Source of the DNA: Ignisphaera sp.
Lineage (GTDB): Archaea; Thermoproteota; Thermoprotei_A; Sulfolobales; Ignisphaeraceae
Reading direction: 5' to 3'
Assembly (NCBI GenBank): GCA_028275825.1
Contig: JAPWTX010000010.1
Location: 1 to 47,214, forward strand
DNA length: 47,214 nucleotides
Below are positions 1 through 47,214 of this stretch, piece after piece. The notes beneath the pieces are model-generated. The model saw only the letters and a program-made list of their open reading frames with translations, was not told the origin of the DNA and searched no databases. Each line of letters opens with the position of its first letter. Within the stretch, counting starts at the first letter, position 1. The position numbers and the translations under genes were made by a program.

Positions 1-71
1 GCTATATAAGTAATTACAACACAATACCTACTTAATTCACTACATATTTAATAGACACCAACAATGCCCTT

Positions 72-110
72 CGTAGCTGTTTCTAGTTTCATATAGGTTT
101 ATAAGGTTTG
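72..110 (+). repeat. 39-bp promoter-like repeat, copy 1
   Basis: This block matches 11626-11664 with only three mismatches in 39 bp. Its centre is GGTTTATAAGG, a good archaeal TATA box, and a GC-rich block (111-345) begins immediately after it, so it looks like the promoter of a structured RNA. A 14-nt stretch next to the second copy (11659-11672) recurs in exact inverted orientation at 347-360, so the unit may instead be a terminal repeat of a small element. Confidence 0.7.
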
Positions 111-345
111 TTGATCCCTCCACTATTTGGGAGATGCCTCGAGATGCGGGTGTATCGCGAAGACCCAAGAGAGGTGGGTTTGAGGAGGAGCCAGGATGCA
201 GGGGTTACCCTACAGCAATGACCCGGAGAAAAGTGGAGGGGGAGCTGTGGGTAGGGGTCACCCCGAGCGGGTGGAGCCCAGTGATATGAACCCCGATGAA
301 AGGGGTTCTGAGGGCTGTGAAGCCAAGGGGAGAGGGCTTGATATC
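111..345 (+). ncRNA. Candidate structured RNA A (kink-turn-like family)
   Basis: This GC-rich island in AT-rich surroundings lies directly downstream of a TATA box and has no convincing reading frame. A perfect 7-bp hairpin (288-294 with 302-308, loop GATGAAA) is flanked by GTGATATGA on the 5' side and CTGA (308-311) on the 3' side. It is closed by AGCCC (275-279) with GGGCT (312-316). That resembles a box C/D or H/ACA kink-turn bound by L7Ae. An upstream arm pairs around 208-217 with 243-251. TGCAGGGG (197-204) and GCAATGACC (215-223) recur in the same order at 11805-11812 and 11825-11833. It is not recognisable as SRP RNA. Strand and ends are inferred. Confidence 0.4.
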
Positions 346-346
346 A

Positions 347-373
347 AACAATGTCAAACCCTATGAAACCCGA
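347..373 (-). repeat. Inverted copy of the promoter-like repeat
   Basis: AACAATGTCAAACC at 347-360 is the exact reverse complement of 11659-11672, and the similarity continues imperfectly through the TATA part to about 373. Region A (72-373) is therefore bounded by related sequences in inverted orientation. Confidence 0.55.
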
Positions 374-809
374 ACCCCATCCTACTTATCTCTTAATTAA
401 CCTAACACTATCGACTTTCATAACCGAAAATCTCGCCATTTATGGCAGGAAAGAGGTTAGGTATAATAACCAGCTCTGACAATAAGCTAATGCTTAAAAT
501 GTTTTATTATATTACTGCTTTATTCCATCACATATCATACAGAATATCCATGGATTTCATATGCGAACTTCTTTCTACATTTAAAGGTCTTTGCTTCTTT
601 AAGATGGGAAGGTTGGAGCTCATGTTCTCAGGAGTTCAATCACTAAGCCATATCTTCAGTCATTACCTCTGTTCATCTGATTCAAGTTGTTATGGATCTG
701 CAAAGCATCATAGTATGATGCTTTAATGTTCATCGCTAGGAAGAGCTATATCAAGAAAGCTTACAGATATCCCCATGTAGTAAAGGGCAGGGCTTTTGGT
801 TTTAATGGC
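374..809. other. Gene-free stretch between candidate RNA A and rnpB
   Basis: No supported gene is seen. Open frames here (for example 442-726 on the plus strand) have no recognisable domain, no ribosome site and atypical composition. The segment is simply downstream of rnpB. Confidence 0.5.
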
Positions 810-1132
810 GGCCCCCTGATTCGCAATAACCCACCTTCTGTAGTCAACTACATTTGGCTAAGCGGCTTTACCCCTTCACGCAGCCTTCATCAGGGGCTTG
901 CCTTACTCCCCAGAGGTCGGCCGTTTCACTGCATCTACAAGCCTCGTCTGCAGATTGGCCACTCCTTAGTTGCCTAAGGAGTCTTACTACTTCATCCTCA
1001 TCAGCTTGTAGCCATATCGTTTCTGTGCCGGGACCTAGGGTATTACCCTAGCCCCTCGCGGGGCTCTGGGGCTGCGCGGAGGGTGGTGTTTCCTCAGAGG
1101 CATCTCCGTAGTAGCCTGCGAATCAGGGGGCC
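810..1132 (-). ncRNA. rnpB: RNase P RNA
   Basis: This is the catalytic RNA of RNase P, which removes 5' leaders from pre-tRNAs. The ends form a perfect 15-bp P1 helix (1118-1132 with 810-824). Reading the minus strand, the conserved blocks come in the right order: GAGGAAAC (1095-1088, CR-I), ACAGAAAC (1026-1019), a GTGAAACGG-type element near 920-930, and ACAGAAGGTGGGTTAT (841-826, CR-V). CR-I and CR-V can form helix P4. The length of 323 nt is normal for a crenarchaeal RNA. A TATA-like AGCTTTAAAC at 1151-1160 lies about 24 bp before the 5' end, so it probably has its own promoter behind sec61-beta. The base expected to be the bulged U of P4 reads A here. Identity is secure; ends may be off by a few nt. 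Confidence 0.92.
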
Positions 1133-1150
1133 TAGTAATAGTATACAACA

Positions 1151-1160
1151 GTTTAAAGCT
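1151..1160 (-). promoter_or_regulatory. TATA box of rnpB
   Basis: The minus strand reads AGCTTTAAAC, centred about 24 bp upstream of the P1 5' end at 1132, which is the expected spacing for archaeal TBP/TFB promoters. Confidence 0.55.
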
Positions 1161-1177
1161 AATTAATTTTTATCTCA

Positions 1178-1354
1178 TTAAATTGGAGGTGGGAACAGCT
1201 TCATAAAAGCTATGGCTAATATTGGTGTAGCTACTGAAAGCAAAAGTATGAGATACGGATTTAACTTTAGCTGCTCTTCAACCTCTTCATAAAATCTAAC
1301 AAGACCCACATAACTTGCAAGTCCTGGGCTTACCCTCCTTCTTCTTGAAGACAT
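1178..1354 (-). CDS. secG: Preprotein translocase subunit Sec61-beta (SecG-type)
   Basis: This is the small tail-anchored subunit of the SecYEbeta protein-conducting channel in the cytoplasmic membrane. The 58-aa product starts with a basic stretch (MSSRRRRVSPG), continues with GLVRFYEEVEEQLKLNP, a hallmark of archaeal Sec61-beta, and ends with one hydrophobic helix and PPPI, so the C-terminus is outside. The ATG at 1354 is preferred over the in-frame GTG at 1366 because GGTG lies about 8 nt before it and family members start just before the basic stretch. A TATA box lies at 1392-1403 on the minus strand. It reads towards rnpB. Confidence 0.88.
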   Translation of the reverse strand: MSSRRRRVSPGLASYVGLVRFYEEVEEQLKLNPYLILLLSVATPILAIAFMKLFPPPI

Positions 1355-1391
1355 GCTCAGCACCACACTTTACAGAGTTCTCACACTCTAG

Positions 1392-1403
1392 CCATATATA
1401 AGC
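1392..1403 (-). promoter_or_regulatory. TATA box of sec61-beta
   Basis: The minus strand reads GCTTATATATGG. The predicted start of transcription is about 25 bp downstream, near 1370, leaving a short leader before the ATG at 1354. Confidence 0.6.
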
Positions 1404-1443
1404 AGATATTATAATTAGGTTTCCTGCAATCTCTCTTGTGTAA

Positions 1444-1541
1444 GTTCACTAACTTCACATACACATTGTAAGTGTCTGTCGAACCAAATGCCATGGAATC
1501 CCCCATCCAAGTTTCAAACTGTTACAATATGAATCATCCTC
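1444..1541. repeat. Dispersed intergenic repeat E, copy 1
   Basis: The core around 1452-1513 (CTTCAC, TGTCGAACC, AATGCCATGGAA, CCCCCATCCAAGTT) aligns with 12115-12175 and 21971-22033. A tail similarity ending in ATCATCC follows in copies 1 and 3. It encodes nothing recognisable. It may be a structured RNA or a non-autonomous element. Confidence 0.55.
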
Positions 1542-2139
1542 CTAGGACATATAATGAGTTTGTGATGTATTAATTTTGATAGCGGAAATCATGAGGGCTA
1601 TATTTACAGGTATTCAAAACTAACTGCAAATCACCTTACACTTGTAACATCCTTTTTGCATTACTCAACAGAGCTTCAGATACGACTTAGTGCGTTGTTG
1701 CTATTGATTTTGACATACTGACCTTTCTCCCTCGCTACAATGACGAGATTTTCAGTTGCGATGTTATCGGTTTGTGGGAGTGGTTAACATATGATATTGG
1801 CTTGAGCTTATTGTCACATAATTCCATTGACATAAGTTCTATAATAATGTTTTTCACGGGAAGCAAAGGGGTTGGTAATACTAGTTGTGTTTATACAAAT
1901 GCTATAAAGATTTGCTTTGTTGCTGGATCTAACCCTGGTTGCTTCTTCTGAAGATATGACAATGTATGAAATCTTATCAGATGACGTAATTTGTTTGTAT
2001 AATGTTTCAATGGTTCAAAATATTTTATTCTATCTATGCATATACAAGTTTTCTGAATCTCATTAGTTTTAGATTTTCTTCTACTACATGTTGCAAGTGA
2101 AGTAGTGGGGTCAGTGCTATAGTGGGATAAGCGGGGTCT
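1542..2139. other. Gene-free region downstream of tiaS
   Basis: About 600 bp of AT-rich DNA with no supported gene, tRNA or clear palindrome. Confidence 0.5.
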
Positions 2140-3543
2140 CTACAGGAACTCGAGGGGTTCAATAATTTTAGTTGTAATGGTTACAGGTAGCAATTCATAG
2201 CTATAACCATTTCTCTCTTTTCCATATCTATCAATAGGTTTCATTAAATGCTTTTGAGAGTGTGGTGGAGGTAAGGAAAGTTTAACAGCGATTCCCCTGA
2301 CTATCTTTTTACATTCAAGTTCTGGATTGAATATTATTACACCACATTTTTCACACCTGTAGCCCTTTCCCAACCCTTTCTTCTCCATTCTCTTTCCACA
2401 TCTTGGACATTTAGGTGGTCTACACTTGTATGTTATGCTAGTGTTCAATATAGCAATTTTTTCGACATGAACTACCTGTAGGTTGTTCCATAATTTTACT
2501 TGTCCTTGCACCTCAATATAATCACCTATGTCAAGAACTGAAGCTATATTAAATAATTGAGAGGGCTTGAAGAAGGCCAGCAAAACCTCACCTGTAGCAT
2601 CAAACATCTTAACTATTACAGTACCACCTCTTACAATAGCTGGTTTTTCTGCAACTACACCACTTATTCTACATGTTTTAAAAGGATTCAATTCTTTGGC
2701 AACTCTGTATATAGCATGATCATCTGTTGCCTGATTACTTCTAAATACAGTCCAAGCTACTAAGGGCTCACAAACCTTGATAATACTCAATGCTTTTTTA
2801 ACAGCGTCAGGCGTCTCCCCCCTGACGCCATATAATATGGGATCTAATCCATGTGGTGTTATCAAAATCCTATTTTCTTTATAATCATAATTATTAAAAC
2901 TTTCTCCTCTAGTTAGATTATCAAAGACCTTAACACTTTCTTCATCAATACATCTACTCTTTCCATACATCTTCTTTGATCTATATGTCAAGAGTTCAAA
3001 TGTATAGTCACGACCCTTGTAAAGCCACATTATCGCTGCAGATGCACCTATGATGCCACGCCTTCCATACCTCTGCGAAACCATAAAGCCCTTTCTCATA
3101 AGCTTTGAAATAAAGCTGTGATCTAGCACTACAACATCTGTTAAAGCTTTTTCATATAGCGATGCAAGATCATTTGATAGAGGATGCCTAGCTATTACAA
3201 GGCCTGGCTCAAAATCAGGTACTCTAACATCAAATTTGCTCAGAAATCTATTAATATAGTCTTCGACAAGCTCTTCAATTATCTGCATTAATACTGAGAG
3301 ATCTGAGGCATACTCACAAGGAATTCCCAGCCTTATGGCGATGGCCCCATTTCCACGAGTTTTCCATGGTATTGATGGGTTTAAGCGCACGAGATTTGGA
3401 TAGTCAAATAGTAAAACAGTGTTGCGAAGCTTTTTCGGCAATTCATTGAGAATGTAAGTTGCTAAATGTGTTGTACAACCATACTTAAGTGCATCAAAAT
3501 CGTCAAGCCCTATGCTAATATAGCATAAGCCTGGAATCTGCAT
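2140..3543 (-). CDS. tiaS: tRNA(Ile2) 2-agmatinylcytidine synthetase TiaS
   Basis: TiaS uses ATP and agmatine to modify the wobble cytidine of tRNA-Ile(CAU) to agmatidine, so that it reads AUA and not AUG. The 467-aa product has the N-terminal GLDDFDALKYGCTTHLA block (residues 12-28), the central conserved domain, an OB-like segment around residues 300-370 and a C-terminal zinc ribbon (CPRC near 380, CEKC near 399). This is the family's domain order, and the length is slightly above the usual 420-450. It follows the RAM-domain gene by 26 bp on the same strand, so the two are probably co-transcribed. The start ATG is at 3541-3543. Archaea need this enzyme; no other family fits. Confidence 0.92.
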   Translation of the reverse strand: MQIPGLCYISIGLDDFDALKYGCTTHLATYILNELPKKLRNTVLLFDYPNLVRLNPSIPWKTRGNGAIAIRLGIPCEYASDLSVLMQIIEELVEDYINRFLSKFDVRVPDFEPGLVIARHPLSNDLASLYEKALTDVVVLDHSFISKLMRKGFMVSQRYGRRGIIGASAAIMWLYKGRDYTFELLTYRSKKMYGKSRCIDEESVKVFDNLTRGESFNNYDYKENRILITPHGLDPILYGVRGETPDAVKKALSIIKVCEPLVAWTVFRSNQATDDHAIYRVAKELNPFKTCRISGVVAEKPAIVRGGTVIVKMFDATGEVLLAFFKPSQLFNIASVLDIGDYIEVQGQVKLWNNLQVVHVEKIAILNTSITYKCRPPKCPRCGKRMEKKGLGKGYRCEKCGVIIFNPELECKKIVRGIAVKLSLPPPHSQKHLMKPIDRYGKERNGYSYELLPVTITTKIIEPLEFL

Positions 3544-3569
3544 AGTAACATCTGTTTAATCATTGAAAT

Positions 3570-3818
3570 TTATGTAGAGCTCGAGGCAGAAGAAACCACG
3601 ATCATGGTTATTGTGGACTTAACCTTTGGAAGTCTTCTAATTTTTGATGAGATAACATCCTTTAATTTCTCAACACTTTCAGCCTCTATCTTTGCAAAGA
3701 GATCATATATTCCATACACTATGTAGACCTCTTTAACTTCTTCAATACTCTTAATTTGTGCTAATACCTCATCCTCTGCACCAATCTCTGTATTGATTAA
3801 TACAAGTGCTTCAGGCAT
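3570..3818 (-). CDS. Stand-alone Lrp/AsnC ligand-binding (RAM) domain protein
   Basis: The 82-aa product matches the RAM domain of Lrp/AsnC regulators (VLINTEIGAEDEV at the N-terminus, VYGIYDLFAKIEAE in the middle) but has no helix-turn-helix. Such proteins form dimers or octamers, often bind amino acids, and may modulate full-length Lrp regulators. A TATA box (TTTATATACC, minus strand, about 3855-3866) puts the transcript start just ahead of the ATG, so the message is nearly leaderless. It lies upstream of tiaS with a 26-bp gap. The ligand cannot be told from sequence. Confidence 0.8.
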   Translation of the reverse strand: MPEALVLINTEIGAEDEVLAQIKSIEEVKEVYIVYGIYDLFAKIEAESVEKLKDVISSKIRRLPKVKSTITMIVVSSASSST

Positions 3819-4034
3819 CTCACATCACATATAGGTTAAATCTGTGATGTAATGGGTATATAAACTTTATGAAGGTATTCACTGCCAAAGTGCAATGCAA
3901 CTCTAGTAGCAGATTATTCAGAATTGATGAGCAAATAGCATTAGGGTAGAGACTTTTAGGTGTTAACATCTTGGTATGCTGTAAATAATGATGTTAATGA
4001 ATCTTGAAGCGATACAAGTAGTTCATAAAATCTA

Positions 4035-4616
4035 TTAGTATTGCTCATCATTTTCAATAATTCTGTGAAGGATATTCAATAGTTTACCATTTTTACTACA
4101 ATTTAAGCCAAATAGCTTACACTGTATTTGCTCTATATCTTCATCTGTTTTCACTTGTGAATATAATTCAAAACGTTTACTATTCAACTGTATAAATGTT
4201 GACCCCCATTTAAAAAGCGATGCAATTTTGAAAGCATCGTCATGAAATCCTGTTATCATGAGTGCTGCTATTAACGCCTCAGCAGTGCTCAACTTAAATG
4301 GCTTTCCATAGTTCACATTATTTGCAGCAATCAGTATTGGCAAAACTCTTTGATAACCACGTTTAATTTTCTTCAACGTCGCTGCACCTCTCTTCCATGA
4401 AACATCTAGTGCTACAATGCCGCAGTTCTCTATATGAATTCTATCAAACTGTTTTAAATATGTTGAAGCCATGGGGTTTAGCACTATTGAACAGGGTGGG
4501 ATATCATTGTAACTAGAAATTCTCTTTGCCAATCCATGTTTTATCAGCTTTTCAGCTGTGCATGCACTAGGATCATCCTCAGACTTTGTATATATAAAGA
4601 TCTTTATCAAAATCAA
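4035..4616 (-). CDS. tsr3: 16S rRNA aminocarboxypropyltransferase Tsr3 (DUF367)
   Basis: Tsr3 transfers the 3-amino-3-carboxypropyl group of S-adenosylmethionine to a hypermodified pseudouridine in the small-subunit rRNA decoding region. Family motifs are in order over 193 aa: DDPSACTAEKL near residue 15, a VLNPMAS segment, ALDVSWK near 75, LPILIAANNVNYGKPFKLS near 92-110, ALIAALMITG, then FKWGSTFIQLN. No ATG is available at the N-terminus. The frame opens with TTG at 4616, and a second TTG two codons on is possible, so the start is uncertain by a few residues. It is a single gene with non-coding DNA on both sides. Confidence 0.88.
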   Translation of the reverse strand: MILIKIFIYTKSEDDPSACTAEKLIKHGLAKRISSYNDIPPCSIVLNPMASTYLKQFDRIHIENCGIVALDVSWKRGAATLKKIKRGYQRVLPILIAANNVNYGKPFKLSTAEALIAALMITGFHDDAFKIASLFKWGSTFIQLNSKRFELYSQVKTDEDIEQIQCKLFGLNCSKNGKLLNILHRIIENDEQY

Positions 4617-4932
4617 CGAATCTTACACCGCATGGTGAATTAATTTGGTCTCCCCAAACTCGAAGCACAACAGTTCTCTAATAAACGATTTACTCAATTT
4701 GAGGATGTATGATAGCTAGGTGTTGATTTAACCCTGAACCTAGGCTCATTGTCCTCGCTCTCAGACTCAAAGCCACAGCTCTGCTGCGCCATTGTAGTTC
4801 AGAGCCATTAATAATGTAGCGCATCACCAAAACAATAAGTAAAGAGAACTAATAAATTTTTCTCTATATTTTCACTATAAAATGGTGAAGCACGAAACGC
4901 TTAATAGCTCTAACAATGTGGAATAGGCTTGC
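4617..4932. other. Intergenic with a GC-richer block at about 4730-4830
   Basis: No protein gene is seen. The 4730-4830 block is richer in GC than its flanks. On the minus strand it contains GGTGATGC followed by CTCTGA and later GTCTGA, which loosely resembles box C and box D elements of a C/D guide RNA. The spacing is irregular, so no RNA gene is called. CTTAATAG near 4898-4905 is a plausible TATA element for the tRNA-Val that follows. Confidence 0.35.
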
Positions 4933-5006
4933 GGGCCCGTCGTCTAGTCTGGTAGGACGCCGCCCTCACAAGGCGGAGGTCCGGGGTTCAAATCCCCGCG
5001 GGCCCA
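4933..5006 (+). tRNA. tRNA-Val (CAC)
   Basis: The cloverleaf is complete: acceptor GGGCCCG with CGGGCCC, anticodon stem CCGCC with GGCGG, loop CTCACAA giving anticodon CAC (4967-4969), T arm CGGGG-TTCAAAT-CCCCG, and discriminator A at 5006. CCA is not encoded, and there is no intron. Confidence 0.95.
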
Positions 5007-5016
5007 TACTCTTTAT

Positions 5017-5526
5017 TTACTGCACTTTTATTTTATAATTCTCATTTAGAATCATTGAAAGTAGGAGTTCTAGCTCATTAACTTCTGCTGGAAGCAGTCT
5101 TGCATCGTATCTGGAAATTCTTATAATGTGTTGCACATCTCCATCTGGAGTCCACACACTGTTAACTCCCTGAACTCTGGCAGGTGCGACTACCTGCACT
5201 ATCATGTTCTTGGGGTCAGACTTTCTTATTACACGAACTTTTGTATTCATCTTTGCACCTAATGTGCGACCGAGTTTAGCTAAAGCTGATTGAGGCACAT
5301 CACTGCTTACCTCTAGTACTGTTAGTATCATTGAGTTTGTTTCATAGCTTTTTACATATGTTGCGTCTTTAAGAAACCTAAAGCTGGTATCCTGCTCCTC
5401 CAGCTCTAGAAGATACCTCATTATCTCTACTTCGCGTTGTGTATAAATACCGCTGTCAACAAGCCTACGGCATCTGGGGCATAATACCCCACTTCTAACA
5501 CAGATGATGTCGAGCGGTATCTTCAT
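5017..5526 (-). CDS. NusA-like KH protein with N-terminal zinc-binding motif
   Basis: The 169-aa product has CVRSGVLCPRCRRLVDSG near its N-terminus, a probable zinc site. A C-terminal part (about residues 85-165) has the pattern of archaeal NusA-type KH folds (LGRTLGAKMNTKVRVI, IVQVVAPARVQGVNSVW). Relatives in crenarchaea are annotated as transcription elongation or RNA-binding proteins; the exact role is not established. The ATG at 5526 is chosen over the TTG at 5550 because a TATA box (CTTATAAGG, about 5553-5561) predicts transcription starting near 5531. The message would be leaderless. It converges on tRNA-Val, 10 bp away. Confidence 0.65.
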   Translation of the reverse strand: MKIPLDIICVRSGVLCPRCRRLVDSGIYTQREVEIMRYLLELEEQDTSFRFLKDATYVKSYETNSMILTVLEVSSDVPQSALAKLGRTLGAKMNTKVRVIRKSDPKNMIVQVVAPARVQGVNSVWTPDGDVQHIIRISRYDARLLPAEVNELELLLSMILNENYKIKVQ

Positions 5527-5661
5527 TGCCTTGCTCAGCCTCGTTTGCAACTCCTTATAAGTATTAGGATTTCAATCTGTACATATGTGACAGGCGTTTA
5601 GCTTATAAGTTTAAAACATTTTATAAGGTATGCGAAATGGAGCAGAAAATGGGTATACAAA

Positions 5662-5829
5662 ATGCCTGTAGCAGATCCAGAGCTTATGAAAATAGTGGAA
5701 GCTAGAATTTTGAATAAAAAAGTTTGTCGCAAATGTGGAGCACTAAATCCACCTACTGCTACGAGGTGTAGAAGGTGCAAAAGCAAAAATTTGAGGCCCA
5801 AGAGGAAGCAGGTAGCCATGAAGAAGTAG
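5662..5829 (+). CDS. rpl40e: 50S ribosomal protein eL40
   Basis: This short gene encodes a 55-aa zinc-finger protein of the large subunit. It has [21 protein letters not shown], the four-cysteine eL40 pattern, followed by the basic tail [13 protein letters not shown]. Two TATA-like boxes (about 5599-5607 and 5619-5628) lie upstream; the nearer one gives a leader of roughly 12 nt. An ATG at 5649 is out of frame. It is followed after 15 bp by a nucleotidyltransferase-like gene on the same strand, so an operon is likely. Confidence 0.92.
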
Positions 5830-5844
5830 GTCGATGGGATTGTC

Positions 5845-6414
5845 ATGCAGTATACCTTAAAGCATGTTGCTAAGGTGCTTGAAGAAATATCGAGAGAAGG
5901 GATAGAAGGAATATTGATAGGTAACACATGTCTGAACATAGAGCTAGGCAACAAATTCCTTGAAGGAGACCTGGATCTTTTCGTAACATCCCTAAGTCCA
6001 CTAACAGAAAGCGCTAGAATAATTGCTATGGCGGAGGAGAAAGGCTGGAGCACAGGTACAACAGAACTAGGAACACCATCAATAACAATTACAGTAAATA
6101 ACATAGATATCACTGTAGAGCTTTATGAGAACATCATGGATTTTTACATACCACAGGAAATACTAGATCTATGCCTGCAAGAATATAGCATTGAAGGAAA
6201 CAAAATAAGATGTCTCTCAAAAGAGTGTTGGATAGTTCTGAAAGCCCGAAGAGGGGCAAGCCAAGATTTAAACGAAGTCTCATTCGCAATAGAGTTGCTA
6301 GAAAAAAACGGTATCAAAATAGACAAAAACAAGCTGAAAAAAGCTGTGGAAGCATTCACAGAAGACGCTCACTATATATATGAAAGGCTGAGATCCATAG
6401 GCTTAAAAATATGA
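5845..6414 (+). CDS. Predicted nucleotidyltransferase-fold protein
   Basis: The 189-aa product has ILIGNTCLNIELGNKF followed by EGDLDLFV near residues 40-47. This is the Gly...Asp-x-Asp pattern of the DNA polymerase beta-like (MNT) nucleotidyltransferase fold. Normally a GS pair precedes the acidic motif; here it reads GN. A third acidic residue is plausible in DITVELYEN near 90-98. The C-terminal half is helical and lysine-rich. No substrate can be named. Its place 15 bp behind eL40 suggests co-transcription and perhaps a translation-linked role, which is inference. Confidence 0.6.
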   Translation: MQYTLKHVAKVLEEISREGIEGILIGNTCLNIELGNKFLEGDLDLFVTSLSPLTESARIIAMAEEKGWSTGTTELGTPSITITVNNIDITVELYENIMDFYIPQEILDLCLQEYSIEGNKIRCLSKECWIVLKARRGASQDLNEVSFAIELLEKNGIKIDKNKLKKAVEAFTEDAHYIYERLRSIGLKI

Positions 6415-6605
6415 CTCATAATAATCAAATACAATGTACATAATAGCGGTCTGTATAATCTTAAATAGCTGTGAATCTGTAAACATCTTTTAGATTTGAT
6501 ACCCTCTCTACACATATTTAGCTGTAGATTATGAGTCTTGGAGCTTGAAGCACGCTCAAAGTGGATGAGGGGCTTTGGGGGTTTTGTTGAGCTCTGATAG
6601 CCTGG
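6415..6605. other. Gene-free lead into candidate RNA D
   Basis: AT-rich DNA with no supported gene. The frames on both strands at 6556-6807 are shadows over the GC-richer RNA-like block. Confidence 0.45.
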
Positions 6606-6655
6606 GCAGTGATGCTATGAAAACCCGAACAGAGCCCGGGAACCCTGAGGCAAGA
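6606..6655 (+). ncRNA. Candidate structured RNA D (kink-turn-like family core)
   Basis: The segment reads CAGTGATGC, TATGA, an AACCCG...CCGGGAA arm and CCTGAGG. This is the same order as CAGTGATATGA - hairpin - CTGAGG at 280-313 and TATGAAGCCCC...GGGGCTGAG at 22349-22374. A further short stem (GGGGAAACCCC, about 6685-6696) follows. The RNA ends and any promoter are not clear. Confidence 0.3.
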
Positions 6656-6989
6656 CATTTAAAACTAACTACAGATGATTGCTTTGGGGAAACCCCTTTA
6701 CTATCGGTAGTCAACAGTATTTCTGACTCCCTTCTAACTCTAAGTGATGAGGGTTCTTGAGGGTAGTTCATTGACTCCTTACATCTATTCGTGTTTACAT
6801 CTGTCATCTGCAGAGTAGTTCGGGGTGGTAAAGGGTGCTTTGAGATGCATTCTATTAGCGTTTGTTAATTTATTTAGATCTTGAGGTATTGTAGAGGTGG
6901 TATTGAGGTTTGCTTTGATTCATGAAATTAATATTCTCTTCTGTTTATATGTTTCCTGACTATAAGATATTTTTAGAGTGGTGCTTGCC
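6656..6989. other. Gene-free region ahead of the DUF357 fusion gene
   Basis: No supported gene. CTATAAGATATTTTT just before 6975 is a TATA-like element for the gene starting at 6990. Confidence 0.45.
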
Positions 6990-7679
6990 ATGGATATTTG
7001 TGAAAGATTGCGTAGATATGTAGCCAATTTTAATGAAAGTTTGAAGAGTCTTAAGATCTTAGATGCAGGCTCTAAGAGTCTTGTTGACGTAGCTTTAGCT
7101 TATTATAACGATTCTCGGTACTATCTTGAAAAAGGTGATTGTGTGACAGGACTTATAACAATATCCTATGCTGAAGGCATTTTGGATGCTCTTCGCAGCC
7201 TTGAGTTAATTGAGTGGAGTTGGGTTAAAGCAAAAGAGGTGAGGGTTTTTGCAGCAGGATCTTTTGATATTATTCATCCTGGTCATGTAGAGTTTCTAAA
7301 ATGGTCTTCCTCATTAGGTAACAAGCTTTACGTTGTTGTTTCTAGGGATTCGAGTTATGTGCGTACCAAGGGTTTTGAGCCTATTTTCAAAGATATTGAC
7401 AGAGCTCTTATCGTTGAATCCATTCGATACGTGTATAAAGCATATGTAGGTTCAGAAGACTTTTTAAAGCCAGTTGAAGAGCTTAAGCCAGATATCATTG
7501 CCTTGGGACCAGATCAAATAGATGCAGAGGAATTGAAGAGACTTTTGAAAGATAGGGGAGTGAGTGCAGAAGTCATTAAAATGAGTAACAGAGTTTCAAA
7601 CTATTCCTCCTCGAGTATAAAAGAGAAGATTTGTAGCAGTTGGTGTAAAAACAAGCACAACATATTCCATCCCTGTTAA
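6990..7679 (+). CDS. DUF357-cytidylyltransferase fusion, FAD synthase-like (RibL type)
   Basis: The N-terminal about 80 residues are helical and match DUF357 (AYYNDSRYYLEKGDCVTGLITISYAEGILDALR). The rest is a HxGH-family nucleotidyltransferase: AAGSFDIIHPGHVEFLKWSS binds the nucleotide, followed by VVVSRD and a late SSSSIKEKI segment. RibL adenylates or cytidylates FMN to make FAD; glycerol-3-phosphate cytidylyltransferase is the alternative for this fold. The ATG at 6990 is preferred to the GTG codons at 6978 and 6981, since GGTG lies 7 nt before it. The C-terminus carries an unusual Cys/His/Lys-rich tail (CSSWCKNKHNIFHPC). It is a single transcription unit. Confidence 0.72.
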   Translation: MDICERLRRYVANFNESLKSLKILDAGSKSLVDVALAYYNDSRYYLEKGDCVTGLITISYAEGILDALRSLELIEWSWVKAKEVRVFAAGSFDIIHPGHVEFLKWSSSLGNKLYVVVSRDSSYVRTKGFEPIFKDIDRALIVESIRYVYKAYVGSEDFLKPVEELKPDIIALGPDQIDAEELKRLLKDRGVSAEVIKMSNRVSNYSSSSIKEKICSSWCKNKHNIFHPC

Positions 7680-7763
7680 CAGAATTCTGTAAACGTTGTA
7701 CAAGCATGTTAGCTGTACCAAATCTTTATCTTTACTTATTTGTAGCTTTGTAGAAATGTGGCT

Positions 7764-9695
7764 TTAAATGTTGTAAGCGAGGGTGTAGGAGTCAAGTAAG
7801 CTGGGTATCAATATTTCTGAGTCTCCAATTCCTAGATACCTCTTTTTTCTTTCTATCTCATGAGATAGATTTGTTGTCGCGTTTTTCTCTCCATGTACAA
7901 GCACTATTTTTGATGGTTTTGGCTGAACGTGCTTAATGTAGTCCAGCAGTTGCGATTTATCTGAATGCCCTGAAAAGCCCTCTATCGAATAAACCTCCAT
8001 CTTTATCCTTATTATCTCTACCTTGCCTTTCTCATTGACAAAAGCTACTTCCCTAGCACCATCCCTTATCCTCCTACCCAAGGTTCCCTCGACCTGATAG
8101 TTTACGAATATCATTGAGTTATTCGGATTTGGCGCCATTAACTTAAAGTACTCCACAGCAGGCCCCCCTGTAAGCATTCCAGAAGTTGCAATTATTATTG
8201 CAGGCTCTGAACTCTCAACGATTTCTGTTCTAGGTTCTCTACCCTCCAGTCTAGTAAAGGTTTCAAAGTCAAAGGGATTTTCATTGTTTTTAAGTCTTTT
8301 CCCCAAATCCCTTGATAGCAGATCTGGATAGGAAGTGTGTATTGCCGTAACTTCATGTATCATACCCTCTATATAAACACTCATTTTTGGTATCCTATTC
8401 TGCCTCATCGCATCAGCCAATATCACCATAACCTCTTGCGCTCTTCCAACACTTAGCGTAGGTATGAGCACCTTTCCTCTTCTGTTGTAGGTATCGAGAA
8501 CTATTTTAAGTAACTGATTCTCTGCCTCTTCTCTCCTGGGCTGTTCTGTTGCTCCATATGTGCTCTCCATTATGAGTGTATCTACCCTCGGAAATTCATA
8601 GTCAGCTCTATCAAGAAGCCTTGTTTTTCCAAACTTCAAATCCCCTGTATACACAATATTGTGAAATCCGTTACCTATGTGCAGATGGGCAATTGCAGAG
8701 CCGAGTATGTGCCCTGCATTGTACAGTGTAAGCCTTATGTCAGGAGCTATATCTGTAACAACATTGTATTTCAGAGTTATTGTGTGTAAGAGCATTTTCT
8801 CAACATCAGCTAGAGTAAATGGTGATTCCCCACCTTCTCTTTCAGCAATCTCTAAGAAGTCTTTCAGCAGAAGTGTTGTGAGATCTCTGGTCGCCTCAGT
8901 CATATATACAGCTCCCTTGAAACCATACTTAAAGAGATATGGTACAAGACCTGCATGATCTAGATGAGCATGGGTCACAATAACAGCATCAATATCTTCA
9001 GGATCTATGCCAAGTAGGTCTACCCTTGGAAATGCATTTGGGGATAACCCTCTACCTGGATTAAGACCAAAATCTAGTAAGAGCTTTGTCTCAGCTGTCT
9101 CAACCAGTATGGCAGATCTTCCAACCTCCTGAGCAGCTCCAAGAAAGGTTACTCTAACAAAGTTATTCCCGTCTTTAGCTAAGAGCACATCTCTATGTAT
9201 AACCTCTCCAAGGCTCCTCAGAAACTTAAGCCTATAGTCACTATTTGCTAAATAGCCTCTGATGATCTCTTCAAATGTTTTTGACCTCATTGGCGGGGCT
9301 CTGATTACCCTAGGCCTCCAGCCTGTGTATACAAGAATTTGCTTGGCATTAGCCTCAACTATTTGCGGGTTCTTCGCCTTTATAACTACCTCTCCCAGCA
9401 CCCAATCAAATTCAACATTCTCTACGCCAGCCTCTGATGGTAGCAGGTTTTTGAGGTATTCTCTAACCTCTTTCTCAGGCTTTCTAATTGAGGGATCCGT
9501 CCGTATCACTATCCTCTTCTTTATCAACTTAGCTATCTGAGACGCTATATCTCCTTGCTCAAGCAGAAACTGGGGGCTCCTGATATAAACAGCTATTTCA
9601 GGGCCTTCAAACTCTAACCTAGTTAACTGTGCTGAAGGCGGCATCATTTTTATTATTACAGATCTTATGTAAGAGAGGTCTATGTTAAAACTCAT
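7764..9695 (-). CDS. KH-MBL-beta-CASP ribonuclease aCPSF1 / FttA
   Basis: This is an archaeal homologue of the CPSF73 endonuclease, a general transcription termination factor that cuts nascent RNA at U-rich terminators. The 643-aa protein has two N-terminal KH-type segments (about 1-150), then a metallo-beta-lactamase core with THAHLDHAG near residues 240-249, GHILGSA and TGDLKFG. A beta-CASP domain follows (ESTYG, SVGRAQE, ATSGML, GFSGHSD, LVHGEK). All metal ligands look intact. The start ATG overlaps the psmB stop as ATGA (9692-9695), so translation is coupled to the proteasome beta gene. Confidence 0.93.
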   Translation of the reverse strand: MSFNIDLSYIRSVIIKMMPPSAQLTRLEFEGPEIAVYIRSPQFLLEQGDIASQIAKLIKKRIVIRTDPSIRKPEKEVREYLKNLLPSEAGVENVEFDWVLGEVVIKAKNPQIVEANAKQILVYTGWRPRVIRAPPMRSKTFEEIIRGYLANSDYRLKFLRSLGEVIHRDVLLAKDGNNFVRVTFLGAAQEVGRSAILVETAETKLLLDFGLNPGRGLSPNAFPRVDLLGIDPEDIDAVIVTHAHLDHAGLVPYLFKYGFKGAVYMTEATRDLTTLLLKDFLEIAEREGGESPFTLADVEKMLLHTITLKYNVVTDIAPDIRLTLYNAGHILGSAIAHLHIGNGFHNIVYTGDLKFGKTRLLDRADYEFPRVDTLIMESTYGATEQPRREEAENQLLKIVLDTYNRRGKVLIPTLSVGRAQEVMVILADAMRQNRIPKMSVYIEGMIHEVTAIHTSYPDLLSRDLGKRLKNNENPFDFETFTRLEGREPRTEIVESSEPAIIIATSGMLTGGPAVEYFKLMAPNPNNSMIFVNYQVEGTLGRRIRDGAREVAFVNEKGKVEIIRIKMEVYSIEGFSGHSDKSQLLDYIKHVQPKPSKIVLVHGEKNATTNLSHEIERKKRYLGIGDSEILIPSLLDSYTLAYNI

Positions 9696-10384
9696 GAGAG
9701 TGTCCTGCCAAGAAGTTTTTTGATTTCCTCTACTGTAAATGTGTACTCCCGGTAAAAGTCCTTCTCTATGACCACAGCGTCAACCCCTATACCCCCAGTA
9801 AAAACATCTCTGGCAATAGCTGATGTGATTGCCTTGACAGCTAGCTTTACAGATTCTTCAACGCCTAGATCAGGTCTGTACTCAGCCTCTACAATTCCTA
9901 TTGCTGTAGGTGATCCTGAGCCTGTTGCAGCAATGTTTTCTTCTGTCACATCTCCGTAAGGTTCTATGGCAAATACCTTTGGCCCCTCATAGTAATCATA
10001 TCCCCCTAGAATCAGCTGGACAATGAATGGAAAATACTTGTATTCATTCAGGACGAGACCTAGGAGAGATGCCATACCCCTCAGAGGCATAGGTCTGCCA
10101 TTGAGTATCTGGTAGTAGCGAGCCTCAGCCCTTATGTAATCAGCAAGGGTTTGAGCATCTGCTACAAGCCCTGCAATTGTCATACCAGCTCTTTCATCAA
10201 TTCTCACAATTTTTCTAACATTTTTGTGCGCTACATAGATGCCTGCCGTAGCCTTTTTATCTGAGGCTAGTACAACATGACTTCTGAAAGCTATACCCAC
10301 TGTAGTGGTGCCTCTATACACATTCTCTAGCATTTCCCTCAAATTTCTTGAGTAGGGTTTTGCCTCAAATTCTAGATACTCCAT
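9692..10384 (-). CDS. psmB: Proteasome beta subunit
   Basis: This is the catalytic subunit of the 20S proteasome. After a propeptide of about 25 residues ending RG, the mature protein would begin TTTVGIAF with the N-terminal threonine nucleophile. Asp-Lys of ASDKKATAG supplies the active-site lysine, and ATGSGSPTA and FTGGIGVDAVVI are typical. The ATG at 10384 is preferred to the TTG at 10417, which gives an 11-residue extension (MLYLLKPRATT) and would crowd the divergent promoter. A near-palindromic AGCTTAATAAGCT around 10441-10453 could serve as TATA box both ways. It is followed by aCPSF1 with a 4-bp overlap. psmA lies far away at 45846. Confidence 0.94.
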   Translation of the reverse strand: MEYLEFEAKPYSRNLREMLENVYRGTTTVGIAFRSHVVLASDKKATAGIYVAHKNVRKIVRIDERAGMTIAGLVADAQTLADYIRAEARYYQILNGRPMPLRGMASLLGLVLNEYKYFPFIVQLILGGYDYYEGPKVFAIEPYGDVTEENIAATGSGSPTAIGIVEAEYRPDLGVEESVKLAVKAITSAIARDVFTGGIGVDAVVIEKDFYREYTFTVEEIKKLLGRTLS

Positions 10385-10485
10385 GGTTGTAGCCCGTGGC
10401 TTTAGAAGGTAAAGCAACTCACTAAAAACTTGTTTTGAAAAGCTTAATAAGCTTGAATGCTTGCAAAAATGGAGAGGTGCAATGC

Positions 10486-11547
10486 TTGTTCTACCCCCAT
10501 GAAATAACGCTGCCGAAAAAAGTTGTTGTTGGCTTGAATGTGCTGGAGAATGTGGGGGAGTATATAAAGGCTATTGATATAGGCATAGGTAAAGCGATTA
10601 TAGTGTCTGGCTCAAGCAATACGCGAGTATATGCTAAGCTAGTTTCTGACCATCTTCAGCATAGTCATACAGAGACGTGGGTTTTGTCTGCAAATTTTTC
10701 AACAATGAATGAAGTGGAGAAGGTTGTTAATGTTGCTAGAGAGGTTAATGCAGATGTAGTTATAGGTGTTGGGGGTGGGAAAGCTATAGATGTGGCTAAG
10801 TACTCATCCTACGTGCTTTCCAAACCCTTTGTCAGTATACCTACGTCTCCATCTCACGACGGAATTGCATCGCCCTTTGCCTCTATAAAAGATGTAGGTA
10901 GGGCAACATCTGTAAAGGCATCTACACCAGTGCTTGTGATAGCCGATGTAGCTGTAATGGTTAAAGCACCGAGAAGAAATATTGCATCTGGTTGTGGAGA
11001 TCTGCTGGGCAAATTCTCAGCTGTCTTAGATTGGAGGCTAGCACACAAGCTTAGAGGTGAGTATTATGGGGACTATGCAGCTTCACTCGCGCTCTTATCA
11101 GCGCAGCACATAGTTAAGTTCAGCTCCATGTTCAAGGCGAGACAGGTTCCTGTAGAGGCTGTTAGAATCTTAGTGGAAGCTTTAATAAGTAGCGGTATTG
11201 CTATGGCTATAGCAGGCTCCACGCGACCTGCTAGCGGCTCTGAGCATCTAATAGCACATGCAATAGATTTAGTGGCAAGCTATCCAGCTCTCCACGGGGA
11301 GGAGGTTGGGATAGGTACCATAATAGCGCTATATCTTCATGGAAGAAACTGGCGCAAGATAAGGAATATACTCAGTGAGGTAGGGGCTCCAACAAGAATA
11401 AGCCAGATTAATGTCTCTAAAGAGCAAATGATAAAAGCCCTCACAATAGCACATAGTATAAGGCCAGAGAGGTATACAATACTAGGCGAGAAAGGATTTA
11501 GCGAAGAAGCAGCAGAAAGAGTAATAGAGATACTAGAACTCATTTAA
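10486..11547 (+). CDS. egsA: sn-glycerol-1-phosphate dehydrogenase
   Basis: The enzyme reduces dihydroxyacetone phosphate to sn-glycerol-1-phosphate, the backbone of archaeal lipids. Visible features are GVGGGKAIDVAKYSS (nucleotide binding, about residues 93-107), PTSPSHDGIASPFAS and the zinc ligands: Asp in GCGDLLGK, His in SEHLIAHA and His in LHGEEVGIGT. The frame is open from a TTG at 10435. The TTG at 10486 is chosen because GGAGAGGTG lies just upstream and family members begin shortly before HEITLPKKVVVG, giving 353 aa. It is divergent from psmB. Confidence 0.92.
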   Translation: MFYPHEITLPKKVVVGLNVLENVGEYIKAIDIGIGKAIIVSGSSNTRVYAKLVSDHLQHSHTETWVLSANFSTMNEVEKVVNVAREVNADVVIGVGGGKAIDVAKYSSYVLSKPFVSIPTSPSHDGIASPFASIKDVGRATSVKASTPVLVIADVAVMVKAPRRNIASGCGDLLGKFSAVLDWRLAHKLRGEYYGDYAASLALLSAQHIVKFSSMFKARQVPVEAVRILVEALISSGIAMAIAGSTRPASGSEHLIAHAIDLVASYPALHGEEVGIGTIIALYLHGRNWRKIRNILSEVGAPTRISQINVSKEQMIKALTIAHSIRPERYTILGEKGFSEEAAERVIEILELI

Positions 11548-11625
11548 GCTACCGTTTACTCAAGAACAATTATATAGAATGTTTCAAGACATTTTAAGAC
11601 TACCCTCAAGTTTCTTACAGCCTTT

Positions 11626-11664
11626 CGCAGCTGTTTCCAGTTTCATAAAGGTTTATAAGGTTTG
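11626..11664 (+). repeat. 39-bp promoter-like repeat, copy 2
   Basis: It matches 72-110 with three mismatches and contains GGTTTATAAGG (TATA). A GC-rich structured block follows directly. The conserved part here extends to GACATTGTT (to 11672), whose inverted copy is at 347-360. Confidence 0.7.
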
Positions 11665-11960
11665 ACATTGTTAGGCATCTTGATGAGGTTCCCTGTGAGG
11701 GGTGAAGAGCCTGCAAGGGCTCTCCCCAAGGGCAGCAGCCCAAGATGTGGGGTCCCTGGGGTGGCCCTGAACGCCCCCAAGGCATATGCAGGCCCAAGGG
11801 GCGGTGCAGGGGAATAGAGATGAGGCAATGACCATAAAGCAATATGAATCTGTATAAGAGCTGAACCCCTCCCCCAAGTCACAGCAGCTCATCACTAGCT
11901 GCCTAGAGGCTCAAAGCCCCATGGCTCTCCAAAAACTAGGACAATCATGTACATGAGCTT
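11665..11960 (+). ncRNA. Candidate structured RNA B
   Basis: This GC-rich block behind the TATA box at 11652-11660 has no credible protein frame. CATCTTG (about 11676-11682) can pair with CAAGATG (about 11741-11747). Between them lies GGGG-TGA-AGAGCC-TGCAAG-GGCTCT-CCCC (11699-11727), a stem with a 3-nt UGA bulge as in a kink-turn, followed by the small hairpin GGGC-AGCA-GCCC. TGCAGGGG (11805-11812) and GCAATGACC (11825-11833) also occur in that order in candidate RNA A. CAATATGAA...CTGA at 11840-11864 may be a degenerate version of its core. Ends and function are unknown. Confidence 0.4.
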
Positions 11961-12097
11961 CGAAAAGCTCAAAACATCCTCACAACACTAAAAGAACTCA
12001 AAAACCTAAACAACTTCATTAACAGAAACATCATTTCCCCGTTCACATTATTTGCGAATAGCTGTAATCAGTTTTAAACATGTTTACAGGGGTTGCA
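11961..12097. other. Gene-free AT-rich stretch
   Basis: No gene or strong structure is seen between candidate RNA B and repeat E copy 2. Confidence 0.45.
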
Positions 12098-12200
12098 CCT
12101 CTATGTGGATCTACTTCACCCATACATCATGGGCACCCCTCGAGCCCAATGCCATGAAACCCCCTATCCAAGTTCCTATACCACTGCAGATAATCCAAAG
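12098..12200. repeat. Dispersed intergenic repeat E, copy 2
   Basis: It shares GGGG-CTG/TTG-CCTC-ATGTGG, CTTCACCC, CATGGGC, CGAGCCCAA-GCCA and CCATC-type blocks with 21941-22075, and part of them with 1444-1541. It has no coding capacity. The remaining 12201-12366 is AT-rich without a visible gene. Confidence 0.55.
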
Positions 12201-12366
12201 ATGTTTAGCATAGCAAACATCCAATCTTTATGAAGACAAGAAGATATACATTTATGGTATTTACGTATATACAGATCACTTCAAACTTGTAATAGCTTAT
12301 AAAAATTTGGTCATCAGTTCAGGCCGAGCAACATCATTTTATGGTCAGTACGGAGAGAATTCATCA

Positions 12367-13068
12367 CTACTTTAATGCTTTCTCAAACTTCTCTATGTAT
12401 ATGACAGTATTGTATTTTCCAATATATTTGTATACCTCTTCAGCTACAATAGCTTTAACAAGTTGCAGATCTCTGTCGAGTAGCAGTTCCTTTGGTATTT
12501 CTATTGAAACGCTGTTGCTGTTCTGATCTATGGTTATATTGAATCTCTCTAGTGGTATCCTCTTGTATCTTCGGTGAAGTAGGTGCCTTACTTTCTCTGC
12601 ATCATCCTCCAGGATCTTAACTACTCTATATCTACACGTAATGGTTTTTCCAGCGAGTGGATGGTTGAAGTCTATTAGCACCCTACCTCCGGTAATAGCC
12701 TTTACAACGCCTACTTGTCCGCCTAACTCAACAGTTTTGCCAACTTCAGGCACAACATTGTTTTTAAGAAGCTCCCTAACATTAACTATCTTCACTTTAG
12801 AAGAATCCCTCATACCATAAGCTTTTTCTGGGGGTATTTCAATCTCAAACTCTTTTCCAACCTCAGCAGAGGTCTCAATATGTTCTTCAAGACCTTGTAT
12901 AACTCTGTTTTCGCCGACAATGACTAACAGAGGCTCATATATCTTATCAGCCCCCCACTTATTTTCTTTCTTAGCCGCATCCTCTAGTGTTGTATCTATC
13001 AGCTCTCCTGTATCCTTAGCTCTTATAATGTAATCTATTAACACAAAGCTGTTTTTCGGTATGGCCAT
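12367..13068 (-). CDS. FKBP-type peptidyl-prolyl isomerase, long archaeal form
   Basis: The enzyme catalyses proline cis-trans isomerisation and acts as a folding helper. The start SFVLIDYIIRAKDTGELIDTT is typical of SlyD-like archaeal FKBPs, followed by VIGENRVIQGLEEHI (here VGENRVIQGLEEHI), the FEIEIPPEKAYG segment and an insert-in-flap domain. INVNHPLAG appears as FNHPLAGKTI. A C-terminal extension from about residue 155 makes it the longer, roughly 230-aa class. It is encoded alone, divergent from the CYTH gene 138 bp away. Confidence 0.88.
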   Translation of the reverse strand: MAIPKNSFVLIDYIIRAKDTGELIDTTLEDAAKKENKWGADKIYEPLLVIVGENRVIQGLEEHIETSAEVGKEFEIEIPPEKAYGMRDSSKVKIVNVRELLKNNVVPEVGKTVELGGQVGVVKAITGGRVLIDFNHPLAGKTITCRYRVVKILEDDAEKVRHLLHRRYKRIPLERFNITIDQNSNSVSIEIPKELLLDRDLQLVKAIVAEEVYKYIGKYNTVIYIEKFEKALK

Positions 13069-13206
13069 TTCTTATCCGCCTTAACACTATACAGATTTTT
13101 ATGAGAAAGGTAAAAAAGCTAACATAAACAACCAATCATGGCGCTCCAATAGCATACACAAAAGTTATTTTATTTTAGAAGCTCACTACTATTCTCGTGA
13201 CTTGAT

Positions 13207-13767
13207 ATGAGTCAAGAGGTTGAGGTTAAGCTCAGGATTAGCGATGTTAAACAGGTTGAGGAGAAGCTAAGAGGGCTTGGAGCCAAACTTGTCGATGTTA
13301 TTGAGGAGGAGGATCATTACATAGATTTAGCACCTTGCATAAACATGAGAGATCTTGACATAGCTTTAAGGGTTAGGAGGTCGAGGAGCCTTGTTAAGGA
13401 TGCCATGGTGGAAGAGATGACGTTTAAGGGTAGGAGAGTCTCTGAATTTCCTAAGATTAGGAAAGAGATTACAGTTAACATAAGCAATGTTGAGAGCGTG
13501 TTAGAGATCTTTCGCGAACTTGGCTTTAGAAACATATATGTAGTCTCAAAAACTAGGAAAGTGTATGTATTGAATAAAATGAAGATATTTCTAGATAGTG
13601 TAAAGGGCTTGGGGCACTTCATGGAGGTAGAGCTATTGGAGCCCACTGATTTGAATATCTTTAGAGATGAGCTTGCAAAGCTCTTCACAGCTATTGGCGT
13701 TGATGAGAGCTGTATTGAGAGAAAGACTTATCTGGAGCTTGTGTTAGAGAAAAAAGGTTTTGTTTAA
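13207..13767 (+). CDS. CYTH domain protein (class IV adenylyl cyclase / triphosphatase family)
   Basis: The 186-aa product opens with EVEVKLRI (residues 4-11), the signature ExExK of the CYTH triphosphate tunnel fold. Conserved ALRVRRS, TFKGRR, RKEI and late EVELLEP follow, supplying the basic and acidic residues that hold the triphosphate and metal. Members hydrolyse inorganic or organic triphosphates or make cAMP; in archaea the substrate is usually unknown, and triphosphatase is more likely than cyclase. It stands alone, converging on the S-layer gene 26 bp downstream. Confidence 0.82.
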   Translation: MSQEVEVKLRISDVKQVEEKLRGLGAKLVDVIEEEDHYIDLAPCINMRDLDIALRVRRSRSLVKDAMVEEMTFKGRRVSEFPKIRKEITVNISNVESVLEIFRELGFRNIYVVSKTRKVYVLNKMKIFLDSVKGLGHFMEVELLEPTDLNIFRDELAKLFTAIGVDESCIERKTYLELVLEKKGFV

Positions 13768-13793
13768 AAATGATTTTTAGTGATTTTCCTGCT

Positions 13794-16700
13794 TTAAGAC
13801 GCTAGTTTTCTGCCCAGCTGTATTGCAGCGTATATTGAGGCTGCTGCAGCTATTAGTGCAAGTATTAAGGCTATTATCACATATGTTTGTAGTGTTGATG
13901 TTGCGCTATCCACCTTACTAGCCACGCTATCTACTTTGCCAGATAGTGTGTTAACAGCGCTATCTATTTTGCCAGATAGTGTACTTGCAGCTGAATCAAC
14001 TTTGCTACTTACAGCATCAACCTTGGAAGCCACGTCACTAACTTTGCTAGCAACAGCACTCACATCATCTTTTGACGCAACCTTTCCAGATAAGTCGCTT
14101 ACAGCACTACTCACAGCACTAACCTTTCCAGAGAGATCTGATACTGCTGCAGATATGCTGTCAAGCTTTGTCGATAGCGCACCAACATTCTTGTTAAGGG
14201 TATCTGCAGCATCCTTAATTGTGCTAACAGCTCCCTGCAGACCAGATAGCGAGGTGCTAATACTACTTACACTACTCTTCAAATCACTAACATCACTAGC
14301 TATCTTGTCCAGCTTGCTATTCGCGGAATCAACCTTGCCAGAAACAGTTGTTACAGCAGAGTACACATCGCTAATCTTGCTCAGCGCAGCCTTCACATCA
14401 CTAGCCATGGCTGAGACAGTGTCACTCACCTTCTTTAAGCTATCGCTTAGAGTGCTGAGTTGCCCTGCTAGAGCAGCTTGTGCAGCACTTATAGAGTTCT
14501 TAATATCTTTAGATGCATTGCTAATCGTATTGCTCAGTGTGTTAACAGCTTTAGCGAGGTCATCTTTTGTGGTAGCAATGCTTACGTTATTGACTACAAA
14601 TACGTATCCTGGTAGTGTTATGCCAGTTGTTGTGCTTCCATTAGGCAAGGGCTTTACATAGGCTAAGCTGATTGTATATGCTCCAGGCTCTAAAGCAGGC
14701 ATGTAGATGCCTAGCACACTTGTAAACGGGCTTGTTAAAACACCACTCGGATTAGCAGTCCATCTCTGCACCTGCTGGTTCAGTGAGTAAGCAGCATCAG
14801 TGCCATTTATCAGCATTGCCAGCATTGATGTACCTGGCGTGAAGCCTGTTCCAATAACCCTTACAAAGCCTGGTCCAACAAGTATTGGTACTATATCCTT
14901 GTTTAGATCTAGCAAGAGGAGCTTTGGCTTTACCTGTGGCACAACCCCTGTTATCATGGCTGTGTAGTTGTAGAATGTGTTAACAGTTATTGTACCGCTC
15001 ACACTACCTACAACAGTTATTGTATAGTTCCCTTCAGGTAGTGTTGGAACAACGAAGTCAACTGCTACCATGGACGTATTGGCTATCACAGTCTTCATTG
15101 TTTGCCCTCCGAAGTAAACCGTTATTGTCTCTCCTGGTGAGACACCTGTTAGCACAACTCTCACAATGTCGCCTAGATAGTCACACATACCGCCATAGGT
15201 AACACATTTAGCGCAGTAGCTCACTCCTTTTACACCAGCGCTCTCTGGGCATGGACACACAACAATTCTCTGGTTGTTGTAGCCAGCGCTCACGAAGGGC
15301 TGTACCTTAGCAGGTGGTGTGAATGGCGGTGGATACACAATCATCCAATACGCCTTAGCACCTATGACTATGGCTAGCGAGTATTCATAACCCCATTTAT
15401 CAACACCCCATATGTAGTGCACTCCAAATGTTGCATCACTCGGTATTGTAACAGTGAATGTGGCGTTACCGTCTTTGCCAAGAGGACTTATGGTTGTCAG
15501 CAATCTAATCTTCTCCCAATACACATCTAGAGTGTTGTACCCTACATAGCCATATGCAGCTCCAGGACCATAGCCGTACGCAGCTATTGTCACATTGTCC
15601 CCAGGCTTTATAATACCAGGGGTTAATAGCACAAGCAGTGGTCTTACGATGTAGTATACATTTCTAAATGAGAATGAAGGGCCTGCTATGGGCGTGCCTG
15701 TAACAGTTAATGTGGCTATCTTTGTTGATGCATCGTAGCTCCATGTAATGTTCCAGCTGAGCCCAGCATCTTGGAAAGTCGTTGTTGGTACTGATACCAC
15801 AGTGCCAGAGACGCTCATACTTGTCGGATATGTAAAGGTCCAGGTCTTTGTAACACCTGTATCAACATTGCTATAGGTTATTGTTAGGTTTGCCGCAGTT
15901 ATGCTGAGGCTCAGTTGCTTAAGTTGTAGGTATATGTAATTGCTGTAGTTATAGAATGTCGCCCAATACTTGTATGTAAAGTTCCGTGGTGTAGTGGTAA
16001 CGTATTTTGGTGGTTTTTGGATTGTGAATGATAAGTTTGCTATGTATGCTCCTACTGTGGCATTATAGGATGGTGTGGCTGTGGTTGTGAGTAGTTGCGT
16101 AGGTGGGCTGGTTGTCATGTTATATAGCGAAAATCTTATTGCAGTACCTTCGATGTTTGCTGCCAGCATGTATTTCATTCCATTCTCAGTGATGTTTATC
16201 CTTAAAACCTCTGTCTTTGTGAATGACATTGCTGCAGTAGCTACAGCATATCCTAGGGTTCCATTGACAAAGGATGTTGCAGTAACAGAGGCCCTCGTCT
16301 TGAATGTGCTAGTCATATCACTTTGGGTTATGTTGACAGTTCCCTTCACGCCTAACCCAATAGTTGATGTGTTTGAAAGTGTTGAAGGTGGTGCTATACC
16401 TTCGTAGACTATGGGTATGTATAGACCTGCTGTCATATTTGTGCGTAGGTATTGTGCTAGGTTCGATACACTGAAGTAGCCATAGGAATCAGTAGGCATA
16501 TTGATACCGCTAAATGTGTAGTTAACCTTTGTAAAGTTAATGTTCCATAGAGCTATCTTGGTTATTGGAACGTTTGGATCAAATCCATAACCAGTTATGT
16601 TAACTTTTGTTAATTCGCAGAAGCTGTTATCACACCTACCATTGCCTTCGGTAGGCTTTATGATTACCTGAGGCACTATTGTCAACGTCCCATTCTTTGC

Positions 16701-17381
16701 GCCAGACAGATTGGTTGTAGTGCCCAGCCCTATAACACTATACGTGCCTCTAGGCAAGCCTTCTCCTGTCACTGACAACAATGTTATGTTCACAGCTGCT
16801 GTTCCATCACTGGCTACAGATAGGGGTAGTGGGGGTGCTGAATAAGATCCTGTTATTGGTCCCACAAACTGTACTGTAGTTATTGTGTCTCCTGGTACGT
16901 AGCCTAGGAACTTAACAGTTATATTCATTGGTCTTCCAAATGGATCAACATTTGCGGTTTGTATTGGCGTTACCTTAACCTTTGGAGCTATGAGTACACT
17001 CCTGTTTTGTGAAACTCCAACTGCTGTAACAACTACGTAGAAGTAATCCCTGCCATTACTAGATTGTACTCCTGGTAATGATTCTGGTAGTGTTAAGCTA
17101 ACTGTGTAGCGTCCTGCTGTTGGTGGTGTAAACCATGTTGAAGCCCATGTCGCAGTGCATGCAGTATCACTGCATAGCTTTACTGTTACTGTTGCAGACA
17201 TAGCTACATCTATTGTCACTGTAACAGGCTCTCCTGGATATGCTGGGCTGGGGGATACCGAAACTATTGTTGCAGGAGTGAACTGTTGTGCTTGTACAGG
17301 TACTGCCATTGTTATTAGTAGTGGTGCTACAAATAGTATTGCCATTATTATAGAGGTTATTGCTTTGAGATTTGGTTTCAT
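13794..17381 (-). CDS. Large membrane-anchored S-layer protein
   Basis: The 1195-aa surface protein has a signal peptide (hydrophobic 7-30, cleavage likely after AQA near 32). A long Thr/Ser/Val/Tyr-rich beta-sandwich region follows (about 33-930), with many NxS/T sites and repeated YPGEPV/GPGFV-type immunoglobulin-like modules. Next is a coiled coil of about 230 residues with repeated DVASKVDAVSSKVD-like heptads (about 935-1165). It ends in one transmembrane helix (about 1167-1188) and GRKLAS. This layout suggests a lattice protein on its own membrane stalk. A cluster of six cysteines near 708-735 is unusual. The promoter has CCTTTTAAAGG at 17427-17437, and GGGTGG lies 9 nt before the ATG. 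No sortase or archaeosortase tail is seen. Confidence 0.85.
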   Translation of the reverse strand: MKPNLKAITSIIMAILFVAPLLITMAVPVQAQQFTPATIVSVSPSPAYPGEPVTVTIDVAMSATVTVKLCSDTACTATWASTWFTPPTAGRYTVSLTLPESLPGVQSSNGRDYFYVVVTAVGVSQNRSVLIAPKVKVTPIQTANVDPFGRPMNITVKFLGYVPGDTITTVQFVGPITGSYSAPPLPLSVASDGTAAVNITLLSVTGEGLPRGTYSVIGLGTTTNLSGAKNGTLTIVPQVIIKPTEGNGRCDNSFCELTKVNITGYGFDPNVPITKIALWNINFTKVNYTFSGINMPTDSYGYFSVSNLAQYLRTNMTAGLYIPIVYEGIAPPSTLSNTSTIGLGVKGTVNITQSDMTSTFKTRASVTATSFVNGTLGYAVATAAMSFTKTEVLRINITENGMKYMLAANIEGTAIRFSLYNMTTSPPTQLLTTTATPSYNATVGAYIANLSFTIQKPPKYVTTTPRNFTYKYWATFYNYSNYIYLQLKQLSLSITAANLTITYSNVDTGVTKTWTFTYPTSMSVSGTVVSVPTTTFQDAGLSWNITWSYDASTKIATLTVTGTPIAGPSFSFRNVYYIVRPLLVLLTPGIIKPGDNVTIAAYGYGPGAAYGYVGYNTLDVYWEKIRLLTTISPLGKDGNATFTVTIPSDATFGVHYIWGVDKWGYEYSLAIVIGAKAYWMIVYPPPFTPPAKVQPFVSAGYNNQRIVVCPCPESAGVKGVSYCAKCVTYGGMCDYLGDIVRVVLTGVSPGETITVYFGGQTMKTVIANTSMVAVDFVVPTLPEGNYTITVVGSVSGTITVNTFYNYTAMITGVVPQVKPKLLLLDLNKDIVPILVGPGFVRVIGTGFTPGTSMLAMLINGTDAAYSLNQQVQRWTANPSGVLTSPFTSVLGIYMPALEPGAYTISLAYVKPLPNGSTTTGITLPGYVFVVNNVSIATTKDDLAKAVNTLSNTISNASKDIKNSISAAQAALAGQLSTLSDSLKKVSDTVSAMASDVKAALSKISDVYSAVTTVSGKVDSANSKLDKIASDVSDLKSSVSSISTSLSGLQGAVSTIKDAADTLNKNVGALSTKLDSISAAVSDLSGKVSAVSSAVSDLSGKVASKDDVSAVASKVSDVASKVDAVSSKVDSAASTLSGKIDSAVNTLSGKVDSVASKVDSATSTLQTYVIIALILALIAAAASIYAAIQLGRKLAS

Positions 17382-17426
17382 AGCTTAGAGCCACCCAATT
17401 CAAGTAGAGTAGTTGGCATGGATAAC

Positions 17427-17437
17427 CTTTAAAAGGG
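17427..17437 (-). promoter_or_regulatory. TATA box of the S-layer gene
   Basis: The palindromic CCTTTTAAAGG lies about 50 bp before the ATG. With initiation about 25 bp downstream, it leaves a leader carrying the strong ribosome site GGGTGG, fitting a highly expressed protein. Confidence 0.55.
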
Positions 17438-17657
17438 TTTTGTCTACAGCGACTTCAATGCCCTGCATAGCTCTGTATACAGCTATCTCGCTGTTATATA
17501 CAGTAGCTTCAACTAATTATCATAACTACAAAGCTTGGTGAGCGGAGGTCAGCTCTTGGTGTAGGTATGCTGAGTGTGAAGCATGTTTTTGTCGTCATAT
17601 GGTGGGCAATAAGTATTTATAGCTGTTGTAGTGCTCTATGTTTTTTGTGTGGGTGCT

Positions 17658-18257
17658 GTGAGTTCTGAGCAGAAGAGAAAGGTTCTTGTAGCTAGGGAAG
17701 ATCTTGTTAACGCTCTTAGCTTGGTTGCTAGGAGGCGGGGTTCAACTCTGTATTCACTTACGAATGAGGTTATTGAACAGGCGTTGAGGGCTGAGTCCAT
17801 GGGTGTGAGCTTGAGGGAGGTTCTTGATGTGTATGAGGTTCTTAAGGCTAATAGGAGCTCTGGTCAAACCCTTATACCTGTGGAGATTCTTGTGGCGATG
17901 GCTTCTAGGCTTGATTCTAAGAGTTTTGAAGAGATTGAGAGGCTTTGGAGAGAGGCTGGTAGGTGGTATGGTGAGTACCTGGCTATAAGGTTTAGGGATA
18001 GCTTTAGGGATAGTGGTGCTAGGATTTCTCAGCTCGAAAGGTTTTTGAAGGAGGTTAGGTGGGAGTTTGTGGATTTGGTGATACATGGCGAAGGTGATGG
18101 TGTTAGAGTTAGGTGTGTCTCTCCCCAGATACCTGCAGAGGTTATGAGGTTTCTCGCTGCTTTTATAGAAGGGGTTCTCGAAGCCTTTAACTATATTGTT
18201 GAGAGGAGGAGCATATTTAAGGGGATTCTCGATGTTTTTGCCAGGCCATCTAAATAG
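17658..18257 (+). CDS. Uncharacterised protein with ribbon-helix-helix-like N-terminus
   Basis: The protein is about 200 aa. The first roughly 50 residues (KRKVLVAREDLVNALSLVARRRG, then SLTNEVIEQALRAE) have the strand-helix-helix pattern of CopG/Arc-type DNA-binding proteins. The rest is helical with no recognised domain and many Arg/Glu residues. The start is uncertain: GTG codons at 17631, 17649 and 17658 are all in frame, and the TATA box (about 17611-17620) predicts a transcript start near 17640, which rules out the first. It is divergent from the S-layer gene, so a regulatory link is possible but unproven. Confidence 0.55.
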   Translation: MSSEQKRKVLVAREDLVNALSLVARRRGSTLYSLTNEVIEQALRAESMGVSLREVLDVYEVLKANRSSGQTLIPVEILVAMASRLDSKSFEEIERLWREAGRWYGEYLAIRFRDSFRDSGARISQLERFLKEVRWEFVDLVIHGEGDGVRVRCVSPQIPAEVMRFLAAFIEGVLEAFNYIVERRSIFKGILDVFARPSK

Positions 18258-18268
18258 ACTTCAGCTAC

Positions 18269-18790
18269 CTAGTCCCTTCCAGCAATCTCCCTAATTCTCT
18301 CAACACCTTTTATTTCATCTATAAACTTTGTTGTTGATGGAGGCACTAATTCCCTCCACCTCTCATCTCCCATAATCATCATGGATCTTATCCTTGTAGA
18401 GCTATAAACCTCTCTACTATATGCAGGAGGTATGAGAACTTCGTATCCAGCTTCCTTAAAAAGCCGTACCACAAGGGGGTTTCTAGCTACTCCAAATCTA
18501 AATGGGGGTACGTACATGGCTACATACTTAACCCACACAACATTCATTAAGATGTCGGGCACAGGTATTATGTAAACTCTAGAGAGGTCTACTTTAGCAT
18601 CTTTCAATGCCTCTCTAACCATGACCACTCTTTCACCAGCTGTAAATGGGTTTGCAATGGTGTGACTCTCTTGAGCCGTTCCAATAACTATCACCAGTTC
18701 GTCTACTTTCTCCAAAGCCCATCTAATCACATTTACATGGCCCCAGTGTATGGGCTGAAACCTGCCTGGGTAAACGCCTCTTACAACCAT
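18269..18790 (-). CDS. nadM: Nicotinamide-nucleotide adenylyltransferase
   Basis: It joins ATP and NMN to make NAD. The 173-aa product has YPGRFQPIHWGHVNVI (residues 7-22) with the HxGH-type ATP site, the IGTAQESHT segment near 37 and the late SSTRIRSMM motif (ISSTxxR class). The ATG at 18790 is preferred over the GTG at 18802, since AGGTG lies about 8 nt before it. Its stop is 11 bp from the convergent stop of the gene at 18257. It is divergent from rtcA with an 80-bp shared promoter region. Confidence 0.92.
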   Translation of the reverse strand: MVVRGVYPGRFQPIHWGHVNVIRWALEKVDELVIVIGTAQESHTIANPFTAGERVVMVREALKDAKVDLSRVYIIPVPDILMNVVWVKYVAMYVPPFRFGVARNPLVVRLFKEAGYEVLIPPAYSREVYSSTRIRSMMIMGDERWRELVPPSTTKFIDEIKGVERIREIAGRD

Positions 18791-18870
18791 TTGCACAAGC
18801 ACCTAAAACCACATTTTCAAGACATTTGATAGAGTGCATAAAATAAAAGTTGTTATAGGTGCTTTGAAGC

Positions 18871-19932
18871 ATGCTTGTGGTTGATGGTAGTTTTGGTGAG
18901 GGTGGTGGGCAGATACTTAGGACTGCAATAGGCTTGGCAACGGTGCTTGGCAAGCCTATTAAGATTGTGAATATAAGGGCTAGGAGGAGGAATCCTGGGC
19001 TTCAGCCACAGCATTTAACAGCTGTAAGGGCTCTTGCAAAGCTTTCTAGTGCTAGGGTTGTGGGTGCTGAGGTGGGTTCCATGCAGCTTGTTTTTGAGCC
19101 TGGCGAGCCTAGGGGAGGAAGCTATGTATTTGATGTGGGGACTGCGGGTAGTGTCACGCTTGTATTGCAAGCATTAATCCCGACATTGCCATTTCTAGAC
19201 AGGGATACTGTGATAGAGCTTAGAGGCGGTACTGATGTTCCATGGAGCCCAACTGTGGATTATATGAGGTTTGTGTTCATCCCACTTGCAATGAGGTTTG
19301 GGATGCGCATGGATTTGGAGGTGGTTAGGAGGGGGCATTATCCAAGGGGTGGAGGCATTATCAAAATTAGTGCAAAACCTACTCATAGACTGAAATCCGT
19401 GGAGCTTACTGAGAGAGGAGAGCTGAAGAGGATTGGAGGGAAGTCGCACTGTGTGAAACTACCAAAACACATTGCTGAAAGACAGGCTAATGCAGCTAAA
19501 GAAGTTTTAGAAAGGCTTGGAGTACCAATAGATATAGAGCTCGAGTTCTATGACCCTAAATCAGACCCTCATCCAGGGCCTGGAAGCGGTATTGCGCTCT
19601 ACGCAGATTTCAGCAACAGTATTATGGGGGCAGATGCGCTTGGAGAAAAGGGGAAACCAGCTGAGGCTGTTGGAAGAGAAGCCGCACAAAAACTCTTACA
19701 GGAAGTGGAAAGTGGAGCAGCTATAGATAGCCACATGGGGGACATGATTGTAGCCCTAGCCTGCTTAGCAGAAGGCATAACTAGATACACCACACCTAAG
19801 ATAACACTACACATGGAAACAGCGCTGAAGATAGCTAAAGACATTGCTGGCTGTGAATACAGAACCCTGCCAATGGGATCTGTATATTTAGTAGAGATTA
19901 GAGGTCTGGGACTGACCTCCTCCCCACTCTAA
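18871..19932 (+). CDS. rtcA: RNA 3'-terminal phosphate cyclase
   Basis: It converts RNA 3'-phosphate ends to 2',3'-cyclic phosphates with ATP. The 353-aa product has DGSFGEGGGQILRTA at the start (residues 5-19), RARRRNPGLQPQH, FDVGTAGSVTLVLQ and the C-terminal DSHMGDM block near 286-292 containing the histidine that takes AMP. All key parts are present. It stands alone, divergent from nadM. Confidence 0.94.
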   Translation: MLVVDGSFGEGGGQILRTAIGLATVLGKPIKIVNIRARRRNPGLQPQHLTAVRALAKLSSARVVGAEVGSMQLVFEPGEPRGGSYVFDVGTAGSVTLVLQALIPTLPFLDRDTVIELRGGTDVPWSPTVDYMRFVFIPLAMRFGMRMDLEVVRRGHYPRGGGIIKISAKPTHRLKSVELTERGELKRIGGKSHCVKLPKHIAERQANAAKEVLERLGVPIDIELEFYDPKSDPHPGPGSGIALYADFSNSIMGADALGEKGKPAEAVGREAAQKLLQEVESGAAIDSHMGDMIVALACLAEGITRYTTPKITLHMETALKIAKDIAGCEYRTLPMGSVYLVEIRGLGLTSSPL

Positions 19933-20332
19933 AGTGTGAGAGCTCATGGGACGGCAAATCTCATAACAGCATATTCTCAAAGCATTCTCTTAAGATGTAG
20001 AGCAAACTGTAGCAGCATTATAAGCTACCATAGAGAATTTTGAGCTATCAAACCACAGAAGCTCAGTTCCCATGTATTTTGCATGGTTTGCGTCATTTTC
20101 ATCGCATTTTCTCCCTCCCCACACTTTCTGGGCTTTACCAGACTTTGGTGTATTTAGAGCAATTCGGGGATAATGCCTCACGATTTCTCAGGGGAGTTTC
20201 CTAGGCTCTTCGCATAGTGATTAACTGCTTTCAGAGGTTTGTCTTCAGAATTTATAAGTTTTGATATTGATCCATGTAGAACTATATATTGCAATAGCCA
20301 AAGAGTTTTTGAGTGAGTGGTATTAGCTCTTG
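19933..20332. other. Intergenic region between rtcA and rpl37e
   Basis: About 400 bp lie between convergent genes. A 63-codon minus-strand frame at 19990-20181 has no ribosome site or recognisable domain and is not called. No tRNA or strong hairpin was seen. Confidence 0.4.
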
Positions 20333-20518
20333 CTACTTAATTCTAGCTCTGTTGTACTTCTTGTTTTGCCAGCTATACCTCCTCATTTTGCTAGATTTGC
20401 CAAAACCACAGGCGGCGCAATAACCTTTTGATACATTAAATGCTACTCTTCCGCATCTCCTACACTTAATATGCGTCACATTCCTGCTTCTCTTACCCAT
20501 TGACGGCGTTCCTTTCAC
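20333..20518 (-). CDS. rpl37e: 50S ribosomal protein eL37
   Basis: This is a zinc-binding large-subunit protein of 61 aa. It has [11 protein letters not shown] at the N-terminus, CRRCG and CAACGFG as the two zinc knuckles, and [10 protein letters not shown] near the end, the standard eL37 pattern. It follows the LSm gene by 12 bp, an arrangement conserved across archaea. Confidence 0.95.
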
Positions 20519-20530
20519 AGCGCACCACCT

Positions 20531-20788
<258 letters not shown>

Positions 20789-20865
20789 TTACTAAGGTAG
20801 GGTTATAAGCTTTTACACTACTCGTTATCTGCAAATAGTGTTGTGGATATGAAGGCGGGTTAAAC

Positions 20866-21375
20866 ATGATAGTGGGAGTCATGAGCGATACTCACGATAA
20901 TTTAGAGGCTCTTTTAAAAGCCTTTGAGATCTTTAGGAAGAATGGTGTTGAGGCTGTAATTCATCTTGGTGACATAATCTCTCCATTCACGTTCATGAGG
21001 ATTCTCGAATACCCTGGTAGAATAGTGGCTGTGCTAGGCAATAATGATGGGGATGTGCTGTTGCTTAAGGAGCTTGCGGTAAAAGCTGGTGCAGTGCTTA
21101 GAAGAGATGTCTATGTGATGGAGGTAACCGGGAGGAAGATATTTTTGATGCATGGCTTTGGAGATGCTGAAACAACGAAAACCATAGCACACGCTATTGC
21201 AATAACAGGAAAATTTGACGCTATTCTCTATGGACATACACATAAAGCTGAAGTAACGCAAATAGGAAAAGTTATAGTGCTAAACCCAGGAGAAGTCTGC
21301 GGATATCTAACAGGAAGGCGATCCGTAGCCACACTAAACACAGCAACACTAGAGTACAAAATTATAGAATTTTAA
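20866..21375 (+). CDS. MJ0936-type (YfcE-like) metallophosphodiesterase
   Basis: The 169-aa calcineurin-like phosphoesterase has all metal motifs: SDTHDN near residue 7, HLGDI near 34, LGNNDGD near 57, MHGFG and YGHTHKA near 125, ending in NPGE. Relatives hydrolyse phosphodiesters such as bis-pNPP; the physiological substrate is not known. It stands alone, divergent from LSm, followed by tRNA-His. Confidence 0.88.
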   Translation: MIVGVMSDTHDNLEALLKAFEIFRKNGVEAVIHLGDIISPFTFMRILEYPGRIVAVLGNNDGDVLLLKELAVKAGAVLRRDVYVMEVTGRKIFLMHGFGDAETTKTIAHAIAITGKFDAILYGHTHKAEVTQIGKVIVLNPGEVCGYLTGRRSVATLNTATLEYKIIEF

Positions 21376-21422
21376 GATAGAGTTTTTAGCCCACAAAAAC
21401 AACACTATAACGCAGCAGGGGT

Positions 21423-21515
21423 GGCCGCGGTAGCTCAGCCTGGTCAGAGCGCGGGACTGTGGGGCGCAAAGGCGCAGAGATCCCGAGGTCCCGGGTTCGA
21501 ATCCCGGCCGCGGCC
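21423..21515 (+). tRNA. tRNA-His (GTG) with a 17-nt intron
   Basis: G-1 (21423) is encoded opposite C73 (21515), the identity pair of tRNA-His. The acceptor is GCCGCGG with CCGCGGC. The anticodon stem is CGGGA (21452-21456) with TCCCG (21481-21485), and the anticodon is GTG (21459-21461). A 17-nt intron (about 21463-21479) sits after position 37. Its GCGC-AAAG-GCGC core can form a short hairpin, as needed for a bulge-helix-bulge site. The T arm is CCGGG-TTCGAAT-CCCGG. Confidence 0.93.
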
Positions 21516-21552
21516 CTAAAATCTAAATAGGTATGCTAACAGGCTGGCTCGC

Positions 21553-21753
21553 ATGGCTAACTATAAGAAGTACAAAGAAGTATTAGAAAAACTGGGCTTG
21601 AGACAACTAGATGTATACAGATATAAGGAGAGAGATGTTGTGAGAGCTATGAGAGTTCAAGATAGTAAAATCCTCTTAATAGAACTTCCAAAGCATAGAG
21701 AAGAAATGAGTCTAGAGGAATTTACAAACTTGATTAAAGCAAGAATAAAGTAA
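21553..21753 (+). CDS. Small uncharacterised protein
   Basis: The 66-aa protein is basic and predicted helical (ANYKKYKEVLEKLGLRQLDVY, then KILLIELPKHREEMSLEEF). It has sensible codon use and an ATG 37 bp after tRNA-His. I do not recognise the family. It has no cysteines, signal or membrane segment. It may be a conserved crenarchaeal small protein. It could be read through from the tRNA promoter, which is inference. Confidence 0.5.
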   Translation: MANYKKYKEVLEKLGLRQLDVYRYKERDVVRAMRVQDSKILLIELPKHREEMSLEEFTNLIKARIK

Positions 21754-21891
21754 CACACACCATTTACCTCACTTCCATATACACAATTTTCACAATTAAG
21801 CATAATAGCTTGTGCCCCGCCTAACCGATCTCTCAACATCTCCATACCCATCCGCGGGTCTTTTAGAGAGACGTGAGGCAGCGGGGCGTTT

Positions 21892-21946
21892 CCCCTCTAA
21901 CGGTACTTGATGGTATTTGTAAATATTTGTATTTCCGTTAGAGGGG
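21892..21946. repeat. Perfect 12-bp inverted repeat with AT-rich loop
   Basis: CCCCTCTAACGG (21892-21903) is exactly repeated in inverted orientation at 21935-21946, around a 31-nt AT-rich loop containing direct TATTTGTA-like repeats. It abuts repeat E copy 3. It could be a replication-type or element-end hairpin or part of an RNA. Confidence 0.7.
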
Positions 21947-22075
21947 CTGGGCCTCGATGTGGGTTCACTAGCTTCACCCACACCCCATGGGCCCCTGTCG
22001 AGCCCAACGCCACGGGGCTCCCATCTGAATCTCTATATTGATTCCCTATGTCACCGCGGTGCGGATCATCCGAGA
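21941..22075. repeat. Dispersed intergenic repeat E, copy 3
   Basis: This is the longest and most GC-rich copy. It contains the stem GTGGGT...ACCCAC (about 21960-21981) and blocks shared with 12098-12200 and 1444-1541, ending in GGATCATCC. It is followed by CGAGAAACTATAG, which recurs at 22470 and, inverted, at 22544. Confidence 0.55.
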
Positions 22076-22299
22076 AACTATAGTAGTTATAGAGCTATTT
22101 AAACATTACTCTCTATTGGCAAATATTTACAGATATTCACAGATATTTAAACTTACCATCAATTCTGTAACAGCCTTAAATAGTAAGTTGTATGCTGTTT
22201 AATAAACTTTTCCTTGGGGCTGTTTCGGTCTTCATAATTATTTGTAACACTTATTTTCATTGATGTTTAAGACTTAGAGTTGAGTTTATAAGTTGCTGT
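22076..22299. other. Gene-free AT-rich stretch
   Basis: It contains short tandem-like CAGATATT repeats near 22125-22145 and a weak match (GCTGTTTC-GTCTTCATAA, near 22217-22235) to the promoter-like repeat. No gene is seen. Confidence 0.4.
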
Positions 22300-22311
22300 T
22301 GTTTATAAGCT

Positions 22312-22420
22312 TGGTCAGTGACCCCGAGTTTCCGAGATCCGCAGGGCTATGAAGCCCCTGGTGACAGGGGCTGAGCTTCTGTGGTGAGGGGGCTTGGGGA
22401 GACCGTTGAGAAGTAGATGG
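22312..22420 (+). ncRNA. Candidate structured RNA C (kink-turn-like family)
   Basis: It contains a perfect 8-bp hairpin AGCCCCTG-GTGA-CAGGGGCT (22353-22372) with a GNRA-type tetraloop. It is preceded by CTATGA and followed by CTGAGC, the same arrangement as 285-313 in candidate RNA A. Upstream GGTCA...CCCCGAG is also shared with 257-267. TTTATAAGC (about 22299-22307) is a possible TATA element, although it sits too close for the hairpin to be far into the transcript. Function is unknown. Confidence 0.35.
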
Positions 22421-22469
22421 TGGGGAGCCTGAAAAAAGCGAATATGAGAGGCTGTGGACCGCTATCTAC

Positions 22470-22558
22470 CGAGAAACGGTATAGTGTATAACTTCCTCAT
22501 CATAAAGGACAGTGTTCTTAGTTGCAAAACCTTTTTAAATATGCTATAGTGTTTCTCG
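22470..22558. repeat. Inverted CGAGAAAC..TATAG repeats
   Basis: CGAGAAACGGTATAG (22470-22484) and the inverted CTATAGTGTTTCTCG (22544-22558) face each other, and a third copy in direct orientation starts at 22071. They may mark the ends of an element containing candidate RNA C. Confidence 0.45.
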
Positions 22559-22653
22559 ATATTTATTCTACAATGTATTTACTTATAGTTGTGGCGAGAA
22601 TCAAACGAGGATGTTTTTATTTTGGAATGCTGTTTAGTGGGGCCGGTGTTTGG

Positions 22654-22727
22654 TAGCGGGGGGTGGATTTGAACCACCGACCTCGGGGTTATGAGCCCCG
22701 CGGGCTGCCAGGCTGCCCTACCCCGCT
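22654..22727 (-). tRNA. Initiator tRNA-Met (CAT)
   Basis: The cloverleaf is complete on the minus strand: acceptor AGCGGGG with CCCCGCT, with the A1-U72 end pair that marks archaeal initiators. The anticodon stem is CGGGG with CCCCG (consecutive G-C pairs), the anticodon is CAT (22691-22693), and the T arm is GGTGG-TTCAAAT-CCACC. There is no intron, and CCA is not encoded. Confidence 0.94.
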
Positions 22728-22790
22728 ATTTACGGCCCCATTATGTGGTATTTATGTATTTGTAAGCTTAAAAGTGTATGTGTTATTGCT

Positions 22791-23429
22791 TTATGATGAT
22801 ACGGATATTGTATAGCTTGCCAGGTTTTTTACTTCTGTTAGCTTTAGTTTTAGGTTTCTCATTCTGTTTTTCAATACTTTTACAAGTCTTTGCATATGCA
22901 CCTTGCTGACGCTGGTTTTGTGAGCTATTTCATCTATGTCTGCTTCGCCATGCGTTATGAGATCCTTTATTAGTAGTGCTAGTGCTACTTTACTTCTGAA
23001 TGTTCTTGAAGACAGGATAGCATCTTCTTCTAATACCTCCAGGATTTTCCCTATAATCTCATCTTCCTTTACTAACTTCTTTAACCCATCATCATTTACA
23101 TGTCTGTATACCCTGGCTTTTCCACCATTTGCTACAATTTTTATGGCATCTAAATCCACTTTTACATTCTTTCTGCATCTTCTCACAAAATCTTCATAGC
23201 GATTAACCTCTTTCACATATTCGCTGAGTTTCAGTCTGTAGCTATAGGCTCTCTTAAACTTCATGGCATTTTTAACGCTTTTCACAACGTCATTTACATA
23301 TTCCTGAGCAACACCTAGAAACTGTTCTACAAATATTGTCTCAATAACTGTTCCACACTCCTTACACACAACATATCCTTTTTCAAAGTCGTACACCAAA
23401 TCTATTGAATTACAATATGGGCATTTCAC
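22791..23429 (-). CDS. TFB paralogue / TFIIB-type zinc-ribbon protein (Tfb3-like)
   Basis: The 212-aa product begins with a TFIIB zinc ribbon (C3, C6, C22, C25: CPYC...CKEC). The B-reader/linker is not recognisable, and the rest resembles at most a shortened cyclin-like core ending in a helix-turn-helix (DIDEIAHKTSVSKVHMQRLVKVLKNRM, about 165-190). A full TFB has about 300 aa with two cyclin repeats, so this is a reduced paralogue. Sulfolobus Tfb3, a co-activator in the DNA-damage response, is the nearest parallel I know. It is divergent from PCNA. Confidence 0.65.
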   Translation of the reverse strand: MKCPYCNSIDLVYDFEKGYVVCKECGTVIETIFVEQFLGVAQEYVNDVVKSVKNAMKFKRAYSYRLKLSEYVKEVNRYEDFVRRCRKNVKVDLDAIKIVANGGKARVYRHVNDDGLKKLVKEDEIIGKILEVLEEDAILSSRTFRSKVALALLIKDLITHGEADIDEIAHKTSVSKVHMQRLVKVLKNRMRNLKLKLTEVKNLASYTISVSS

Positions 23430-23658
23430 AGTATAGCACCAGGTATAGCAAAAGCCTCAGAGACTATATAAAATGGTATGTAAATCTCTATTCATACTCA
23501 CTGAGAGCAGACCGAAACTATTCGTAAACTATGAAAATCAGAATTCATATGCTTCATCACATACGCAGATCGAGATCCCTCATCATCCAACAAACTCTTA
23601 TGTAGACAACCACTTAAAAATTTTGGTAGCTACAGCTCTAAAATAGGTGTAAAGTGCT

Positions 23659-24420
23659 TTGAGCATATCATTTACAATACAACCCAAGATAGTTATTTCC
23701 TATCCGAGTGCAAAGGACTTTACAGATGTCTTGAACGCACTTTCAGAAATTGTTGAAGAGGTTCTATTTGTAATAGACTCGAAGGGCTTAAGTGTTAAGG
23801 CTTTAGATCCCAGTAGAGTTGCTATGATGTACATAACAATACCTGCTGAAGCTTTTCAAGAGTTTAGAACTGAGCAAGAATTGAAAATGGGTCTAGCAGT
23901 AGGGAATCTATCTAAGATTTTAAAGAACTTGAAAAAAGGAGACAAGATCACTATAGGAGCTAATGAAGAGAATGTTGAGATACTTGTTGAAGGAACGTCA
24001 ATTAGAAGATACAAGTTCAGAAATATAGAAGTAGTAAGCGAGGAACTACCTGAGCTATCTCCACAATTCGATGTAGAAGCATCTGTACTCTCAACAGCTC
24101 TTAGAACAATAATTTCAGAGCTTTCATCAATAACAAGCACGATAGGGGTAACAGCTTCTAAAGATGTTTTAACCTTTATAGATTTAGACACAAAAAAGAG
24201 TAGCTATAGAATAACTACAGCTTCAGGAAACTTAATAACATTAAATGTGAAGAAAGAGAATGCCACAGCAGCTTACGACAGCGAGTACCTATCAAAAATA
24301 CTCAACATTCTGCGCCTCGGAAACATAGTTGACATAAAGTATGGCTCTGAAGCGCCTCTCTACTTATCGACAGAGTTTTCTGGTGGTAAAGCAGAGTACT
24401 ATTTAGCAGCAAAGATCTAG
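23659..24420 (+). CDS. pcn: DNA polymerase sliding clamp (PCNA)
   Basis: The 253-aa ring-forming clamp shows KDFTDVLNALSEIVEEVLFVIDSKGLSVKALDPSRVAMM at the N-terminus, an interdomain connector near 115-135, and a second domain ending with LYLSTEF and YYLAAKI. Crenarchaea usually carry several PCNA genes forming heterotrimers; only one is in this window. The start is TTG (23659-23661) with AGGTG 9 nt before it, and no in-frame ATG fits. The stop TAG overlaps the convergent stop of priL within the palindrome CTAG. Confidence 0.92.
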   Translation: MSISFTIQPKIVISYPSAKDFTDVLNALSEIVEEVLFVIDSKGLSVKALDPSRVAMMYITIPAEAFQEFRTEQELKMGLAVGNLSKILKNLKKGDKITIGANEENVEILVEGTSIRRYKFRNIEVVSEELPELSPQFDVEASVLSTALRTIISELSSITSTIGVTASKDVLTFIDLDTKKSSYRITTASGNLITLNVKKENATAAYDSEYLSKILNILRLGNIVDIKYGSEAPLYLSTEFSGGKAEYYLAAKI

Positions 24421-25568
24421 AATACCTTATTTTTAGAAGCTACTTTATAGGGGTACTGCAGAGGGTTCCTAATCCCACACTCAGCTTTACACATATTCAA
24501 GGCTTTCATGGTATCGCAATTATAGGTTAAGTACCTCTTTTTAGATCCTTTCAATCCCTGTAAATGCTCAATTTGATATCTTGTAATCCTTTCATTAAAA
24601 TCAGGACTGCGCTTAAATAAATCGATTATAAGGTTTTGAGGTATATCCAAGTTTATTAGGAAAGTTGCCAAAGCAAATCTCTGATGATGAGAAGTATTTT
24701 CACTCCTCATCAAGGACTCAACAATGCTACTTATGCAGGGCGGGAAAAGGCTTTTAGATGCATTGTAAAGTTCATCCACATTTTTCATATTTTCGAATAC
24801 CTCCTTCAAACTCCTTACAGAGGTAGTAACAGAGACAATGGAACTCTTCTTCAATTCACTAAAATGAGCTACTTTATCCACCCTCATAATCTTTTTAAAA
24901 TCCTCCAAAACCTGCATAAAATCTTTGTTACTTGTTAAAACAGTACATTGCGATGAAAGTTGATGCAACTTTGATACAAGTAAATACTTTAAATATTCTG
25001 ATAAAAGTCTAGAGACCTTAACCCTGTTATCCATGTACACATAACCTTTCAGCATTGGGAAAGAGATTATTTTCCAGCTTTCCTCAGTTAACAAAGGTTT
25101 TGCAACCTTGAGATAATCATTAATTGTAAGCCTATAGTTATAACATGTCTTCACTACTGATTGTCTTCTATTTTTTACCACAATGTACATTGTTTCTAAG
25201 AAGCACCTTTCCGAGAAGTCCAGCGGTATATCTAGCGCCTTGGCATATTCTGTTAAAAACACATCATCATAATTACTAAGATCAAGGCGCAGGGCTACAG
25301 AAATCTTGTGAACAAGTCTATTTACAATACTTGTATATTGCATAAATAGTGATAGTAGCAAGAGTAAAGCTACTACATGTCTATCATCAGCTTTTTTCAA
25401 AAACTCTGCAGAGGAATTCTCATCTAGTTCCATAACTTTTTGAGTTATGAGCACAACATCTTTACACACATTCGTAAGTAACTCAACATCACCCACAAAA
25501 AAATCTTTAATGATGTCTTCACAGGAATGTGCATTTAGAAAGATCTTTACAGCATTAGGAACTGCCAT
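24417..25568 (-). CDS. priL: DNA primase large subunit
   Basis: This is the regulatory [4Fe-4S] subunit of the archaeal/eukaryotic primase, partner of PriS. The N-terminal helical domain includes VYMDNRVKVSRLLSEYL. The C-terminal iron-sulfur domain supplies four cysteines: FPPC near residue 276, then C, C and C in YNCDTMKALNMCKAEC near 352-367, with HHQRFALATFLINL and NPLQYPYK typical of PriL. The 383-aa length is normal. Its start overlaps the preceding gene by 14 bp, so translation is probably coupled. PriS is not in the window. Confidence 0.9.
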   Translation of the reverse strand: MAVPNAVKIFLNAHSCEDIIKDFFVGDVELLTNVCKDVVLITQKVMELDENSSAEFLKKADDRHVVALLLLLSLFMQYTSIVNRLVHKISVALRLDLSNYDDVFLTEYAKALDIPLDFSERCFLETMYIVVKNRRQSVVKTCYNYRLTINDYLKVAKPLLTEESWKIISFPMLKGYVYMDNRVKVSRLLSEYLKYLLVSKLHQLSSQCTVLTSNKDFMQVLEDFKKIMRVDKVAHFSELKKSSIVSVTTSVRSLKEVFENMKNVDELYNASKSLFPPCISSIVESLMRSENTSHHQRFALATFLINLDIPQNLIIDLFKRSPDFNERITRYQIEHLQGLKGSKKRYLTYNCDTMKALNMCKAECGIRNPLQYPYKVASKNKVF

Positions 25569-26043
25569 AGTTTTTCAACTCATTTTCTATGCAACTCTTT
25601 ACAACATGCTTTTTTAATTCGTGGCAACAAACATACACAATTTTTGCAACATAGCTAATCAGTTCAGAGACCTCGCCAAAATTTTCTATGTAAACACACA
25701 AAGTGTCAGGTTTATCTTGAACCCTCTTCACCTCTATAATGAGCAATGGATTAATTGGAGGATCTGGAAGATAATCAAAAGGCTTCTCCTTACCTATATA
25801 AATCCATTTAAGTTTTGAATTAGATACTTCGAGCCTATACCAATATTTACCAAAATAGTAATAAACCTTCTTTGGACCTTTTAAACCCTTCTTTACAACT
25901 ATGTGTAAAGGCTTTAAGTAAACATTATACCTCTTAATCAAGCTATTGTAACTATAGAGTTGCTGTCTATAGTAATCAAGAAGAGCGCCTATCAGCATAT
26001 TCATACAGAAACTATTAAAACACAACCCATCCTCTGAAAGCAA
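25555..26043 (-). CDS. Uncharacterised protein translationally coupled to PriL
   Basis: The 162-aa basic protein has no recognised family. A central module (GPKKVYYYFGKYWYRLE, then KWIYIGKEKPF, about residues 56-90) has the alternating Tyr/Trp/Lys pattern of small beta-strand DNA-binding modules found in some archaeal and viral proteins. The C-terminal part has YVAKIVYVCCHELKKHVVKSC with three close cysteines. The 14-bp overlap with priL suggests a replication link. Its size recalls the third primase subunit PriX of Sulfolobus, but I see no diagnostic sequence match. Confidence 0.5.
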   Translation of the reverse strand: MLSEDGLCFNSFCMNMLIGALLDYYRQQLYSYNSLIKRYNVYLKPLHIVVKKGLKGPKKVYYYFGKYWYRLEVSNSKLKWIYIGKEKPFDYLPDPPINPLLIIEVKRVQDKPDTLCVYIENFGEVSELISYVAKIVYVCCHELKKHVVKSCIENELKNYGSS

Positions 26044-26147
26044 TAAACATCACCTTTACACAATATAATTGCTAGCCCTACATTAAACATTATTGGAATG
26101 GAAATTAATACAGTGTAGGGCACATCAAATTATGTATAGACATCAAC

Positions 26148-26219
26148 AATTTGACGACAAATTTGTGCGTTAGAGATTTTAACATTCCTGTAGATGAGGT
26201 GTAGACCTCTAGAATGTTA
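26148..26219. repeat. Two adjacent hairpins
   Basis: AATTTG-ACGA-CAAATT (26148-26163) is followed by TAACATTC (26180-26187) pairing with GAATGTTA (26212-26219), with GAGGT-GTAG-ACCTC nested inside. The pair lies in the 245-bp gap downstream of the amidohydrolase-like gene. It could be an RNA processing or terminator structure, or an operator ahead of the next operon. Confidence 0.5.
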
Positions 26220-26288
26220 GTTGAGCATAGACTAGCTGATGTGGTCATTCAGGGCAGATGGAATGCAAGAACTCTGGTTATGATATTT

Positions 26289-27443
26289 CTATTTCAATTC
26301 TTCTATAAGTGTACGCACCTTTCTAACCTTTTCCTCACCAACATTTAGGTGAAGAGAGTTGTCTATAACAATTTCGCCATCGATTAGCACTGTCTTAACA
26401 TTGTAAAATGCGTTGCTTAGTGCTTTAAAGATGCTATGCTCGGAGATAGGTATTGGACCATAAGGAGGGTCTTTAAAGCTAATTATGAGGATATCTGTTC
26501 GCATACCTTCATTAATGGAATGCATGCCAATATTATTATTTAAAGGATTGAAATGAGCCAACATGTATGCAGGAGTATATATATCACCATTTTCAAGGCT
26601 GTGAAACATTGGCAAGAGTTTTCTTGGATTAAGTAGAGAGCTATCCAAAGAGATGAATCCGCATGGTGGTTTCCAGAGAGTGTGCACAGTGTATAGACAT
26701 GGAGTAGCAGCCTCTTCCGGATCTAGCAACACAATGTTTTTAATGTTTACGAGTTCTTTATAATACCTCTTATAAACTTGTGCAGGTGTGTAGATATATA
26801 TATTCATCTTATTTACAACATCAATCCATTCACTTGAAAAACTGTTTATCCTCTTCTCATTTTCTATGAATAATCCTAGCGAGATTATACCTCTATTCAA
26901 CGCCTCGATATCCTTAACTCCTCTCGACACAGCCTTTGCAATACCCTCGAGTTCATGTGATGAGGATAGTGATGAAAATGGTAATACAACTCTAAGCCTA
27001 GTCCAAGCTCCTGAAGCTGCAGCTACTAATGAGCTTATCACCTTCTCTTCAAGATTTGTGACAAGTGAAATAACCGAAGTAACACCGTTATATGTAAGTG
27101 AAGCTAATGCAACCTCTATTAAAGCCTCAAGATCTGATCTAGATAATTTTGACAAACTGTTAACAAGTTCCTTAGAATTTCTATCAAATTGAAATAAGTA
27201 CTCCAGCATATTACCTATACCTACAGTAAAGCCAGGTAGCACGACAGCAAACTTCTCATTTATGACATATTCAGCAAACTCAAACTCTGGTGGAGGTACT
27301 CCTTCATTATATGCTACAGTAACTCCTCGATCTATGTAAATATAACCACTTTGGATAAAAGGCTTCTGCTTATTCATAGCAATTATACTAGGACCTTCAA
27401 TGAGAATCTTCATGGTCTCATTTAACCCCATATTAACAGTCAA
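26289..27443 (-). CDS. Amidohydrolase-like protein lacking the metal site
   Basis: The overall plan is that of a cytosine deaminase / imidazolonepropionase-type amidohydrolase. An N-terminal beta-sandwich with YIYIDRGVTVAYNEG comes first, then VLPGF near residue 71, and a C-terminal return to the sandwich with RTDILIISFKDPP and KTVLIDGEIVIDN. The motif that should follow PGF (HxH, as in PGLVNTHTH) reads TVGIGNML, and no later His or Asp metal ligands are apparent. The protein is therefore probably not a hydrolase. It lies about 100 bp behind phoH on the same strand. Function is unknown. Confidence 0.6.
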   Translation of the reverse strand: MTVNMGLNETMKILIEGPSIIAMNKQKPFIQSGYIYIDRGVTVAYNEGVPPPEFEFAEYVINEKFAVVLPGFTVGIGNMLEYLFQFDRNSKELVNSLSKLSRSDLEALIEVALASLTYNGVTSVISLVTNLEEKVISSLVAAASGAWTRLRVVLPFSSLSSSHELEGIAKAVSRGVKDIEALNRGIISLGLFIENEKRINSFSSEWIDVVNKMNIYIYTPAQVYKRYYKELVNIKNIVLLDPEEAATPCLYTVHTLWKPPCGFISLDSSLLNPRKLLPMFHSLENGDIYTPAYMLAHFNPLNNNIGMHSINEGMRTDILIISFKDPPYGPIPISEHSIFKALSNAFYNVKTVLIDGEIVIDNSLHLNVGEEKVRKVRTLIEELK

Positions 27444-27543
27444 AATTTAATATTATAAGTATTAAAGTTTCATGAGCTATGCTCTATATGAAGCATAAAC
27501 TTTTGGTGAAGAGTATACTCTGAGACAATGATGCATAACTGCT

Positions 27544-28704
27544 TTACTCTTGTGATTTCTTCTTTTCATGCTTTGTCCTAGGTCTTTCTATTGCTATTAT
27601 CCTCACGCCTATACCCAAGAGTTTCTTCATTACCGCATCTAGGAATCTAACATAAGCTCCTCTTTGCCCCACAGCAGCCCCTATAGCATCTTCATAGATT
27701 TTTAGTTGGAGGTTGGGGCCAGCAAAGTCTGCCTCTTCAATATGCTTCCAAATCCATGCGGTTGGATGCAACGCCTTAACGAGCTCTTTGAAATCTAGAT
27801 TTAATTCTACTGCTCTAAGCTTTTTGTTTAACTCTTTTTCAGCTGAATTTATTCTCTCACCACCCCTCCCAACAACTCTTCCCAAATGCCCTTGCTTGGT
27901 TACTACAAGTGCATCAGGAACGTGCTCAGAAGATATCTCATAGCTCTGCTTATACGTTGTTACATCAACCACAGTAACGATGTCTGCATCAGGTGCTTTT
28001 GCCTTTACAGAATCATAAACCTTCTTCTCCTCATCACTCATTACCCTAGCACGTAACTTATACTCAAATAGAAATCTTAACCCCCTCTTTGCACCTTCCC
28101 TCACAATGTCTTTGATCCCCAGGTCTACTACACGCGATTTTTCCTCACTTAACAAAACTTCTCTAATTAATGCAGCAGGATCGCTCTGGACTTCCCTTAG
28201 CGCTTGAAAAACAGGGTCTCCAGCTACAATAAGTCTACTATTTTGACCTACTCTCACAATAGCCTCTATAATTGTTTCTGGCTTTAGTAATTGAATATCA
28301 TCTATGAATACAACAGCGTTATCAAATGTTCTTCCTCTTAAGTAATGAGGATCTGCTATCACCACTTTATTGCCAAGCAGGTTCTCAACTTGGTTCCATT
28401 CAATAACCCCACCTAGAACATCTTGCATATAGTTCTTTACAGCTTCATTAAATGCTGTAGTTGCCTTAGCAATGGTTATCTCTTCGCCTGTTGTTATGTC
28501 GATCACAGGCTTTATTATGATAAACCTCTTAAAATCTCCTGTTAATACACATTGAACTCCATATGCTAAACTAAATAATGACTTACCTGTACCCGTTGGC
28601 CCGAAAAATCCTAGTACCTCATAGTTTTTATCTGTCAAAGCTTTATACATTTCTTCTTGTCCAGGTGTAAGAGGCTTTATCTTTCCCAAAACATCGCTAC
28701 TCAT
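27544..28704 (-). CDS. PhoH-like ATPase with KH domain
   Basis: The 386-aa product has a Walker A GPTGTGKS near residues 34-41, a Walker B VVFIDDIQLL near 130 and the SRLIVAGD sensor segment of the PhoH family. The C-terminal third is a KH-type RNA-binding region: VVTKQGHLGRVVGRGGERI around 265-285, and LKIYEDAIGAAVGQRGAYV as a second KH-like stretch. PhoH proteins are predicted RNA-linked helicases or ATPases. It follows taw3 by 33 bp in the gatE-taw3-phoH run. Confidence 0.82.
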   Translation of the reverse strand: MSSDVLGKIKPLTPGQEEMYKALTDKNYEVLGFFGPTGTGKSLFSLAYGVQCVLTGDFKRFIIIKPVIDITTGEEITIAKATTAFNEAVKNYMQDVLGGVIEWNQVENLLGNKVVIADPHYLRGRTFDNAVVFIDDIQLLKPETIIEAIVRVGQNSRLIVAGDPVFQALREVQSDPAALIREVLLSEEKSRVVDLGIKDIVREGAKRGLRFLFEYKLRARVMSDEEKKVYDSVKAKAPDADIVTVVDVTTYKQSYEISSEHVPDALVVTKQGHLGRVVGRGGERINSAEKELNKKLRAVELNLDFKELVKALHPTAWIWKHIEEADFAGPNLQLKIYEDAIGAAVGQRGAYVRFLDAVMKKLLGIGVRIIAIERPRTKHEKKKSQE

Positions 28705-28737
28705 ATTAACAAAACCTCATCAATGACATACCTTCTC

Positions 28738-29334
28738 TTAAATATTGGCATCTCTTAAAAATTTAAATAGCTTTTCTAACTTGGCTTTCCCTTCATAGAG
28801 CATATTATTAGCTAGATTCACTACATGTTCAAGATTTTTTACCATTATTTCATCACCATCTTTTAATAGGAATGGTACCCATATACCGCTTACTATTTCC
28901 ACAACAATACCTCCACTACCAATAGATATAATACCACTGTGCTTAAACCCAGCATTTCTTGCAATAGTTAATAACTTTATTGCTGTATTGAGGTCTAACG
29001 CATTGAAATGTATTATAGGCCCGCTTACAATAAGCCAGAGCCTGTGTAAGGCTTTTTGATTTAAGATGGGTAAAATCTCTCTTACTGAGATTGAGTCATG
29101 CTTCTTGAACAATATATCTGCCTCCTCTCTTAACCAGGGATAGGTAGCATCCACTACTGTTACCCTACCACTACAAGAACTTGTAGTAAATACATTTCTT
29201 TTAGTAAATACAAATTCTATGAGTTCTCTTACATCTCTATCAACATAGCCTATTTCAATATCTTCCAAAAATCTTTTATAAGCTTCTTCCCTCTTGCTTC
29301 TCCATAATTTCTCATTAACCTCGGGCACATACAC
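28738..29334 (-). CDS. taw3: tRNA(Phe) wyosine-pathway methyltransferase Taw3
   Basis: It methylates N4 of the wyosine precursor at position 37 of tRNA-Phe, using SAM. The 198-aa product has FTTSSCSGRVTV near residue 50, LWLIVSGPIIHFNALDL near 103 and ARNAGFKHSGIISI near 128, all diagnostic for TYW3. The N-terminal Trp-Lys region is also conserved. It lies between gatE (32-bp gap) and phoH (33-bp gap) on the same strand. Confidence 0.9.
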   Translation of the reverse strand: MYVPEVNEKLWRSKREEAYKRFLEDIEIGYVDRDVRELIEFVFTKRNVFTTSSCSGRVTVVDATYPWLREEADILFKKHDSISVREILPILNQKALHRLWLIVSGPIIHFNALDLNTAIKLLTIARNAGFKHSGIISIGSGGIVVEIVSGIWVPFLLKDGDEIMVKNLEHVVNLANNMLYEGKAKLEKLFKFLRDANI

Positions 29335-29366
29335 GTTAAATCCCTTTGAAGAGAAATAAAAGAATG

Positions 29367-31322
29367 CTACGTTTTTGCATTTCTTAAGAAAGACTCCAGC
29401 TCTTCTTTGACAATATTGGCAACAGTTTTTCCATCAGCATACCCTCTAACTTCATTCATTACCTTACCCATTATGAATTGAAAAGCTTTCTCCCTTCTCT
29501 TTTTAACTTCATCAGAAAACTCCATTATTTTAGACCTTACAAGTTCTCGCAATTTACCTATATCAACAGATCTTCGGGATTTCATCTTAGAAACAATTTC
29601 TTCGATTGATAGCTGTGGATATTTATAAACAATCTCAGTAATTGCTATCAGATCTTCCTTACCTACATCACCTAAGCTCTTCACAATAGCCGCTATCTTA
29701 TGATAACTATTATCACTAAGCAAATCCATGTCTACTCCATTCTTCTTAAGTTCACCATATAATGATGTAAATAGCGTGGCAAGGATTCTTGGATTTACTC
29801 CATATGTGCTTACTAGCTGCTCAAATAATGCCATATACTCACTGTAAACAAGTTGTTTTGCAAGTTCTGAGCTCAAGTTATATACTTTAACAAAGTAGTT
29901 TACCTTCTCCTCTACAGTTGGTGGGATAAGCTTTTTAGCTTCTTCAATAAGCTCACTGGTTATCCTTATTGGTGGGATATCTGTTTCGGGATACATTCTT
30001 GCCGCGCCTGGTTGAGGTCTCATGTATCGAGTTGTACCATCTTCATTAGCTGCTCTCGTTTCCTTTGGTATTCCAGCTATGGCCATGATGCACCTATCCT
30101 TAATTACCTCAAGGGCTCTTTTTGCTTTCTCTGGCTTATCTACGACTATTACAAATGCGTCTAAGTCGCTTACCTCAAGTATTGAGCGCAGTGCTGAAAC
30201 TACATTCTCATCGATTCCGTAGCCAGGCAACTCATCACTATGAATAATACCTTTCACACCAGCCCATTGTCTTGCATAGTCTGCAAGCTCTGTTCCAAAT
30301 CTCCTGTCAGTCTGCAGCTCTATACCCAGAACACCAGCAAATTTTGGTAGCTTTACAGCATACGCCTTACTCCCTTCTCTAATAGCATTCAAGATCAATT
30401 TACTAGAACTCTTTGACAAGATATCTGTAACTTCTACTATATGTTGTGCCTTTATCTCTTCATTTGAAGCACCTCTCTCTATGAGCAAGTCCTTTATCAT
30501 AGTTAAGCCTACAAGCCTTCTAACCTCTTCTTCTATAACTCTCGGTATTAACTCAAGTTTTTGAACACCTTTAATCTCTATCTTTGGACTCCCTTTAATG
30601 GATAGATTTAGATCCTGTCTTATAGTTCCAATGCCACGCTTAGTCCTTCCAGTGAATCTAAGCATTAAACCAATTTTTTCAGCAACTCTTCTTGCTTGTG
30701 ATGGTGTTGAGATATCTGGTGCTGTGGATATCTCAATCAATGGGATACCCAATCTATCAAGACTATATGACACAGATGTAATATCTTCACCAATCTTCCT
30801 GGCGGCATCTTCCTCCACAGCTATGCTCTGTATCCCCACATCTCCATCATAATCAGTTATATGTCCTCCTAAAGCCACGATAGCAGTTCTTTGAAATCCT
30901 GTAGTGTTAGAACCATCTATCACAATCTTTCTCATTACATGCACTTCATCAACTATGAAAGATCCTATGGCCAGGGCAATTGCAAGAGCAGTTACAAGGG
31001 CATCTTCATTAAGCAGATGTGGAGGCTCTTCATCAAGTTCAACAAGACAAGAAGCAGCAGATGGCGACAGATATTTAAATAAGCGTTTTCTCTGAAATTC
31101 AAATGAAGCAGCTGCATCCACATCTCCAAGCTCACTTCTTGTAGCACGCAAAAACCTCTCATAAGGAATTAAATGGGATAAAATGTCATCACTTACAAGA
31201 GATGGAGGGCAATTGCAAAAAAGCTTGTTTCTAGTATTTAGCTGTTGATGAATTTCTAACCCTACCTTCAACCCAACCTCACTATAATTAATGTTTTTAG
31301 GTATGGATATAACGGCTTTCAT
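29367..31322 (-). CDS. gatE: Glutamyl-tRNA(Gln) amidotransferase subunit E
   Basis: GatDE converts Glu-tRNA(Gln) to Gln-tRNA(Gln), since archaea usually lack GlnRS. GatE binds and phosphorylates the tRNA-linked Glu. The 651-aa product has VGLKVGLEIHQQLNTRNKLFCNCP at the start, SDGSNTTGFQRTAIVA-type cradle motifs (IDGSNTTGFQRT near 147), an AspRS-like GAD insertion in the middle (about 280-400) and a helical YqeY-like tail. The partner GatD is not in this window. It is the first gene of the gatE-taw3-phoH run. Confidence 0.94.
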   Translation of the reverse strand: MKAVISIPKNINYSEVGLKVGLEIHQQLNTRNKLFCNCPPSLVSDDILSHLIPYERFLRATRSELGDVDAAASFEFQRKRLFKYLSPSAASCLVELDEEPPHLLNEDALVTALAIALAIGSFIVDEVHVMRKIVIDGSNTTGFQRTAIVALGGHITDYDGDVGIQSIAVEEDAARKIGEDITSVSYSLDRLGIPLIEISTAPDISTPSQARRVAEKIGLMLRFTGRTKRGIGTIRQDLNLSIKGSPKIEIKGVQKLELIPRVIEEEVRRLVGLTMIKDLLIERGASNEEIKAQHIVEVTDILSKSSSKLILNAIREGSKAYAVKLPKFAGVLGIELQTDRRFGTELADYARQWAGVKGIIHSDELPGYGIDENVVSALRSILEVSDLDAFVIVVDKPEKAKRALEVIKDRCIMAIAGIPKETRAANEDGTTRYMRPQPGAARMYPETDIPPIRITSELIEEAKKLIPPTVEEKVNYFVKVYNLSSELAKQLVYSEYMALFEQLVSTYGVNPRILATLFTSLYGELKKNGVDMDLLSDNSYHKIAAIVKSLGDVGKEDLIAITEIVYKYPQLSIEEIVSKMKSRRSVDIGKLRELVRSKIMEFSDEVKKRREKAFQFIMGKVMNEVRGYADGKTVANIVKEELESFLRNAKT

Positions 31323-31888
31323 AACGCATCACATTAGACAATTTAATTATTGTAATTTTATACATCATATCTTACTCTAATAGCAAAAACAAATTTAATC
31401 TTAGATAACTTTCCCAGAACTTTAAATCTTAAGGAAACCAGATCAAGTACGAGTTTGTGGTTCTAGAGCTTTAAAATCTCTGTCCTTGACTTCACAGCAG
31501 CATTTTTAGAGTATTCAGAGCTCCCTGCATCTTTTCTGGTTTTTGTTGCATTCTTTGCATTTATATGCTTAAGACAATCATTCATCACCAAAACATAGTT
31601 TAAGCATCTCTCTCCATTTCTTACCTTTTAAGGTAAAGCTTTCGGTTGTAAAGCCTAATAGTAAATTCCTCTACCTAGAGGATGCCAAGAGTTATAAAGT
31701 CAAAAATAAAAATAGTTTCAATATAAACCTATACTCTAAGAAATCTAGGCTTTTCAAGTTCTGCAAATATGTGTGTAATGCTTATGGTTGCTTAATGAAT
31801 GATGTGCACTAAATGTGTTGCTATCTATTTACGGGTTTTCAGAGTATCTATCTATGAGCAGCTATATGTAGATGCTTTGTTTCTTGTC
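31323..31888. other. Intergenic region with an insertion-sequence-like end
   Basis: The 566 bp hold no supported gene. TTACCTT-TT-AAGGTAA (31621-31636) is a perfect inverted repeat followed by GCTTTCGGTTGTAAAG (31638-31653). The same arrangement (hairpin then GCTTTCAGTTATAAAG) is at 41375-41409. Hairpin plus tail fits a terminal remnant of an IS200/IS605-type element, although no TnpA or TnpB remnant could be read. Confidence 0.4.
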
Positions 31889-32611
31889 TCAAGGCTTTAC
31901 AGTAAAGTATAGTCTCTTTCTATTTTTACCCTTGTTCTCAGTTTTTATAAGTGTTATTTCACCAATTTCACTAGTGTTCTTCACATGAGGTCCTCCATCA
32001 GCTTGTATATCAACGCTAGGTATTTCAACAATTCTAAGCTTTGATACTGATGGGGGCATTCTGGAAGCGAGCTTAACTATGCCTGGTATATTCATTGCTT
32101 CATCTCGATTGAGCCAATATATCTTGACCTCAATACCTCTTCTAACTACGTTATTTGCTTCAGCAATAGCATCTTCAAATATTTTCTTATCGAAGATTTC
32201 AAGGCTGTAATCATCATAAGCATATTCTGGTGTGATGTTGCCACCAGTTATAAGAGCATTGTATTTTGTATACATTATAGCTGCTATGATATGTGATGCT
32301 GTGTGAAGTCTCATCATTCTATACCTCCTCTCCCAGTTTATTATCCCAGCAACATCATCATTTATCATCAAGTCCTTAACTTGTTCTTGGACTCTGTGCA
32401 GAACTCTATTGCTATTCTTCTCTAGTTGAACCTCTGTTACAGTGTATCTAATATTTCCTTTAATTATATAGCCAGTGTCATTTTCTAAACCACCAGTCCT
32501 TGGGTAAAATGCTGTTTTATCTAAAACTATGTATTTGTCATCAATAATGTCTGTAATCTTTGCCGTGAATTCCTTCAAATAGCTATCATATTGATATAGC
32601 AACTCTGTCAT
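31889..32611 (-). CDS. alaX: AlaX-type trans-editing protein (alanyl-tRNA deacylase)
   Basis: This free-standing relative of the AlaRS editing domain hydrolyses mischarged Ser- or Gly-tRNA(Ala). The 240-aa length matches the medium AlaX-M class with the N-terminal domain (TAFYPRTGGLENDTG near 33-47). The zinc motif HTASH (near 103) is present. The second part reads VDIQADGGPHVKNTSEIG, with Gln in place of the AlaRS Cys, as known in AlaX, and Pro where GGTHV has Thr. It is divergent from the DUF4443 gene. Confidence 0.87.
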   Translation of the reverse strand: MTELLYQYDSYLKEFTAKITDIIDDKYIVLDKTAFYPRTGGLENDTGYIIKGNIRYTVTEVQLEKNSNRVLHRVQEQVKDLMINDDVAGIINWERRYRMMRLHTASHIIAAIMYTKYNALITGGNITPEYAYDDYSLEIFDKKIFEDAIAEANNVVRRGIEVKIYWLNRDEAMNIPGIVKLASRMPPSVSKLRIVEIPSVDIQADGGPHVKNTSEIGEITLIKTENKGKNRKRLYFTVKP

Positions 32612-32688
32612 AGCATCTCACAACAAATACCATGAATTTTAAACTAGGTTGAAACTCTAGAAGTATTTATATTTATATGCTTTAAAGT

Positions 32689-33354
32689 ATGCTAAGTGTA
32701 TGGGTTAAGTTTGTGGCTACATTAAAAGCCCTACTCCAGGAAATAGCTGCTAGCAGAAAAGGTGTTAAGCCATCTTTTGAAGCTGTGCATGTAATTAAGA
32801 CATTTCTTATTCTATATGAAAATGAGCCTATGGGGAGAAATACCTTATCAAAAATGCTGGGACTAAGTATTACATCTACTAGGACTCTGATTCGAAGAAT
32901 GCGAGAATGGAGCCTAGTAAATGTGGATGTCATTGGAGGTTGTTACCTCACAGAAAGAGGCAGGGAAGTTGCAACAAAAATCTTAAATACTGTACCTAAA
33001 GTCTGCGATGTGTCAAAGGTCCTTGGAGAGGATCTCAGGCTAGCTGGATATGCCTGGGCCTCTCTCATAAGACATGGAGTACCATTAATAGAAAAAATTG
33101 GCATAATTAACGTCAGAGATAGAGTTATAGCATATGGCTCTAAAGCAGCGCTAATTGTATTTATTAGTAATGGACAAGCATACATTCCTCCAGATTATTC
33201 ACTCAATGAAATGAAATATGGTAGCTTAAAGAGATTAAGAGAATTTCTAGTTGCAAGCGATAAAGATGCAATTCTGGTTTCTTTTTCAGAGGATGTTACA
33301 AAAGCTGAAAGAGCTTTATTGAATGTTATAATAGACCTCTTCTTAGATTCTTGA
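32689..33354 (+). CDS. Winged-helix DUF4443-like protein
   Basis: The 221-aa product starts with a helix-turn-helix (EAVHVIKTFLILYENEPMGRNTLSKMLGLSITSTRTLIRRM, about 27-68), followed by a small effector-like domain with IIYGSKAAL-type strands (VIAYGSKAALIVF). It resembles the archaeal DUF4443 family of putative regulators. A TATA element ends about 10-25 bp before the ATG, so the message is probably leaderless. The next gene, 88 bp downstream, is HMG-CoA reductase; regulation of it is a guess. Confidence 0.6.
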   Translation: MLSVWVKFVATLKALLQEIAASRKGVKPSFEAVHVIKTFLILYENEPMGRNTLSKMLGLSITSTRTLIRRMREWSLVNVDVIGGCYLTERGREVATKILNTVPKVCDVSKVLGEDLRLAGYAWASLIRHGVPLIEKIGIINVRDRVIAYGSKAALIVFISNGQAYIPPDYSLNEMKYGSLKRLREFLVASDKDAILVSFSEDVTKAERALLNVIIDLFLDS

Positions 33355-33442
33355 TCACCTTCATTTTACATGTCAAGTAAATGCTTCTAAGTGCTGTAAT
33401 TAACACATCTATATTTATGCTCTGCGCTTACCATTACTTCTT

Positions 33443-34765
33443 ATGGGTAGTGTTATGGCGCAGACTGATTTAGTGAAAAGCTCGAGATTGCCAGGTTTTT
33501 ACAAGTTGTCGATAGATGAAAGAATAAATATTGTTAAGTCATGGGCAAATCTAAGTGAAGGTGAGGTAAGTTTACTCAAAAACTTTGGTAATTTAGATCC
33601 TAAGATAGCTGAGGCAATGATAGAAAACGTTATTGGTGCAATGAGCTATCCTCTCGCCATTGCCACGAATTTCAGAATCAATGGAAAAGATTATCTAGTG
33701 CCTATGGTATTGGAAGAGCCTAGCGTCGTTGCAGCTGCAAGCAATGCTGCAAGAATGCTTCGTGAAGCTAATGATGGAGATGGTATAAGGGCTGAAGCCT
33801 CAAGACAATTAATGATAGGACAAGTGCACTTAATGAAAGTTCCATCACCACGCTATGCTGCCATGGAGATTATGAGGAGAAAAGAAGAGTTGTTAGAGTT
33901 AGCGAACTCTACAAATCAAACTCTTGTTAAACTTGGTGGAGGTGCAAAGGATGTTGAAGTGAGAGTTATAGAAACTGGGAGAGGGGTTTGTCTAGTTGTT
34001 CACTTAATAGTTGATGTACTTGACGCTATGGGGGCAAATACTGTTAATACAATGGTAGAGGCTATAGCCCCCTACCTAGAAAAGATAGTTGGTGGTGAAT
34101 CTAGGCTTAGAATAGTGTCTAACTACGCTGTTTACAGGATTGCAAAAGCATGGGTCAGAATAGATCCAAAGCACATTGGTGGTAAAGATGTTGCAGAAAA
34201 AATAGTTGATGCTAGTGCAATTGCAGAAGCCGATATATTTCGCGCTGTAACACACAATAAAGGGATTATGAATGGCGTAATAGCGGTAGCTTTAGCCACA
34301 GCTCAAGATCATAGGGCAATCGAGGCAGGGGTTCATGCATATGCCTCAAGAAGTGGAGCCTACAAACCCCTTAGTACATGGGATATAGATGTACAAGGTT
34401 ACCTAGTTGGGGTTCTAGAAATGCCACTACAGGTAGGAATAATTGGTGGAAGTGTAAAGACACATCCGGTTGCACAAATAGCCCTCAAAATACTAGGCAT
34501 TAAGACAGCTAAAGAACTAGCTGAAGTTATGGCTGCAGTAGGACTTGCACAGAACTTTGCAGCATTAAGAGCGCTAGTAACAACAGGTATTCAAGCAGGC
34601 CATATGAAGCTCCATGCTAGGAACCTGGCAATAGCCGCAGGAGCTCATGGAGAATTGATAGATATAGTGGTAGATGAGATGATTAAGGAAGGGAAGATAA
34701 CATTTGATAAGGCTATAGAGCTCTTAAAAAAATATCAAAGAAGTAATGATCTTTCACAACATTGA
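33443..34765 (+). CDS. hmgA: Class II hydroxymethylglutaryl-CoA reductase
   Basis: It makes mevalonate from HMG-CoA for archaeal isoprenoid lipids. The 440-aa sequence has the class II (Pseudomonas mevalonii-like) pattern: RLPGFYKLSIDERINIV at the start, DAMGANTVNTMVEA, the extended GLAQNFAALRALVTTGIQAGHMKLHARN with the catalytic His, and a longer C-terminus. Most crenarchaea use class I enzymes, so this suggests acquisition from bacteria or from archaea that carry class II. Two in-frame ATGs (33443, 33455) are possible; a TATA box near 33408-33418 fits the first as almost leaderless. Confidence 0.9.
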   Translation: MGSVMAQTDLVKSSRLPGFYKLSIDERINIVKSWANLSEGEVSLLKNFGNLDPKIAEAMIENVIGAMSYPLAIATNFRINGKDYLVPMVLEEPSVVAAASNAARMLREANDGDGIRAEASRQLMIGQVHLMKVPSPRYAAMEIMRRKEELLELANSTNQTLVKLGGGAKDVEVRVIETGRGVCLVVHLIVDVLDAMGANTVNTMVEAIAPYLEKIVGGESRLRIVSNYAVYRIAKAWVRIDPKHIGGKDVAEKIVDASAIAEADIFRAVTHNKGIMNGVIAVALATAQDHRAIEAGVHAYASRSGAYKPLSTWDIDVQGYLVGVLEMPLQVGIIGGSVKTHPVAQIALKILGIKTAKELAEVMAAVGLAQNFAALRALVTTGIQAGHMKLHARNLAIAAGAHGELIDIVVDEMIKEGKITFDKAIELLKKYQRSNDLSQH

Positions 34766-34784
34766 AATCCTATGAATTCTGTGA

Positions 34785-34880
<96 letters not shown>

Positions 34881-35050
34881 TTGCGATTCACATTACCTTA
34901 CTACGCCTTTCGATATTTTAAGCTTTTTACATAATTGGCAATTCTCTTCATTATCTCACTTGCAACTAAAAACTTATCATTAATAGGTAGGATAAAAGGA
35001 GAGTTTATGGCATTCAAAGAAACGCTATCCTTGAATGGAAAAGAAGTAAG

Positions 35051-36181
35051 CTATGCCTCGCTATATCCTCCGTACAGAGCCCATATGAGGCATGTTCCTT
35101 CTGAAGATACCATACAAGGTCCATAAGGTCTTTCTGGAGTACAGACCTTCATAAATAATGGGCATTGTATTGGTTTTGCTATACCTAGTACAACTTCACC
35201 ACATTTACATCCAGGTGGCTCGGCAACTGCTTGAAAAGAGTTTTCCAAAAATCCATACTGTATAGCAGCATCCCATTCTTTATACTTATCGGCTAAAGAT
35301 AAGCCGCTTTGGGGTACAAATCCAATGCCCCTCCACATAGCGTCTACAACATTAAATACTTCTTTCATCATTGCTTTGGCATAAAGATTTCCATTCCATG
35401 TTACAGATCGCGAATATTCTATGTATATACCTGGTTTTTTGCTGATCATCATGTAGAGAATCTTCTCTATTGCTATCATAACATCTATTGGTTCAAATCC
35501 AGCAACAACAGTAGGTATTTTGTAATCTCTTGGAAGGAATTCCCATGCCGAAGCACCGATGATTGTAGATACATGCCCAGGTGCTACAACTCCAATATAA
35601 TCAATTAAACTTTTCCTGAAATGCACTTCTATAGTATGTCTCATTATAGGTGGTGTTAGTCTTAAAACGCTCAAGAACTTTAAATTTTTAGGCACTTTAC
35701 CATATTTAAACAGTATAGCGTATGAAGGGGCAGTTGTTTCAAAACCTATTCCTAGAAACACTGCATCTTTTTTGTATTCTGCAGCATCTTTTATGGCATC
35801 TACAAAGCTGTAAACAACCTTAATATTTCCATCCATGCCAGCAGCTTCTGCCAATGACCTGGGGCCTCTTAGTGAAGTAGTAGGTAGTTTAAATGAATCG
35901 CCAAATGTATACACCCTAATACCATCCAACGCAAGCTTTATTGCCGCTTCTATGGCGCTAGCTGGTGTTATACATACAGGACACCCAGGGCCCGCCACTA
36001 ATTCTACCTCTCTAGGCATAATATTCCTAATGCCGTAATACGTTACAGTCCATTCATGTGTGCCACAAAAGTTGATAACCTTTGTACCTCTACTACTCAA
36101 CTCTTTGGTGTAATGATAGATATTCTCTAAGATAGATTTTGATATATTTCTGCTGGATCTAAAAAGTTTTACAAAGTCCAT
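35051..36181 (-). CDS. hypD: [NiFe]-hydrogenase maturation protein HypD
   Basis: HypD is the [4Fe-4S] scaffold that, with HypC, builds the Fe(CN)2CO part of the [NiFe] centre. It has VINFCGTHEWT near residue 36, VAGPGCPVCITP near 64, GIGFETTAPSY near 135, VAGFEP near 225 and a C-terminal Cys-rich region (CKCGEVV, CPLF, VCTPE, GPCMVS, GTC) that holds the cluster. The ATG at 36181 (MDFVKLF) is preferred over the one at 36229, which would overlap the EF-2 gene by 20 bp and add 16 residues not usual for the family. It follows EF-2 and implies a hydrogenase elsewhere in the genome. Confidence 0.9.
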   Translation of the reverse strand: MDFVKLFRSSRNISKSILENIYHYTKELSSRGTKVINFCGTHEWTVTYYGIRNIMPREVELVAGPGCPVCITPASAIEAAIKLALDGIRVYTFGDSFKLPTTSLRGPRSLAEAAGMDGNIKVVYSFVDAIKDAAEYKKDAVFLGIGFETTAPSYAILFKYGKVPKNLKFLSVLRLTPPIMRHTIEVHFRKSLIDYIGVVAPGHVSTIIGASAWEFLPRDYKIPTVVAGFEPIDVMIAIEKILYMMISKKPGIYIEYSRSVTWNGNLYAKAMMKEVFNVVDAMWRGIGFVPQSGLSLADKYKEWDAAIQYGFLENSFQAVAEPPGCKCGEVVLGIAKPIQCPLFMKVCTPERPYGPCMVSSEGTCLIWALYGGYSEA

Positions 36182-36209
36182 ATATATGATATCCTCAAAG
36201 ATCTTAAAG

Positions 36210-38426
36210 TTAGAGAGATATGAACTCATCTGGACTAGGCGGCTCTGGCTTTAACCCCTTTCTTTGTCTTATCTTCTTCACTATGTCTACCAACATTGAA
36301 TCTGGCACTGGAGCCCAGCGACTGAATTCCATTCCCCAAAATGCTTTTCCAGCACTAGCACTCCTCAACTCATTAGCTAGATCAGCAGATTCTGCAACAG
36401 GCACTTCAGCAATCATCTTAACTATGTTACCAACCATATGAACTACTTCTATTATTCTACCTCTTCTCTTAGATATTATAGAGGATATAGGTCCCAGATA
36501 ATCCATTGGGAACTTGATTTCAATTTTTTGCAAAGGTTCTAAAAGCGTTGGCCTTGATGTAAGTATGGCTGCGAAGATCGGGTTTCTAACGGCTGGGTAT
36601 ATCTGTGCTGGTCCTCTATGTGCTGGGTCTTCGTGAACAATGGCATCATGAAGTATTACTTTTAATCCTCTCACAGGCTCTGCAGCAAGAGGTCCTTCCC
36701 TCATTGCGAGTCTGAAACCTTGAATTATTGTATCTCTAATTTCTCTAAGGTACTGCACACCAGATGTCATGTCTACAAACACATCGATATTTTCATCTAT
36801 TGCCCATATCCTCTTTGCCTCATCATAATCCCACCCAGCTTGATCACGTAGTATCCTAGCTCTTTTATGAGCATCCATATCCTCTGTAACTATCCCTTCA
36901 TGAACTAACTTTATTGTCTCTTCATTTAATGGTTCAATACTTATGTACAGCCTATTATGCTTGTTCGGAGACTTTCCTTCAAAAATCTTGCTTTTTTCCC
37001 TAGAGGTCTCTCTATACACTATTGTTGGTGGAGTCGTGTCGACCTCTAGTCCGAATCTCTCTTTCAGTAGAGTCAGAACTATTTCTAGATGTAAGTGTCC
37101 CATTCCAGAAACCAGATATTCACCAGTTTCTTCATTTATCTTAACAACCAGGTTTGGATCTTCAATACTCATTTTTTTCAAAGCATCTATGAGTTTAGTC
37201 AAATCACTTGTCTTCTTGGGCTCGACAGCCATGGTTACAACAGGCTCTGATATATACCTCATTCTCTCAAATGGTATCATAACATCTTTTAGTCTCACAT
37301 CTACTACTGTTTCTCCTGCCCTCGCCAAGTCAAGTCCTAAAGCTGCTACAATATTCCCTGCAGGAATTCTGTCAACAACCTCTCTATAAGGACCCATGTA
37401 TATACCTACTTGTAGCACCTTCTGCGCAGTTCTGGTATTCAATAAGTATACTTCTTGCCCGCTATAAACAGTGCCTGAAAACAGCCTACCTGTAGCAACA
37501 AAACCTGCATGTGGATCCCAGCGCATATCACATACGAAAAAGACTAGAGGGCCGTCAGGATCTGCTTCCATCATAGCCTTACCTATTTCGTTACTTACTT
37601 CCCCTTTCCATATCTTCGGTATTCTGTATCTCTGTGCATCACGTGGATTAGGCACAAACTTTACCACCATATCTAGTAGTGCTTCGTGAAGTGGTATCTT
37701 CTTTTTGAATTCTTCTATCCCCTCTTTATCTCCCCTTGAATACACATCTATTAAATCATCTATCTTCACACCTTTCTTTCTGCTCAATGGTACTGTAATG
37801 CCTATAGCATCTCTTGCACTGCCAAAAGCTACCATACCTTGTGCTGGATCAAGAATCCACTTCTTCTTAAATTCAGGTTCTGCATATGTCTCAATAAGGT
37901 TATTAACCTCTTTAATGATTTCAATAAATCTTTGTTTAATATCTTCAGGCCCCATTCTAAGCTCTTTTATCAATCTATCAATCTTATTTATGAATAGAAG
38001 CGGTCTTACCCTCTCCTCAAGGGCTTGTCTAAGCACAGTTTCTGTTTGTGTCATAACACCTTCAACAGCGTCTATAACCACTATAGCTCCATCAATCATT
38101 CTTAAACTTCTTGTAACCTTCCCTGTGAAGTCAACATGCCCAGGGGTATCAACTAGATTAATGACATAAGGTTTTCCCTCAAATTCGTGATAAAGGCTAA
38201 TGTTAGCTGCCTTAACCGTCATCTGCCTTTTTTGCTCAATATCTAGGAAATCCATTGCCAATAACTGTCCAGCTAAACGTGGTGAGATTAGCCCTGCGGC
38301 TGCTAATAGACTATCAGTTGTTGTAGTTTTTCCATGATCTACATGAGCTATTATCCCAACATTTCTGACATGTTCTGGATTATTCATTATCTTTAGTATT
38401 TGGTCTACTGACTTTACAAACCTCAT
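36210..38426 (-). CDS. fusA: Translation elongation factor 2
   Basis: This is the GTPase that drives ribosomal translocation. The 738-aa length is typical of archaeal EF-2. It has [15 protein letters not shown] near residue 27 (G1), [12 protein letters not shown] near 90 (G3) and INKIDRL near 145 (G4). The tip-domain motif [12 protein letters not shown] near 600 contains the histidine converted to diphthamide. The start ATG has GGTAAG a few nt upstream. It lies between xpf (about 95 bp) and hypD. Confidence 0.96.
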
Positions 38427-38520
38427 TTAAGCTTACCCTTAAACATCTTTTCCAACTTTCAAGCTTATTAGTTTTTTGTACTAGAACTTTTAGTTATTTA
38501 GAGAGTTCCTATAGGAGTAT

Positions 38521-39255
38521 CTACTTTTCCTGCTTTTCCTCCTCTTGATGTTGTAAGTAGTCCATGAGGGATTTCGGTGTTTCACTTTTCACTTCTTTCT
38601 TATACTCCTTATACATAGCATGCAAAATTCTGTATATCTCAGTAGCCTTATTCTCACTTAAACCTTCTATTCTAGTTAATTCAGAAAGTGTTGCATTACA
38701 AAAGTTAACTAAAGACCCAAATCTTTCCAAAATCCTGATAGCTATCTTTGGACCAATATGGGGAAATGCTTGAAGCACATACAACTGCCACTCAGTTACA
38801 TTACTTGTGGTAGGCTTTTGTACGGGTTTCTTAAAACCTATAGTATGTGTTCTTCTGAATTCTTTTAGTGCAATTCTCTTTATAATCTCCGCAGTTTCTT
38901 CCTCATCCCTGGTGTTTAAAACTGTTATGTTCATGTCTAGAGCTAGAGCTATGTATGCCCCTATAATGGCAGATCTCTTCAAATTTGTTGTTCTCGCTAC
39001 TTTTCTAAGGCCACCCTCTATCACGATAATAGCTTTTTCAAATGCTTGTAGCAACCTAGAGGCTTGATCAAACAACCTTCCATCAACAATAGATTTTGCG
39101 AAATCTATTGCAGTTTTCCTCTCTATTCCAATCCTATCAGAAACAACATAATCTCCTACATCTAAAAACTTGAATATAACCGTCACCCCTTTCTCCATTA
39201 AAAACTGTGGCACCTTTGAATTGCGTTCTCTTTCATCAACATGTACTACAGGCAT
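38521..39255 (-). CDS. xpf: XPF-family structure-specific endonuclease (short crenarchaeal form)
   Basis: It cuts 3' flaps and branched DNA together with PCNA. It has VDERERNSKVP at the start, LDVGDYVVSDRIGIERKTAIDF (ERKxxxD catalytic motif near 47-53), EGGL, then tandem helix-hairpin-helix (FPHIGPKIAIRILERFGS and IEGLSENKATEIY). There is no helicase domain, as in Sulfolobus. A C-terminal SLMDYL resembles the PCNA-interacting peptide of crenarchaeal XPF. The ATG at 39255 is preferred to the GTG at 39264. It lies behind the DHH gene with about a 12-bp gap. Confidence 0.9.
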   Translation of the reverse strand: MPVVHVDERERNSKVPQFLMEKGVTVIFKFLDVGDYVVSDRIGIERKTAIDFAKSIVDGRLFDQASRLLQAFEKAIIVIEGGLRKVARTTNLKRSAIIGAYIALALDMNITVLNTRDEEETAEIIKRIALKEFRRTHTIGFKKPVQKPTTSNVTEWQLYVLQAFPHIGPKIAIRILERFGSLVNFCNATLSELTRIEGLSENKATEIYRILHAMYKEYKKEVKSETPKSLMDYLQHQEEEKQEK

Positions 39256-39267
39256 TCTTCCCACACC

Positions 39268-40377
39268 CTAACTAGGTTTTTCCTCCACAATTTCCATGAC
39301 ACTCACTTCACTAACTGAGTTCATTACTTTAATTAATTGTGTAACAACATTTCTAAGATCGTATATTCTTAATATTGCACCTCCTGCTGCTTTATGACCA
39401 CCACCTCCACCACCATATACATCTATAAGCTTTCTTACAAATTCAGTAAATATGTCAATGTTTAGTTGTGTGATAATATCTTCTTTACCTCTATAGATTA
39501 GTCTAATAGCCTTTAGTTTATCATCTTCTGTTAAAACAAATACTACATCATATCCCAACGCAATGAGAAAAGTAGCACAATCGGATTCAAATGCACCAAC
39601 ATTTGATATAGCTACATAGATCTCTCTGCCTTTGATCCTTATTTTAAATCCTCTATGCCTTAAAACGCACTTTATTCTAGCAATTCTGCTTGTAGGCGAT
39701 TTTTCCACCGTCAGCATGTGTAGAGCATTTTCATAATCTGCTCCATATTTTATCATATTGGCCACTATATAAAAAGTATTCTTGGCAATTCTTTGAAATC
39801 TCTTTGTATCTGATAGTACTCCCGCAAGAAGTATTGTTGCAAGTTTTCTCAATATTTCTGAATCAATTCTATTTGAAACTCTATCTAACAACATGAATGC
39901 TATTTCTGATGTAGAGCTATAGTCTATTTCACTACTTATGCAAACTATTTTCAATGCTGTATCTAATTCTTTAAAATCTCGAAATTGATGGTGATCGAGT
40001 ATTAAAATGCTTTTACAGTTCTGCTTAACGTAATCTTTAACAAGCCTTAGTTGTTCAAAGGATGCTGTATCTACGATTACACATATATCGTTTGGCTCCT
40101 TCTCCTCTATATCCGAGTATTTCTTAACTATAACAATTTGTATGCCAAGCTCTTTGCATAGTTCATAGATCCTCTTACTTTCTTGATTCATGCCTTCAGG
40201 CAATAGAATTTTTGTATTAGCAAATGTGTTTAGGCTTTGAATTACTTTAGATAGTGCACATGCGGAGGAGAGGGCATCTGGATCTGCATTAACGTGAGTT
40301 ACAATTACAGCTTTCTGAATTGACTGTAACATGCTTATTGCTAGTTCTATATCTTGCAAGGAATTGCTCAGCTGCAT
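39268..40377 (-). CDS. DHH-DHHA1 family phosphoesterase
   Basis: The 369-aa product has VTHVNADPDALSSA near residues 26-39, a VIVDTAS segment, LILDHHQ near 128 and the DHHA1 signature GGGGGHKAAGGAI near 330. Relatives include RecJ-like nucleases, nanoRNases and the archaeal GAN partners of the replisome; which applies here is not certain. The start at 40377 is supported by GAGGAGG 7 nt upstream, even though it lies 89 bp inside the DUF3194 gene in another frame. Confidence 0.82.
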   Translation of the reverse strand: MQLSNSLQDIELAISMLQSIQKAVIVTHVNADPDALSSACALSKVIQSLNTFANTKILLPEGMNQESKRIYELCKELGIQIVIVKKYSDIEEKEPNDICVIVDTASFEQLRLVKDYVKQNCKSILILDHHQFRDFKELDTALKIVCISSEIDYSSTSEIAFMLLDRVSNRIDSEILRKLATILLAGVLSDTKRFQRIAKNTFYIVANMIKYGADYENALHMLTVEKSPTSRIARIKCVLRHRGFKIRIKGREIYVAISNVGAFESDCATFLIALGYDVVFVLTEDDKLKAIRLIYRGKEDIITQLNIDIFTEFVRKLIDVYGGGGGGHKAAGGAILRIYDLRNVVTQLIKVMNSVSEVSVMEIVEEKPS

Positions 40378-40642
40378 TAAATGCCCTCCTCAAAGCACTA
40401 TCTAGTATTGCCTCTAGATTCAAGTTATCTGTAAAATATGCCTTTACCTCAACATCAACTGATATTATAAGTTCTTCTTCCTTCACTTCAGCACCAATCG
40501 TTATATTGAAGTCAGTAAGTCTTAGTCCTAGAACTTCATTTAAGTGCTTTGTCATCTCATCTTCAATTATATGTGTAAGTTGTGCCAGATCTTCAAGGCG
40601 CATCTTATTTAGATCGAGATTCAATACCCTGCTGCTTTTCAT
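40289..40642 (-). CDS. DUF3194 family protein
   Basis: The 117-aa product has LTDFNITIGAEVKEEELIISVDVEVKAY followed by LEAILDSALRRAFNAAEQFLARY, the pattern of the archaeal DUF3194 family found next to prefoldin beta. The last 28 or so residues (SNKHVTVNSESCNCNSR end) lie in the overlap with the DHH gene and look unlike the family core. The function is unknown; association with prefoldin suggests folding or translation. Confidence 0.7.
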   Translation of the reverse strand: MKSSRVLNLDLNKMRLEDLAQLTHIIEDEMTKHLNEVLGLRLTDFNITIGAEVKEEELIISVDVEVKAYFTDNLNLEAILDSALRRAFNAAEQFLARYRTSNKHVTVNSESCNCNSR

Positions 40643-40683
40643 AATATATCAAAACAAATATGGTTTAAAATATTTATAGAATC

Positions 40684-41046
40684 CTATGTCGGCTTTTTAT
40701 ATAGTGAAGAGGCATACTGTGTTAACTTAGACTGGATTTCACTCAATTGTTGTCTTATCAAAGCCTCTTGACGTGACAAGGTCTTTAGGCGTAGCTCTAG
40801 CAGCTCCTTTCTCTCACTAAGCTCTTTCTCAGCATCATTTTTACTTATTCTTACAAGTAGATGACCAGCACTTCTATACATTTCAACATTATCTGCAACA
40901 TTCTTCAATACTTCAAGAGCTCTATTAATTTCTCTAAGCTCTTGTTCAATAACGCCTTTCTCCGCTAATACCTGATTTAGCTGTGCCTGGAGCTGTTGAT
41001 ATTTTATTACTTGTTGTTGTACTTCTGGGGGTATTGTTTCAGCCAT
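40684..41046 (-). CDS. pfdB: Prefoldin beta subunit
   Basis: This is a jellyfish-shaped chaperone subunit that hands unfolded proteins to the thermosome. The 120-aa product is two long coiled-coil helices (about 10-50 and 70-112) joined by the beta-hairpin VEMYRSAGHLLVRIS, as in archaeal PfdB. GAGGTT lies before the ATG, and a TATA-like CCATTATAAGG lies about 45 bp upstream. It is followed by the DUF3194 gene after 41 bp. Confidence 0.92.
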   Translation of the reverse strand: MAETIPPEVQQQVIKYQQLQAQLNQVLAEKGVIEQELREINRALEVLKNVADNVEMYRSAGHLLVRISKNDAEKELSERKELLELRLKTLSRQEALIRQQLSEIQSKLTQYASSLYKKPT

Positions 41047-41219
41047 TTTTAAAACCTCATAAAATTTATGTATTCAGACACCCTTATAATGGTTTCGGAT
41101 CTCATTGTAACACACATTTAAATCATTTGATGCACACTCTAATCTATTTTATTATCTTATCATCTTATCTATTTTATAATTTTCAGTTTATCAAAAACTC
41201 ACAGCCAAGCTAAACTGAT

Positions 41220-41410
41220 CTCCTCCCCACCCTGAAGGGCCAGGGCTTCCTCCCACAACACCTGTCTATGTGGTCGCCAAATCCACATCCAAATGCTTAG
41301 AGGAAACCACAGCTCTAATCTTACTCATCATCAAAGCAATCAAAACAAAGAAAGTTCATAATCTTTTCCTTTATCCTCGCCTTGAAAAGCGAGGCTTTCA
41401 GTTATAAAGG
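41220..41410 (+). mobile_element. Possible remnant of an IS200/IS605-like or MITE element
   Basis: The left part carries CCCTGAAGGGCCAGGGCTTCC (about 41230-41250). The right part carries CCTCGC-CTTGAAAA-GCGAGG (41375-41394) followed by CTTTCAGTTATAAAGG. Both have the hairpin-then-GGCTTTC/GGCTTCC layout of subterminal sequences of IS200/IS605-type elements, in the same orientation. The 190-bp interior encodes nothing. The segment splits the otherwise tight pcc1-prefoldin spacing. Confidence 0.4.
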
Positions 41411-41414
41411 GTGT

Positions 41415-41714
41415 TCATTTTTGTGTCTGGGATTGCTTGAACTCTTTTCCAATCTTTATGATTCCAATAGATGTGTTAATTAGGTAGAGAATGGAATTTA
41501 GAAAGGCTCGTAGATGGCTTATTGTATCAGCCTCAACATGGATTTTAATAGAACAATTATCTAGAGTTATTTTCGTAATTATTTTGCCTACATTTGCAGG
41601 ATTTATGACTTCAGCAAAGATGCTGTTATAGATTATCTCAGTCATGTTACACTCATCGCCACTAAGATTTAGCACGAGATCTGCCTTATTACTCAAGGTA
41701 TTTACAACATTCAT
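41415..41714 (-). CDS. KEOPS complex subunit Pcc1-like
   Basis: This 99-aa small dimerising subunit of KEOPS (tRNA t6A synthesis) shows the Pcc1 fold pattern: an N-terminal strand with DLVLNLSGDE, a helix, ITKITLDNCSIKIHVEADTISHLRAFLNSILYLI near 45-85, and a short basic tail. The sequence is divergent, and some family positions are weak. Its place between Brix and prefoldin matches Pcc1 position in archaeal superoperons. An alternative is an unrelated small alpha-beta protein. Confidence 0.65.
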   Translation of the reverse strand: MNVVNTLSNKADLVLNLSGDECNMTEIIYNSIFAEVINPANVGKIITKITLDNCSIKIHVEADTISHLRAFLNSILYLINTSIGIIKIGKEFKQSQTQK

Positions 41715-41822
41715 AATTCTATATCAGTACATGTTATTATCGGTCTCTCTTAATATACTTAATGGTCTTTTTCTAGCACCTTATACCGAAGTTCACTCTT
41801 TAGAATTGGGAGGGAGGTCAGA

Positions 41823-42440
41823 TTAACCATAACTATTGTAGCATATATTTAGTGATAATAATTTCTCTCCATTAGAACATCTAGTAAAAGTGATTTCAAT
41901 AAGATTTCTCTCTTTAGTACAACTCTTTTTTCCTATTTTTGGTATCGTTATATGCATGCACACATCATTCTCATTTCTCTCTATATTCATATTCTTGCTG
42001 ACTACTGTTGCATTAAATATCTTTATAATGCATTCTAGTGTTCGTATTTTGAACTCTGTATCAATATCCACTGTATTACTTATCAATGCTGGCATCAAGT
42101 TCAGCAAAACTCTTTGAATACTAGTAGCTATTTTATTATAGTTAGCTGATACAGAATATCCACATAACTTTACAGTACACTCTTTAATTAGCTCGCCAAA
42201 TGGTTTCACTGCGTAGAGGTCTAGATAGCCTGGATTGCCCTTCCTATTTCTAACAACAATAAGCTTATCACAATTTAGATCAAGGGCTTGTAGAGCTAGA
42301 AGCTTGAAGGTAAGTTTACCTCTATTTATCTTTGTACATCCTGGTATAAGCTTTGCCAATACCTTGACTAGGCGTCGAGCATTTCTTGAGGGACGATGCG
42401 ATGTTGTGAGCAGTATTTTACTATGGAAGAATTCTCTCAT
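41823..42440 (-). CDS. Brix domain ribosome-biogenesis protein
   Basis: The 205-aa product has LLTTSHRPSRNARRLVKVLAKLIPG near the N-terminus and LNCDKLIVVRNRKGNPGYLDLY near 55-75, the archaeal Imp4/Brix signature. Brix proteins bind pre-rRNA during subunit assembly. The C-terminal strands are divergent. It has a likely promoter of its own (GTTAAATATATTAATG, about 42474-42489, minus). The 145-bp gap to eL43 contains no rpoP, which often sits there. Confidence 0.82.
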   Translation of the reverse strand: MREFFHSKILLTTSHRPSRNARRLVKVLAKLIPGCTKINRGKLTFKLLALQALDLNCDKLIVVRNRKGNPGYLDLYAVKPFGELIKECTVKLCGYSVSANYNKIATSIQRVLLNLMPALISNTVDIDTEFKIRTLECIIKIFNATVVSKNMNIERNENDVCMHITIPKIGKKSCTKERNLIEITFTRCSNGEKLLSLNICYNSYG

Positions 42441-42585
42441 ACCAGACAGCAGAATTTATCCAGTATTAAGTACATTAATATATTTAACTTACTTATTTCT
42501 CATCTGCAACTCTCTGCATTTGTACAATAGATGTGAGAAACTTTATTATATTACTGTGTTATAAAAATGTTATGCGAAACCATAA

Positions 42586-42816
42586 CTACTTCTCTATAGT
42601 CCAAGGAGTATATGCTGCTCCCGCCCATTTAGCTCCACACTTTGGGCATTGCCATATCCCGAAAGCGATTCTCTTAAATCTTGTAATGTTGCCACAGTGC
42701 GGGCATTGATATTCAGCATATCTCTTTTCCATTACTTCTTTCCACTTCTTTCTCAGGCTAGATCCATATCTGGCTCCAAATCTCCCTGCTATACTTACAA
42801 CCTTTGTTCTGCCCAT
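42586..42816 (-). CDS. rpl37ae: 50S ribosomal protein eL43 (L37Ae)
   Basis: This is a 76-aa zinc-ribbon ribosomal protein: GRFGARYGSSLRKKW near the start, then CPHCG and CPKCG (C4 zinc site, about residues 38-59) and WAGAAYTPWT at the end. It lies 58 bp behind rrp42 in the exosome operon. Confidence 0.96.
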   Translation of the reverse strand: MGRTKVVSIAGRFGARYGSSLRKKWKEVMEKRYAEYQCPHCGNITRFKRIAFGIWQCPKCGAKWAGAAYTPWTIEK

Positions 42817-42874
42817 AGATATTCTCCTCAGCTAACAAAACTTTTAACTTCTAGGTTAAAAGCATTTTGTTACA

Positions 42875-43702
42875 TTATGAGGAAAATCTCTTCATAAGTT
42901 CAATCAATTCCTTACCTTTATGCAAACTTATATCAATTGCTTGCTCAATCTCTTTTTCTGTAAAGAAACCCATACCTCTCTTCTGCATACCTACTATGTT
43001 CCCTTCCTCACTAACGGATATCGATATACTAGCTGATGCTATAGCCTCTTCCTCGGCCGTTGGATCTACTAATAGCACGTCACCAACTTTATAGACTGTT
43101 ACTGTAGCTACATATCTATTGATTGATAGAGAACCTGTATATCTGCTTTTATCAATCTTAATACTGCCTGTTACTTGGTCTACTTCGAAGTAAGGTATTT
43201 TTAGTTGTGCTAAGGCTAGCATAGAACCTATCATAGCCGCATCCACTAAATTTCCATCGTGATCCAGCACATAGATGTCTAACCAGATTATCCAGGTCTT
43301 TTTCCCTGGAATTATCAAAAGCCTGTCAAGTGCGATAGCTTTGGATTCTCTAAGAGATCTGTCTATTACTCTAGCCAGTTCAATTGCATTTTCATCTGGA
43401 GGACCTGGCTCAAAACTAGGTGAGGCTGCAGGTATGTACTCTGCATTAACTATTAACACCCCCTCTTCTGGATTATCTGGAAAAGGCTGTCCTACATCAA
43501 CCTTTATTCCGACCAATATTTGTGTATGTCCTAATTTTACAAGCACTGATGAATCTGCATTTGGCGCCACATTCTTAACCACTTCAATGTTTCTATAGTT
43601 CAATAATGGTCTCTTATCTATATGAAATCCTTTTGTTACAACGTTAAGTATTGTATCAAGTTTTATTTTCGGAATTATGGGGATCTCAGGTGTTGAAGAC
43701 AT
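42875..43702 (-). CDS. rrp42: Exosome subunit Rrp42
   Basis: This is the non-catalytic RNase PH-like partner of Rrp41 in the hexameric exosome ring. The 275-aa product has IEVVKNVAPNADSSVLVKLGHTQILVGIK at the start, the EFEPGPP-type loop (SFEPGPPDENAIELARVIDRSLRES) and a long C-terminus with DPTAEEEAIA. The gap to rrp41 is 12 bp. Confidence 0.94.
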   Translation of the reverse strand: MSSTPEIPIIPKIKLDTILNVVTKGFHIDKRPLLNYRNIEVVKNVAPNADSSVLVKLGHTQILVGIKVDVGQPFPDNPEEGVLIVNAEYIPAASPSFEPGPPDENAIELARVIDRSLRESKAIALDRLLIIPGKKTWIIWLDIYVLDHDGNLVDAAMIGSMLALAQLKIPYFEVDQVTGSIKIDKSRYTGSLSINRYVATVTVYKVGDVLLVDPTAEEEAIASASISISVSEEGNIVGMQKRGMGFFTEKEIEQAIDISLHKGKELIELMKRFSS

Positions 43703-43714
43703 ATAACCTCATCC

Positions 43715-44440
43715 TCATTCCTCTACTTCCACATATTTCTTCCTTAAGACCTCTTTTTGGAACTGGTAAATCTTATTAATGCCTTCTAAAGCCAATGCAA
43801 AGGCTTTTTTAAATTCATCCGGTGTTAAAACACCGTTGAGTTGAAGCATTGTCACTCTCTTCAATGATGGCATTGCCGCTACAGGCATGTCTGCTTCACC
43901 ATACATATCTTCAACCTCATTTAAGTCAAGTACTATAACCCCATCGATTTTTCCAACAGCTACAGCAGCCACCAGATCTAGCATTGGTATTCCTGCATCA
44001 GCTAGTGCTAGGGATGCCGCTGTTATTCCTGCTGTTCTAGTACCTCCTTCAGCATTTATAACCTCGACAAACACATCTATTGCTGCTCTAGGAAACTGTG
44101 TGCTCAAGATCGCAGGCTCTAAAGCCTCTCTAATGACCTTTGAAAGCTCTATTTCGCGTCTAGTTGGTGCTGGGCTCTTTCTCTCACCCAGTGTTGAGAA
44201 TGATAGCATTCGGTACCTACACCTTATTATGGCTCTATCAACCTGTTCTTGATGCCTTGGCACGACTTCTCTAGGTCCATAAACTGCTGCTAAGACTTTT
44301 GTACCGCCTATCTCTACCAAGGCCGAACCATCAGCATTTTTCAGTATCCCGACCTCCATCTTTATTTGCCTTAGATCTTGCGGCTCTCTTCCATCAATTC
44401 TCTTACCATTAATAATTAGTTGAGGCTTACTCTGTCTCAT
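43715..44440 (-). CDS. rrp41: Exosome catalytic subunit Rrp41
   Basis: This is the phosphate-dependent 3'-5' exoribonuclease subunit. The 241-aa product has [18 protein letters not shown] near residue 16, [19 protein letters not shown] and [23 protein letters not shown]. The catalytic stretch is [15 protein letters not shown] near 180-195, with the acidic active-site Asp. The start region overlaps the rrp4 stop by 14 bp. Confidence 0.95.
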
Positions 44441-45158
44441 ACCTTATCAACCCTCTTTTAACCTTTTCATTTATAATGAATTCCTTGATTCTCTCGGTTA
44501 AACCAATTATATGAGCCTCTTCCTCTATTTTCTTTATTGCTAATATGGCTATATATTCAAGATCGCTATTTGGGCATCTGAGGAGTATCCTACCATTTAT
44601 ACCTACCACAAACTCGCATTTTGTTTGTTCTGTAAGCATACTGATCATAGATTTCTTTCTACCAATAACTCTGCCAACTTTGCTTGGCTCGATCTCGACG
44701 AGAGATCCTCCAATAACTTTACCCAGACCCTTGTCCTGAACGGTTAAAGTGGGCAATCTTGATCTATCAAATTGCGCTACCTTTGCTATTATAACATCAC
44801 CTATATCAAGATATTTACGAATGTTTTCTAATGCAGGATTAAATGATTTTCCCAAGTAGTCTGAGGCATTTAATATTGCTGGGTATGGAGATTTTATGTC
44901 AGCAAGCCAGTAAGATAAGGTGACATCAATAATAATACCAATCACTACATCACCTTCTTTAGGAATGTATCGTCCCTTTAAACTTACAACTCTTATTCTC
45001 TTTTTCTCACCCTCTTCATAGTCCTGTATAGATATTGTTGTAACAATGTATGTATTTTCACTTAATTTATACAAGTTTGTTCCTTCAATGCTAATATTTT
45101 TATCTATTACTATAAGGTCTCCTGGTAATGCTATTACCCTCTTTACTGGGCTAGACAA
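44427..45158 (-). CDS. rrp4: Exosome RNA-binding subunit Rrp4
   Basis: It is the cap protein of the exosome. The 243-aa product has an N-terminal domain ([13 protein letters not shown]), a central S1 domain ([20 protein letters not shown], about 65-140) and a KH domain ([21 protein letters not shown], near 160-180). It begins with TTG (45156-45158), overlapping the SBDS stop by 8 bp, so translational coupling is expected. Confidence 0.94.
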
Positions 45159-45849
45159 TACTTAGCACCTTAACTGTTGCTGCACCCCTTGTAAGCTCGT
45201 TTACTTTATTTATCAATTCACTCTGCATACCGGCTGGCAACTCTAGATCTAATATTAAAGAACCGTCAGCAAGCCACATGTTTTTCTTAACCTCTCCTAA
45301 TTTCATTAATTGTCCTGATACCCTTGTAGCATATTCAGGTGGTATAACAATTTCTACCAATGCTTTAGCTATTCTAATTGGAATCACCTTAGATATTGCT
45401 TTAACAACTTCTGGCACCTGCTCCTCAACTGATCTATATAGGTCTACACTTATTCTAGCCTCTTCCATAGCTTTTTCAATCCTTGTTGGGGGAATGGGTG
45501 TTTTGGTCTTTGGATCAATAGCTGATTTAGCAATTGCATATATTATTTGCTTTCTCTTCATTTCTAACAACTCTCTTCGCTGTTCTGTAGTTAACTGCAG
45601 TTCTCCATTCTTTACAATTTCAGCAGCAATTTTATATATATCTTCAGTTCCAAAAACTTCTAATAGCTCTGAGGGAGATGCTTTCAATCCTTTTTTTACA
45701 TCTTTATATACATAATCTCCCACTACTACCTCTTCGATACTTACTTTCTCACCTTCCCTAAAACGATAAGCTTTATGGGGGTCTACAAGAACTTCAAATC
45801 TCTTTCCCTTTACAATAAGCCTCGCAACAACATACTCCTTTTTGCTCAC
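45151..45849 (-). CDS. Ribosome maturation protein SBDS
   Basis: This is the archaeal homologue of SBDS/Sdo1, which works with EF-2-like GTPases in the last step of 60S maturation in eukaryotes. The 232-aa, three-domain protein has an FYSH domain with VLVDPHKAYRFREGEKVS near 20, then LTTEQRRELLEMKRKQIIYAIAKSAIDPKTKTPIPPTRIEKAM (about 80-125). The start is GTG, overlapping the psmA stop as GTGA (45846-45849). Confidence 0.94.
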   Translation of the reverse strand: MSKKEYVVARLIVKGKRFEVLVDPHKAYRFREGEKVSIEEVVVGDYVYKDVKKGLKASPSELLEVFGTEDIYKIAAEIVKNGELQLTTEQRRELLEMKRKQIIYAIAKSAIDPKTKTPIPPTRIEKAMEEARISVDLYRSVEEQVPEVVKAISKVIPIRIAKALVEIVIPPEYATRVSGQLMKLGEVKKNMWLADGSLILDLELPAGMQSELINKVNELTRGAATVKVLSIV

Positions 45850-46577
45850 GAAGTAACACCTGCTTTTTCTAAAAACTTCTGTACCTCTTCTGTCACTAGC
45901 TTCCTAAATGTCTTTGTTGAGACGTCTGCGATGCCTATTTCGACTCTTTCAACTTTAAGAGGTTCTTCAAGCGATGCCCTTAAAGCTCTTAAGCCTAAGA
46001 TCACTAGCTCCTCAACAGCCATCTTGCTATTGTAGTGCTTCTCAAGGTAACTTGAAACAGTTTGTTCTCCTGCACCAGCTGCAACACCATAATACTTGAA
46101 GTAGAGACCACTTGGCTCTGTCTTTATCAACTCAATGCCTTTTCTATCAATTCCGCCAAATATTATTGAAACTCCAAAAGGTCTTACCCCTCCCTGTTGA
46201 GTGTAGGCTTGCTTAACATCACACACACTTCTTGCAAGTAATTCAACGTCGATTGCCTCATCAAACGTCAACCTATGTCTCACCGCTACAAGCCTTGCAT
46301 AATCTATTAACACTCTCCCATCATGTCCTAATCCTGAAAAAGTTGCCCCTATATGTGCATCAACTATGAATACCTTCTCAAGATCCATTACATTATGTAA
46401 TGGTGCAACCCTTCTCCTTTCAGCTATTAGCACTACACCATATTCCGACTTTAGCCCTATTGATGTCCAACCCCTTCTAACAGCTTCAGCAGCATATTCG
46501 ACTTGATAAAGTTTACCATCTGGCGAAAATATTGTTAAAGCTCTATCATAACCCATAGCCGCAGGCATAAATGACAT
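45846..46577 (-). CDS. psmA: Proteasome alpha subunit
   Basis: This is the outer-ring subunit of the 20S proteasome. The 243-aa product has the alpha signature YDRALTIFSPDGKLYQVEYAAEAVRRG (residues 9-35). Its flexible N-terminus gates entry, and the C-terminal half has RPFGVSIIFGGID and YYGVAAGAGEQ. GGTG lies 7 nt before the ATG, and a TATA-like TTTTTAAACC lies near 46616-46625, so the superoperon starts here. Confidence 0.96.
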   Translation of the reverse strand: MSFMPAAMGYDRALTIFSPDGKLYQVEYAAEAVRRGWTSIGLKSEYGVVLIAERRRVAPLHNVMDLEKVFIVDAHIGATFSGLGHDGRVLIDYARLVAVRHRLTFDEAIDVELLARSVCDVKQAYTQQGGVRPFGVSIIFGGIDRKGIELIKTEPSGLYFKYYGVAAGAGEQTVSSYLEKHYNSKMAVEELVILGLRALRASLEEPLKVERVEIGIADVSTKTFRKLVTEEVQKFLEKAGVTS

Positions 46578-46997
46578 AACTCACACCATTTCGTTTATAG
46601 AAATTTGAGACAAAGGTTTAAAAATTAATCTACCTGATTTATTCAACTATTCCAGTCAAATTATTATGGATTAGTTTTCAGTACATTTAAATATTCTGAC
46701 CTCATCTTGTATTGAAAACTGATCTCTTTTCCATCTTAAATTGTGGTTTCTGTCAATGAGAGGTTTGGGCTGTACCCCTCTTCCAAATGGTTTAGCCCAA
46801 TCCATTACCTCAGCCCCTTCGAGGCTTATGGCTATGGATATGCAATTGATTATCATTCATAACTCAAAGATTTTAATACTCATTGCCAAGAATAACTACA
46901 TCAAAAACCATTACAGAACCCATCCCCACCCCAAAAACACGGCTTTCAATCATAAGCTTTAATAATGTTGTATAAGAATCCTTGTATAGGGTTAGGC
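46578..46997. other. Divergent promoter region with a hairpin
   Basis: Contains the psmA promoter, and TTGGGCT (46765-46771) pairing with AGCCCAA (46794-46800). The GC-richer block 46765-46840 might be an RNA but has no clear boxes. A TATA-like AAGCTTTAATAATG near 46953-46967 precedes the next gene. Confidence 0.35.
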
Positions 46998-47214
46998 ATG
47001 AGTTTCATTAGATCCTTTATAGCTATAGAAATAGAAAATGAAGCGACTTTGAAGAACATTATTGAATTGAAACATGAATTAGAGAATCTAGAACTTGATG
47101 CAAAGTTTGTTGAGAATGAGAATATTCATTTAACTATAAGATTCCTTGGAGAAGTATCAATGAATACAATTGAACAGATTAGAGAGGTACTAAATTATGT
47201 AGCCAATAATGTAA
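46998..47214 (+). CDS. thpR: RNA 2',3'-cyclic phosphodiesterase / 2'-5' RNA ligase ThpR (partial)
   Basis: The 3' part is cut off by the window edge, leaving 72 codons. The start SFIRSFIAIEIENEATLK and the motif HLTIRFLGE (residues 46-54, first HxTxxF catalytic motif of the 2H family) identify it. The enzyme opens 2',3'-cyclic phosphates of tRNA halves or joins ends with a 2'-5' bond. The ATG at 46998 follows a TATA box by about 30 bp, so it is nearly leaderless. Confidence 0.88.
   Translation, partial: MSFIRSFIAIEIENEATLKNIIELKHELENLELDAKFVENENIHLTIRFLGEVSMNTIEQIREVLNYVANNV

What the first reader, a model, noticed from the sequence alone, without database searches (positions are those of the whole stretch)
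280..316. A family of kink-turn-like GC-rich RNAs in several gene-free regions
Seen: GTGATATGA-hairpin-CTGAGG at 280-313 matches TATGAAGCCCC...GGGGCTGAG at 22349-22374 and CAGTGATGC-TATGA...CCTGAGG at 6608-6649. Stems are preserved while their sequences change (GAACCCC/GGGGTTC against AGCCCCTG/CAGGGGCT), which suggests compensatory change. The UGA...CUGA arrangement around a stem is that of L7Ae kink-turns. The set does not match the usual compact C/D sRNA layout.
Basis: partly seen in the sequence, partly recalled or inferred. Interest (0 to 1): 0.7.

Follow-up and report, generated by a model that had tools for sequence, protein, structure and literature searches.

The report
Transposon guide RNAs from divergent TnpB elements
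The GC-rich RNAs are not one L7Ae/snoRNA-like family: they are guide-RNA scaffolds left by three separate kinds of TnpB (Cas12-ancestor) transposon, and one kind carries its guide RNA back-to-back with its nuclease gene on a shared promoter, a layout I found no description of.

Summary
The sequences are real, and each belongs to a separate multicopy family (A 66-377, B 22219-22479, C about 6448-6695) in this Ignisphaera-like archaeon and other genera. In all three, a covarying structured scaffold stops abruptly at one transposon end and is followed by copy-specific flank, the signature of a TnpB omegaRNA (scaffold plus guide). Family A is the omegaRNA of an IS607 element (serine recombinase TnpA plus TnpB, intact elsewhere in the genome). 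Family C lies directly 3' of a zinc-finger-less TnpB. The window copies have lost tnpB (MITE-like). The kink-turn reading is good for B, plausible for A (kink-turns are published for IS607 RAGATH-18 reRNAs) and not supported for C. The surprise is family B. Its partner is a 363-aa TnpB/Cas12f-fold protein with a conserved RuvC D-E-D and no zinc finger. Its RNA lies about 50 nt upstream of the ORF on the OPPOSITE strand in 47 of about 58 testable archaeal loci, with one palindromic TTATAA about 25 nt from both starts. The own genome has 18 B-RNA loci but one intact B nuclease gene, so most would have to be served in trans. Transcription and activity are untested.

The parts
66..377 (+). Family A element: MITE-like, tnpA/tnpB-less derivative of an IS607 transposon; left end 66-178, omegaRNA scaffold 191-377
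   Evidence: Multi-copy ends; precise empty site of a sister copy
191..377 (+).
   Evidence: Alignment A1 of 26 copies and covariation; model R3 216.9 bits
378..398 (+). Predicted guide of the family A copy (starts at 378/379, after the CC core; length inferred)
   Evidence: Sharp loss of conservation after GAACCC in 31 copies; core dinucleotide from the empty site
22219..22479 (+). Family B element: derivative that has lost its TnpB-like ORF; the left end aligns with the segment just beyond the ORF 3' end in intact copies
   Evidence: intact copies L055/L062/L063 carry a 363-aa ORF at this spot
22316..22479 (+). Family B omegaRNA-like scaffold with canonical kink-turn GGC-UAU-GA-AGCCCCUG/CAGGGGCU-GA-GCU near 22344-22376
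   Evidence: Model R1 172.2 bits; 18 of 38 pairs compensatory
22480..22499 (+). Predicted guide of the family B copy (length inferred)
   Evidence: Sharp loss of conservation after GAGAAACGG
22284..22315 (+). Candidate promoter region of the B RNA: two TTTATAA boxes, corresponding to the bidirectional TTATAA spacer of intact copies
   Evidence: Sequence and spacing
6448..6695 (+). Family C element (left limit approximate); omegaRNA scaffold 6564-6695
   Evidence: model R2 130.1 bits
6696..6715 (+). Predicted guide of the family C copy (length inferred)
   Evidence: Sharp loss of conservation after GGGGAAACCC
6723..6832 (-). Degraded omegaRNA of a fourth type, the widespread IS605-like form (...CCCTTTAGGGCGGGGAGGAGGTCAG on its own strand)
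   Evidence: About 80-nt repeat found in many genomes of the order; repeat boundary and adjoining tnpB 3' ends; hits
11619..11868 (+). Degraded second family A element (left end about 11619-11667, RNA 11740-11868)
   Evidence: R3 22.3 bits, E 7.7e-5; sequence
11880..11923 (-). Family B remnant, kink-turn hairpin only
   Evidence: R1 27.2 bits, E 2.2e-5
12031..12131 (-). Family C remnant
   Evidence: R2 29.7 bits, E 5.1e-5
21886..22025 (-). Family C-related remnant
   Evidence: R2 32.4 bits, E 1.3e-5

Best explanation
All three RNAs are omegaRNA (reRNA) scaffolds of TnpB-type transposons. Transcription runs outward through the right end into flanking DNA, so each copy gets a guide equal to its own insertion flank; a TnpB-type nuclease with this RNA would cut the matching empty site next to a TAM and so keep the element in place. 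The window copies lost their nuclease genes and would have to be served in trans. A belongs to an IS607 element and C to a zinc-finger-less TnpB element, with the RNA overlapping the 3' end of tnpB as usual. B belongs to a separate crenarchaeal lineage of 363-aa Cas12f/TnpB-fold proteins in which the RNA is not cut from the nuclease mRNA but lies divergently upstream, probably driven by one bidirectional TATA box. Shown by sequence: families, ends, empty sites (A and B), covariation, linkage, strand and predicted protein fold. Inferred: transcription, binding, cleavage and trans service.
For: (1) Copies end abruptly after GAACCC (A), GAGAAACGG (B) and GGGGAAACCC (C) and then differ completely. 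(2) A and C copies lie immediately 3' of tnpB on the same strand, e.g. C53, C5, C23, C25. A lies in a full IS607 unit with a 200-aa serine recombinase and a 438-aa TnpB. (3) Weak hits of models R3 and R2 elsewhere in the genome fall directly 3' of other tnpB genes (C18, C39, C40, C42, C50; against 25). (4) Empty sites: an A copy against G000:C28 and a B copy in G002 against G001:C85, both crossing the junction. (5) B protein: RuvC D209, E273, D346 conserved and aligned with TnpB D-E-D (hhalign E 2e-7); model pLDDT 88.9, best PDB folds Cas12f (E 1.3e-11) and also ISFba1 TnpB. (6) B RNA on the opposite strand directly upstream of the ORF in 47 loci at E<1e-3, including proteins only 38-44% identical. 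(7) Strand of B RNA: 175 G-U cells against 24 A-C cells. (8) TTATAA centre 25.5 +/- 1.6 nt from the RNA model's 5' end and mostly about 25 nt from the ORF start.
Against: No RNA-seq, binding or cleavage data were available. B RNA strand and guide polarity are inferred, not observed. The B protein has no curated family hit above cut-off. Some genomes hold B RNAs without a detected B protein (G040: 16 RNAs, none), though those assemblies are fragmented.
Confidence: 0.88

Rival explanations
1. L7Ae-binding kink-turn sRNAs of the host (C/D- or H/ACA-like guide RNAs).
For: Kink-turn motif in B and kink-turn-like loop in A; archaeal host.
Against: Copies are bounded by transposon ends, have empty sites and lie next to tnpB; no Rfam snoRNA match above threshold; C has no kink-turn.
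Confidence: 0.04
2. The B structure is on the ORF strand: a 5' leader with an IscB-like 5' guide, or a regulatory leader of the B protein.
For: It lies upstream of the ORF, as the omegaRNA does in IscB loci (own knowledge).
Against: G-U against A-C 175:24 favours the other strand; model hits are on the strand opposite to the ORF in 47 loci; the TATA box lies between ORF and structure, about 25 nt from the ORF start, so the structure would be upstream of the ORF's transcript start; the fold is Cas12f/TnpB, which use 3' guides.
Confidence: 0.07
3. The conserved structures are DNA hairpins/binding sites for the transposase, not functional RNAs.
For: Copies are mobile elements and the ends must be conserved for TnpA.
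Against: 164-189-nt multi-helix structure with compensatory change, preferred G-U over A-C, strand-polar placement relative to ORFs; the serine recombinases of IS607 elements do not need long hairpins (own knowledge).
Confidence: 0.04
4. B RNA and B protein are linked but the protein is a nuclease-independent repressor (TldR-like) or another RuvC-fold factor.
For: Zinc finger lost; a conserved GGGGATTCCCC dyad sits between TATA and ATG, suggesting regulation.
Against: RuvC D-E-D conserved (D209 and E273 invariant, D346 at least 90%), and the known dead relatives have lost it (own knowledge).
Confidence: 0.12

Closest known systems
IS607 TnpB with RAGATH-18-derived reRNA (ISFba1; PMC11061315)
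   Same: Family A: serine recombinase, TnpB, RNA at the tnpB 3' end, guide beyond the scaffold, possible kink-turn.
   Different: No Rfam RAGATH-18 match was listed for family A; archaeal; RNA overlaps the tnpB ORF end; window copy lacks tnpA and tnpB.
IS200/IS605 TnpB-omegaRNA (ISDra2; PMC8612924, PMC10278001)
   Same: Scaffold ends at the right end, guide from the flank; RuvC D-E-D.
   Different: In canonical TnpB the omegaRNA is processed from the tnpB mRNA (PMC10278001). In B it is on the opposite strand upstream of the ORF, and the zinc finger is absent.
Cas12f (type V-F)
   Same: Best structural neighbours of the B protein.
   Different: Carried by mobile elements with defined ends, each with one RNA and a flank-derived guide, instead of a CRISPR array; 363 aa.
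Non-autonomous MITEs of TnpB transposons
   Same: Ends and omegaRNA kept, genes lost.
   Different: B MITEs keep the RNA's own promoter region.

Membership tests
TnpB omegaRNA (families A and C) | Located at the 3' end of tnpB on the same strand | tested here: met
TnpB omegaRNA (families A, B, C) | Scaffold 3' end coincides with the transposon end and a variable guide follows | tested here: met
   empty sites for A and B; no empty site was sought for C
TnpB omegaRNA (families A, B, C) | RNA binds TnpB and guides TAM-dependent cleavage | not testable with these tools
   No experiment possible
TnpB omegaRNA (family B) | RNA located at the 3' end of the nuclease ORF, same strand | tested here: not met
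   RNA is divergent and upstream in 47 loci; only about 40 nt lie between stop codon and left end
TnpB/Cas12 nuclease (B protein) | RuvC fold with D-E-D triad | tested here: met
TnpB nuclease (B protein) | C-terminal zinc-binding CxxC...CxxC motif (Cas12f1-like TNB) | tested here: not met
   No Cys motif in alignment A4; Pfam PF07282 only sub-threshold
IS607 | Serine recombinase TnpA and GG/CC core at both ends (family A) | tested here: met
   L139 TnpA ORF (assigned by eye, no HMM run) and CC core at an empty site
IS607 | Own serine recombinase gene (family B) | tested here: inconclusive
   Left end resembles A's and ends carry GG, but intact B elements contain only the one ORF
RAGATH-18 RNA | Match to the Rfam model | tested here: not met
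   One search lists no RAGATH-18 match up to E 5 for window 100-420
Archaeal C/D box sRNA | Compact C, D', C', D boxes with about 10-nt guides | tested here: not met
   Structures; only sub-threshold Rfam snoRNA matches
Kink-turn | 3-nt bulge plus tandem sheared G-A pairs between two helices | tested here: inconclusive
   Pattern present in most B copies, variant in A, absent in C; by sequence pattern only

The most novel reading that the evidence does not exclude
Family B is an RNA-guided nuclease system in which guide RNA and nuclease are uncoupled: divergent transcription from one TATA box, RNA-only copies spread around the genome, each with its own promoter and guide, all served by one nuclease gene in trans, i.e. 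a scattered, transposition-built guide set that could protect many non-autonomous copies or act on invading DNA.
Probability: 0.4. Interest if true: 0.8.

Novelty: new variant of a known kind. Interest (0 to 1): 0.6.

Why it matters
A TnpB/Cas12f-type nuclease of only 363 aa, from hyperthermophilic archaea, without a zinc finger and with a separately transcribed guide RNA would show how guide and nuclease can become uncoupled, the step also needed on the way from TnpB to CRISPR-Cas12. It is also a compact heat-stable candidate enzyme. More practically, much of the 'gene-free' GC-rich sequence in these genomes turns out to be omegaRNA and its relics.

Tried and rejected
Rfam at gathering and at E<=5 gave no usable family for A, B or C; the group II intron (17 bits) and snoRNA hits are chance level. 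phmmer/hmmsearch of the B protein against PDB sequences found nothing, so fold comparison was needed. The L101 insertion was tried as an empty site through its aminopeptidase gene: homology starts only after the junction, so it shows nothing. The L050 junction (translates like a PaREP1 protein, by eye) was left out because the frame across it is ambiguous. Literature searches returned one paper with TnpB and kink-turn and none that describes a divergent guide (titles and abstracts, few read); the library holds open papers only.

Full report
OBSERVATION. A DNA search of 60 related genomes with each site showed three different multicopy families. A (280 site): 8 copies in the own genome and copies in other genera. 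B (22349 site): 12 copies. C (6608 site): about a dozen, a bounded list. With covariance models the own genome has 14 A, 18 B and 25 C loci at E<=1e-3. The host is probably an Ignisphaera relative: one same-genus genome has a single contig of 1,875,953 bases, the size I remember for I. aggregans (species name from memory), and named B-protein loci include Ignisphaera sp..

ANATOMY. Alignments of 31 A, 27 B and 19 C copies show a conserved scaffold that stops abruptly at the same place in nearly every copy (A GAACCC, B GAGAAACGG, C GGGGAAACCC), followed by completely different sequence. The left ends of A and B are sharp as well. Two empty sites were found by joining flanks: a family A copy (G000:C42) against a related sequence without it (G000:C28), target ATAAG[CC]TTC; and a family B copy (G002:C72) against G001:C85 inside a protein gene. 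So these are mobile elements, and the scaffold ends at the transposon's right end. A published procedure for TnpB places the scaffold/guide boundary exactly at such a sharp drop in conservation (PMC10278001).

FAMILIES A AND C. Searching the own genome with the NCBI TnpB model and comparing places shows that A and C copies sit directly 3' of tnpB genes or fragments on the same strand. The complete A unit (L139) reads: 200-aa serine recombinase with an N-terminal helix-turn-helix (assigned by eye), 438-aa TnpB with two CxxC motifs, and the RNA overlapping the tnpB 3' end, which is an IS607 element. C goes with 414-425-aa TnpBs that lack the cysteines. Weak hits of the A and C models elsewhere in the genome also fall immediately 3' of other tnpB genes, an independent check that these are omegaRNAs. 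In the window all three elements have lost their genes.

FAMILY B. Intact B copies carry a 363-aa ORF on the strand opposite to the RNA, starting about 50 nt from it. Pfam and NCBIfam give only sub-threshold TnpB/Cas12f hits. 45 homologues align with Asp209 and Glu273 invariant and Asp346 at least 90% conserved. A profile comparison with canonical TnpBs aligns these with the RuvC D-E-D (E 2e-7). An AlphaFold2 model (pLDDT 88.9, pTM 0.80) matches Cas12f structures best (8j3r E 1.3e-11; 9i8y TMq 0.64) and also ISFba1 TnpB (8iaz E 1.8e-5). There is no zinc-finger motif. Homologues come from Desulfurococcales, Acidilobaceae, Pyrodictiaceae, Caldivirga, Vulcanisaeta and one Thermococcus MAG.

STRAND AND LINKAGE OF B. 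The B covariance model over 68 loci found by protein similarity alone hits 47 of them at E<1e-3 on the strand opposite to the ORF and directly upstream; about 58 loci are archaeal and hold enough upstream sequence to test (my count). A few of the 47 overlap the training set; most do not, and they reach proteins of 38-44% identity. Apart from one odd locus with hits on both strands (L202, partial ORF), no such hit lies on the ORF strand in that position. 18 of 38 pairs show changes on both sides, and no shuffle reaches this. The spacer of mostly 48-52 nt in close relatives has a palindromic TTATAA whose centre lies 25.5 +/- 1.6 nt from the RNA model's end and mostly about 25 nt from the start codon, the usual archaeal TATA distance (from general knowledge), consistent with one bidirectional promoter. 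No room for another RNA remains at the ORF 3' end (about 40 nt to the element end).

MECHANISM. From established TnpB biology: the scaffold binds TnpB, the adjoining flank is the guide, and the RNP cuts the empty site beside a TAM so that the element is copied back. The left flank ends in GCC (A) or [AT]GG(GG) (B), the natural TAM candidates. In the own genome 18 B RNAs face one full-length B nuclease gene, so most would need service in trans. This step is inference.

KINK-TURN. In B the sequence reads C-helix, three bases, GA, NC-helix, loop, NC-helix, GA, C-helix in most copies while the stems change, a textbook kink-turn pattern. A has RUGAU..CUGA with two extra bases. C has none, and its CUGA is a private change of the window copy.

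NOVELTY. A and C are new members of a known kind. B, a TnpB/Cas12f-like family with a divergent upstream guide RNA, was not found in the open literature searched; subscription papers were not covered, so novelty is probable, not proven.

LIMITS. No transcript or activity data. Guide length, TAM and trans service are inferred. E-values of the home-made models are rough.

Noticed in passing
window 6723-6832 (-): A fourth, degraded omegaRNA of the common IS605-like type (CCCTTTAGGGCGGGGAGGAGGTCAG end), present in many copies across the order.
   Followed up: partly
window 11600-12140: A graveyard of three adjacent omegaRNA relics (A +, B -, C -) in one gene-free stretch.
   Followed up: partly
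B loci such as L148, L153, L161: last 15 nt before the ORF start: Conserved dyad GGGGATTCCCC (variants GGGTATATCCC, GGGGCTATAGCC) between TATA box and start codon of the B nuclease; looks like an operator or self-regulation site; unexplained.
   Followed up: no
genome G040: 16 B-RNA loci but no B protein at E<=1e-3: orphan guides, or a different nuclease uses them.
   Followed up: no
window 816-1126 (-): Archaeal RNase P RNA, full-length match (175 bits).
   Followed up: no
window 1-65: The first 65 bases are identical to G000:C76:63-127, so the contig breaks in repeated sequence.
   Followed up: no
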